NCBI GenBank assembly: GCA_009783695.1
Contig: WRCY01000020.1
Coordinates: 1 to 36,532 of the forward strand
DNA from: Oscillospiraceae bacterium
GTDB taxonomy: Bacteria > Bacillota > Clostridia > Oscillospirales > Ruminococcaceae
Length of the DNA: 36,532 nucleotides
Direction: 5' to 3'
Position 1 is the stretch's first letter, and each line of letters starts with the position of its first letter. Below are positions 1-36,532 of this stretch, piece after piece. Below the pieces are notes generated by a model. The model did no database searches, had not been told where the DNA came from, and saw only the letters and a program-made list of their open reading frames with translations. The position numbers and the translations under genes were made by a program.

Positions 1-106
1 ACCCGATAAAACAAACTTAAAAAAGGACAAAGGTAAAAACCGGGCAGTTAAATCTACTGAATCGGGGAAAACGAAGCTACCCGATAAAACAAACTTAAGA
101 AAGGAC
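1..106 (+). repeat. Direct repeat pair in leader region
   Basis: A 28-nt sequence beginning ACCCGATAAAACAAACTTAA and ending in AAAGGAC occurs at 1-28 and again at 79-106 with one mismatch (period 78). Both copies end in a Shine-Dalgarno-like AAAGGAC, but only the second is followed by a start codon (116). The first copy may be the leader of a lost gene or half of a duplicated leader cut by the window edge. Confidence 0.75.
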
Positions 107-115
107 TATTAAGAA
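59..115 (+). promoter_or_regulatory. Shared leader element, copy 1
   Basis: First of several copies of a recurrent 5' leader. It starts GAATCGGGGAAAACGAAGC and ends AGAAAGGACTATTAAGAA just before the ATG at 116. AAAGGA serves as ribosome binding site. Inside, CGGG (62-65) can pair with CCCG (80-83). Other copies lie upstream of starts at 5471(-), 6368, 10480, 23300(-), 23788 and 24518. Confidence 0.65.
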
Positions 116-352
116 ATGGCAGAAATTAAGTACGAAATCACAAAGGAACTCGGCGTTATGTCCGAGAACGCAAAGGGCTGGAAAGTTGAGCTCAACATGG
201 TCAGCTGGAACGACAATCCGCCAAAGTACGATATCCGCAACTGGTCGCCCGACCGCGAACGTATGGGCAAAGGCATAACGCTGACCGAGGAGGAGATGGA
301 GGCGCTGGTCAAGCTGTTTAACGAGCGGGATGAAGAGGATACGTTTGAGTGA
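116..352 (+). CDS. YdbC/PC4-like ssDNA-binding protein
   Basis: A 78-aa protein of the bacterial YdbC family, whose fold matches the eukaryotic coactivator PC4 and binds single-stranded DNA without sequence specificity. Visible family features are the N-terminal strand MAEIKYEI, the stretch GWKVELNMVSWN, then PPKYDIRNW and SPDRERMGKGITLTEEE, followed by an acidic C-terminal helix. Length is normal for the family. The ATG lies 9 nt after AAAGGAC in a copy of the shared leader. It is monocistronic on the right side, since the next element is the promoter of an antisense RNA at 364. A role in transcription or DNA repair is plausible, but the exact cellular job of YdbC proteins is not settled. 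No unusual residues are seen. Confidence 0.88.
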   Translation: MAEIKYEITKELGVMSENAKGWKVELNMVSWNDNPPKYDIRNWSPDRERMGKGITLTEEEMEALVKLFNERDEEDTFE

Positions 353-363
353 TTAAGCAAGAC

Positions 364-392
364 TTGACAAAACGCATTTTTTGTGGTAGAAT
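364..392 (+). promoter_or_regulatory. Promoter of antitoxin RNA 1
   Basis: Perfect -35 TTGACA (364-369), 17-nt spacer, -10 TAGAAT (387-392). Transcription would start near 399 and run toward the 3' end of the small toxin gene on the other strand. Confidence 0.75.
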
Positions 393-398
393 AGAAAT

Positions 399-477
399 GA
401 CAAAGGCTGTACCGGTAAGCGGTCGGCTGAAAGCTTAGGTCAAAAGACTGTCACTTTAGTCGGTGGGCGGTCTTTTT
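399..477 (+). ncRNA. Predicted antisense RNA antitoxin 1
   Basis: No ORF follows the promoter at 364-392; about 80 nt downstream a hairpin with stem AGACTGTC/GGCGGTCT (444-472) ends in a run of T. The RNA overlaps the last codons and 3' UTR of the 27-aa hydrophobic ORF on minus (456-539). This is the architecture of TxpA/RatA and BsrG/SR4 type I systems, where a short antisense RNA pairs with the toxin mRNA 3' end and triggers its decay. A second locus with the same layout is at 22019-22334. Ends are predicted, not mapped. Confidence 0.65.
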
Positions 478-539
478 TCTATGTCTTGGATTATACGAAA
501 CATTAAGTATAGTGCCAGTAACGTCATCACCGTATCCAT
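456..539 (-). CDS. Type I toxin-like hydrophobic peptide 1
   Basis: A 27-aa ORF reading MDTVMTLLALYLMF followed by a charged tail ending KRPPTD. A hydrophobic segment plus a short polar tail is typical of small membrane toxins of type I systems (TxpA/BsrG/holin-like). AAAGGGGTG lies 8-10 nt before the ATG. Its mRNA should start near 621 from the minus promoter at 628-656, giving an 80-nt 5' UTR. The 3' end overlaps an oppositely transcribed RNA of about 80 nt. A second start (ATG 6 nt upstream, other frame) would give a non-hydrophobic peptide and is less likely. Toxicity is inferred from architecture only. Confidence 0.6.
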   Translation of the reverse strand: MDTVMTLLALYLMFRIIQDIEKRPPTD

Positions 540-627
540 AGCGCATCACCCCTTTCCTTGAAGATGGGGTTCAGCCAACCACCTATTTTCCGCATTTTGT
601 GCGTGGTACAACCTCTGTCAGAGCTAT

Positions 628-656
628 ATTATATCACATTTGTAAATTTTTGCCAA
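628..656 (-). promoter_or_regulatory. Promoter of toxin mRNA 1
   Basis: On minus: -35 TTGGCA (651-656), 17-nt spacer, -10 TATAAT (628-633), with an upstream TG. The first gene downstream is the 27-aa hydrophobic ORF at 456-539. The toxin-2 promoter at 22306-22334 has the same arrangement. Confidence 0.7.
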
Positions 657-702
657 TAAATGTAATCGGGCGTAATCGCGGTGATTGTACCCGATTTGAT
701 TG

Positions 703-1050
703 TTATTTTAATCTTATATAAGTACCCGAGTGGTTATAGTCAGTTGCCCCCGATTGCCATGTCAACGTTAATTTATCTCCGCTAATCTCAAAATTATAGA
801 AATAATTATCAACGCCGCCTCCCCTGTTACTCGTATAAGTTTGTTTTAAATGCAATGTATTACCATCAATTTTATACTCTCCGTCACGCCAGCTTATCCA
901 TACATATGTTCCGTCGTCATAAAAAACAAAAACAGGAGCGTCGCTATTTTCAGTTATCCATGTACCTACTAACTTAGATGAGCCGCTGCAACCCGAAATT
1001 ATCAGCAGCCCTAAAACCAAAACTAAAATAAAACTAACTATCCTCTTCAT
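703..1050 (-). CDS. Small lipoprotein, lipocalin-like fold
   Basis: A 115-aa protein with a lipoprotein signal peptide: MKRIVSFILVLVLGLLIISGC, lipobox ISGC with Cys21 as predicted lipidation site. After it comes LVGTW, then FVFYDDGTYVWISW, GEYKIDGNTLHL and ISGDKLTLTW. This G-T-W start followed by repeated strand motifs with DGTY and dxLxL resembles the DUF5640/lipocalin-like beta-barrel domains common in clostridial lipoproteins. It would sit on the outer face of the cell membrane. Ligand and role are unknown. The promoter at 1101-1129 overlaps an inverted repeat and faces an XRE gene at 1202, so that regulator may control it. Confidence 0.75.
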   Translation of the reverse strand: MKRIVSFILVLVLGLLIISGCSGSSKLVGTWITENSDAPVFVFYDDGTYVWISWRDGEYKIDGNTLHLKQTYTSNRGGGVDNYFYNFEISGDKLTLTWQSGATDYNHSGTYIRLK

Positions 1051-1100
1051 TTATCTGTCCCCCAATGATTAAGTTTAGCGTTCATACGCCATTAATTTGT

Positions 1101-1150
1101 ATTATATCATAATATACATGTACTGTCAATACAATTATATGTATTGTATT
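1101..1150 (-). promoter_or_regulatory. Lipoprotein promoter with overlapping operator
   Basis: Minus strand -35 TTGACA (1124-1129), 17-nt spacer, -10 TATAAT (1101-1106). An inverted repeat AATACAAT (1128-1135) / ATTGTATT (1143-1150) overlaps the -35 box. It is a probable operator, perhaps for the divergent XRE protein at 1202. Confidence 0.7.
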
Positions 1151-1172
1151 CACATTAATGTTTAATAAAAAA

Positions 1173-1204
1173 CACGTTATCATTAATAATGAGGTGATAA
1201 CGTG
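1173..1204 (+). promoter_or_regulatory. Inverted repeat over RBS and GTG start
   Basis: Perfect 10-bp arms CACGTTATCA (1173-1182) and TGATAACGTG (1195-1204) with a 12-nt loop. The right arm contains the GTG start codon (1202-1204) and the loop ends in the Shine-Dalgarno GAGG. It could act as an operator for the encoded XRE protein or as an RNA hairpin that hides the start codon. Confidence 0.6.
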
Positions 1205-1432
1205 AAAGATAAATATTCTGAAAGTTATAGAAAACTTGGGTTAAACATTAATTATTACAGAAAAGATAGAGGAATGTCACAAGAGATATTATCAGAATTA
1301 ATAAGTATTGCAGAGCCATCGCATTTAAGTAAAATCGAAAACGGACATTCCGCACCCTCGCTCGATGTTGTTTTCGGAATCGCAAAGGCGCTGGACATAC
1401 CTGTTTACAAACTGTTTGAGTTTAGAGAATAG
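1202..1432 (+). CDS. XRE-family transcriptional regulator
   Basis: A 76-aa single-domain helix-turn-helix protein (Cro/C1 type): LGLNINYYRKDRGMSQEILSE forms helices 1-2, EPSHLSKIENG the recognition helix and turn, then PSLDVVFGIAKALDIPVYKLFEF. It starts with GTG at 1202, 7 nt after GAGG; start and binding site are embedded in a perfect inverted repeat. It is divergent from the lipoprotein gene at 703-1050, separated by an operator-like repeat, so autoregulation and control of that gene are likely. A terminator hairpin follows at 1442. There is no sensor domain. Confidence 0.85.
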   Translation: MKDKYSESYRKLGLNINYYRKDRGMSQEILSELISIAEPSHLSKIENGHSAPSLDVVFGIAKALDIPVYKLFEFRE

Positions 1433-1441
1433 CAAAGTTTA

Positions 1442-1467
1442 AGGGGCGGTAAATCCGCCCCTGTTTT
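1442..1467 (+). terminator. Terminator between XRE gene and recR
   Basis: Stem AGGGGCGG (1442-1449) / CCGCCCCT (1455-1462), 5-nt loop, then GTTTT. It terminates the XRE transcript and may also serve recR from the other side. Confidence 0.75.
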
Positions 1468-2066
1468 CATATCAGATTCCTGTTCTCCATCGCCCTCACC
1501 AGCGTCACATCGTCCGCGAACTCCAAACTCGCCCCCACCGGCAGCCCGTACGCCAGCCGCGAAACTTTTATCCCCATCGGCTTAATCAGGCGGCAAATGT
1601 AGCTCGCGGTCGCCTCGCCCTCAACCGTCGGATTCGTCGCCATGATTACCTCAGCCACATCGCCGGAAAGCCGCGCCATCAGTTCCTTCATGCGAATCTG
1701 CTCAGGGCCCGTGCCGTCCATGGGCGACAGCAGCCCGTGCAGCACGTGATAGCTCCCCTCAAAGCCGCCCGCGCGCTCGATTGCGGTCACGTCCCGCGGC
1801 GACTCCACCACGCAAATCACGTCGTTCATTCGCCGTTCGTCCGTACAAATCACGCAGGTTTCCTTTTCGGTGAAGTTCTGACAAACGCTGCAGCAGCGGA
1901 CGCTTTCCCGCGCCGTAATTAGCGTGTTCGCAAAGTGCCCGACATCGTCTGTGGTCATGTTGAGCACGTGATAGGCGAGCCTCTGCGCGGTTTTCATGCC
2001 GATTCCGGGCAGCTTCGCGAACTGCTCGGCGGCGAGTATCAAAGGGAGCGGGGTGTATTCAGCCAT
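1467..2066 (-). CDS. recR: Recombination mediator protein RecR
   Basis: A 199-aa full-length RecR. With RecF and RecO it loads RecA on SSB-coated single-stranded gaps. Features in order: helix-hairpin-helix KLPGIGMKTAQRLA (residues 18-31), a four-cysteine zinc finger with CSVC and CVIC near 59-73, and a Toprim domain from VICVVESPRDVTAIERAG through ATNPTVEGEATASYI, then SRLAYGLPVGASLEFAD. The ATG directly follows the stop codon of the small XRE gene (2067-2273), and its ribosome binding site AAGGAAG lies inside the last codons of that gene, so translation is probably coupled. recR is normally next to ybaB; here a regulatory module of about 1 kb separates them. Its first 10 codons are duplicated at 2421-2450. 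Confidence 0.97.
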   Translation of the reverse strand: MAEYTPLPLILAAEQFAKLPGIGMKTAQRLAYHVLNMTTDDVGHFANTLITARESVRCCSVCQNFTEKETCVICTDERRMNDVICVVESPRDVTAIERAGGFEGSYHVLHGLLSPMDGTGPEQIRMKELMARLSGDVAEVIMATNPTVEGEATASYICRLIKPMGIKVSRLAYGLPVGASLEFADDVTLVRAMENRNLI

Positions 2067-2273
2067 TTATTCTTCCTTTCGTCCCAGCAAATAATCAGCA
2101 GATATATTAAAAAAATCCGCAAGGGCGATAATAGAATCAAAAGAAGGCTTTGATTCATTAATTTCATAACTTTGATATGAGCGTTCAGATACATTAATTG
2201 CTTTTGCAGCCTGTTTCTGAGTTACTTTTTTTGCTTTTCTTATAGATTTTAAATGTTCACCGAAATTATTCAT
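2067..2273 (-). CDS. XRE repressor, copy 1
   Basis: A 68-aa Cro/C1-type helix-turn-helix protein starting MNNFGEHLKSIRKAKKVTQK, recognition region NVSERSYQSYE, then PSFDSIIALADFFNISADYLLG. The ATG at 2273 follows GGAG by 6 nt; upstream in-frame codons lack a binding site. It is a paralog of the 2451-2657 gene (about two thirds identical by hand count, with the last 12 residues the same), but the recognition helix differs. It is divergent from a truncated target gene at 2367. Two half-site-related inverted repeats (ACGAGGTA type) lie in the promoter between them. Its stop codon touches the recR ATG, so its expression probably sets recR translation. Confidence 0.85.
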   Translation of the reverse strand: MNNFGEHLKSIRKAKKVTQKQAAKAINVSERSYQSYEINESKPSFDSIIALADFFNISADYLLGRKEE

Positions 2274-2290
2274 AAAAATCTCCAAAAGTA

Positions 2291-2342
2291 TTGACACGTG
2301 GTATATCTCGTGTTATAATGAAAATACGAGGTATGCCTCGTA
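2291..2342 (+). promoter_or_regulatory. Promoter with two operators, module 1
   Basis: -35 TTGACA (2291-2296), 17-nt spacer, -10 TATAAT (2314-2319). Operator O1a CACGTGGTATATCTCGTG (2295-2312) fills the spacer. Operator O1b TACGAGGTATGCCTCGTA (2325-2342) covers the start of transcription, with 8 of 9 positions symmetric. Both share the ACGAGGTA half-site. The likely binder is the XRE protein at 2067-2273. Confidence 0.75.
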
Positions 2343-2366
2343 ATATTTAATAAGGAGAATTTGATA

Positions 2367-2690
2367 ATGTACGACATACTCGATTCGTTTTTCACCAAAT
2401 ACGTCAACGAAACCAGCGATTATCAAAGGCAGCGGGGTGTATTCAGCCATTTATTCTTCCTTTCGTCCCAGCAAATAATCAGCAGATATATCAAAAAAAT
2501 CCGCAAGGGCGATAATATTTTCAAACGAGGGTTTCGCTTTATTGTTCTCATATCTTTGATAAACACATTCATCTACGCCTATTCCCTCAGCGACTTCTTT
2601 CTGAGTCAGGCTTTTAGATTTTCTTATATTTCTTATATGCTCTGCAAAGTTTATCATAAAAATCTCCAAAAAGCATTGACAATACTTTAA
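2367..2690 (+). pseudogene. Truncated copy of the 81-aa target gene
   Basis: ATG at 2367 with AAGGAG 9 nt upstream. The first codons (MYDILDSFFTKYVNETSDYQ) match the intact gene at 2752, then the sequence crosses the duplication junction near 2419 and reads antisense through the recR fragment and the second XRE gene until a stop at 2690. The tail has no sign of selection as protein. The promoter and ribosome binding site look functional, so a 108-aa chimeric peptide could still be made. Confidence 0.75.
2451..2657 (-). CDS. XRE repressor, copy 2
   Basis: A 68-aa Cro/C1-type helix-turn-helix protein starting MINFAEHIRNIRKSKSLTQK, recognition region GVDECVYQRYE, then PSFENIIALADFFDISADYLLG. 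The start at 2657 follows GGAG by 6 nt. It is paralogous to 2067-2273 with a different recognition helix, and its divergent promoter carries a different operator (ACAATACT half-site instead of ACGAGGTA). A remnant of recR (first 10 codons) follows its stop codon. It is divergent from the intact 81-aa gene at 2752 and is its probable repressor. Confidence 0.85.
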   Translation of the reverse strand: MINFAEHIRNIRKSKSLTQKEVAEGIGVDECVYQRYENNKAKPSFENIIALADFFDISADYLLGRKEE

Positions 2691-2730
2691 AGTATTGTTA
2701 TAATATAATTATACTACTTTTTAGTATTGT
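2676..2730 (+). promoter_or_regulatory. Promoter with two operators, module 2
   Basis: -35 TTGACA (2676-2681), 17-nt spacer, -10 TATAAT (2699-2704). Operator O2a ACAATACTTTAAAGTATTGT (2679-2698) is a perfect 20-bp palindrome lying between the two boxes. A weaker related site (2711-2730, ending AGTATTGT) lies downstream. The positions relative to the promoter match module 1, but the sequences are unrelated to the ACGAGGTA sites there. Confidence 0.8.
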
Positions 2731-2751
2731 TTTTGAAAGGGGAATAATAAA

Positions 2752-2997
2752 ATGTACGACATACTCGATTCGTTTTTCACCAAATACGTCAACAAAACGA
2801 ATGTAAATCAAGAATTAAAGCTTCATGCAGAAGAGCTTTGGGAAGAGCTTATGAAAAAATTTAATGAAGAAGAAACCGCGCTTCTCATCAGGTACGCCGA
2901 CGCTCATAATGAGTTCAACAACCGCTGCTCTGTCGAGAATTTCAAGCAGGGCTTCTGGATTGGCTGCAGGTTCATGCAGGAGATGACCGAGTTTTAG
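2752..2997 (+). CDS. Small helical protein, target of XRE repressor
   Basis: An 81-aa protein I do not recognise with confidence; it resembles short all-helical proteins of unknown function seen beside XRE genes in Ruminococcaceae. It begins MYDILDSFFTKYVNKT, then an amphipathic acidic helix LKLHAEELWEELMKKFNEEE, and ends with NRCSVENFKQGFWIGCRFMQEM. There is no signal peptide or membrane segment. GAAAGGGG lies 11-14 nt before the ATG. It is expressed from a strong promoter with two operators and is divergent from its likely repressor (2451-2657). Antitoxin, toxin or anti-repressor are all possible; nothing decides between them. Confidence 0.7.
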   Translation: MYDILDSFFTKYVNKTNVNQELKLHAEELWEELMKKFNEEETALLIRYADAHNEFNNRCSVENFKQGFWIGCRFMQEMTEF

Positions 2998-3078
2998 CCG
3001 TTAATCCTCCGCGCACCCCAAAACGGCGCCGTGAATAGCCGCCGCACAAAATATTAAGGAAACAATTCCTTTGTCATA

Positions 3079-3231
3079 TTATTTTTTCGTTTCGTCTTCT
3101 TTCTCTATATTGCTGCCGCCGAGTTTAACATAAATCTCGTCAATAACTTTTTTTAAAGTTTCTACGTTGTCAGTGTCAAGCAAACCCTTTACTAATGCGA
3201 TGCTTGCAAATAATTCATTATTCGTTGCCAT
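3079..3231 (-). CDS. Small acidic helical protein (50 aa)
   Basis: A 50-aa ORF starting MATNNELFASIALVKGLL and continuing TDNVETLKKVIDEIYVKLGG with a charged tail ending ETKK. AAAGGAG lies 7 nt before the ATG, and the gene follows ybaB on the same strand after only 17 nt, so it is probably read from the dnaX-ybaB transcript. Two predicted helices, no cysteines, no membrane segment. Family unknown. It is similar in size to the 52-58 aa proteins at 5313, 17088 and 17324, without clear sequence identity. Confidence 0.65.
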   Translation of the reverse strand: MATNNELFASIALVKGLLDTDNVETLKKVIDEIYVKLGGSNIEKEDETKK

Positions 3232-3248
3232 GATTTTCTCCTTTTCTA

Positions 3249-3602
3249 TCAAAACCCCATTCCGGGTATATTGAGCCCTCCCGAAATCTTCTCCATCTCC
3301 GCCGCTGACTCGTCATCAACCAGCTTTATAATCGCATTGACGCCCGCAATAATCATGTCCTCCAGGTCCTCGGGCGCGTCGGGGTCGATGAGCTCGGGCT
3401 TGATTTTCACGGAGCGAAGCTCATGCGCGCCCGTCATCGTCAGCTCAATCATGCCGCCGCCCGCAGTCGTGCTCCACTCGCGCTCGGCGAGCTCGGCTTG
3501 CTTTATGCCCATCTGCTCCTGCATTTTCTGCGCCTGGCGAATCATGTCATTCATATTCCCCGCGCCTTTATTCTGATATTCTTTAGGCAGTCTTGCTTTC
3601 AT
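3249..3602 (-). CDS. YbaB/EbfC nucleoid-associated protein
   Basis: A 117-aa YbaB/EbfC family protein that binds DNA as a dimer and is almost always encoded between dnaX and recR. Visible: MNDMIRQAQKMQEQMGIKQAELA coiled-coil start, then TTAGGGMIELTMTGAHELRSVKIKPELIDPDAPEDLEDMIIAGVNAI and a glycine-rich tail GGLNIPGMGF. I chose the ATG at 3602, with AAAGGAC 10 nt upstream; an upstream ATG would add 8 residues without a binding site. The family core begins near the internal GNMNDMIR, so the first about 16 residues are an unusual basic extension. It lies downstream of dnaX with a palindromic element in between. Confidence 0.92.
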   Translation of the reverse strand: MKARLPKEYQNKGAGNMNDMIRQAQKMQEQMGIKQAELAEREWSTTAGGGMIELTMTGAHELRSVKIKPELIDPDAPEDLEDMIIAGVNAIIKLVDDESAAEMEKISGGLNIPGMGF

Positions 3603-3633
3603 TTTAATAATGTCCTTTCTGCGCAAATATGTT

Positions 3634-3724
3634 TATAATCAATTAACTTCAAAAATGTTAAAGCACTATTCAAAACGCGGTATTTTCCGCATAGCCGCCG
3701 CGCGGTTTAATTCGATTGTATATT
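3634..3724. repeat. Palindromic intergenic element, copy 1
   Basis: Begins TATAATCAATTAACTTC then AAAAATG and ends GGTTTAATTCGATTGTATA, so the ends are imperfect inverted repeats. The middle has GC-rich short hairpins (CGCGGTATTTTCCGC). It lies between dnaX and ybaB. The same ends occur at 9225-9398, 23626-23706 and 29908-30077. Confidence 0.65.
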
Positions 3725-3753
3725 TCGTTTTCCCCGTTACGGAGGATTAATTC

Positions 3754-5331
3754 CTACCTCTCTTTTACCTCTATTCCTTTTTGACTTAACAAGCTTTTAA
3801 ACTGCGATATTTTGTCAGCCGGCGGCGGTTCTTCGGGTAAGGGTGGTTCTTCGGGTAAGGGCAGTTCTTCGGTTAGGGGCGGCGGCTCGTGTACAGGCTT
3901 AGGTACAGGTTCAGGTACAGGCGGCAGTTCAAGTTTAGCCGGCGGCAGTGAAACCCCTTGTAATATTTTGCTCCAGCCCGGCGCAAGGCCTGGTGTTTCG
4001 GCTTGCGATTCACCGCTTTGCGGCCGGGATTCCGCAATCTCCTGCGGTTTTTCAATTGCAGGTGTAGTTGTGACCTGTCCGTTATCCGCTGACAACTGTC
4101 TATTATCAGATGTCAATTGCTCACTTTCAACTTTCCGCTGTCCCTTATCACCTGTAAGCTGTCCGCTGTTTTTTACCCGCTGTCCACTGTCACCTGTCAG
4201 CTGTATCACGCAAAGCTCCGCAACAAGCCGCTTATCCCGGCTGCGCGAAATCCGCTCGTAATACTCCTCAAGCGTGTCAAGGCACTTCATAATCCCCGGC
4301 AGTTCGTACATACCGCCCAGCCGCCGATAATCGTCCGCTTCCTCCGGCAGCCATGAGATTAAACTTGTTTCATCAGGAATAAGCTTCAAAAGCATTAGAT
4401 TGCGGTAATGCCCGATGAGCTCCCCCAGAAACCTGCCCATGTCTTTCGACTGCCCGTGCAGCGCGTTTATGATTTTAAGCGCGTTCACAGGCGAACCCGC
4501 GAGCACCGCTTCCGAAATCCCAAAGATATATTCGCTTCCCGCGACACCCGCAGCTTCCCGCACTACCCCGCCCGTGACTTCACTGCCGTGGGATATGCAC
4601 GTTTCCAAAAGCGACAGCGCGTCCCTCATGCCGCCGTCAGAAAGACGGGCAATCAGCTCCGCCGCGTCATCTGTAATGCTTGCACCCTCGGCTTGGGCGG
4701 CGTTTTTTACGGCTTCCGCGCAATCCGCCATATTCACCCGCCTGAACTCAAACCGCTGACAACGCGAAAGTATAGTCGCAGGGACTTTGTGATTCTCGGT
4801 TGTAGCCAAAATAAAAACAACATGGGCTGGCGGCTCCTCAAGCGTTTTAAGCAGCGCATTAAACGCGCCTGCAGAAAGCATATGCACCTCGTCGATAATG
4901 AACACGCGGTATTTTAGGCTCACCGGCGCGTAATGCGTCTGCTCGCGCAAAACCCGCACATCGTCAACGCCGTTGTTGCTCGCCGCGTCGATTTCGCTTA
5001 TGTCCGTCGCGCCTTTTTCGATTTCTTCGCATGCTTCGCACTTAAGGCAGGGGTTGCCGTCCTCGTGGTTCCGGCAGTTAAGCGCTTTTGCGAGTATTCT
5101 CGCGCACGTGGTCTTGCCCGTCCCGCGCGAACCCGTAAAGAGATATGCGTGGACGGTTTGATTGTTTTTTATTTGATTCTGCAGGGTTCTCGTTATATGC
5201 TCCTGCGAAAAAACGTCTGCAAATGTCACCGGACGGTATTTTCTGTATAGTGCTAAGTAGATGTTGTCACCAACTTTCAAGGTTTGTGACGGGGGACAAG
5301 CCCCCGAAGCCCTTATTCGCGCTCGGCGCAT
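3754..5331 (-). CDS. dnaX: DNA polymerase III subunit gamma/tau
   Basis: Clamp-loader ATPase. YLALYRKYRPVTF is the family N-terminus, followed by Walker A GSRGTGKTTCARILAKAL, four zinc-binding cysteines (CRNHEDGNPCLKCEAC), Walker B VFIIDEVHML, sensor 1 ATTENHKVPATILSRCQRF and the domain III region to about residue 370. The linker is odd: a run of seven-residue repeats (QLTGDSG, QLTGDKG and relatives) followed by proline/glutamate repeats. The start is unresolved. The outermost ATG is 5331, which overlaps the upstream 52-aa gene by 19 nt; TTG at 5280 has no binding site; the position aligned with the usual initiator Met reads ATC (5262-5260) with GGTGA just upstream. The true protein may therefore be 17-23 residues shorter. 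Confidence 0.93.
   Translation of the reverse strand: MRRARIRASGACPPSQTLKVGDNIYLALYRKYRPVTFADVFSQEHITRTLQNQIKNNQTVHAYLFTGSRGTGKTTCARILAKALNCRNHEDGNPCLKCEACEEIEKGATDISEIDAASNNGVDDVRVLREQTHYAPVSLKYRVFIIDEVHMLSAGAFNALLKTLEEPPAHVVFILATTENHKVPATILSRCQRFEFRRVNMADCAEAVKNAAQAEGASITDDAAELIARLSDGGMRDALSLLETCISHGSEVTGGVVREAAGVAGSEYIFGISEAVLAGSPVNALKIINALHGQSKDMGRFLGELIGHYRNLMLLKLIPDETSLISWLPEEADDYRRLGGMYELPGIMKCLDTLEEYYERISRSRDKRLVAELCVIQLTGDSGQRVKNSGQLTGDKGQRKVESEQLTSDNRQLSADNGQVTTTPAIEKPQEIAESRPQSGESQAETPGLAPGWSKILQGVSLPPAKLELPPVPEPVPKPVHEPPPLTEELPLPEEPPLPEEPPPADKISQFKSLLSQKGIEVKER
4071..4206 (-). repeat. Heptanucleotide-type repeat inside dnaX
   Basis: Degenerate tandem array built on a 7-nt unit like CTGTCAN (plus strand), with about 21-nt and 42-nt higher periods. 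Because 3 x 7 = 21 nt, it stays in frame and encodes a seven-residue repeat in the dnaX linker. A shorter non-coding array of the same kind (CAATTGT units) lies at 5716-5745. Confidence 0.6.
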
Positions 5332-5471
5332 CCCTCGTCATCAATCGGTTTTAAGATTACGCCCTCGGAATTTGCCATTTCCTCGAGAGCTTTATGAGCT
5401 TCTTTTATGTCTTTTGATTTGCGGAGAATGTTGCTCATTGCAACAAGAAGAACCTTTGCTTCATAAGCCAT
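5313..5471 (-). CDS. Small paralog family protein (52 aa)
   Basis: A 52-aa ORF beginning MAYEAKVLLVAMSNILRK, then KSKDIKEAHKALEEMANSEG, ending GCAERE. It belongs with the two proteins at 17088-17264 and 17324-17488, which share MAxETK, a central helix with (A/S)xEEAYxA and the turn ANVEG. Here the middle reads KEAHKALEEMANSEG, so it is the most diverged of the three. It is preceded by a copy of the shared leader (5472-5535) with AAAGAAC, a weaker binding site than elsewhere. A small GC hairpin (5291-5305) lies between its stop and dnaX, and the two frames may overlap. Function unknown. Confidence 0.65.
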   Translation of the reverse strand: MAYEAKVLLVAMSNILRKSKDIKEAHKALEEMANSEGVILKPIDDEGCAERE

Positions 5472-5535
5472 AATTATTTTCATTAAGTTCTTTCTTCATG
5501 ATTGAATCACGAAAACAGCGTTTCTCCCGATTCAG
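5472..5535 (-). promoter_or_regulatory. Shared leader element, copy 2
   Basis: On minus the sequence starts TGAATCGGGAGAAACGCTG and ends GAAGAAAGAACTTAATGAAAATAATT, directly before the ATG at 5471. A small hairpin GAAAC-GCT-GTTTTC is possible. It matches the elements before the P-type ATPase and GH5 genes. Confidence 0.7.
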
Positions 5536-5570
5536 TTTTTTTATTTTAAACTTAATCTCCTTACCGTGGC

Positions 5571-5705
5571 TTCCGAACCCTGCTTGCAGCCGCAGGCTGA
5601 ACCGCAACACAAGCCGCTTACCGCTTAATGCTGCTCGGTTCCCCGCCTGACATGGTTCGCAGGGCGGCCTTGCGCGGGGCTTGCGGCTGCAAGCAGGATT
5701 CGGAA
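5571..5705. repeat. Large imperfect palindrome
   Basis: Arms of 27 nt (5571-5597 and 5679-5705) match as inverted repeats at 25 of 27 positions, with core CCTGCTTGCAGCCGC. The 81-nt interior holds a further stem CCCCGC/GCGGGG. It lies between the Nudix gene and the 52-aa gene and encodes nothing convincing. It may be an inactive mobile remnant, or a transcript-end structure for the Nudix gene read on minus. It is not related to the TATAATCAATTAA family. Confidence 0.65.
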
Positions 5706-5715
5706 TTTTAATTAT

Positions 5716-5745
5716 CAATTGTACATTGTCAATTGTCAATTGTCC
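5716..5745. repeat. Short CAATTGT tandem repeat
   Basis: Four degenerate units of CAATTGT/ACATTGT spaced 7 nt apart just after the Nudix stop codon. The unit resembles the heptanucleotide array inside dnaX. Confidence 0.5.
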
Positions 5746-5746
5746 G

Positions 5747-6163
5747 TCAGTGTTTCATCAGCGCGATGAACGCCTTTGCTCTGTTCACGATAATGCGGTC
5801 GTTATCGTATGTAAGGTGGTTGATTGCCTTGCTGATTTCCACCCACTTAATTTCCGATATTTCGCCCGCCTGCGGCAGAATTTCGCGGCTTCTCGCCTTG
5901 GCGACGAAGTAAACGACAGTTTTCTGCGCGTCGCGCCGCGGTGAAAACGTCACGGTTTCACGGAAGCCGGTATCGACAAAAACATCAAGACCTGTTTCCT
6001 CCTTTATTTCGCGCACTGCGGTTTCGAGCTCGGTTTCGCCGTCCTCAATATGCCCCTTCGGGAATGACCAGTAACCCGATTTTACATGCCTAATGAGTAA
6101 AATCTCGGTGTTTCCGTGAAATTTCCTGTAAACTATGGCGCCGCATGACTTCTCGTGCGTCAC
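5747..6163 (-). CDS. Nudix hydrolase
   Basis: A 138-aa Nudix family hydrolase. The full Nudix box is present: GHIEDGETELETAVREIKEE followed by TGL, with the REIKEE metal-binding glutamates. The N-terminus HEKSCGAIVYRK and the phrase GYWSFPKGHIE are typical of the asymmetric Ap4A hydrolase/MutT-like branch that cleaves nucleoside diphosphates linked to another moiety. It is probably cytosolic and has a house-cleaning role; the substrate cannot be fixed from sequence. It is expressed from a minus promoter at 6236-6264 and is divergent from the P-type ATPase. The ATG at 6163 lacks a strong Shine-Dalgarno motif (only GGCGGAT upstream). Confidence 0.9.
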   Translation of the reverse strand: MTHEKSCGAIVYRKFHGNTEILLIRHVKSGYWSFPKGHIEDGETELETAVREIKEETGLDVFVDTGFRETVTFSPRRDAQKTVVYFVAKARSREILPQAGEISEIKWVEISKAINHLTYDNDRIIVNRAKAFIALMKH

Positions 6164-6235
6164 ATTTATCCGCCCTCTCCGATTTTTTGTCTATTTGCAG
6201 CCTGCTTACAGCACGCTCAAATATATATTATATCC

Positions 6236-6281
6236 AGTATATCATAAAATCATTGCTACGTCAACGATTTTGTGATATAAT
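6236..6281. promoter_or_regulatory. Overlapping divergent promoters
   Basis: Minus (Nudix): -35 TTGACG (6259-6264), 17 nt, -10 TATACT (6236-6241). Plus (ATPase): -35 TTGCTA (6253-6258), 17 nt, -10 TATAAT (6276-6281). The two -35 boxes are adjacent, so the promoters should compete or share a regulator. Confidence 0.7.
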
Positions 6282-6307
6282 AGTATCAAGTGTGAAACAA
6301 AATCCCC

Positions 6308-6367
6308 GTGAACCGGGGAAAACGTTGTTTTCATTTTTCCTTGGTGAAGAAAGGACTTAATGAAAAT
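6308..6367 (+). promoter_or_regulatory. Shared leader element, copy 3
   Basis: Starts GTGAACCGGGGAAAACGTTG and ends GGTGAAGAAAGGACTTAATGAAAAT before the ATG at 6368. A hairpin GAAAAC-GTT-GTTTTC is possible. It is an open frame continuous with the gene, but the frame is not kept in other copies, so it is read as untranslated leader. Confidence 0.7.
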
Positions 6368-8578
6368 ATGAACCATTACAGTATTCCCACAAAGTCTGTC
6401 CCCGAAATCATCCGAACCAACACGCTGACGTTTTTTAACCTGCTGAACTTCTGCCTGGCGGCGGCTGTATTCCTGACGGGCGAATACCAAAACATGCTTT
6501 TTATGGGCGTGGTCGTGTCTAACATGCTTATCGGCATATTTCAGGAGCTGCGCGCAAAGCGCGTTATAGACAGGCTTTCACTGATTCATCAGACTAAAGC
6601 CAGAATAATAAGAAACAATGAAATAATCGAACTTAATATAGCTTGTATCAATCTCGGCGATATTATAATCCTCGGTGAGGGCTGCCAGATTCCCGCTGAC
6701 TGCGAGGTTATAAGCACATGCGGGAGCCTCGAGGTTAACGAGAGCCTGCTCACCGGTGAAAGCGAGCCGGTCATTAAAAAAGCGGGCGATTCCCTGCTCG
6801 CGGGCAGCTTTATAGTCTGCGGGGAAGCGCAGGCGGTAGTCCGCAAAGTCGGCGAGGATAATTTTGCGTTTTCCATTATGAAAGGCGCAAAATACCTCAA
6901 GCAACCCGTTTCGGAAATGCGTACGGCTACCGCAAAAATCGTAAAAGGGCTCACAGTTGTTATCGTTCCCATGGCGGGCTTCATGCTTGCAAAGTCGGTG
7001 TGGGTTACCGGCGAGGAGCTTTTCGCCGCAGTAAACAGCACGGTGGCAAGCGTGCTCGGAATTATTCCCCAGGGGGTGATTCTGCTCACCAGCGCGGTAA
7101 TGGCAATCAGTGTTATCAGACTCTCGCGGCATAAAGCGCTTGCCCGGAATCTGTACTGCGCGGAAACGCTGGCACGGGTGGACGTGTTGTGCCTTGACAA
7201 AACCGGCACACTTACAACGGGCGGTATGTCGCTTGAAAAAGTAGTCCCGCTCGGCGGTACAAGCCTGCGCGAGATTGAAGCCGCGCTCTGCGCCTTAATG
7301 CAGGTTTTACCCGATAAAAATCCCACGGCGTCGGCAATCCGCGCCGCATACAATCGCAATACCGACTGGAAGGCAGTGAGTATCACACCTTTTTCAAGCG
7401 TGAGAAAATACAGCGGCGCAGACTTCGGCATGCACGGCAGCTTTACGCTCGGCGCGGCAAGCGCCTCGGTTTATACCGGGATAACGGAAGCAATGGACGG
7501 TAAGCGCATGCTGACACTTACAAAAAATGATAAGCCCGCCGCACACATTATAATCAGTGACACAGTTCGCCCCGAAGCCCGAAAAACCATCAGCTTTTTT
7601 AATAAACAAAACGTGAGTATAAAAATTATTTCCGGCGACAACCCCGTGACCGTAATGCATGCGGCATTAGCTTCAGGCGTAAAAGACGCCGGCAATTTCA
7701 TCGATATGAGCGACGTCAGGATTGCCGATATTTCACGTATTGATGAAATTGCAGAGAATTACACTGTTTTCGGGCGGGTAACGCCGCAAATCAAATTAGA
7801 GCTCATCAAAGCGCTCAAGAAAAAGCACACGGTAGGCATGGTCGGCGACGGCGTTAACGACGTGCTTTCCCTTAAGGAAAGCGACTGCGGCATTGCCATG
7901 CAGTCCGGCAGCGAGGCAGCGCGAAACGTCGCAAGCCTTGTACTCTTAGACGACAACTTCGCATCCCTCCCGAAAATCGTCGCAGAGGGGCGCCGCAGCA
8001 TAAACAATCTTGAAAGAAGCGCGGGGCTTTTCCTCACGCGGACGGTCTATTCGCTGCTGCTCGCGGTACTTTTCCTTTTTATAACCTTGCCGTTTCCGTT
8101 CACACCCATTCAAATGACGCTGATTAACGGCGCTTTTATTGGAATCCCCAGCCTTTTCCTCGCGCTCGAGAAAAATGCGGCGCTCGTCCGCGGCTCGTTT
8201 CTTAAAAACGTGCTCATGAAAGCAATTCCTTACGGGCTCTCGGCAGTTTTCGGAATCCTTGCGCTTACTGTTTTTTCGGCTGTCTTCGATTTCACGAAGG
8301 AGGAATTCCGTACCTGCGCGACGCTTATTCTCGGCATAGCTTCGTTTGCGGTACTTTGCAGAATCTGCCGCCCCATTGACGGCAAAAAGCTTGTGCTCAT
8401 TGCGGTGTCCGGGATTTTATTTGCGCTCGGGATTGAGTTTTTTGAAGAGCTGCTGGGCGTGTCGGCGTTCACGCCGCAAATGCATATCGTGACGTTTCTT
8501 CTCTCGGCATTTATGCTGCCCGCCTGCATAGCTTTGCCGAAATTGACGGAATATATTGTTGAAAGGCATAAAAAATGA
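6368..8578 (+). CDS. Cation-transporting P-type ATPase
   Basis: A 736-aa P-type ATPase (HAD-IC family), in the branch of bacterial calcium/cation exporters such as pneumococcal CaxP/Exp7. Domains in order: two N-terminal membrane helices (residues about 18-55), actuator loop with LTGES, two helices around 195-260 with [10 protein letters not shown] replacing the usual PEGL motif, phosphorylation motif DKTGTLT at Asp277, nucleotide domain, [19 protein letters not shown] hinge, and six C-terminal helices. It lacks heavy-metal-binding domains. The ATG at 6368 follows AAAGGAC in a shared leader. The rnhA start overlaps its stop by 4 nt. Ion specificity is not determined; PQG in transmembrane helix 4 is a deviation that could matter. 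Confidence 0.92.
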
Positions 8579-9015
8579 CTATCTTAAATGACGGAAAAAT
8601 CCAAATTTTCACCGACGGCGCCTGTTCCGGGAATCCGGGCCCCGGCGGCTGGGGCGCAATTCTGCGCTTTCAAGACCGCGAAAAGGAAATAAGCGGCTCA
8701 AGCCCCGCAACCACCAACAACCGCATGGAGCTCACCGCCGTAATCGAGGCGCTCTCGGCGCTCAGGCGCCCCTGCTCCGTAATCCTGCAGACCGACTCGC
8801 GCTATGTTGCGGACGGCATAACAAAAGGCTGGGCGAAAAGCTGGCGGGCAAACAACTGGATTAAATCCGACAAGAAACCCGCGCTGAACGCGGATTTGTG
8901 GGAAAAGCTGCTTGAGCTTTGCGAGATGCACACCGTCGAGTTCGTTTGGGTTAAAGGGCACGCCGGACACCCCGAGAATGAGCGATGCGACGAGCTTGCG
9001 CGGGGGTTTTTGTAA
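8575..9015 (+). CDS. rnhA: Ribonuclease HI
   Basis: A 146-aa RNase HI that degrades RNA in RNA-DNA hybrids. Motifs are intact: [20 protein letters not shown] (first Asp), [13 protein letters not shown] (Glu), [12 protein letters not shown] (second Asp), [13 protein letters not shown] basic region and [17 protein letters not shown] (His and last Asp). Length is typical. ATG overlaps the ATPase stop (ATGA), indicating a two-gene operon with translational coupling. No terminator is evident right after it; the next promoter is 17 nt downstream of the stop. Confidence 0.96.
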
Positions 9016-9031
9016 TAATATGCGATTTTTC

Positions 9032-9060
9032 TTGACATTTTGGTTATATTATAGTATTAT
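9032..9060 (+). promoter_or_regulatory. Promoter upstream of deacetylase leader
   Basis: -35 TTGACA (9032-9037), 17-nt spacer, -10 TATTAT (9055-9060). The next gene starts 360 nt downstream at 9423, so the transcript would have a long leader containing palindromes and the repeat element at 9225-9398. Confidence 0.65.
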
Positions 9061-9118
9061 TAGTGTGAGTATATCCTATTGGTATAAAATGTTACGCATT
9101 TCATATTAATGGGGGGTT

Positions 9119-9156
9119 GCGCTGCCGCGGCAGCGCCCGCTGCACACGCGCAGCGG
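9119..9156. repeat. Two adjacent GC-rich palindromes
   Basis: GCGCTGCCGCGGCAGCGC (9119-9136) is a perfect 18-bp palindrome. It is followed immediately by a hairpin CCGCTGC / GCAGCGG (9137-9143 and 9150-9156). No T-run follows, so not a classical terminator. Confidence 0.65.
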
Positions 9157-9224
9157 TATCCCGTTTAATTAATGATGCAACCCGCATTATTATTAAACGA
9201 TTATGATTATTAAACACGGACAAA

Positions 9225-9398
9225 TATATAGCCGATTAACTTGAAAAATGCTCCGCATTTTCCACAGCAAACGAGTTTGCTGATGCGCCGCAGGCGCGCA
9301 ATCGGCTACGCAATCGAATTAAGCCCCCTCGCGGCTTACGCGGCAAATGCCGCGTCTTCAAAAATGCTTAAGCATTTTTGAAGTTAATTGATTATATC
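9225..9398. repeat. Palindromic intergenic elements, copy 2 (tandem)
   Basis: Two abutting elements. The first has ends TAGCCGATTAACTTG and GCGCAATCGGCTA (9228-9308). The second runs from ATCGAATTAAG to AGCATTTTTGAAGTTAATTGATTATA, with inner hairpin GCGGCAAATGCCGC. The second is nearly identical to 23626-23706. The right end supplies a misleading TTG start in frame with the deacetylase gene. Confidence 0.7.
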
Positions 9399-9422
9399 TT
9401 ACAGAAACCGGAGGAAACCGCA

Positions 9423-10400
9423 TTGTATCTGGGAAGCGTCAGGTTTTTCAAGCACCTGATTGTCAGTGCCGTTGTTATAGTTATCCTCGGGCTCGGTACC
9501 GCGGTGGTTGTTTTGGCGGTCGGAAATAATGAAAAAAAGGCCGAAATCGAACAGCTGGGTCAAATAATAGATGCGCTTGGAATCGAAAGCAACGAACCGG
9601 TGAATACTATGAGTAACGGCGCAGACTATGAACCCGACGATAATATCCCCGGGCAAATCGAACCGCCCTCCGTTCCCGAGCCGGAGCCTGCCATAAAATC
9701 CGAACCCGCGTCCGACGACAGCCCCTATGCAGAGCTTTTCCCGCATCTCTACTCGGATTACGTCCCGCCCGCAAGCTATATGGACGACACAGGCTATATC
9801 TATCTCACATTCGACGACGGCCCCTCGGTATACACTGCCGACATTCTCAGATATTTGGATAAGCACGGCGTTCATGCGACGTTCTTTGTAATGCCCGACG
9901 ACAACGAGAGAGGTAAAGATTTCCTCAACACCATGCTCAACAACGGGCACGAAATAGGAATCCACTGCATGAGGCATGAATACAGTATAATCTACAAGAG
10001 CGTAGAGGCGTATTTGGAAGATTTTAACGAAGCGTGGAACTTAGTGTACGAGCAGACGGGATACAAGCCGTATCTGTACCGCTTCCCCGGCGGCAGCATT
10101 AACGATTACAATAAAAACGTCAGAGCGGATATAATCGCCGAGATGACAAGGCGCGGCTTCGTCTACTATGACTGGAACTCGGACAGCCGCGACGCGCTCG
10201 ACGCTACCTGGACGGAGATGTACAACACCGTGCTAAATGAAGTTGCGAACGTTCCGCGCGCCGTTGTGCTTTTCCATGACCGCCCCGGCGGATACAACAC
10301 GGTTACAGTCATAGAAGATATTATTAAGGCGCTGCTCGCCGACCCCGCGGAGTACAAGTTCAGCACAATCACCCGGGAAACAAGACCGATGCAGTTTTAA
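9423..10400 (+). CDS. Membrane-anchored polysaccharide deacetylase
   Basis: A 325-aa NodB-domain carbohydrate esterase (CE4). One N-terminal membrane helix (residues about 10-35, HLIVSAVVIVILGLGTAVVVLAV) anchors it with the enzyme outside. A proline-rich linker follows, then the NodB domain: YLTFDDGPSVYT (motif 1), HEIGIHCMRHEYS (H-x3-H metal ligands), YRFPGGS (motif 3), YYDWNSDSRDA and VVLFHDR (motif 5). It probably deacetylates peptidoglycan N-acetylglucosamine or another cell-surface glycan. I place the start at TTG 9423 because GGAGG lies 8 nt upstream; an in-frame TTG at 9378 lies inside a repeat element and has no binding site. Confidence 0.88.
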   Translation: MYLGSVRFFKHLIVSAVVIVILGLGTAVVVLAVGNNEKKAEIEQLGQIIDALGIESNEPVNTMSNGADYEPDDNIPGQIEPPSVPEPEPAIKSEPASDDSPYAELFPHLYSDYVPPASYMDDTGYIYLTFDDGPSVYTADILRYLDKHGVHATFFVMPDDNERGKDFLNTMLNNGHEIGIHCMRHEYSIIYKSVEAYLEDFNEAWNLVYEQTGYKPYLYRFPGGSINDYNKNVRADIIAEMTRRGFVYYDWNSDSRDALDATWTEMYNTVLNEVANVPRAVVLFHDRPGGYNTVTVIEDIIKALLADPAEYKFSTITRETRPMQF

Positions 10401-10419
10401 CAGTGAGCAATTAACTGTA

Positions 10420-10479
10420 TTGAATCATGGAAAACGATGCTTTCCGATAGCAGAAACCTATGAAAGGACTATATTAAAC
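10420..10479 (+). promoter_or_regulatory. Shared leader element, copy 4
   Basis: Starts TTGAATCATGGAAAACGATGC, then TTTCC (pairing with GGAAA) and ends TGAAAGGACTATATTAAAC before the ATG at 10480. The middle is more diverged than in copies 3 and 8. Confidence 0.6.
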
Positions 10480-11388
10480 ATGGGCATTAAAGAAAATTTT
10501 ACGCAGGCGGTTAAGGAGCTTACCGGCGCGGGAAAAGAAGACAAGAATAAATCGACGCAGGTTGAGGATTTACGCCGCGCGCTCGAGGCTGAACCCGCTG
10601 TGGCGGAGCCTGCCGTTTTACCGGCGGAGCTTGAGCCCGCAGCCGAGAGTATTCCGGAGGTTGTCGTTCCCGAGGTAAACGGCGAACAGCTCTATGCGCC
10701 GAAAGCCACTCACTCCGGGCTTGACGTCAATATTTCCCAGCTTCACCAGGCCCCCAGCGTTAATGATTTTAATTCGGGTTTTGGCAGCGTCAAAGAGCCG
10801 TCGCCTGTCAGCTCTCCTTTCGGGCAGAGCGCTTTCCCGCGGGCAGAACCGAGTCCGGTTGCGGCATCGCCTTTCACCTCAAGCGCGATGGCGGAGGCCA
10901 TGGGCGAAGTTTCCGACGCTCCCGAGGAGCTCACAGTGATTTCAAAGAGCACTGTAATCGAGGGGAACGTCCGCTCGTTTGCGAACGTCAACGTTGACGG
11001 GAACATCAGGGGCGATATCGAAACCACCAAGAATATCGACCTTAACGGCAAGGTTATAGGCAACCTTACCTGCAATAACGCGCAAATGCTCACCTCGCAG
11101 ATTCAAGGCAACATCCGTATGAAAGGCAACATCCTCATGGGGCGCGATACCCTGCTTATCGGCGACCTTGTGTCTACATACGCCAAGGTTAACGGCAAGG
11201 TCAAGGGCAACCTTGAAATCGGCGGAAAGGCGGAGCTCAAGAGCGACGCGGTAATCTTCGGCGACATAAGCGCGTCAACCATTACCGTTGACGACGGCGC
11301 GATTATTCAGGGCTACGTCAGCACCACGTTCCTCAATAAAGAAGAGAGCAGGAACATCTTCCCCGACGCAATCAGTATCGCCGAATAG
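10480..11388 (+). CDS. Bactofilin family protein
   Basis: A 302-aa protein with a long, alanine/proline/glutamate-rich N-terminal half (no structure expected) and a C-terminal bactofilin (DUF583) domain from about residue 155: ELTVISKSTVIEGNVRS, VDGNIRGDIE, LNGKVIGNL, IQGNIRMKGNIL, VNGKVKGNLEIGGKAEL, VIFGDISASTITVDDGAIIQG. These short G-N/G-D repeats form the right-handed beta helix that polymerises into membrane-bound filaments. Bactofilins shape cells and recruit peptidoglycan enzymes; the neighbouring deacetylase (80 nt upstream) would fit cell-envelope work. The start at 10480 follows AAAGGAC in a shared leader. A strong terminator follows at 11439. Confidence 0.9.
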   Translation: MGIKENFTQAVKELTGAGKEDKNKSTQVEDLRRALEAEPAVAEPAVLPAELEPAAESIPEVVVPEVNGEQLYAPKATHSGLDVNISQLHQAPSVNDFNSGFGSVKEPSPVSSPFGQSAFPRAEPSPVAASPFTSSAMAEAMGEVSDAPEELTVISKSTVIEGNVRSFANVNVDGNIRGDIETTKNIDLNGKVIGNLTCNNAQMLTSQIQGNIRMKGNILMGRDTLLIGDLVSTYAKVNGKVKGNLEIGGKAELKSDAVIFGDISASTITVDDGAIIQGYVSTTFLNKEESRNIFPDAISIAE

Positions 11389-11438
11389 GTGATACTGAGA
11401 AGTATCTGCAAAATAACAACGTAACGCTGCACATCAAT

Positions 11439-11478
11439 AACAACTGCTCCCTTGACGGGAGCAGTTGTTTTCTTTTTT
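11439..11478 (+). terminator. Bactofilin terminator
   Basis: Stem AACAACTGCTCCC / GGGAGCAGTTGTT (13 bp), 5-nt loop, followed by TTCTTTTTT. Confidence 0.9.
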
Positions 11479-11485
11479 ATGAAGC

Positions 11486-11520
11486 GAAACGGACTGAGCT
11501 TTTTACACTCAGTCCGTTTC
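11486..11520 (-). terminator. Stem-loop after giant dockerin gene
   Basis: Perfect 13-bp stem GAAACGGACTGAG / CTCAGTCCGTTTC located 29 nt beyond the stop at 11549. On minus it lacks an immediate U-run, so it may be a weak terminator or 3' end protector. Confidence 0.6.
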
Positions 11521-11548
11521 TAATAAATTATAAAGAGAGGTAAAGGGT

Positions 11549-14500
11549 TTAAATTTTGTCGGTGATACCTGCGATGTATCTGAGAATGTTCAGTGCGTCG
11601 GTTGTGCCGGTGTCGCCGATTTTGCCGTTAGCTACGAACAGCTCAAGAGCGTTCAGCGGGGCAATGCCTGCGATGTGGCGGAGAAGCGCCAGTGCGTCCT
11701 GTGTCTGGACTTCGCCTGTACCGGTGATGTCGCCTGTCTTGCGCGCGAGCACGAGATAGTCGCCGGATGCGGGTACGTTTACTGTCGCCTGACCGTTCGC
11801 GCCGATTGTTGCCGCGGATACGACCTCAAGCTCGCCGTCTGCACCGATTCTGACGAGGATTGCGTTTTGTCCTGCAACTTCTGCGGTTGTGCCGAAGTTA
11901 ATCGTTTGATTTCCTGCTGCGGTTGCGCGGATTGTCGCTGCGGGGAGAAGCGCATCGCCTCTGAGCGCAGCAACGGTTGTTGCAGGAATCGTAAAGTTTG
12001 CAGGAAGTGTCAAGGGTGCGCCGGGCTGTGCAACTACGGGAGCGGGTGTAGTAGGTGTAGTCGGGTCGCTCGGTGTTCCACCTCCGCCGCCTCCACCGCC
12101 GCTGCTTGCTTTGTCGCGGGTGATAGTAACGCGGTAGAACATTTGCGTTGTGCCGTTTTCTGCAGTAACGGTGATGTCTACTGTATTCGTACCGACAACA
12201 AGGCTTCCTGCGCCTGCTGTGATTACGGGTGTTGCCCCTACCGATACTGTGATGTTGCTGTTAGCAATCGAGCTCACGCTGTTTCCTACAGATATGGAAG
12301 CGGTTCTGCGTGCCGATGCCGACGAGCCGTCGCCGCCTGCCCATGTTACGTTTCTGCCTAAGATTTGCGTGATGTTCGCTTCATTGCTCTTGGTGTCTTC
12401 GCTTACGACAAGGTAGAATACGTTTGTCGTTAAGTCGTCAATGCTCAATGACAGCGGGTGAGAGCCTGCGGGTGTATCAGCTGTAATAGAAACCGTAATG
12501 ATTGTGCTGTTGTCCGTTGTTTCTTCTGTTACAAGCTCAATACCGTCAACATCATTAATGTTGTTAAGCTCGATTTCCGTGCCGTCTTCTATGTTTGCCG
12601 TTGTAAGGGTGAACGTTGTTTCTCCTGCCGTTCCGACTGTTAATACTTTGGATTGCGCCGGGCTGACATATGCAGCGGGAGCGTTAATGTCAACAACCGT
12701 TACGGAGATTGCAGCTGTCAGCGGTACGTCGCCGGGGTTTTTAACGCCTTCGGGTAAGGTAACGGCTCCGGTAATAACGAATGTTTGTTCGTCTTCTTCA
12801 TCGGGGTCGTAATCACTTCCCTCGACATCCCATACAACAGCCGCCGTTAAGCCTGTTGAATTTTGTGTTGTTACGATTGCAACCGTATCCGGGAGCATTG
12901 ATTCTAACATTTCAACAGATACGCCGTTCGGGATTCCGCCTATTGCCTCGGGGTCAGTTATGCTTATGAGGTCGTTGTCTTCTGCAATTACGCAGGTACA
13001 AACTACAGGATTCAAGCACTCGCCGCCGCTGAACAATTCAATCTTTGTGATTGTCACCGCTGCTCCGTCACCAAAGAATACCATTATTCTCGATTCGGAT
13101 AAATCATATGTCGATGGCAATGCATCTATAATATCGTCATATGTGAACGTTGCTACCCCGCCAACATTACTGCTTGCCTTTATAGGTTGGTCAGGGCTGG
13201 CGGGAAGCAAAACTTCTGGAACATTGATAGCAGTACCGAATTTTAACATAGGCGGTACGGTGCCGGTGAAAGTAACTTCAATATAGCTGTCCTCAACTAT
13301 CTTGTCTAAGAAGTCAAGAGGTGCGGTGCGATTAATACCCCACCAAATTGAAGCAGTGTCTGCAAAGGCTATAACGGGTTCGTGACCGCCCCAGTCGCCA
13401 ACGCCTAAAGTAGTGTTGTTGTTTGAGCCTGTGAATATTACTTGTGAACCACCGCCACCGCCGAGGCAATTTTCACATTCGCCGCAATCGCCTTCTTCCT
13501 CGCCGAATACGTGTATCGGGCAGTCGCAGTCTTCAGCTATGCAATCGGGGTTAATGCATTTGGGTGCTTCTTCTATAACTTCGCAGATTTTAATGCTGTG
13601 TACATTGAAGTCTACAGTAGAAGAGATTTGCAGATTGTTGTGTTCATGCGCCACCTGTTCCCATTCAAGTTCAAATGTGGTTTTTGTTGTGGGTAATGCG
13701 AATGTTTTCGCTACCCCTGTAGGATGGTTGTCGGGTACTATATTAAGGTTTCCTGCTGTTGTTACCGCCGATGCTTCCATGATGATTCTATATGTCTTGC
13801 CTACTTCACCTTGGAAATTTTGGTGGTAAATAAAGTCATTAGTACCATGGAATTGAATTCCTCTTGCATTTGCATTTGTCGCATTGGTAACCCTTAGGGC
13901 GTTGTCAACAACTGACATAACAGTTCCCGCAAAATTAAGTCCCATGTGACCGGACCAAGTCATGCGTTGGATACCGTGACCATCAACGAATTGACCGTTG
14001 TCACCAAAACCTATGCCTGCAAAGGATTCGAGTAGATAAACGTTTTTATATGTGATGTTGCCGCCTTGTGCGGGTAGAATCGTCAGCGTGAACACTGCGG
14101 ATTGCGCTCCGTCAATGGTGAGGCGCAGTGTGCTTGTTACGCTTGCAACCGCGTCTTCGCTTATCGCCAGTTTGAGCGTACCCGCGTTACCTGCGATTGT
14201 CACCTTTCCGTCAACCTCTACGTCATCCGGCAGGTTCGATACGGAAACAGTATATTCGCCGTCTGCGATGTTGGTTGTGGTTACGGGGAATGTTACGGTG
14301 CCCTCCGTGCCTGCGCGTGCTGTGCCGCTTTGCGCGCCGACAGCTGCAGTCTTCTGCAGTACGACAAGGTTAAAGCTATCTGTTTCCTCGCCGTCTACCG
14401 TCAGCTTGAGCGGGTGTGTGCCGTGAGGTGTTGCTGTTGTAATGGAAATAGTAACAGTTGTGCTGTTGCCTGTCGTCTTTGTCGTTACGAGCGAAATGCC

Positions 14501-17029
14501 CGCAACGGAATTTGTGTTGATGAGCGAAATATCCGAGTCGGTGTCTATGCCGACTGTCGTCAGCGTGAAAGTCGCGCTTCCGATATTGCCCGAAATGAGT
14601 GTTCCGGTCTGAGCTCCGACTCCCGCGAATTTCTCGCCGAAGCCTACTACCGTGACCTGAACTCTCGCGCTTTCCGCTTTGTCACCGTCTTTTACCGAAA
14701 CATAGTAGTTTGTCGCAGGTAAATCGGCGGTGGCGGAAGTAAGGGTCAGCTTCGTTCCGTCGGAGGCTGCGCTTACTGCCGAGAGAGCTGAGCCGCCCTC
14801 AGCCGCCGCATAAACGAACCATGTTCCCTCAATTGCAGTTTTTAAGGTGAATTCTACTGATTTTTGTTCAGCAGCCGCTTTCTGCACAACATTGTTGCCG
14901 GCTTCAAATTCGGGAGCCGGGGTTTCGCCGCAGTTGCAGCTGTCTTCCCAGTCGGCTTGAACGCCTGTCTTGTCGAAGATTACACAATCACATTCTGCCA
15001 GTAATTCAAATTCAAACGTGAATTTGTCCTCGCCGGAATAGATTACGGCGAATTCTAACCAGTTGAGACCTGCAGGGATTTCAGCGAAAAGGTCGGTTGT
15101 AAATACTTGATTTCCGCTTCCGGCAGCCAAGTCACCGAAGACTGCAGAGTTATTGTTTATATTAGGCGCTCCTTGGTTCTGTAGTAATTTCAACCCGTTA
15201 TTAGCCGTAGCTGCAATTGTTGTATCGGGGATAACTGTGATTCTCGCCTGCGTTGCCGCTTGAAGCGCAGGCTTCACTCTTGCACCACTTGTAAAAGCAA
15301 CACCGCGTTCGCTGTGTGCCGGGTGGTAGCCTGTTGTTTCAACGTGTGCTACAGCGTAGAAAACCGCCGCTAAGCCACAAATCTCACACGAACCGTTTGT
15401 GCCTGCTGTGTTATGTATATGTGATTGATTACAGGTTGGGGCTGTACATTCGGAGAGAACTCCCCATTCGCCTGCCGGCCATACACACTCGCCTACGGGG
15501 CAGTCGCCCGCCGCAGGAGGTTCATATGTGTAAAGAGGCAATGCTGTAAGTTCATCTTCTGACGCATTAATAAATATAATTGAAGTTATGTAAAAATCAT
15601 TAGTTCCCTGGGGTGTTATCCAGAATTGCCCCCAATCTGCGCCACTGGCGTAAATTGGTGTTGTACTATTGTAGGTATATGTCATTTCCAATGCGTCCCA
15701 AGCAATGGAAGCAGTCGGAACAAAGCTGAGGTTGGGGTTTGCACCGCTGTTTGCATGAGTTGAAAACTCGATATTCCCGGCTGTAACGCCCGGTCCGGGT
15801 GCAACTGTGATTTTAAATCCGGTAGCTGTATTACGATGGTCAACGCCTTGATAAAAGTTAGCAGCATTGGACACACCCAAAGAGCCTGCCGGGAAACCCG
15901 TGCTGCCTCCGCCTAAGCCGATATGATTCCAAGCACCGTTATTAATATTCGCCGAAGCGGGATTTAATATTTCTGCAGGCGTATCGCCTCCCCCGCCTCC
16001 AAGCAGCTCCAGCACGCTCGTGCCGCCTACGGTGATGGAGGTGATTTTAAATGAGGTCGCTAAAGAGTCGCCGTTTGTGCAAATTCTATGCGCCGTCCCT
16101 GTCGCTAAGGAAGAAGCCGAAGCCGCAGAAATCGTAACGCTTGTCGCGTTGCCTTCAATGGCTTTTTCCCAGTCGCCGTCAACATAGAGTTCAAATCTCG
16201 GACCCCAGCCGCCTCCGCCGCCAGTAATCGAACCCGTAATAACTATGTCGCCGGCTTTCAGAGCTGCTAAGCCCCTTACATTAAGCCCGAAACCGCGGTA
16301 GTTTTCGTCTCTGTCGCTCACGACAATGCCGTCGGCAAGGCTCGAAATAGTAGCCGCAGTGCCGATGTGACCCTGGCTGATTTCTACTAAGTCGCTCGCA
16401 AGGAAATCAGCCCATGTGTAGTCACTGCTGCCGCCGCCGTTTAAATACGAATCAAGGTCAAGGTCTTTTGTAAACCACGCGTTCGTCGTGCCGTTAATAG
16501 CCGTAAACCCTGCTTTATTTAAGTCGGCATTTGTAATCCATGTATTCAATACGCGCTTTACTTCTCCCGAGGTTTCAAAAAACGGTCTTGCTTCACCATT
16601 GAATATAACTTCAACGGATGTACTCGCGTTAAAATTAGCAATACCTTCAAAATCTGATATATCAAAGACAAAGAAATTCTGTCCCGAACCCATCGAAAGG
16701 TCGCCGTGCCAACCAGCGGTAGGGGAAACAGATGTCATGGCCCAAGCCCAGCTGTTGCCGTTGCCTTGCAGAACAATCTGTGCTCCGCCCATACCCCCCA
16801 CGGAGTTCGTTTCAACTTCAAAGACTAAGTACTTAGCATCGCCAAGACCGGTTGTATTTGCCCTTGCTGTTTTAGGTTGAGTTGAAGAACCTTCTGTCAA
16901 CCCACCCATTTCAAGAACGAATATAGCATCACTCGCCCCCGCCACAACCGGCGTGAACGTCATCATGCCGGCAATCATCGCCAGCGTTATGAAAAGAGAT
17001 AGAATTTTGCGTGTGTTTCGTACTTTCAT
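11549..17029 (-). CDS. Giant secreted multidomain dockerin protein
   Basis: An 1826-aa exported protein. Signal peptide ends near VVAGASDA (residue 33). The N-terminal half has several beta-sandwich, CBM-like segments separated by GGGGG linkers, and a Cys-rich stretch with CPVGECVWP and CEICG. The middle has three about 85-aa repeats starting VGAQTG, VGAQSG or VSPAQS. Another Cys-rich linker (CINPDCIAEDCDCP) follows, then an Ig-like Big_4 type domain (VVWDVEG to LPEGVKNPGDVPLTAAISVTV), a cadherin-like domain (ISVGNSVSSIANSNITVSVG) and a C-terminal dockerin. The first dockerin half GDITGTGEVQTQDALALLRH is good; the second half has lost acidic calcium ligands. No catalytic domain is recognised, so it is probably a binding or scaffold component. 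GGAGG lies 6 nt before ATG. Confidence 0.85.
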   Translation of the reverse strand: MKVRNTRKILSLFITLAMIAGMMTFTPVVAGASDAIFVLEMGGLTEGSSTQPKTARANTTGLGDAKYLVFEVETNSVGGMGGAQIVLQGNGNSWAWAMTSVSPTAGWHGDLSMGSGQNFFVFDISDFEGIANFNASTSVEVIFNGEARPFFETSGEVKRVLNTWITNADLNKAGFTAINGTTNAWFTKDLDLDSYLNGGGSSDYTWADFLASDLVEISQGHIGTAATISSLADGIVVSDRDENYRGFGLNVRGLAALKAGDIVITGSITGGGGGWGPRFELYVDGDWEKAIEGNATSVTISAASASSLATGTAHRICTNGDSLATSFKITSITVGGTSVLELLGGGGGDTPAEILNPASANINNGAWNHIGLGGGSTGFPAGSLGVSNAANFYQGVDHRNTATGFKITVAPGPGVTAGNIEFSTHANSGANPNLSFVPTASIAWDALEMTYTYNSTTPIYASGADWGQFWITPQGTNDFYITSIIFINASEDELTALPLYTYEPPAAGDCPVGECVWPAGEWGVLSECTAPTCNQSHIHNTAGTNGSCEICGLAAVFYAVAHVETTGYHPAHSERGVAFTSGARVKPALQAATQARITVIPDTTIAATANNGLKLLQNQGAPNINNNSAVFGDLAAGSGNQVFTTDLFAEIPAGLNWLEFAVIYSGEDKFTFEFELLAECDCVIFDKTGVQADWEDSCNCGETPAPEFEAGNNVVQKAAAEQKSVEFTLKTAIEGTWFVYAAAEGGSALSAVSAASDGTKLTLTSATADLPATNYYVSVKDGDKAESARVQVTVVGFGEKFAGVGAQTGTLISGNIGSATFTLTTVGIDTDSDISLINTNSVAGISLVTTKTTGNSTTVTISITTATPHGTHPLKLTVDGEETDSFNLVVLQKTAAVGAQSGTARAGTEGTVTFPVTTTNIADGEYTVSVSNLPDDVEVDGKVTIAGNAGTLKLAISEDAVASVTSTLRLTIDGAQSAVFTLTILPAQGGNITYKNVYLLESFAGIGFGDNGQFVDGHGIQRMTWSGHMGLNFAGTVMSVVDNALRVTNATNANARGIQFHGTNDFIYHQNFQGEVGKTYRIIMEASAVTTAGNLNIVPDNHPTGVAKTFALPTTKTTFELEWEQVAHEHNNLQISSTVDFNVHSIKICEVIEEAPKCINPDCIAEDCDCPIHVFGEEEGDCGECENCLGGGGGSQVIFTGSNNNTTLGVGDWGGHEPVIAFADTASIWWGINRTAPLDFLDKIVEDSYIEVTFTGTVPPMLKFGTAINVPEVLLPASPDQPIKASSNVGGVATFTYDDIIDALPSTYDLSESRIMVFFGDGAAVTITKIELFSGGECLNPVVCTCVIAEDNDLISITDPEAIGGIPNGVSVEMLESMLPDTVAIVTTQNSTGLTAAVVWDVEGSDYDPDEEDEQTFVITGAVTLPEGVKNPGDVPLTAAISVTVVDINAPAAYVSPAQSKVLTVGTAGETTFTLTTANIEDGTEIELNNINDVDGIELVTEETTDNSTIITVSITADTPAGSHPLSLSIDDLTTNVFYLVVSEDTKSNEANITQILGRNVTWAGGDGSSASARRTASISVGNSVSSIANSNITVSVGATPVITAGAGSLVVGTNTVDITVTAENGTTQMFYRVTITRDKASSGGGGGGGGTPSDPTTPTTPAPVVAQPGAPLTLPANFTIPATTVAALRGDALLPAATIRATAAGNQTINFGTTAEVAGQNAILVRIGADGELEVVSAATIGANGQATVNVPASGDYLVLARKTGDITGTGEVQTQDALALLRHIAGIAPLNALELFVANGKIGDTGTTDALNILRYIAGITDKI

Positions 17030-17087
17030 TTTTTTCCTCCGTAAAGTATTTGGATTTATTGCAGCACGCCCGGCGTGCCTGAGGTAC

Positions 17088-17264
17088 TTATTGGTCCGGG
17101 TTATTTAATTTATCAAGTAGTTTTTTATATTCATCGTAAGACGGGAGGTCAATTCCCTCAACATTTGCCGCGCTCTGCACTGCAAAATATGCTTCTTCCA
17201 ATGAGCGCGCAGTCGCTACAGCATGCCCGATTAATTTAAACAACATTTTTGTTTCTAAAGCCAT
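17088..17264 (-). CDS. Small paralog family protein (58 aa)
   Basis: A 58-aa protein MALETKMLFKLIGHAVATAR then SLEEAYFAVQSAANVEGIDL, PSYDEYKKLLDKL. It pairs with the next gene (17324-17488): both share M-A-(L/Y)-E-T-K, a central (S)xEE(A/V)Y helix, AANVEG and P(S/T)Y(D/K)EYK. Even the ribosome binding regions are alike (GGGAGGTGTTATA / GGGAGGTGTTGTA), indicating a recent tandem duplication. GGGAGGTG lies 5 nt before the ATG, which is why I reject the upstream in-frame start. Cytosolic, two or three helices. Function unknown; a third member is at 5313-5471. Confidence 0.75.
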   Translation of the reverse strand: MALETKMLFKLIGHAVATARSLEEAYFAVQSAANVEGIDLPSYDEYKKLLDKLNNPDQ

Positions 17265-17323
17265 TATAACACCTCCCAAAAACAACTGTACAGAAATTAT
17301 TGGTTTTTTTCAAATACCGCAGT

Positions 17324-17488
17324 TTATTGGTCTTTTTTGATTTCTTCCTTATATTCTTTATAAGTCGGCAATTGAAGTCCCTCTACATTGGCAGCTTTCC
17401 TGATAGCATCATAAACCTCTTCCGCACTTTCTGCCATCGCTGCTTTATCGGCAAGCAGAGTAAGAATTACTTTCGTTTCATAAGCCAT
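17324..17488 (-). CDS. Small paralog family protein (54 aa)
   Basis: A 54-aa protein MAYETKVILTLLADKAAMAE then SAEEVYDAIRKAANVEGLQL, PTYKEYKEEIKKDQ. It is a tandem paralog of 17088-17264, with strong conservation of the first six residues, AANVEG and the C-terminal xYxEYK. GGGAGGTG precedes the ATG by 5 nt. It lies between the DUF4956 terminator and its sister gene; the about 60 nt separating the two coding regions show no promoter that I can see, so they are likely co-transcribed. Function unknown. Confidence 0.75.
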   Translation of the reverse strand: MAYETKVILTLLADKAAMAESAEEVYDAIRKAANVEGLQLPTYKEYKEEIKKDQ

Positions 17489-17605
17489 TACAACACCTCC
17501 CAAAAACAACTACACAAATTAATTATACAGAACTTTCCGTAAAACATCAATAGACAAAATAGACAACAAATAGTATTAAAAAATAGCAATATTTACTAAA
17601 CGCAG

Positions 17606-17641
17606 AAAAACCGCCTTGTTATGCGATTTTTCCCGGTTTTT
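17606..17641 (-). terminator. Terminator after DUF4956 gene
   Basis: Stem AAAAACCG (17606-17613) / CGGTTTTT (17634-17641) just past the DUF4956 stop. The loop is long (20 nt) but minus-strand T-tract is present in the arm. Confidence 0.55.
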
Positions 17642-17655
17642 ATTATGCATTAAAA

Positions 17656-18345
17656 TTAATTCATGAACTCGCCGCTGTATTCGAGCAGCGTCACCGTTTC
17701 GACGCCCGCGACCGCCTGATACTTTTCAACGGCGTCTGCGTTGTTGCGCCGGACTTTTATTTCAATAGTGAGCTCGACGCTCTCTCCGGTTCTCGTTTTA
17801 TTCTTGAGCTTATAGCTTGCGCAGGTGAGCAGCGCGTTCACGCCGTCTTCGGCTTGTGCGCCATACCTTATTATAAGAAGGTAGCTTTTCTTCTGCTTCT
17901 TGAACAGCGTGAGGAGTATGTAAGTCGCCGCTATGAACGCCGTCCCGAGCATCGCAGCCGGATACAGCCCCGCGCCCGACGTTACGCCCGCCGCAATCCC
18001 CCAAAAGAGGAAGCCGATGTCAAGCGGGTCTTTCACCGCCGAGCGGAACCGCACAATCGACAGCGCACCGACCATTCCGAGCGATAGGACTATGTTCGCG
18101 CTGATGGTGTTGATGATGAACGCGGTCACGACGGTGACCAGGACGAGCAGAATATTATAGTTCTCGCTGAAGACTATTCCGCGGTAGAAGAAGCGGTAGA
18201 CGAAGTAGATTACGATTCCGCAAATAAGCGCGGTGCCGAGCGCGGTGAGTGCGCGTTCGGGTGAAAGGCTTTCATGCGAGCTCATAATTTCGAGGCTTTC
18301 CTCTATGATTTCGCGAATACTTGCACGGCTGTTTAGTGTGAGCAT
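17656..18345 (-). CDS. DUF4956 membrane protein
   Basis: A 229-aa inner membrane protein of the DUF4956 family. A short N-terminal region is followed by about four helices (residues about 33-145: ALTALGTALICGIVIYFVYRF and later segments) and a cytosolic C-terminal domain (YLLIIRYGAQAEDGV to SGEF). The signature GMVGALSIVRFRSAVKDPLD is intact. The gene overlaps the VTC gene by 13 nt; DUF4956 and VTC-type polymerases form a known pair in Firmicutes, often with CotH kinases and dockerin proteins. Its role may be to couple polymer synthesis to the membrane. GGAGG lies 10 nt before the ATG. A terminator follows. Confidence 0.9.
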   Translation of the reverse strand: MLTLNSRASIREIIEESLEIMSSHESLSPERALTALGTALICGIVIYFVYRFFYRGIVFSENYNILLVLVTVVTAFIINTISANIVLSLGMVGALSIVRFRSAVKDPLDIGFLFWGIAAGVTSGAGLYPAAMLGTAFIAATYILLTLFKKQKKSYLLIIRYGAQAEDGVNALLTCASYKLKNKTRTGESVELTIEIKVRRNNADAVEKYQAVAGVETVTLLEYSGEFMN

Positions 18346-19064
18346 ATTTTATTGACCTCCAGTATTTTATCGGCGCAAAGCACGTATTTTGAAACAGGTT
18401 CCCCCATCAGCGGAACCCCCGAAAAGATTTCCTGTATGTATGCGGGTATAAATCTGTCGTATTTGATTTCGAGAACCACGTTGTCGGGGAAGTCGCAGAC
18501 GGGCGAGTATGAAGCCTCGAATACATCGTGCGAGCCGAAACCGGTTGAAAGCTCCCTGTCAAACGTGATGCGCACGTTGCCCGCCTCGGCGGTGAAGGCG
18601 TCTCTGAAGTAGTCGGTTATGACGGCGGGCTTCAAGCCCGTAATTCTGGCTTCAGCGTAGAAGTGCCGGAGCAGCTCGCTCTGTTTCTCCAAACAAAAGG
18701 CATAATCGCCCCTCAAAACCGCCTTATATTCATCAAGCGTCAGCAGCGCGCTTTTCTTCCTTATATACTCATCTTCCTTATACTTCCCCTCAAGGCTGAT
18801 TCTGCCGGGCGAGAGGTTGTAGACGCGGATTCTGAATTTCTTGCGCTTCAAAAAGCCGCCGAGCTTGTCCTTATACGCAGTCCTGTAGACATCATCAAAA
18901 TACAGGGTCGTCACTCTGTAGCCGCCGTCCCCCTGCGAGTTTTCGTCCCGCTTCATGACAGCGGTGCAGCGGCGCTTGAGTATTTCATAAACCCCGCGGT
19001 TCAGCAGATACTTGTTCTCGTGCCGAAAGCCGCCGGGGCTTTTATGTAAAAACTTACTAAGCAT
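18333..19064 (-). CDS. VTC-type polyphosphate polymerase
   Basis: A 243-aa VTC/CYTH-tunnel protein related to the catalytic domain of yeast Vtc4, which makes polyphosphate from ATP. Visible: FRHENKYLLN (start of the tunnel, R-H-E-x-K-Y), YRVTTLYFDD, KKFRIRVYN (basic tunnel lining), ISLEGKYKED, VRITFDRELST and VVLEIKYDRFIPAYIQ. Length matches the minimal bacterial domain. It is paired with DUF4956 by a 13-nt overlap. The start region is unusual: the first 40 nt of the gene are repeated twice upstream, giving two overlapping leader ORFs that begin with related peptides and stop just inside the next start. This suggests translational control of polymer synthesis. Confidence 0.88.
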   Translation of the reverse strand: MLSKFLHKSPGGFRHENKYLLNRGVYEILKRRCTAVMKRDENSQGDGGYRVTTLYFDDVYRTAYKDKLGGFLKRKKFRIRVYNLSPGRISLEGKYKEDEYIRKKSALLTLDEYKAVLRGDYAFCLEKQSELLRHFYAEARITGLKPAVITDYFRDAFTAEAGNVRITFDRELSTGFGSHDVFEASYSPVCDFPDNVVLEIKYDRFIPAYIQEIFSGVPLMGEPVSKYVLCADKILEVNKICSH

Positions 19065-19104
19065 AGCGGCCTCTTTCGGCGTTATGTAAAAATCTATTAA
19101 ACAT
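19057..19104 (-). CDS. Leader ORF 2 upstream of VTC gene
   Basis: A 15-codon ORF, MFNRFLHNAERGRYA, stop TAG at 19057-19059. It overlaps the VTC start: the VTC ATG at 19064 lies inside its last codons (TATGCTTAG). GAAAGAG precedes it by 6-7 nt. The peptide resembles the VTC N-terminus (MLSKFLHKS), as expected from the 40-bp tandem repeat. Translation is plausible but not proven. Confidence 0.5.
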   Translation of the reverse strand: MFNRFLHNAERGRYA

Positions 19105-19144
19105 AGAAGACTCTTTCAGCTTTTTGTAAATATTTTGTAAACAT
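19097..19144 (-). CDS. Leader ORF 1 upstream of VTC gene
   Basis: A 15-codon ORF, MFTKYLQKAERVFYV, stop TAA at 19097-19099, overlapping leader ORF 2 by 8 nt. It is the most upstream of the three 40-bp repeat units. No clear ribosome binding site precedes it (TCCTATG), so it is the weakest of the series. Confidence 0.4.
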   Translation of the reverse strand: MFTKYLQKAERVFYV

Positions 19145-19196
19145 AGGATTATTTTAACATACTTCTGCGGTTATTTCAAGGGGTTTTTGAATTTCT

Positions 19197-19439
19197 TTAT
19201 TTTATCTCCTGCTCAAGATTTTTAAATAAATCACAATCAAAAAACTCAACTATAGAAATATCAAGCCCGTCGCACAGCTTTTTTATGGTTGATATTGTTG
19301 CGCTTTGATTTCTGCCGCCGGTTATATTGCTAATCGTTGATTGAGTCACTCCGCTAATCGTGCTCAGCTTGTTTATTGTTATCCCTCTATCGGCGCAGAG
19401 CCCGATAATTCTTTCCTTTACTGCGCTCCCTATATCCAT
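19197..19439 (-). CDS. XRE-family transcriptional regulator
   Basis: An 80-aa helix-turn-helix protein: IGSAVKERIIGLCADRGITINKLSTI, recognition helix SGVTQSTISNITGGRN, then ATISTIKKLCDGLDISIVEFFD. This resembles the class of clostridial regulators of about 75-80 aa with V-T-Q-S-T-I-S in the recognition helix. It is divergent from spoIIE (19671), with 230 nt between them containing a consensus promoter facing spoIIE. The ATG at 19439 has GGCGGG about 7 nt upstream. It carries no effector domain; its target is unknown, with spoIIE or itself the nearest candidates. Confidence 0.82.
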   Translation of the reverse strand: MDIGSAVKERIIGLCADRGITINKLSTISGVTQSTISNITGGRNQSATISTIKKLCDGLDISIVEFFDCDLFKNLEQEIK

Positions 19440-19513
19440 GTCATAACCCGCCTAACACCATATTTTGACTTAATTATGACACAGTCCGTTAAACACTTGT
19501 TACCTCATTTGAG

Positions 19514-19542
19514 TTGACAATAAAGATAAGTATTGTTATAAT
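19514..19542 (+). promoter_or_regulatory. Promoter upstream of spoIIE
   Basis: -35 TTGACA (19514-19519), 17-nt spacer, -10 TATAAT (19537-19542), 129 nt before the spoIIE ATG. In Bacillus, spoIIE uses a Spo0A-dependent promoter with a long spacer; this one looks like a constitutive sigma-A promoter. No Spo0A box was identified with confidence. Confidence 0.65.
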
Positions 19543-19670
19543 TAGCACATGGTTTTTATTTATACAAAAACATCCTTTTATTTCGCTTTCCTTTCGGCAA
19601 ATTCCGCATGGCTTGTCCTTTATAATAGAAATAAAAACGTAAAAAAGGTAAAAATGAAAGGAAAGTAAAA

Positions 19671-21998
19671 ATGAAAGCGGAAACCACTTTGAATTTCGAC
19701 ATACGGGACAGGCTCGAAACCTACTCCGAACGAAGCCTTGTCCGATGTCCGTTTATAACGGTCTGCGGTCTGCTGCTCGGGCTGACCTCGCTGCTCGGGC
19801 ACGTTTCGCCGTTTCCCTTGATTCTTATCGGCGCGCTGGCGGGCTCCGGCAGCGTCTACGCGCTCGCGGGCGCGTTCCTGGGCTTTCTGATTAGCAGCGG
19901 GTTTTCGGGCTTCGCTGAGAATCTGAACCTTATTATAGTAGCGGTACCGCTTGCCGCGTTCCGGTTTTTCGCGGGGCGGCGGCACGCGCGCCGGACGGAC
20001 ATCGCGACCGCAGTAATGGCGGGTGCGGGGATTTTTATTACCACGCTGATTCTCACCGGCGGTGCGGATTTGGCGCTGCGTGCGCCCGCTTTCGGGCTGG
20101 TGACGGGCTTCGGGACGCTCGCGGTCACAAGGAGCCGCCGCTATTTTAATTCGGGCAAGCTCCTCTCGGCGCTTCGCCCGTCCGGCTTCGCCGCGCTGGG
20201 CTTTACATACGCGCTGCTCATCGCCGCCCTCTCGAATTTCGAGCTCAGTATGCTCAACCTCGGTGTTTTCACAGCGTCGCTCTGCGCGGTTTCTTTCTCG
20301 TTTAAGATAAGATACGCAGGCGGTGCGGTTTGCGGGGCGGCAGGCGCGTTCGGAATCATTATGGCGGAGCCCTCTTACACGGGCGCCGCTCTTGCTGTCT
20401 GCGCCGCCGCCATGACCGCCGCACTCTTCACGCGGCTCGGCAAATACACGCACATGGCGGGTTATGTTTTGGCGACGGGAATTTTCGTCGCTTTCACCGG
20501 TATCGACAACTACACATTCGCCGAGATTAATTCAATCATAGCAGGCGGGATTATCTTCCTGCTCGTGTCGCCCGATATGATTACCCGCAGGTTCCGCCGC
20601 GAGGTTGTGCCCCGCGGAGGCGCCGAGGTTTCCGAAATTTTCGCGCAGCGGCTGAAGCTCACGGGAGAGGCGATGGGCGATGTTAAGTCGGCTATTGAAA
20701 AGACCGCCGAAATTCTCGACCGCGCCGGAAGCAAGGAAATCTCGTGGGTTTACAACACGGCGTGCGGCGAGGTGTGCCGCCGCTGCCGCCACAACATGAC
20801 CTGCTGGGGCAGCGAATACAACGATACCGTGCGGGTTATGGGCGACATTACGAGCCTGCTCAGGAAAGGCAAGGTTATCAAGTCCGAGCATTTATACGGG
20901 CCGCTCGCCTACCGCTGCGGCAAACGCGAGCAGTTAGCCTCCGCGCTCAACACGCAGTACCGCGAATATACCGCAATTAATACTGCAAACCGCAAAATAG
21001 CGCAGATGAGGACGATTCTGCTGTCGCAGATTTCCGCGACGCAGACGATGATGCTGACGATGTCGGGCGAGTTCGGCTCGACCCTGGACTTCGACCGCAC
21101 TCTCGCCTACGCTGTCGAGGGCATACTTTTCGAGCACGGCATAAGCGAGCCCAAGGCGGCTGTTTCCACCACGGGCGGCGGCCTCGCAAACGCAGAAAGC
21201 CGCATGACTCTCGAGGCTTACGGCAGGGGGCGGCTCAACTGCAGCGCGGAGAAGCTCTGCGACCGCATTTCAACAGCCCTGCGCCGCGAGTTTGACCTGC
21301 CGGAAATCATTCACACGGGCGGCGAGTTTTTGCTCACCATGTTTGAGCGGGCGGCTTATTCAATCGAGTACGGCGTCTATCAGGTCAGCCGCGGCAAGGA
21401 GAAGAACTGCGGCGACTACATCGACAGCTTCATCGACAAGAAAGGCTTCGCCTATATTATCCTCTCGGACGGCATGGGCAGCGGCGGCAGAGCCCGCATC
21501 GATTCGGCGTTCGCCTGCGGCATGCTCATAAAGCTGCTGCGTGCGGGCGTCGACATAAACGCCGCGATTGAAATTATCAACAACTCGCTGCTCGTGAAGT
21601 CCGCGGACGAGAGCTTCGCGACGCTCGACGTATGCAGAATCGACCTCTACAGCGGAAACGTCGAGCTTTTCAAGGCGGGCAGTGCGCCGACCTATATCAG
21701 CTGCAACCGCCGCGTTGTGAAAGCGAGCGGGAAAGGGCTGCCCGTGGGGATTAACCACCGCCCCGTTTACGAGCGGCAGACTTTCACAATCGGCAACAGC
21801 GATATCATCATCATGGCGAGCGACGGTGCGGAGCTGTCGGAGCGTTGGCTCGAGCACGAGCTCCACAAGGGCGCGTGGGGAACCGGCGGCGACGATATGA
21901 ACAGCTTTGCCGAAACTATTGCGACGGCGGCGAAGTATTCGTCGGACAAGGAGCGGGAGGACGACATAAGCGTCATTGCGGTCAAGCTTGTGAGGTAG
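19671..21998 (+). CDS. spoIIE: Stage II sporulation protein E
   Basis: A 775-aa membrane phosphatase that dephosphorylates SpoIIAA in the forespore and so frees sigma F; it also associates with the polar division ring. The N-terminal third has about ten membrane helices (residues about 25-300), a central region with GSKEISWVYNTACGEVCRRC cysteine motif, then the PP2C-type domain: QVSRGKEKNCGDYIDSF, ILSDGMGSGGRARIDSAFA, DESFATLDVCRIDLYSGNVELFKAGSAPTYI and IIMASDGAELSE, with the metal-binding aspartates present. Length is near the usual 800-830. GGAAAG lies 8 nt before the ATG. Its partner operon spoIIAA-AB-sigF lies at 31464-32885. Confidence 0.96.
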   Translation: MKAETTLNFDIRDRLETYSERSLVRCPFITVCGLLLGLTSLLGHVSPFPLILIGALAGSGSVYALAGAFLGFLISSGFSGFAENLNLIIVAVPLAAFRFFAGRRHARRTDIATAVMAGAGIFITTLILTGGADLALRAPAFGLVTGFGTLAVTRSRRYFNSGKLLSALRPSGFAALGFTYALLIAALSNFELSMLNLGVFTASLCAVSFSFKIRYAGGAVCGAAGAFGIIMAEPSYTGAALAVCAAAMTAALFTRLGKYTHMAGYVLATGIFVAFTGIDNYTFAEINSIIAGGIIFLLVSPDMITRRFRREVVPRGGAEVSEIFAQRLKLTGEAMGDVKSAIEKTAEILDRAGSKEISWVYNTACGEVCRRCRHNMTCWGSEYNDTVRVMGDITSLLRKGKVIKSEHLYGPLAYRCGKREQLASALNTQYREYTAINTANRKIAQMRTILLSQISATQTMMLTMSGEFGSTLDFDRTLAYAVEGILFEHGISEPKAAVSTTGGGLANAESRMTLEAYGRGRLNCSAEKLCDRISTALRREFDLPEIIHTGGEFLLTMFERAAYSIEYGVYQVSRGKEKNCGDYIDSFIDKKGFAYIILSDGMGSGGRARIDSAFACGMLIKLLRAGVDINAAIEIINNSLLVKSADESFATLDVCRIDLYSGNVELFKAGSAPTYISCNRRVVKASGKGLPVGINHRPVYERQTFTIGNSDIIIMASDGAELSERWLEHELHKGAWGTGGDDMNSFAETIATAAKYSSDKEREDDISVIAVKLVR

Positions 21999-22018
21999 GG
22001 AAACCGATAATTTATGGG

Positions 22019-22047
22019 TTGACAAAATAATAAATTTATGTTATGAT
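22019..22047 (+). promoter_or_regulatory. Promoter of antitoxin RNA 2
   Basis: -35 TTGACA (22019-22024), 17-nt spacer, -10 TATGAT (22042-22047). Same geometry as the antitoxin promoter at 364-392. Confidence 0.75.
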
Positions 22048-22053
22048 AAAAAA

Positions 22054-22132
22054 GGAAAAGGCGACCAGTGACGGTTTAGCCTAAAGAATTGTTAAAGTAA
22101 CCGATTCTTTGAGCAGAGGCGGTTACTTTTTT
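22054..22132 (+). ncRNA. Predicted antisense RNA antitoxin 2
   Basis: About 80 nt with no ORF, ending in a strong terminator: AAAGTAACCG (22094-22103) / CGGTTACTTT (22120-22129) and TTTTTT. It overlaps the 3' end of the 30-aa toxin ORF on minus (22123-22215) and its 3' UTR. Length and layout match the RNA at 399-477. Ends are predicted. Confidence 0.7.
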
Positions 22133-22215
22133 CTGTCGTTTTGCCGGAGTGCTATGTAAGTCAATACTGCGCTGCAAACAGCGATAATAATATTGAAAAA
22201 CTCGTTCCACAACAT
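22123..22215 (-). CDS. Type I toxin-like hydrophobic peptide 2
   Basis: A 30-aa ORF: MLWNEFFNIIIAVCSAVLTY then IALRQNDRKK. One membrane-spanning helix followed by a basic tail is the pattern of holin-like type I toxins (TxpA/BsrG/Hol-Tox families). AAAGGGGGG lies 7-8 nt before the ATG. Its promoter on minus is at 22306-22334, leaving a GC-rich 5' UTR of about 85 nt that could fold and delay translation. The 3' end is covered by the antisense RNA. Compared with locus 1, the peptide is unrelated in sequence but the geometry is the same. Confidence 0.72.
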   Translation of the reverse strand: MLWNEFFNIIIAVCSAVLTYIALRQNDRKK

Positions 22216-22305
22216 TGCCTCACCCCCCTTTAACGTAATCTGCGAGGAGCTTTTCGGCTTTTACCGCCACCGTTGGGTCGCCTGCGGCGTTATGCCGCAA
22301 TTCCA

Positions 22306-22334
22306 ACTATATCATAAATGTAAAAATTTGTCAA
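22306..22334 (-). promoter_or_regulatory. Promoter of toxin mRNA 2
   Basis: Minus strand -35 TTGACA (22329-22334), 17-nt spacer, -10 TATAGT (22306-22311), preceded by TGA. Transcript start near 22299. Confidence 0.7.
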
Positions 22335-22389
22335 TATACGCGAAGACCGGTTGGTTTTAAAACCACCGGTTTTTTATGTATATATTTGA

Positions 22390-22650
22390 TTAGACAGGAT
22401 ACAAAAAATCACCGGGTTTTGCGTTTTTCAGCCGTTCAACGCAATTAAGGCACACGCACAGCCTTCCTACCCGTACAAGATTCCCCGCCGAATCACAGAA
22501 AACACAGCCCTGTGTTAGTTTTTTCAAAACAAGCTCGCTATATAGCGGCCGCAGAAACATTTGTATATCATCACCCTCGTACCACCGCAGTTCCTGCATA
22601 TAATCTTTGGGAATGAAAAATTTCCCTGCTTCTTCAATTTGTTTAATCAT
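22390..22650 (-). CDS. AbrB-like protein with zinc ribbon
   Basis: An 86-aa protein with an N-terminal AbrB/SpoVT swapped-hairpin domain: KQIEEAGKFFIPKDYMQELRWYEGDDIQMF, followed by LVLKKLTQGCVFCDSAGNLV and RLCVCLNCVERL. The CxxC...CxxC arrangement makes a likely zinc ribbon, as seen in AbrB-like transition-state regulators of Clostridia. It should bind AT-rich DNA as a tetramer and help control entry into stationary phase or sporulation. GGAG is 11 nt upstream of the ATG; the TTG just before the ATG (22653) is an alternative start. It is divergent from an XRE gene at 22741, with a perfect 24-bp palindrome just downstream of its promoter. Confidence 0.82.
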   Translation of the reverse strand: MIKQIEEAGKFFIPKDYMQELRWYEGDDIQMFLRPLYSELVLKKLTQGCVFCDSAGNLVRVGRLCVCLNCVERLKNAKPGDFLYPV

Positions 22651-22672
22651 CAACTTTTTTACTCCTTAACCT

Positions 22673-22696
22673 ATATAGAGAGTATACTCTCTATAT
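22673..22696. promoter_or_regulatory. Perfect 24-bp palindromic operator
   Basis: Left arm ATATAGAGAGTA (22673-22684) and its exact inverse. It sits immediately after the -10 of the AbrB-like gene promoter on minus, where a bound repressor would block initiation. The XRE protein encoded at 22741 is the likely binder. Confidence 0.75.
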
Positions 22697-22699
22697 GTT

Positions 22700-22728
22700 A
22701 TTATACTATACGTTAAAATATAAGTCAA
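22700..22728 (-). promoter_or_regulatory. Promoter of AbrB-like gene
   Basis: Minus strand -35 TTGACT (22723-22728), 17-nt spacer, -10 TATAAT (22700-22705). The 24-bp palindrome begins 3 nt downstream. Confidence 0.75.
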
Positions 22729-22740
22729 GGGGTGACTTTT

Positions 22741-22959
22741 ATGGACGCAATAACTATAGGCAAGGCAATCAGGCGATTAAGAGAGAAAAAGCATTTAACA
22801 CAAGATGTACTTAGCGGGCTTGCAGATATAGACAGGGGTTATTTGGGTGAAATCGAAAACGGAAAATACAATCTTACCGTAATGGTTTTATGTAAACTTG
22901 CTGATGCGCTTAATGTAAAGGCGAGCGATATTTTACGTGAAGCGGAAAAAGAATCATAA
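22741..22959 (+). CDS. XRE-family transcriptional regulator
   Basis: A 72-aa helix-turn-helix protein: MDAITIGKAIRRLREKKHLT, then LSGLADIDRGYLGEIENGKY (recognition region), then LTVMVLCKLADALNVKASDIL. The Y-L-G-E-I-E-N-G pattern is typical of the small XRE regulators near mobile or restriction genes, but no such genes are close. The ATG at 22741 has GGGGTGA 5-8 nt upstream; the GTG three codons earlier lies inside that site and is rejected. It is divergent from the AbrB-like gene and separated by a perfect palindrome. A terminator follows directly. Confidence 0.85.
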   Translation: MDAITIGKAIRRLREKKHLTQDVLSGLADIDRGYLGEIENGKYNLTVMVLCKLADALNVKASDILREAEKES

Positions 22960-22984
22960 AAAAGGACTGCCCTGCAGTCCTTTT
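22960..22984 (+). terminator. Terminator between XRE genes
   Basis: Stem AAAAGGACTGC / GCAGTCCTTTT (11 bp), 3-nt loop, ATT after. It serves both convergent genes. Confidence 0.85.
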
Positions 22985-22985
22985 A

Positions 22986-23300
22986 TTAATTCTGCCCTTT
23001 TTCAAATTTTATACCGCAATGAGGACATACTATTGTTTCGCGCGCTGCGCTGCGCTGTGTACCGTTAAGCGTGTTCCCATCGTTATTTACACCATCAGCC
23101 GTGTCGGCAAGAAGCTCGGGCATAGAAACCTCAAGCACGTCCGAAAGATACTCGAGCGTGCGGATTGACGGAAACGCCGCGCCGCTCTCTATTTGACTGA
23201 GCATGTTGCGCGTTATGTAATTGCCCACGACTTCCGACTGCGTCATCTTTTTTAAAAGGCGCGCTTCCTTGAGCTTCCTGCCTAATATTTCACCGTTCAT
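22986..23300 (-). CDS. XRE regulator with C-terminal zinc ribbon
   Basis: A 104-aa protein. Helix-turn-helix: MNGEILGRKLKEARLLKKMT, then VVGNYITRNMLSQIESGAAF, then PSIRTLEYLSDVLEVSMPEL. A linker and a C-terminal pair CPHCGIKFE follow. N-Y-I-T-R-N-M-L-S is the recognition helix type seen in the RsiX/BigR-like XRE family of clostridial regulators. The start at 23300 follows GAAAGGG in a shared leader. It is divergent from the nfeD-GH5-flotillin genes; a palindrome TGTAAAT-N3-ATTTACA lies in each of the two promoter regions, so it likely controls both itself and the operon. Confidence 0.82.
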   Translation of the reverse strand: MNGEILGRKLKEARLLKKMTQSEVVGNYITRNMLSQIESGAAFPSIRTLEYLSDVLEVSMPELLADTADGVNNDGNTLNGTQRSAARETIVCPHCGIKFEKGQN

Positions 23301-23360
23301 TTTTTCATTAAGCCCTTTCTCCACCAGCGAAGAATGGAAAGTTGCGTTTTACCCGATTCA
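23301..23360 (-). promoter_or_regulatory. Shared leader element, copy 5
   Basis: On minus: TTGAATCGGGTAAAACGCAAC, then TTTCCATTCTTCGCTGGTG and GAGAAAGGGCTTAATGAAAAA before the ATG at 23300. The matching frame hits a TAA, showing that the element is conserved as nucleotide, not as peptide. Confidence 0.7.
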
Positions 23361-23407
23361 ACATTAATTTATATCAAATTTATTGTCGCCATGCTGCCGC
23401 AAGCACA

Positions 23408-23424
23408 TGTAAATCTGATTTACA
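23408..23424. promoter_or_regulatory. Operator A of XRE/nfeD intergenic region
   Basis: TGTAAATCTGATTTACA: perfect 7-bp arms, 3-nt centre. It lies upstream of the XRE gene at 22986-23300 (minus). The same motif recurs at 23525-23541. Confidence 0.65.
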
Positions 23425-23487
23425 TCTATTTTAACATTTAATTGCTGAAAAATCAAGTCTTTTTTTGAAAAATATTTAATAAACATA

Positions 23488-23516
23488 TTGACAATCTGCC
23501 GCGTTACAGTTATAAT
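23488..23516 (+). promoter_or_regulatory. Promoter of nfeD-GH5-flotillin genes
   Basis: -35 TTGACA (23488-23493), 17-nt spacer, -10 TATAAT (23511-23516). The first gene starts at 23788; the 265-nt leader holds an operator, a degenerate and a good shared leader, and a palindromic element. Confidence 0.75.
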
Positions 23517-23525
23517 AGAAACAGG

Positions 23526-23540
23526 GTAAATCATATTTAC
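23526..23540. promoter_or_regulatory. Operator B downstream of the promoter
   Basis: GTAAATCATATTTAC with the same half-site GTAAAT-N3-ATTTAC as operator A. It begins about 3 nt past the expected transcription start, where a repressor would block elongation. Confidence 0.65.
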
Positions 23541-23577
23541 AAATCATGGCGGCGGATAAGTTTGGACTCATATCTTC

Positions 23578-23622
23578 GTGAATACGGGGAAACGCTGTTT
23601 ATATCTCACTTTGACGGAGAGA
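23578..23622 (+). promoter_or_regulatory. Degenerate shared leader, copy 6
   Basis: GTGAATACGGGGAAACGCTG then TTTATATC and GGAGAGAG. It matches the 5' half of the shared leader but is not followed by a gene start; the palindromic element at 23626 begins right after. Probably a decayed duplicate of the copy at 23728. Confidence 0.5.
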
Positions 23623-23625
23623 GTT

Positions 23626-23706
23626 ACATATAGCCGCTTCGCGGTTTACGCCAAAAATGCCGCGCCTTTAAAAATGTTTAAGCATTTTTGAAGTTAATTG
23701 ATTATA
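23626..23706. repeat. Palindromic intergenic element, copy 3
   Basis: About 80 bp, ending AGCATTTTTGAAGTTAATTG then ATTATA; inside, GCGGTTTACGCC and AATGTTTAAGCATT hairpins. Nearly identical to the right half of the element at 9225-9398. It sits in the leader of the nfeD operon. Confidence 0.7.
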
Positions 23707-23727
23707 AAAATTTAAAACGAATGATGC

Positions 23728-23787
23728 TGAATCGGGGAAAACGAAGCTTTTTATTCTTCGTTGGTGCAGAAAGGACATGGTGAAAAC
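23728..23787 (+). promoter_or_regulatory. Shared leader element, copy 7
   Basis: CTGAATCGGGGAAAACGAAGC, then TTTTTATTCTTCGTTGGTG and CAGAAAGGACATGGTGAAAAC before the ATG at 23788. TTCT can pair with AGAA around the binding site. Confidence 0.7.
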
Positions 23788-24387
23788 ATGGATTGGTTCT
23801 CGGAATTCTGGGGCGAGCTTGACCTTTTGCGGCAGGTGCTTTACTGCATCGCCGTGCCCGGAACGCTCATACTGATTATACAGACGATTCTGATGGTATT
23901 CGGCATCGGCGGCGAGAGCGCGGAGTTCGACGTGCCCGAGGTGGAGGCGGCAGACCTCACCACCACAGGCGCGGACGGCTTCGGGATTATGGGGCTTTTC
24001 ACGTTCCAGGGAATCGTTGCGTTCTTCTGCGTGTTCGGCTGGAGCGGGATTGTAGTCATGAACGCTTCGGGGAGTACCCTGCTGTCGCTGTTTTTGGCGT
24101 TCGTTTTCGGTTTTGCGGCTATGTACGGCGTGGCGAAAGTAATCAGGCTTATGACGAGGCTCGCGGTGAGCGGCACGATAAAAATGAATCTTCTCATCGG
24201 TGAAACCGGAACCGTCTACATACCGATTCCCGAGGACGGCACAAAGCGCGGCAAGGTGAATATCCAGCTCGCCGAGCGCATAGTCGAGTGCGACGCAATC
24301 AGCGAGACGGGCGCGCTGGCGACAAACACGCCTGTCCGCGTCACGGACATAATCGGCGGGAACGTACTTGTGGTGGAGAAGATGTGA
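23788..24387 (+). CDS. NfeD-like membrane protein
   Basis: A 199-aa membrane protein of the NfeD/YuaF type. Three predicted helices: LLRQVLYCIAVPGTLILIIQ (residues about 12-38), GIVAFFCVFGWSGIVVM (about 75-95) and LLSLFLAFVFGFAAMYGVAK (about 98-120). After them comes an OB-fold-like domain: IGETGTVYIPIPEDGTKRGKVNIQLAERIVECDAIS to TPVRVTDIIGGNVLVVEK. NfeD proteins partner flotillins and act in membrane microdomains; a flotillin gene lies at 26554, but a GH5 lipoprotein gene has come between. The ATG at 23788 follows AAAGGAC in the shared leader; an upstream in-frame GTG is within that leader. Confidence 0.88.
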   Translation: MDWFSEFWGELDLLRQVLYCIAVPGTLILIIQTILMVFGIGGESAEFDVPEVEAADLTTTGADGFGIMGLFTFQGIVAFFCVFGWSGIVVMNASGSTLLSLFLAFVFGFAAMYGVAKVIRLMTRLAVSGTIKMNLLIGETGTVYIPIPEDGTKRGKVNIQLAERIVECDAISETGALATNTPVRVTDIIGGNVLVVEKM

Positions 24388-24454
24388 CGGACAGTTATAA
24401 TGAATAATTAACTGCAAAGCTTTAACAGGAAAAAAAGTTTGAAAACAAACACAA

Positions 24455-24517
24455 TTGAACCGAGAAAAACGTTGTTTTTATTATTCGTTTGTGAAGAAAG
24501 GACTTAATGGAAATATA
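24455..24517 (+). promoter_or_regulatory. Shared leader element, copy 8
   Basis: TTGAACCGAGAAAAACGTTG, then TTTTTATTATTCGTTTGTG and AAGAAAGGACTTAATGGAAAT before ATA-ATG at 24518. The hairpin AAAAAC-GTT-GTTTTT compensates changes relative to copy 3 (GAAAAC-GTT-GTTTTC), in line with a conserved stem. Confidence 0.7.
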
Positions 24518-26494
24518 ATGTTCAAAAGATTTTTAACAGTTACAATTATAGCGGCAGTATTGCTTTCGGCCGGCTGTACAGCCGATAAACCGGCGGTAAG
24601 CGCCTCGGGGGTCAAGGATATTACTAACACCACCGCTTGGGACATCGTTAATGATATGCGGGTCGGCTGGAATCTCGGGAACACGCTCGACGCCTACGGG
24701 GACACGCCGGAAGGATTTTCGTGGCTCGGCGACGGCACTTTCGCCGGGACATCAGTCACGGAAATGGAAACGGCATGGCTCGGAGAGGGGGCGGTCGCCG
24801 CCACGCAGGAGCTCTTCGATACTCTCAAGGAAGCCGGCTTCAACACCGTCAGAATCCCTGTGACGTGGTATAAGGCCGCCGATGCCGCCAACGATTATAA
24901 AATCCGCGAGGACTGGATGGCGCGGGTAAAGGAAATTGTTGATTTTGCCGTTGTTAACGACATGTATATAATTCTGAACACTCATCACGAAGAGAGTCTT
25001 TTCAAGGTTCTTGACAGGGAGATGAAGGAGTTTGATTCGCTGAGAGCGTTCGAGTTGATTTGGAAGCAGATTGCCGAGGTTTTCAGGGACTACGACGAAA
25101 AGCTGATTTTTGAGGGACTCAACGAACCTCGAACGCGGGGAAGCCGCAGCGAATGGGTTGGCGGAACCAGAGAAGAACGGCTGAACATCAATACATATCA
25201 CCAGCTTTTTGTCGATACCGTAAGAGCCACCGGCGGCAATAACGCCTACCGTGTGCTGATGGTTGCGCCTTACGGCGCAAACTCGGAAACCGCAGCAATG
25301 AAAGACCTGAAAATCCCGAAAGACACCGTCCCGGACAGAATCATCGTATCAATTCACGCCTATACCCCGTGGGAGTTCGCGCTGCGCAACGACGAGGGGG
25401 CAGTCGATACGTGGAGCAGAAACAACCGCAGCGACACCAGCCCGATTCATCATATGTTCAACCGTATTTACGACGCTTTCATTCATGACGGAATCCCTGT
25501 AATCATGGGCGAAATGGGCGCGATGAACCGCAACAACACAGAAGACCGCGCTGACTGGGCGGAGTTCTACGTCAGCACTGCGAAGAAATTCGGAATCCCC
25601 TGCATCTGGTGGGATAACGGTGAGGTTGAGGGCGACGCCGAGCTGTTCGGGCTGATAGACAGGGCGACTAACGAGTTTTTCTATCCGGAGATTGTGGAAG
25701 CGCTTATGAAAGCGACGCACCCGATGGGAGCGCGCGGTTATGCCGTTGCCGCGCAGCGGCAGGCAGACCCTGATGAGGAAGTTGAGGAAACTGAAGAGGA
25801 ACCCGAACCATACGCGGGAAGTGAAATTCGTATATTACGTGCTGATTTTGATACTGTCTTGTCTTTAATTCCCGATGATGAAACAGAGCTCACAAGCGAG
25901 CTACGAGCTTTCGTAAACAAATTTTTATATCCGCTCGTTCCCGAAGATGTAATTGTAGTTGGCGCAAGGACGCTGATAGATTTTTACAGAGATTATTTTT
26001 ACGCGTTGATGACCGAAGAAGAGCTTGCTGAATTATATATGAAATATAACGCTGTACACATTATGTCGGTTGAAAATCTTGACCTTATTTTCAACGAAAT
26101 CTTCTCGAAAGAAGCAGGAAATATAATAACCGATTATCATGAATATGCCGATGAAAACGGTATAATTGCATGGGGACCTTTTGGGATTCACGGCGGTTAT
26201 CGCCTTATTCTAATGGAACAATCAATAAGCGATGATGCTGTTGAATTATATTTCTACAACGTTTACAGCTACGATGAAATATTAGTCCGTAAAGGCTACG
26301 TTTGGCGCGAGGACGGGAACGGCGTTGAATATATCGACACAACCGAAGTCGGGCGGTGGGATTATGACGCCGAGGAACAGCAATCCTATGCAATTCTCTA
26401 TGAAGACCTGCTTGATACGCTCGACATCGTAAAATACACGTTCGTCCTCGAAGACGGCAAATGGAAAATTTTAAGCATAGAATCCGTCGCGTAG
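24518..26494 (+). CDS. GH5 endoglucanase lipoprotein with novel tail
   Basis: A 658-aa lipoprotein (MFKRFLTVTIIAAVLLSAGC, lipobox LSAGC). Residues about 45-400 are a GH5 catalytic domain close to subfamily 4 (endoglucanase/xyloglucanase): GWNLGNTLDA, TVRIPVTWY, ILNTHHE, LIFEGLNEPR (acid/base Glu), VSIHAYTPWEFA, PVIMGEMGAMN (nucleophile Glu) and CIWWDNGEVEG. A linker rich in E follows (about residues 420-435), then a C-terminal domain of about 220 residues that I do not recognise. That part is more AT-rich than the catalytic part, suggesting a fused module. The enzyme is anchored on the cell surface rather than docked to a cellulosome. It lies between nfeD and the flotillin gene. Start is ATG 24518 after the shared leader. 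Confidence 0.9.
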   Translation: MFKRFLTVTIIAAVLLSAGCTADKPAVSASGVKDITNTTAWDIVNDMRVGWNLGNTLDAYGDTPEGFSWLGDGTFAGTSVTEMETAWLGEGAVAATQELFDTLKEAGFNTVRIPVTWYKAADAANDYKIREDWMARVKEIVDFAVVNDMYIILNTHHEESLFKVLDREMKEFDSLRAFELIWKQIAEVFRDYDEKLIFEGLNEPRTRGSRSEWVGGTREERLNINTYHQLFVDTVRATGGNNAYRVLMVAPYGANSETAAMKDLKIPKDTVPDRIIVSIHAYTPWEFALRNDEGAVDTWSRNNRSDTSPIHHMFNRIYDAFIHDGIPVIMGEMGAMNRNNTEDRADWAEFYVSTAKKFGIPCIWWDNGEVEGDAELFGLIDRATNEFFYPEIVEALMKATHPMGARGYAVAAQRQADPDEEVEETEEEPEPYAGSEIRILRADFDTVLSLIPDDETELTSELRAFVNKFLYPLVPEDVIVVGARTLIDFYRDYFYALMTEEELAELYMKYNAVHIMSVENLDLIFNEIFSKEAGNIITDYHEYADENGIIAWGPFGIHGGYRLILMEQSISDDAVELYFYNVYSYDEILVRKGYVWREDGNGVEYIDTTEVGRWDYDAEEQQSYAILYEDLLDTLDIVKYTFVLEDGKWKILSIESVA

Positions 26495-26553
26495 CGACAC
26501 AATAATTGTTCATTATTAATTGCTAATTATTAATTATTTATCGGAGGTAAACC

Positions 26554-27933
26554 ATGGACCCTAACGCTATTATTCTTATTTCGGTATTCGCGATTATCGG
26601 CTTCGCGCTGCTCATGGGCGTGCTGTCGCGCTTCCGCAAGTGTCCGTCGGACAAGATTCTCGTAATTTATGGTAAAGTCAAAGCCGACAATAGCGGACAG
26701 AGCCGCAGCGCAAAGTGTATCCACGGCGGCGCAAGCTTCATCATGCCCATCTTCCAGGCGTACCAGTACATGGATTTAACGCCGATTTCAATCACGGTAG
26801 ACCTGCGCAGCGCGCTCTCGAAGCAGAACATCCGCGTCGATGTGCCCTGCCGCTTCATGGTGGGTATTTCAACCGAGCCCGGCGTTATGCAAAACGCTGC
26901 GGAAAGGCTGCTCGGGCTGCGCCTCAACGAGATTCAAGACCTTGCGAAAGACATAATCCTCGGTCAGCTTCGTTTAGTAATAGCGACCATGGAAATCGAG
27001 GAAATCAACACCGACCGCGACAAGTTCCTGCTTGCAGTTTCCAACAACGTTGAAATCGAACTGAAGAAAATCGGTCTGCGGCTGATTAACGTTAACGTCA
27101 CCGATATCAGCGACGAGTCCGGCTATATCGAGGCTCTCGGTAAGGAAGCGGCGGCAAAGGCAATCAACGACGCTAAAAAATCAGTCGCCGAGAAAGACCG
27201 CGACGGGGAAATAGGTCAGGCGGAGGCGCTCCGCGACCAGCGTATTCAGGTTGCGTCGGCGGACGCTGTCGCCGTGCAGGGTGAGAACGGCGCAAAAATC
27301 GAAATCGCCCGCTCCGATTCAAACCGGCGCGAACGCGAGGCCGAAGCGCTGAAGCTCGCCGTAGCCGCCGAAGCCGTTCAGGCGGCAAAGGCGAAAGAGG
27401 AAGCCTATGCGGCGCAGCGTATTGCGGAAACCGCGAGGGCCGAGCTTGAACGCGCCACGCAGCAGGCGGATATAATCGTAAAGTCTGAAATTCAGAAAAA
27501 GCAACTCGAAATAGACGCGGAAGCACAGGCTGAGGTCGTACGCAGGCACGCAAAAGGCGACGCCGACGCTATTTTTGCCAAGCTCGACGCACAGGCGCGC
27601 GGCTCTAAGGAAATCCTCGTTAAGCAGGCTGAGGGTATCAGAGAGCTTATCGCGGCGGCGGGCGGCGACGCGGACAGCGCAGTGAAGCTGCTGATTGCCG
27701 ATAAGCTTGAGGAGCTCACGCGTATTCAGGTTGAGGCGATTAAGAATATTAAGATTGACAAGGTCACGGTCTGGGATTCGGGTTCGGGCGCAGGGCAGGA
27801 CGGCAAGACGGCAACGTCGGATTTTCTTTCCGGACTCATGAAATCCGTGCCGCCGCTCGGCGATGTGTTCAGACAGGCGGGAATGGATTTACCGAAGTTC
27901 CTCGGCGAGGAGATTGCACAAGAGGTAAAATAA
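26554..27933 (+). CDS. Flotillin family protein
   Basis: A 459-aa flotillin (FloT/YuaG-like). N-terminal membrane segment DPNAIILISVFAIIGFALLMGV, then the SPFH domain (about residues 35-210: YGKVKADN, GGASFIMPIFQAYQYMDL, NTDRDKFLLAVSNNVEIELKKIGLRLINVNVTDI). A long EA-rich coiled coil (about 215-370) with repeated A-E-A motifs follows, then a C-terminal tail. Flotillins assemble membrane microdomains. GGAGG lies 7 nt before ATG. It follows the GH5 gene after 60 nt and is probably on the same transcript from 23488. A terminator follows. Confidence 0.92.
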   Translation: MDPNAIILISVFAIIGFALLMGVLSRFRKCPSDKILVIYGKVKADNSGQSRSAKCIHGGASFIMPIFQAYQYMDLTPISITVDLRSALSKQNIRVDVPCRFMVGISTEPGVMQNAAERLLGLRLNEIQDLAKDIILGQLRLVIATMEIEEINTDRDKFLLAVSNNVEIELKKIGLRLINVNVTDISDESGYIEALGKEAAAKAINDAKKSVAEKDRDGEIGQAEALRDQRIQVASADAVAVQGENGAKIEIARSDSNRREREAEALKLAVAAEAVQAAKAKEEAYAAQRIAETARAELERATQQADIIVKSEIQKKQLEIDAEAQAEVVRRHAKGDADAIFAKLDAQARGSKEILVKQAEGIRELIAAAGGDADSAVKLLIADKLEELTRIQVEAIKNIKIDKVTVWDSGSGAGQDGKTATSDFLSGLMKSVPPLGDVFRQAGMDLPKFLGEEIAQEVK

Positions 27934-27947
27934 GAAATTTATTTAAT

Positions 27948-27985
27948 AAAACCCGGCTGTTTTGAGGAAACAGCCGGGTTTTTTA
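27948..27985 (+). terminator. Flotillin operon terminator
   Basis: Stem AAACCCGGCTGTTT / AAACAGCCGGGTTT with a 4-nt loop region and TTTTTT. Confidence 0.9.
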
Positions 27986-28013
27986 GGTTATATGGCAGAT
28001 AATAAGATTTTTA

Positions 28014-28484
28014 TCACCCGTTTACATTGAAATTCTCCGAGAGCATATTCATTGCTGTAGTTAATTTATGCATATAAATAAAAGGACAAATAATTGTAAA
28101 ACTTAAAAGAATACCGAATATCCAAAAATCACTTACGCCGAATTTATAACTTACGCCGCGGCGGTTTAATTCGCTACCTATTCGATTACATAAATTATGT
28201 ACCCAAACTAAAGTTCCTATACCGAGAGTTATTGGTGATACAATGAAAATCAAGAGCCAAAAATTCATTGTTCTCTTTCCATCATATCGGCTTGCCATTA
28301 CATTGAGGTCATCTGCTATGCTCGCCCAAAAAATTAACCCATAGATACCAAATGTAATAAAACTTAATAATATAAGTTTTATTACACTTCTGCTCGTTTT
28401 TAACTGTGCGACCGGAGCTTGATTATAAACATTCACATTTACGTTTATCGGTTGCTGCTCATTTTGTTGTTGTTGCTCTGTCAT
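28014..28484 (-). CDS. DUF4234 membrane protein
   Basis: A 156-aa membrane protein with the DUF4234 pattern: a Q/N-rich N-terminus (TEQQQQNEQQPINVNVNVYNQ), then SVIKLILLSFITFGIYGLIFWA, IADDLNVMASRYDGKRTMNFW, LIFIVSPITLGIGTLVWVHNL, RIGSELNRRGVSYKFG and FGILLSFTIICPFIYMHKL. Three membrane helices with the conserved F-G-I-Y motif. The ATG at 28484 is 8 nt after GGAGG; an earlier in-frame ATG would overlap that site. Transcribed from a minus promoter at 28569-28597, with an inverted repeat in its leader. Function unknown. Confidence 0.85.
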   Translation of the reverse strand: MTEQQQQNEQQPINVNVNVYNQAPVAQLKTSRSVIKLILLSFITFGIYGLIFWASIADDLNVMASRYDGKRTMNFWLLIFIVSPITLGIGTLVWVHNLCNRIGSELNRRGVSYKFGVSDFWIFGILLSFTIICPFIYMHKLTTAMNMLSENFNVNG

Positions 28485-28522
28485 GAGTAAATCCTCCATA
28501 TGATGTTAAAATTAATAGGCAC

Positions 28523-28551
28523 TATAGTAATCTGTATAAATAATTACTATA
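28523..28551. promoter_or_regulatory. Inverted repeat between DUF4234 and XRE genes
   Basis: Perfect arms TATAGTAAT (28523-28531) and ATTACTATA (28543-28551). It lies downstream of the DUF4234 promoter and is a probable operator for the XRE protein at 28626. Confidence 0.6.
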
Positions 28552-28568
28552 TTAACTATTTATGAGTT

Positions 28569-28597
28569 ATTATATCATGTTGCCAATCACTTGTCAA
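28569..28597 (-). promoter_or_regulatory. Promoter of DUF4234 gene
   Basis: Minus strand -35 TTGACA (28592-28597), 17-nt spacer, -10 TATAAT (28569-28574), with TG upstream of -10. Confidence 0.75.
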
Positions 28598-28625
28598 GCC
28601 TTTATTATTAAAAAGGGTGATAAAT

Positions 28626-28967
28626 TTGATTAGTAACTATAGTTTAGGTGAAAAGCTTCGTGAGTTAAGACGATACGCAGAATTTTCGCAGGAAAGGCTT
28701 GCTTTAGAAGCCAATATAACACCCGCTTACTTAGGTCAGGTAGAGCGGGGGGAAAGGAACATCACCGTAAATACGCTCGAAAAAATCTGCACTGCGCTGG
28801 GCATCTCCCTCGCCGACTTTTTCAACAGCTTTGAAAATAAATCCCCTGCCGCATCCGACGAGATTTTAAGCCAAATCATGTATCAGCTAAACGGTAAATC
28901 AACCGATGAAAAGCAGGCGGTCTTACGTATGGTAAAGCTTATTTTCGCAGTCCAAAAAATGAAATAG
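28626..28967 (+). CDS. XRE-family transcriptional regulator
   Basis: A 113-aa helix-turn-helix protein: YSLGEKLRELRRYAEFSQER, then LALEANITPAYLGQVERGER, then NITVNTLEKICTALGISLADFF. A C-terminal segment (residues about 72-113, SDEILSQIMYQLNGKSTDEK then AVLRMVKLIFAVQ) may be a dimerisation helix pair. I place the start at TTG 28626, 7 nt after GGGTG; the in-frame GTG at 28617 lies inside that binding site. It is divergent from DUF4234, with an operator-like repeat in between, and ends at a bidirectional terminator. Confidence 0.83.
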   Translation: MISNYSLGEKLRELRRYAEFSQERLALEANITPAYLGQVERGERNITVNTLEKICTALGISLADFFNSFENKSPAASDEILSQIMYQLNGKSTDEKQAVLRMVKLIFAVQKMK

Positions 28968-28971
28968 ATAT

Positions 28972-28999
28972 AAAAAACCGGCTGTTTAAGCCGGTTTTT
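28972..28999. terminator. Bidirectional terminator
   Basis: Stem AAAAAACCGGC / GCCGGTTTTT with a 7-nt loop between the convergent XRE and dockerin genes. Confidence 0.88.
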
Positions 29000-29002
29000 C
29001 TG

Positions 29003-29887
29003 TTATGCTTGTTGTTTGGATACGATATTGAAGTTTCCGCTGTCGTTCTTTGTAAAAGTATAGATGAAGCGCCGCGTGCTGACAGCCTCAAGAAAATCAT
29101 AGCCGTCGGGGCTGTTCATCTCCGTAACCGTTGCATGAACGAAGTAGCTGCCGTCCGACTTATACGCGTCCGTGACGTCTATGCCGTACATTCCGCCGCC
29201 GCCCATAACGCTAAGACCGTATATAACAATCATGTCGTTTTTGCCGTCCCATACATACTCGTTTACATTGCCTGCACCGATTTCATTTCCCTTATAATTT
29301 TTATAATCGTAGCCGGCGATTGAAAAGCCTGGGTTAAGCAGCTCTTTGAAATATTTGTCGATTCTGCTTACGGAATACCCGTACCCGTAATGGGTATAAG
29401 CCGCATCCCCGGGCTCGCCGCCGGTTAATTCTGCGACCCGGTTGTAGCTGTACATTGCATCGGGCTGCAGCTCGGCGTGAACCGTGGGAATCCATATTAA
29501 CAGCTGCAGAAGCTGTGTAAGCGGGACGTCGTTTATGCTGTCAAACGCAGGTAAATTCCCGATGGCGGGGCTTTTCCCCGAGATTATCCTGATGTATTCT
29601 GTCAGAACTTCGATGTCCGCCTCGCTCAAAGCCTCGCGCGCAGGCGCAAACGCGGGAAGTCCCGCCGCCACCCGTAAAATCGCGAGCGCGTCGGCGGAGG
29701 TTATCGTACCGTCGCCGTTCATGTCGTATTTTGCTTTCTGCTCCTCCGTAAGCTCAACGAGCCCCGCAGACGCCCGAAGCACAGTCAGCGCGTCCGCCGT
29801 GGAGAACCCCTCCGAGGCAAAAGCACACGTTGACAGCGGGGACGCCGCCATTATAACGCTGAGTAAAACTGATAAAAACTTTTTCAT
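29003..29887 (-). CDS. Secreted protein with N-terminal dockerin
   Basis: A 294-aa exported protein. Signal peptide MKKFLSVLLSVIMAASPLST then CAFASEG. Directly after it is a dockerin-like pair: a partial first repeat FSTADALTVLRASAGLVELT and a full one, KYDMNGDGTITSADALAILR, with complete calcium-loop residues (D-N-D-T-D). An N-terminal dockerin is less common than a C-terminal one. The rest (about residues 85-294) has SYNRVAELTGGEPGDAAYTH, and ends with an aromatic-rich beta region (GSYFVHATVTEM, RRFIYTFTKNDSGNF). I do not recognise that domain. The start at 29887 has AAGGAAGG upstream; an earlier in-frame start lacks one. Confidence 0.85.
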   Translation of the reverse strand: MKKFLSVLLSVIMAASPLSTCAFASEGFSTADALTVLRASAGLVELTEEQKAKYDMNGDGTITSADALAILRVAAGLPAFAPAREALSEADIEVLTEYIRIISGKSPAIGNLPAFDSINDVPLTQLLQLLIWIPTVHAELQPDAMYSYNRVAELTGGEPGDAAYTHYGYGYSVSRIDKYFKELLNPGFSIAGYDYKNYKGNEIGAGNVNEYVWDGKNDMIVIYGLSVMGGGGMYGIDVTDAYKSDGSYFVHATVTEMNSPDGYDFLEAVSTRRFIYTFTKNDSGNFNIVSKQQA

Positions 29888-29907
29888 AAGAAACCTTCCT
29901 TTTATTT

Positions 29908-30077
29908 TTATAATCAATTAACTTGAAAATGCGTTACATTTTCAAGGTGCGGCGACTGCCGTACAGCCGCGCAGCGGCTTAATTTGATTATATAGTTGAT
30001 TACGCGCTTACAGCGCGGGCGGCAAGCTTTGCTTGCCGGAAAAACCGCAAAGCAGTTTTTCAAGTTAATCAACTATA
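29908..30077. repeat. Palindromic intergenic elements, copy 4 (tandem)
   Basis: Two abutting elements: TATAATCAATTAACTTG to GGCTTAATTTGATTATATA (29909-29993), and TAGTTGATTACGCGC to TTTTTCAAGTTAATCAACTATA (about 29994-30077). Each has inverted ends and inner GC hairpins such as GGCAAGCTTTGCTTGCC. It lies between the dockerin gene and pyrE. Confidence 0.7.
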
Positions 30078-30114
30078 ACACGATTTAAAAGGTGAAAATG
30101 TTTTATAAAAACCC

Positions 30115-30143
30115 TTGCTTTTTTCTTCCAGATATGTTAAAAT
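30115..30143 (+). promoter_or_regulatory. Promoter of pyrE
   Basis: -35 TTGCTT (30115-30120), 17-nt spacer, -10 TAAAAT (30138-30143), 31 nt before the ATG. No attenuator or PyrR site is visible in the short leader. Confidence 0.65.
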
Positions 30144-30174
30144 AATTAAGTGTAATTAAAAACGGGGGATAAAC

Positions 30175-30834
30175 ATGACATACAAAGAACAATTCATCAG
30201 GTTTATGGCTGACTGCGGCGTGCTTGTATTCGGCGACTTCACGCTTAAAAGCGGCAGAAAATCCCCTTATTTCCTCAACGCCGGTAACTACAACACCGGC
30301 GCGGCTCTCGCAAGGCTCGGCGAATTCTACGCGGAGTGCTTCGTCGGCAACAAAGTCGAGGCGGATACGCTGTTTGGGCCCGCATATAAGGGAATACCGC
30401 TTGCCGTTTCGACCGCTGTGACGCTCAGTAACAAATTCGGCATTGACATAAACTATTGTTTTGACCGCAAGGAAGCAAAAGACCACGGCGAGGGCGGCCT
30501 GTTCGTCGGGAAGCAGCCCGAAAACGGTGAGAAAATTGCGATTATCGACGATGTTTCAACGTCCGGCAAAGCCATTCGCGAGGTATTGCCGAAGCTGCAG
30601 AAAGCCGCGCACGTAAACGTAACTTCGTTCCTCATTACCGCCGACCGCATGGAAAAAACGCTTAACGGCGAGCTTTCGGCAGTGCAGGAGATTGAAAAGG
30701 AATTCGGAATTAAGGTCTATTCGATTATAAATATAAACGATATTATTTCCGCGCTGGGGAATAAAATTATAGCAGGAAGCGAGTATCTGCCCGCGATGAA
30801 AGCGTATATTGAGGAATACGGGGCGAAATATTAA
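30175..30834 (+). CDS. pyrE: Orotate phosphoribosyltransferase
   Basis: A 219-aa PyrE that joins orotate and PRPP to give orotidine monophosphate in pyrimidine synthesis. Motifs: FTLKSGRKSPYFLNAGNYNT (substrate loop), DTLFGPAYKGIPLAV, YCFDRKEAKDHGEGGLFVG (catalytic loop with K-D-H-G-E) and the PRPP-binding IAIIDDVSTSGKAIRE. Length is normal. GGGGG lies 6-8 nt before ATG. It stands alone, without other pyr genes nearby. A palindromic element and a promoter are upstream; the tRNA follows 120 nt downstream. Confidence 0.96.
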   Translation: MTYKEQFIRFMADCGVLVFGDFTLKSGRKSPYFLNAGNYNTGAALARLGEFYAECFVGNKVEADTLFGPAYKGIPLAVSTAVTLSNKFGIDINYCFDRKEAKDHGEGGLFVGKQPENGEKIAIIDDVSTSGKAIREVLPKLQKAAHVNVTSFLITADRMEKTLNGELSAVQEIEKEFGIKVYSIININDIISALGNKIIAGSEYLPAMKAYIEEYGAKY

Positions 30835-30954
30835 CAATAAACAGTTCCTGCGAATCTGTAAAAATGCACGGTTCATAATTATTTCATATAACAAACCCGT
30901 GCGCCAATAAAACTTATTACTTCTTGCGTCTGTTGGGCGCACGGAATTGAAAAA

Positions 30955-31028
30955 CGAGATGTGGCTCAGTTTGGTAGAGCGCTGCGTTCGGGACGCAGAG
31001 GCCGCAGGTTCGAATCCTGTCATCTCGA
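30955..31028 (+). tRNA. tRNA-Pro (CGG)
   Basis: A full cloverleaf: acceptor CGAGATG / CATCTCG, D arm GCTC-AGTTTGGTA-GAGC, anticodon arm CTGCG-TTCGGGA-CGCAG giving anticodon CGG, T arm GCAGG-TTCGAAT-CCTGT, discriminator A. CCA is not encoded. C1-G72 fits bacterial proline tRNAs. Confidence 0.95.
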
Positions 31029-31135
31029 GCGGCGAGCCGCCGCAGGCAATATGTCGGCGGTTCGTATTTAGTACAGAATACTCGAGTCGAGAGCCTCGGC
31101 ACGTATTATCATTGCAGCTTTATAGGAGAATCGCT

Positions 31136-31318
31136 ATGAATTCACAAATTGATAAATCGCTGCTGCATGTAGTTATTGATAACATGGCGCCTAATGAGCT
31201 TGAGGTTGTTTATAAAATGTTTTCGGCGTTTATAAACGATTATCAGGATAGACATTTGTCTGCAGAGGAGTACAAAGCTCATGCACAGGCGTTGAAAGAT
31301 GATGAATGGTATGAATAA
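31136..31318 (+). CDS. Small hypothetical protein (60 aa)
   Basis: A 60-aa protein MNSQIDKSLLHVVIDNMAPN then ELEVVYKMFSAFINDYQDRH, ending AHAQALKDDEWYE. AGGAG lies 7-8 nt before the ATG at 31136. In-frame codons further upstream run through the tRNA and are not coding. Helical, acidic, no membrane segment; I do not recognise the family. It stands alone between the tRNA and a strong terminator at 31336. Confidence 0.7.
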   Translation: MNSQIDKSLLHVVIDNMAPNELEVVYKMFSAFINDYQDRHLSAEEYKAHAQALKDDEWYE

Positions 31319-31335
31319 ATAACATGCCGATAAGT

Positions 31336-31367
31336 CACTGCTGCCTTAAAAGGTGGCAGTGTTTTTT
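31336..31367 (+). terminator. Terminator after 60-aa gene
   Basis: CACTGCTGCC / GGTGGCAGTG stem with a TTAAAA loop followed by TTTTTT. Confidence 0.9.
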
Positions 31368-31409
31368 ATTTCTCTTCCTCCTCCCCGTTCCGACAATCTT
31401 TTCGCCCGT

Positions 31410-31440
31410 TCCTTGCTAAAATGATAGCAAGGACTTTTTT
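31410..31440 (+). terminator. Terminator-like hairpin before spoIIAA
   Basis: Perfect 9-bp stem TCCTTGCTA (31410-31418) / TAGCAAGGA (31425-31433), 6-nt loop, then CTTTTTT. It ends only 24 nt before the spoIIAA start. Either it is a second terminator for upstream transcription, or an attenuator in the spoIIA leader. Confidence 0.75.
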
Positions 31441-31463
31441 ATTTAACAAAGGAGGCAGAACCT

Positions 31464-31781
31464 TTGGAAATTATAAACAGCGGCGACAGCCTTACTGTCA
31501 TGCTTTCGGGCGAAATCGACCATCATGCCTTACTATCCCTGCGCGGCACTATTGACGCGCAAATCGAACAGCACACGCCGCGCCTGCTCGCGCTGGACTT
31601 CGGGGGCGTCAGTTTCATGGACAGCTCCGGCATAGGGTTGATTCTCGGGCGGCGGCGAGTCGCCGAGGGCTACGGCGGAAAAGTGATGATTAAAAACGCT
31701 TCCGGCTACGTCTTGAAGCTTATAAAGCTCGCGGGGCTCACCCCCATGCTGATGAAACAGGAGGTCAATAATCTGTTATGA
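31464..31781 (+). CDS. spoIIAA: Anti-sigma F factor antagonist SpoIIAA
   Basis: A 105-aa STAS-domain protein. In its unphosphorylated form it binds SpoIIAB and releases sigma F; SpoIIE removes the phosphate. The phosphorylated-serine motif SFMDSSGIGLILGRRR is intact, with the earlier core LSGEIDHHALLSLR. Length is close to the usual 115. It starts with TTG 8 nt after AAAGGAGG. It overlaps spoIIAB by 4 nt (ATGA). A terminator-like hairpin sits just upstream; no sigma-H promoter (AGGA..GAAT) was found in the 24 nt between hairpin and gene. Confidence 0.93.
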   Translation: MEIINSGDSLTVMLSGEIDHHALLSLRGTIDAQIEQHTPRLLALDFGGVSFMDSSGIGLILGRRRVAEGYGGKVMIKNASGYVLKLIKLAGLTPMLMKQEVNNLL

Positions 31782-32233
31782 ACATAAATAATTATTTTCG
31801 GCTTATAATCCCCAGCCACTCGCGCAACGAGGCTTTTGCGCGGGCGGCGGTCGCGGCGTTCGCGGCGCAGCTCGACCCGACGGTCGAGGAAATCAACGAC
31901 ATCAAGGCGGCGGTCAGCGAGGCGGTGACAAACTGCATCGTGCATGCCTACCCCGACAAAATCGGCGACATAGAAATCGTCGGCCGCATAATAGAACACG
32001 ACACCTTCTACATACGAATCAAGGACAAAGGGCTCGGCATCGCGGACATTAAACAAGCGATGCTGCCGTTGTTCAGCACGTGTGAGGAGGGAGAGCGCGC
32101 AGGGCTCGGTTTTGCGGTGATGGAGAGCTTTATGGACAAGCTCCGCGTCACCTCGCGCCCCGTCAAGGCGGGAGCCGCCCCCAGCGGCACAAGCGTCATC
32201 ATGACCAAGCGCGTTACGTCGAGATATGAATAA
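31778..32233 (+). CDS. spoIIAB: Anti-sigma F factor SpoIIAB
   Basis: A 151-aa GHKL-type kinase that phosphorylates SpoIIAA and holds sigma F inactive. The N box AVSEAVTNCIVHAYPDKIG, G1 box RIKDKGLGIADIKQAM and G2 box ERAGLGFAVMESFMDKL are present. It begins inside the spoIIAA stop and ends overlapping the sigF start by 8 nt, so translation of the three proteins is tightly coupled. Confidence 0.95.
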   Translation: MNINNYFRLIIPSHSRNEAFARAAVAAFAAQLDPTVEEINDIKAAVSEAVTNCIVHAYPDKIGDIEIVGRIIEHDTFYIRIKDKGLGIADIKQAMLPLFSTCEEGERAGLGFAVMESFMDKLRVTSRPVKAGAAPSGTSVIMTKRVTSRYE

Positions 32234-32885
32234 TTATATGACCGATGAGTTTGCACAGCGCAACATGGGGCTCGTCCACTCGCTTGCCAACCGCTTCCGC
32301 GGTCGGGGAATCGAGTATGAGGAGCTGTTTTCCGCAGGCTGCGTAGGACTTGTTAAGGCGGCGAAAAACTTCGACCATGACAGAGGTTTGCAGTTTTCAA
32401 CCTACGCCGTGCCGGTAATTTTGGGCGAAATAAAGCGCCTCTTTCGTGACGGAGGCGCAGTTAAGGTGAGCAGGGGCTTAAAAGAGCTGTCGCTCAAGGT
32501 CGCGCGCGTCCGCGAACAGCTCGCGCAAAGCAGTGACGGACAGGAACCGCGGCTGTCTGACATTGCGGCTGCCCTTAATATAACCGTTGAGCAGGTGAGC
32601 GAGGCTTTGTCGGTAAACATGCCGCCGCTTTCTCTTACGGACAGCGACGAGTCGGGCAGCGAGTACGACCTGCCCGTGGTCGCGCCCCAGGTGAAGCTGA
32701 CGGAGCTGATTGCACTGAAGCAGTCGCTCGGGCAGCTTGAGCCCGAGGACAGGAAGCTCATCGTCCTGCGCTACTGGGGCAACAAAACACAGGGCGAGAC
32801 GGGCGAGGCGCTCGGAATGAGCCAGGTGCAGGTGTCAAGGCGGGAGAGGAAGATTTTAGACGAGCTGAAAAGGCAGCTGGTGTGA
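32226..32885 (+). CDS. sigF: Forespore sigma factor SigF
   Basis: A 219-aa sigma-70 family protein. Region 2: MGLVHSLANRFRGRGIEYEE, LFSAGCVGLVKAAKNFDHDR and GLQFSTYAVPVILGEIKRLF; region 3: VKVSRGLKELSLKVARVREQL; region 4: LEPEDRKLIVLRYWGNKTQG then EALGMSQVQVSRRERKIL. It is about 30 residues shorter than the Bacillus protein, because the N-terminal segment before region 2 is very short. As last gene of the spoIIA operon it directs early forespore genes. It is followed by the GCGAGGCACT hairpin terminator. Confidence 0.95.
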   Translation: MNNYMTDEFAQRNMGLVHSLANRFRGRGIEYEELFSAGCVGLVKAAKNFDHDRGLQFSTYAVPVILGEIKRLFRDGGAVKVSRGLKELSLKVARVREQLAQSSDGQEPRLSDIAAALNITVEQVSEALSVNMPPLSLTDSDESGSEYDLPVVAPQVKLTELIALKQSLGQLEPEDRKLIVLRYWGNKTQGETGEALGMSQVQVSRRERKILDELKRQLV

Positions 32886-32893
32886 AAGGCATG

Positions 32894-32930
32894 AAAAAAG
32901 CGAGGCACTATTGAAAGTGCCCCGCTTTTA
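32894..32930. terminator. Terminator, first copy of a repeated hairpin
   Basis: AAAAAAGCGAGGCACT, loop ATTGAA, AGTGCCCCGCTTTT. It ends sigF and the convergent lipoprotein unit. Nearly identical hairpins occur at 34708-34743 and 36493-36526. Confidence 0.88.
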
Positions 32931-32934
32931 ATAA

Positions 32935-33600
32935 TTATAAAAATTCAAGTACACCGTTGATAAAATCGAAATGCAATTCATTTGCTGTACCCGGCTCATA
33001 TAAAATGTAATCACTTTTTTGTTCTAATAAGCTTTCGGCAGTATAAAAAGAATTTCCCGTTTCCATGTTAAAATACGTTATTTCATCAATTGTGACTATA
33101 TAGAAAGAGTAGATGTATTGTCCTCGATTATCCGCATTAAATGTGATTAAAGCATCATCACCCCAAATGTAAAGATTAACCAACTCATCAGTTCTGTCGG
33201 AACTGAAAGTTATGCCCGTTTGAGTGTTGGAAGGGCTTGATATGCGCTCTTCTCGGATACATTCACCGTCTTTGCTTATTTTTATGGAACACCATCTGTT
33301 GTATGGAAAAACATAGCTATCATCAAGATGAATAATATAATGTACAACCTCTATATCATAGTCCTGCCCGCCGATAACAACAAGAGCATGAAAAATAACT
33401 TCTTCGATTTCATCGGGGAGTTCATAGCCCTCTTCGCTGATTTCCGGTGTATGTTGTTCAACTATATCTAAGGGTTCTTCCTTAATTTCCTCTTGGGTTT
33501 GTTGTTCAAAATTATCTGTTATCGGTACGATGTTTTCTGCGCAACTTGAAAAAACAAAAAGGATAAACAAGAATAAAAAACATATTTTTCTATATTTCAT
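32935..33600 (-). CDS. Lipoprotein of unknown function
   Basis: A 221-aa lipoprotein: MKYRKICFLFLFILFVFSSC, Cys20 as lipidation site. A glutamate-rich linker (EEIKEEPLDIVEQHTPEISE) follows, then a beta-rich domain with FHALVVIGGQDYDIEVVHYI, RWCSIKISKDGECIREERIS, GQYIYSFYIVTIDEITYFNM and LLEQKSDYILYEPGTANELH. The two cysteines may form a disulfide. I do not recognise the domain. It follows the C39-like peptidase gene on the same strand after a stem-loop and is likely its partner. GGAGCG lies 7-8 nt before ATG. Confidence 0.78.
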   Translation of the reverse strand: MKYRKICFLFLFILFVFSSCAENIVPITDNFEQQTQEEIKEEPLDIVEQHTPEISEEGYELPDEIEEVIFHALVVIGGQDYDIEVVHYIIHLDDSYVFPYNRWCSIKISKDGECIREERISSPSNTQTGITFSSDRTDELVNLYIWGDDALITFNADNRGQYIYSFYIVTIDEITYFNMETGNSFYTAESLLEQKSDYILYEPGTANELHFDFINGVLEFL

Positions 33601-33622
33601 AATGTATCGCTCCTTTAATTAT

Positions 33623-33664
33623 TTAACAAACCGAAGAGGGAGGTTACCCCCTTCGGTTTGTTAA
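33623..33664 (-). repeat. Intercistronic stem-loop
   Basis: TTAACAAACCGAAGAGGG and CCCCCTTCGGTTTGTTAA form a stem of about 18 bp with one mismatch. It lies between the C39-like peptidase and the lipoprotein gene. No T-run follows on minus, so partial termination or mRNA processing could set their ratio. Confidence 0.75.
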
Positions 33665-33665
33665 T

Positions 33666-34514
33666 TTAATTATATAATATCCATGAGTTCCCATTTACCG
33701 TATTCGCGCTTATCGCGTCTCTAAATTCTGGGATTGAAATTTCGCGAACCCCTCCATGAGCACTAAGCCAGTGAGGGTCCATTAGTTTAACTTTATTCGT
33801 TACATGGTTAATATCGTATATAACTACATAATGTTTAAAAGTGCTATTATAATAACTAAGAAGATTTGTATCAGCAAGATAAATAATAGGTACATAACCT
33901 TTTGCCAAGCTATTTTCTAAACGACCCATAGCTGTGTCTATATTGTACACCGTAACAATGCTGTCTTTATATGTGTTTCCATTAGCATAGTAATGATTCA
34001 TCATCCATTTCATATCTTGAAGATGTGTTCCGTCTGATTGCGTAGTTCCCATATCGGCTGCTCTGGCATCTAAAAACGCTCTGTTTTTATTACTCGTAGT
34101 GTTTAATTGTGTTCCATTTCCTATAAGTGCTTGAGCTATTGAAGCGGGACCGCAATAATAGTTTAATATTTGATTTACGTATGGAACAGTATAGTCAGCA
34201 TAAAACCAACTGCTTAAATGATTACCTAAAGGAATTATAGGGGTAAACAATGAATCATTTAACATTCTTTCGGTTAAATCATAAGCATCATCGGGGTTTT
34301 TATTAAACGTATATATGAATTCAACATCGTTAATTAATAAATTAATCACTTCATCAATAATAATGCTTTTATCGGGATACATGCTTTTATATTCATTTGC
34401 TATTTGCTCTGCGAGGTCATCAATTGTAATAATCGAATTTGCCGATACCGGTATAATGAGTAGTGCTGAGATAAACACTGTTGCTAAGAATAAACTTGTG
34501 AATTTTTTTAACAT
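33666..34514 (-). CDS. Secreted C39-like peptidase
   Basis: A 282-aa exported protein. Signal peptide MLKKFTSLFLATVFISALLI then IPVSANS. A helical N-terminal region (residues about 30-100) is followed by a papain-like C39_2-type domain: VNQILNYYCGPASIAQALIG with Cys121 as nucleophile, then LQDMKWMMNHYY, YVPIIYLADTN, FKHYVVIYDI (catalytic His) and VKLMDPHW (Asp). Such stand-alone C39-like enzymes cleave peptides outside the cell; the substrate is unknown. It is not fused to an ABC transporter, so it is not a bacteriocin exporter. TAGGAGG lies 8 nt before ATG. Promoter and operator are in the repeated segment at 34581-34741. The region is AT-rich. Confidence 0.85.
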   Translation of the reverse strand: MLKKFTSLFLATVFISALLIIPVSANSIITIDDLAEQIANEYKSMYPDKSIIIDEVINLLINDVEFIYTFNKNPDDAYDLTERMLNDSLFTPIIPLGNHLSSWFYADYTVPYVNQILNYYCGPASIAQALIGNGTQLNTTSNKNRAFLDARAADMGTTQSDGTHLQDMKWMMNHYYANGNTYKDSIVTVYNIDTAMGRLENSLAKGYVPIIYLADTNLLSYYNSTFKHYVVIYDINHVTNKVKLMDPHWLSAHGGVREISIPEFRDAISANTVNGNSWILYN

Positions 34515-34580
34515 AATTATTTCCTCCTAAAAATGTTTGTTACTTCTTGTCATTCTGAATGCAATTATGTATTGCCCATG

Positions 34581-34741
34581 GGAATCACCCCTTTCTCCAT
34601 TTTACGGTAATTATTATACTACCACATTTTTATGGAAAAACAAAGTGATTCTCGTCGTATTGTTTTATCTATATATGTCGTTATTTGTATATGTTTTAAA
34701 TCACTTAATAAAAAGCGGGGCGCTATTGAAAGTGCCCCGCT
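34581..34741 (-). promoter_or_regulatory. Duplicated promoter-terminator segment, copy A
   Basis: About 160 bp that recurs at 36366-36526 with roughly 90% identity by eye. On minus it contains a terminator hairpin (34708-34743) for the upstream unit, then a promoter with -10 TATAAT (34613-34618) and a near-palindrome CCATAAAAATGTGG (34622-34635) upstream of the -10, then GGAGAAAGGGG. Confidence 0.8.
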
Positions 34742-34743
34742 TT
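34708..34743 (-). terminator. Terminator, second copy of repeated hairpin
   Basis: AAAAAGCGGGGCGCT, loop ATTGAA, AGTGCCCCGCTTT. It closes the M23 peptidase-lipoprotein unit. Confidence 0.85.
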
Positions 34744-34748
34744 AAGTA

Positions 34749-35441
34749 CTACTGCGACGCTCTGTCGAGCACCACGTCTGTTTCCATAAACTCCGACAGC
34801 TTCGCTTCAAATGCCTCTGCCGCCTCGGCAGTGAAGCTAAACTCGGCGTATAAGTCAAGTTTTTCCTCAATCATTTCAGGGGTTATGCCTGCGGCTTCGT
34901 AGGCTTCGGTATCGTGCCAGTAAATCCATGCGGGAGAATATATTTTATCAGCATGAATTATAGAATACTCAGAAGCAAAATATTCATTAACTTTTATATC
35001 GTCATATGTAAATATAATGTTCAAATCTTCATTGGTAATTGAATGTTCATTAGACCAACCATATTCAACATTCATGTCAAATCTTCTTTTGAATTCATCA
35101 ATAACAATATTTTCATCGAGTTTGAATGTTTTTAAAAACGAATATAAATTTGCATGACCCATTAAAGATGGTTCGCTATTTTCGTTTAATTGGTTGCTTC
35201 TAATCCATTCGTCAGCTTCTGGCACCAATCGTATTAATTCAATAGGGATTGTTTGTATTTTTACAATGCCTGGTTCATAATAATTTGCCAGTTCGTCACC
35301 ACCTATACCTTCACCTTGCTCACCAAATGGTAAAGGTATATTCTCAAAAGTGGTTTGATTAGTAGTTGGATTCTGCGCGCAGGAACAAACAAATATTGCT
35401 GTTAAAATGGTTAAAATTAGAATTTTAATTAAGCTTTTCAT
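34749..35441 (-). CDS. Lipoprotein of unknown function
   Basis: A 230-aa lipoprotein: MKSLIKILILTILTAIFVCS then C with lipobox VCSC. A low-complexity linker (NPTTNQTTFENIPLPFGEQG) follows, then an acidic helical domain: PIELIRLVPEADEWIRSNQL, LYSFLKTFKLDENIVIDEFK, NVEYGWSNEHSITNEDLNII, then AEFSFTAEAAEAFEAKLSEF. I do not recognise it. It starts 17 nt after the M23 peptidase stop, with GAAAGGATAAAAGTT before the ATG, so the two are one transcript. It does not resemble the lipoprotein at 32935, although its position in the cassette is the same. Confidence 0.78.
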   Translation of the reverse strand: MKSLIKILILTILTAIFVCSCAQNPTTNQTTFENIPLPFGEQGEGIGGDELANYYEPGIVKIQTIPIELIRLVPEADEWIRSNQLNENSEPSLMGHANLYSFLKTFKLDENIVIDEFKRRFDMNVEYGWSNEHSITNEDLNIIFTYDDIKVNEYFASEYSIIHADKIYSPAWIYWHDTEAYEAAGITPEMIEEKLDLYAEFSFTAEAAEAFEAKLSEFMETDVVLDRASQ

Positions 35442-35458
35442 AACTTTTATCCTTTCTT

Positions 35459-36274
35459 TTAAATCTCTGTGAAGAAATCTTGAGGGTTATAAGTGTTACT
35501 TGTAGTCCATGTAGCACTCCATCCGCCGGTATTGTTAATATCGAAGTGCAAATGATTACCAGTAGAAGTGTTCCCAAGACTACCCACATTACCAATATGT
35601 GTCAATGATGTAACAGTGCCTCCTTTACTTACTTTTAAATCATCAGCACTGTCCATATGTAAATATCTTACGACCAAACCGCTTTCTAATGTTATTGCTG
35701 CAAAATATCCCATAGTTGCGCGATAATCTGCTTCTAATACTCTTCCTTTACCTACCGAATACATTTTATAACCACCACAAATATTAATACCGCTACTGTT
35801 TCGGTTAACGATATCAACAGCATAGTGACCAGTTCGGTATGTATCAGTAAGTATTGTTGCCATTTGCGGGCTTCTGAACATATACACCCACTTTAAGTCC
35901 ATATGCGATGATATAGGTTCTCCCTTAATCGTAAAGCTTCCATATGTGGAACCAGTCGATTGAATTTTAAGCGTATATGATGTGCCGGTTTTTAAATATC
36001 TACATAAAGGTGTTGAGGATGACGGATTATTCATAAATATTAATTCTCCGTTGGAATCCAATATAGATACTCTTGAATTGGAAGAAAAAACGCTTGAAAA
36101 ATAAAACTTATAGATTCCGTCAGAACTCACCGTAAGCGGATACGAAACACTTCCGCCAGGTGTTGTAACATTTCCGGTCTGTGTAAATGACGGTGTTATT
36201 GCTTGAGATGAAAAGGCGTATAAATTCATCGTAATTAAAAATGCTACAAAAACTATTGATATTTTCTTTTTCAT
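35459..36274 (-). CDS. Secreted M23 peptidoglycan endopeptidase
   Basis: A 271-aa exported protein. Signal peptide MKKKISIVFVAFLITMNLYA then FSSQA. Residues about 30-115 look like a pre-peptidase C-terminal (PPC-like) beta domain: SYPLTVSSDGIYKFYFSSVF, RVSILDSNGELIFM, TSYTLKIQSTGSTYG. Residues about 125-271 are an M23/LytM domain with complete zinc ligands: GHYAVDIV (H-x3-D) and GNHLHFDIN (H-x-H), plus LVVRYLHMDSADDLKVSKGG and IGNVGSLGNTSTG. It should cut cross-bridges in peptidoglycan. Expressed from the promoter in the repeated segment at 36366-36526, and followed by a lipoprotein gene. The region is AT-rich. GGAAAGGAC is 7 nt before ATG. Confidence 0.9.
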   Translation of the reverse strand: MKKKISIVFVAFLITMNLYAFSSQAITPSFTQTGNVTTPGGSVSYPLTVSSDGIYKFYFSSVFSSNSRVSILDSNGELIFMNNPSSSTPLCRYLKTGTSYTLKIQSTGSTYGSFTIKGEPISSHMDLKWVYMFRSPQMATILTDTYRTGHYAVDIVNRNSSGINICGGYKMYSVGKGRVLEADYRATMGYFAAITLESGLVVRYLHMDSADDLKVSKGGTVTSLTHIGNVGSLGNTSTGNHLHFDINNTGGWSATWTTSNTYNPQDFFTEI

Positions 36275-36365
36275 AGTCTTGTCCTTTCCGCCTCAATTCG
36301 AGGCATCAAACTTCATTATTGCTTTTCTTCTTGTGCATTTTTTAGAAAGAACTTATTAAACCATC

Positions 36366-36526
36366 GGAATCACAACTTTCTCCATTTTATGGTAATTATT
36401 ATACTACCATATTTTTATGGAAAAACAAAGTGATTTTCGTCGTATAGTTTTGTCTATATATGTCGATATTTGCACATGCTTTAAATCACTTAATAAAAAG
36501 CGGGGCACTATTGAAAGTGCCCCGCC
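36366..36526 (-). promoter_or_regulatory. Duplicated promoter-terminator segment, copy B
   Basis: Same segment as 34581-34741 (offset 1785). -10 TATAAT at 36398-36403, near-palindrome CCATAAAAATATGG at 36407-36420, and terminator hairpin at 36493-36526. The hairpin at the window edge implies a third transcription unit beyond it. Confidence 0.8.
36493..36526 (-). terminator. Terminator, third copy of repeated hairpin
   Basis: AAAAAGCGGGGCACT, loop ATTGAA, AGTGCCCCGC. No gene for the next unit is inside the window. Confidence 0.8.
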
Positions 36527-36532
36527 TAAATA

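Follow-up and report, generated by a model that had tools for sequence, protein, structure and literature searches.

How a repressor and its operator can change together is a standing puzzle, as altering just one of the two partners breaks the switch. Swapping both as one cassette solves it, a solution known mainly from phage immunity regions. According to the available text on CTXphi, small and very different rstR repressor alleles occupy one place and each represses its own target promoter, which leads to heteroimmunity; strains that carry several different rstR genes, and copies in tandem, are described as well (PMC7326730). The accessible sections on the Gifsy prophages report immunity regions that are exchanged or homogenised by recombination, and repressors with different operators (PMC3121763). 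Repressor and stoperator motifs diverge together in the Cluster A mycobacteriophages, as an excerpt of the relevant study states (PMC6550527), and many XRE paralogues within one genus are presented in the main text on the Caulobacter XRE radiation (PMC10688885).

Based on a computational analysis, we propose that a comparable cassette exchange has taken place at a chromosomal locus of an Oscillospiraceae bacterium. The window, that is the whole stretch of 36,532 nucleotides analysed, is contig 20 of a genome of 2.23 Mb in 97 contigs (G000). Between recR and ybaB two tandem copies are found at 2032-2426 and 2416-2811, and repeat search and sliding identity bear out the near-identical flanks reported in an earlier note on this DNA: 2032-2287 and 2416-2671 are 80% identical over 256 nt (spacing 384), 2352-2426 and 2737-2811 are 84% identical over 75 nt (spacing 385). 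Outward from recR, each unit consists of the recR 5′ end, an XRE tail, an XRE DNA-binding half, operators with a promoter and the start of a divergent target. The recR gene (1467..2066, minus strand, an open reading frame) is present in 66 of the 71 genomes of the genus, and its start codon directly follows the stop codon of XRE-A (2067-2069); this repressor, which had been called coupled to recR, does adjoin it. Codon comparison divides XRE-A into a tail (2067..2132, minus strand), whose last 22 codons including the stop are common to XRE-B, and a DNA-binding half, core A (2133..2273, minus strand; HTH_3, 7.8e-15), with the recognition region VSERSYQSYE. The promoter facing the target of copy A (TTGACA-17-TATAAT, 2291..2319, plus strand) is predicted by consensus match only; putative operator A1 lies in its spacer (2296..2311, from the sequence) and putative operator A2 after the -10 (2326..2341, from the genome site search), strand not being applicable to either. 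What follows is a DUF6809 stub of about 16 codons (2367..2414, plus strand; open reading frame and codon comparison), all that copy A retains of its target, which had rightly been called truncated. Near the common word ATCAA the stub meets a repeated recR 5′ end, which by codon comparison covers some 12 codons (2416..2450, minus strand).

Copy B repeats this layout. The XRE-B tail (2451..2516, minus strand) and DNA-binding half, core B (2517..2657, minus strand; HTH_3, 1.1e-15; recognition region VDECVYQRYE), were again delimited by codon comparison, and both XREs pass the Cro/C1-type HTH model (XRE, PF01381) with 55.1 and 57.9 bits against a cut-off of 23. A second consensus-matched promoter (TTGACA-17-TATAAT, 2676..2704, plus strand) carries putative operator B1, a perfect 20-nt palindrome (2679..2698, genome site search), and is followed by putative operator B2 after the -10 (2711..2730, from the sequence), again with no strand. 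The operator places are thus the same in both copies, as had been noticed: the 17-nt TTGACA/TATAAT spacer and the stretch after the -10. The intact target is an 81-aa DUF6809 gene (PF20648; 2752..2997, plus strand; Pfam 2.5e-10, 41.5 bits, cut-off 27). Copy against copy, the recR start has 3 differences in 36 nt, and the target start is identical over 42 nt and then has 2 differences in 6 nt; a common target start does exist, and it spans 14 to 16 codons rather than the 17 claimed.

Three further features of the region were recorded. The frame of the DUF6809 stub continues to 2687 as part of a 109-aa open reading frame (2361-2690, plus strand) that runs antisense to XRE-B, so the copy A promoter could yield antisense RNA to XRE-B. 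An XRE gene of a different kind adjoins recR at 1202-1432 (plus strand) and has a counterpart on the same side of recR in the relative G012 (L087 495-809). Further along, a bacterial small SRP RNA (5587-5686, minus strand; Rfam RF00169, 59.4 bits) accounts for an inverted repeat at 5571-5705.

The boundary between the constant and the exchanged parts is visible at silent sites. Over the 22 tail codons XRE-A and XRE-B differ at 1 nt and at 0/22 third positions, and over the 47 codons of the DNA-binding half they differ at 49 nt, 22 amino acids and 24/47 third positions (Fisher p = 7.7e-6 for a split point chosen with the sequence in view; p = 0.0017 for an automatic split). Among codons of unchanged residues, 9/25 differ in the DNA-binding half against 0/21 in the tail (p = 0.002). 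Codon counts were preferred here, as global-alignment identities with end gaps free understate unrelated halves; the split motif of that alignment comparison sits 9 codons late in the window XREs. The cores had been described as completely different, which is true of the operators and not of the DNA-binding halves: with 25/47 residues identical, these are clearly homologous. Recombination of the core appears to fit the window better than duplication followed by drift. The latter, which had been held insufficient, is rejected for the window by the silent sites and may hold for some other arrays.

In the model that we propose and consider probable, the window contains, arranged head to tail, two specificity alleles of a single resident chromosomal module that were most likely brought together by unequal recombination between A and B. 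The module would be a small XRE repressor with a divergent DUF6809 gene. Judging from this anatomy, the XRE protein would act as a repressor that binds two palindromes, one within the -35/-10 spacer and the other immediately downstream of the -10, closing the DUF6809 promoter. The XRE tail with its 3′ flank and the first 14-16 DUF6809 codons would serve as constant anchors, between which the core, i.e. the DNA-binding half with its operators, would be exchanged as one unit, so that protein and site change together. The A and B alleles would then have recombined unequally, from DUF6809 codon 16 to recR codon 12, at the common word ATCAA. Copy A would have kept its repressor and operators, lost its target and come to lie directly upstream of recR, and copy B would have stayed complete. 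The structure, the silent boundary, the recurrence, the tie of operators to helices and the privacy of the operators can be read off the sequence; repression, the route of exchange and the sequence of events are what we infer. A single crossover between strains is favoured over duplication then conversion because one event suffices and because a tandem in another species, G012:C217, carries a foreign DUF6809 stub. Of the earlier proposal, the exchange of specificity cassettes stands, in line with the silent boundary, the tandem in a second species, a single-copy swap and a linkage of operators to recognition helices; its single strain-to-strain crossover stays conjectural because neither window allele was found alone.

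Is the window an isolated case? Tandem XRE arrays are common: 11, comprising 13 neighbouring or same-array pairs, were found among the loci examined, in G000 (8), G012 (1) and G062 (2). In all 13 pairs the tail DNA ranks no lower than the 96th percentile among 1653 pairs, and a DUF6809 stub separates the units in four of the seven arrays read base by base (window, C59, C1:25k and G012:C217). A core-tail silent contrast at one-sided p < 0.05 is seen in 6/13 tandem pairs, of which the window and G012:C217 survive Bonferroni correction, and in 2/20 cross-locus pairs, one after correction. The G012:C217 tandem is the closest parallel to the window: 72/74 nt of the 3′ flank and tail are identical, the cores are unrelated, the target start has 2 differences in 48 nt and the silent contrast reaches p = 1.3e-5. 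Its single-copy orthologue, G000:C61, carries only the core that adjoins the intact target. Past nt 47 the stub of G012:C217 matches this G000 orthologue and differs from its own intact copy at 10 informative sites, so two DUF6809 alleles meet in this array; near the stub's end four sites (93-98) match its own intact copy again. At C1:25k two quite different HTH halves have about 80 nt of 3′ flank in common. The orthologous single-copy swap at C1:129k/G012:C185 shows third-position differences at 4/25 tail and 31/48 core codons, and the core of G012:C185 most resembles the one that G000 carries at a different locus, C22. In two orthologous pairs the tail has diverged more than the core (core 7/47 against tail 13/25 in C61/G012:C217; 2/48 against 6/21 in C9:41k/G012:C171), a pattern that would fit constraint as well as transfer.

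The abundance of arrays also suits a different history, in which the module was duplicated in tandem inside a single genome and another allele or module then converted one of the two cores: the cassette exchange would be the same, only in two steps and with no crossover between strains. In some arrays the differences are indeed spread equally over the two halves, as expected of plain duplicates (G062:C1:225k, C1:27k, C1:129k 6390/6676). For the window, however, the conversion tracts would need one end inside the tail and the other close to the target start, and the DUF6809 stub of G012:C217 likewise comes from another allele; we regard this history as unlikely, if worth keeping in view. Two side observations belong with the arrays. 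At L178 603-1079 (G062:C1) the differences between tandem XRE genes cluster in the recognition helix (VAIDVGESLYQR vs EGTKIAERIIIR) with little silent contrast, which looks like a specificity change by mutation rather than exchange. At L263 and L264 (G000 C1:54k and C41) XRE genes stand in tandem pairs whose tails are alike and whose DNA-binding halves differ, and no DUF6809 gene was found beside them.

The operators were analysed across the family. A TTGACA-16/18-TATAAT-like promoter faces away from 44 of the 50 XRE genes scanned, and spacers were analysed for 41 of the 50, nine being dropped (six without a promoter, two non-family, one using another's promoter). Perfect 6/6 palindrome arms occur in 10/41 spacers, where shuffles lead one to expect 0.5, and words in the spacers recur downstream of the -10 (6.66 nt against 4.64; 0/100 shuffles). 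Spacer similarity tracks helices 2-3 of the XRE protein (rho 0.21; 0/2000 permutations, and likewise when the tail is controlled for), and no such relation is seen with its tail (rho 0.02, 684/2000 permutations); the helix-operator correlation is modest, some of the close pairs are orthologues, and there are misfits, for example a helix identity of 0.75 with a spacer identity of 0.12. At G023:C37, a different locus with its own tail and DUF6809, the core B helix ECVYQRYE again accompanies the half-site ACAATAC. Within G000, spacers at least 70% alike are found in only 1/406 unit pairs; operator B1 is the sole genome site within 3 mismatches, and operator A2 has no other genome site within 2 mismatches, its own reverse complement aside. 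As the operators are almost all private, the sister switches look insulated from one another. Avoidance of cross-talk among about 25 sister modules is our guess at the selective reason.

Operators that nearly all differ between sister modules might also have arisen after an old duplication, had selection diversified the DNA-binding half together with the operators and purifying selection preserved the ends, and by eye the amino-acid changes are densest in the recognition region. Selection at the protein level alone nevertheless fails as the cause, since silent sites are unchanged in the tail and changed in the core, a contrast that amino-acid selection does not yield, and we consider this origin very unlikely. 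That assembly joined two metagenome strain alleles into a false tandem is the least credible reading: the genome, in 97 contigs, resembles a metagenome bin in its estimated completeness and contamination, the relatives G012 and G062 are MAGs and the alleles have long identical flanks in common, but such flanks would produce a graph branch instead of a tandem, no long common word lies at the junction (DUF6809 codon 16 to recR codon 12), which must come from reads, and the same topology recurs in another genome (G012).

Returning to the exchange of resident alleles, we compared the ybaB-recR interval among relatives, as the earlier note had suggested. Thirty recR loci, one of them the window's own, were examined in collections with one genome per species. 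Single modules were found at this site in G023 and G062, 2 of the 29 other genomes, with other cores and other DUF6809s; the DUF6809 gene of G023 contains an in-frame stop. At the recR loci of the 29 other genomes, no single copy of core A or of core B was found. G012 has no module there and keeps a scar before a deletion, the last codons only of an XRE tail (L087 1693-1740, G012:C114). Since this apparently empty site retains an XRE tail, recent insertion of a module at a naive ybaB-recR site is not supported. By eye, no such scar was detected in the ybaB-recR intervals of G085, G065 and G017, and an XRE tail search across the clade loci returned this one clear scar only.

The modules belong to a large family. 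DUF6809 is present in 38/71 genomes of the genus, and G000 has 26 DUF6809 genes at E <= 0.001, of which 25 are divergent from a small XRE gene; the exception, by position, is on contig 11. Counting pieces and stubs, DUF6809 frames are paired with XRE in 35/35 cases in G000, G012, G023 and G062, against 2/94 in the loci of other genomes (loci by position, L125 on) and 2/28 among the other first-look loci with four clade rows excluded, figures obtained with an XRE profile trained on the clade, so that other regulator kinds elsewhere could be missed. In G085, a close relative, there are two DUF6809 genes, neither of them with an XRE of this type, and up to 38 DUF6809 genes per genome occur in G077, G011 and G002, nearly all without a neighbouring XRE of the clade kind. 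G012 was matched to Oscillospiraceae MAG Pal332_bin19 and G062 to Oscillospiraceae MAG Th196P3bin54, Th196 being a sample of the termite Termes hospes in the available text of PMC7024585. About ten module loci are common to G000 and its relatives by their flanking DNA, which argues that the modules are chromosomal residents.

The target protein itself gives few clues. Considered as the possible toxin of a toxin-antitoxin module, the window DUF6809 had no match in PHROGs or NCBIfam and one insignificant match in PADLOC (0.026). Its fold model is weak (pLDDT 72, pTM 0.41) and had no Foldseek match in the PDB; the best PDB match of a sequence profile was 6.8e-4, with no stretch passing alone. Searches of phages and of plasmids gave no match to DUF6809, and among 18 pattern matches in viral_contigs there were 0 relatives. 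A literature search returned no paper for 'DUF6809', and none of the listed titles and abstract starts reported an XRE-DUF6809 module. A role for DUF6809 as an antirepressor binding the XRE tail was rejected, the co-variation of the two being weak: rho 0.19 in G000 (28/1000 permutations), partial rho 0.15 (75/1000), and 95/1000 permutations over 38 modules. Nor does DUF6809 relatedness predict the XRE DNA-binding half among the G000 modules (238/1000 permutations). At the orthologous loci L071/L180 and L083/L261 the middle of DUF6809 diverges more than its first and last residues.

What are the implications of these modules? We advance tentatively, as a possibility short of an even chance, that they form a resident non-phage system with about 25 loci per genome, whose cassettes lie between fixed anchors and recombine among strains and species. 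Tandem arrays might then be snapshots of exchange, and loop-out between direct repeats could resolve them to either specificity. Dozens of natural short repressor/site pairs, including tandems and orthologous loci with different cores, are available in one small clade of gut bacteria, and the specificity code of small XREs and the reason for about 25 insulated DUF6809 copies become directly testable.

How does the locus compare with the known systems? The likeness to phage immunity regions drawn in the earlier note extends to the apparent joint exchange of DNA-binding part and operator between constant flanks and not to a prophage setting or phage relatives of DUF6809: the module's neighbours are recR, ybaB and dnaX. 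The window XREs themselves match phage repressor PHROGs, and their best NCBIfam score is to the RstR model NF041951 (66.8 and 67.8 bits), below its cut-off of 80. As that cut-off is missed and the module lies beside housekeeping genes, we do not claim membership in the CTXphi rstR or Gifsy systems. The CTXphi likeness consists of divergent small repressor alleles at one place and tandem copies; CTXphi, however, is a whole filamentous prophage with rstA as target, whereas the module of the window has two genes, one of them the target DUF6809, and such modules sit at conserved chromosomal loci. The Gifsy regions, in the accessible sections, resemble the window in exchange by recombination and in repressors with different operators, and differ in being prophage-borne and larger and in having a separate antirepressor, a part for which the DUF6809-tail partial rho of only 0.15 (75/1000) speaks little. 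The main text on the Caulobacter XREs makes no mention of tandem arrays, and those XREs are not paired with DUF6809 (PMC10688885). Finally, in the Cluster A repressors, as far as the excerpt describes them, it is the C-terminal part that is more variable and correlates with immunity, whereas the window shows variation in the DNA-binding half and a constant tail.
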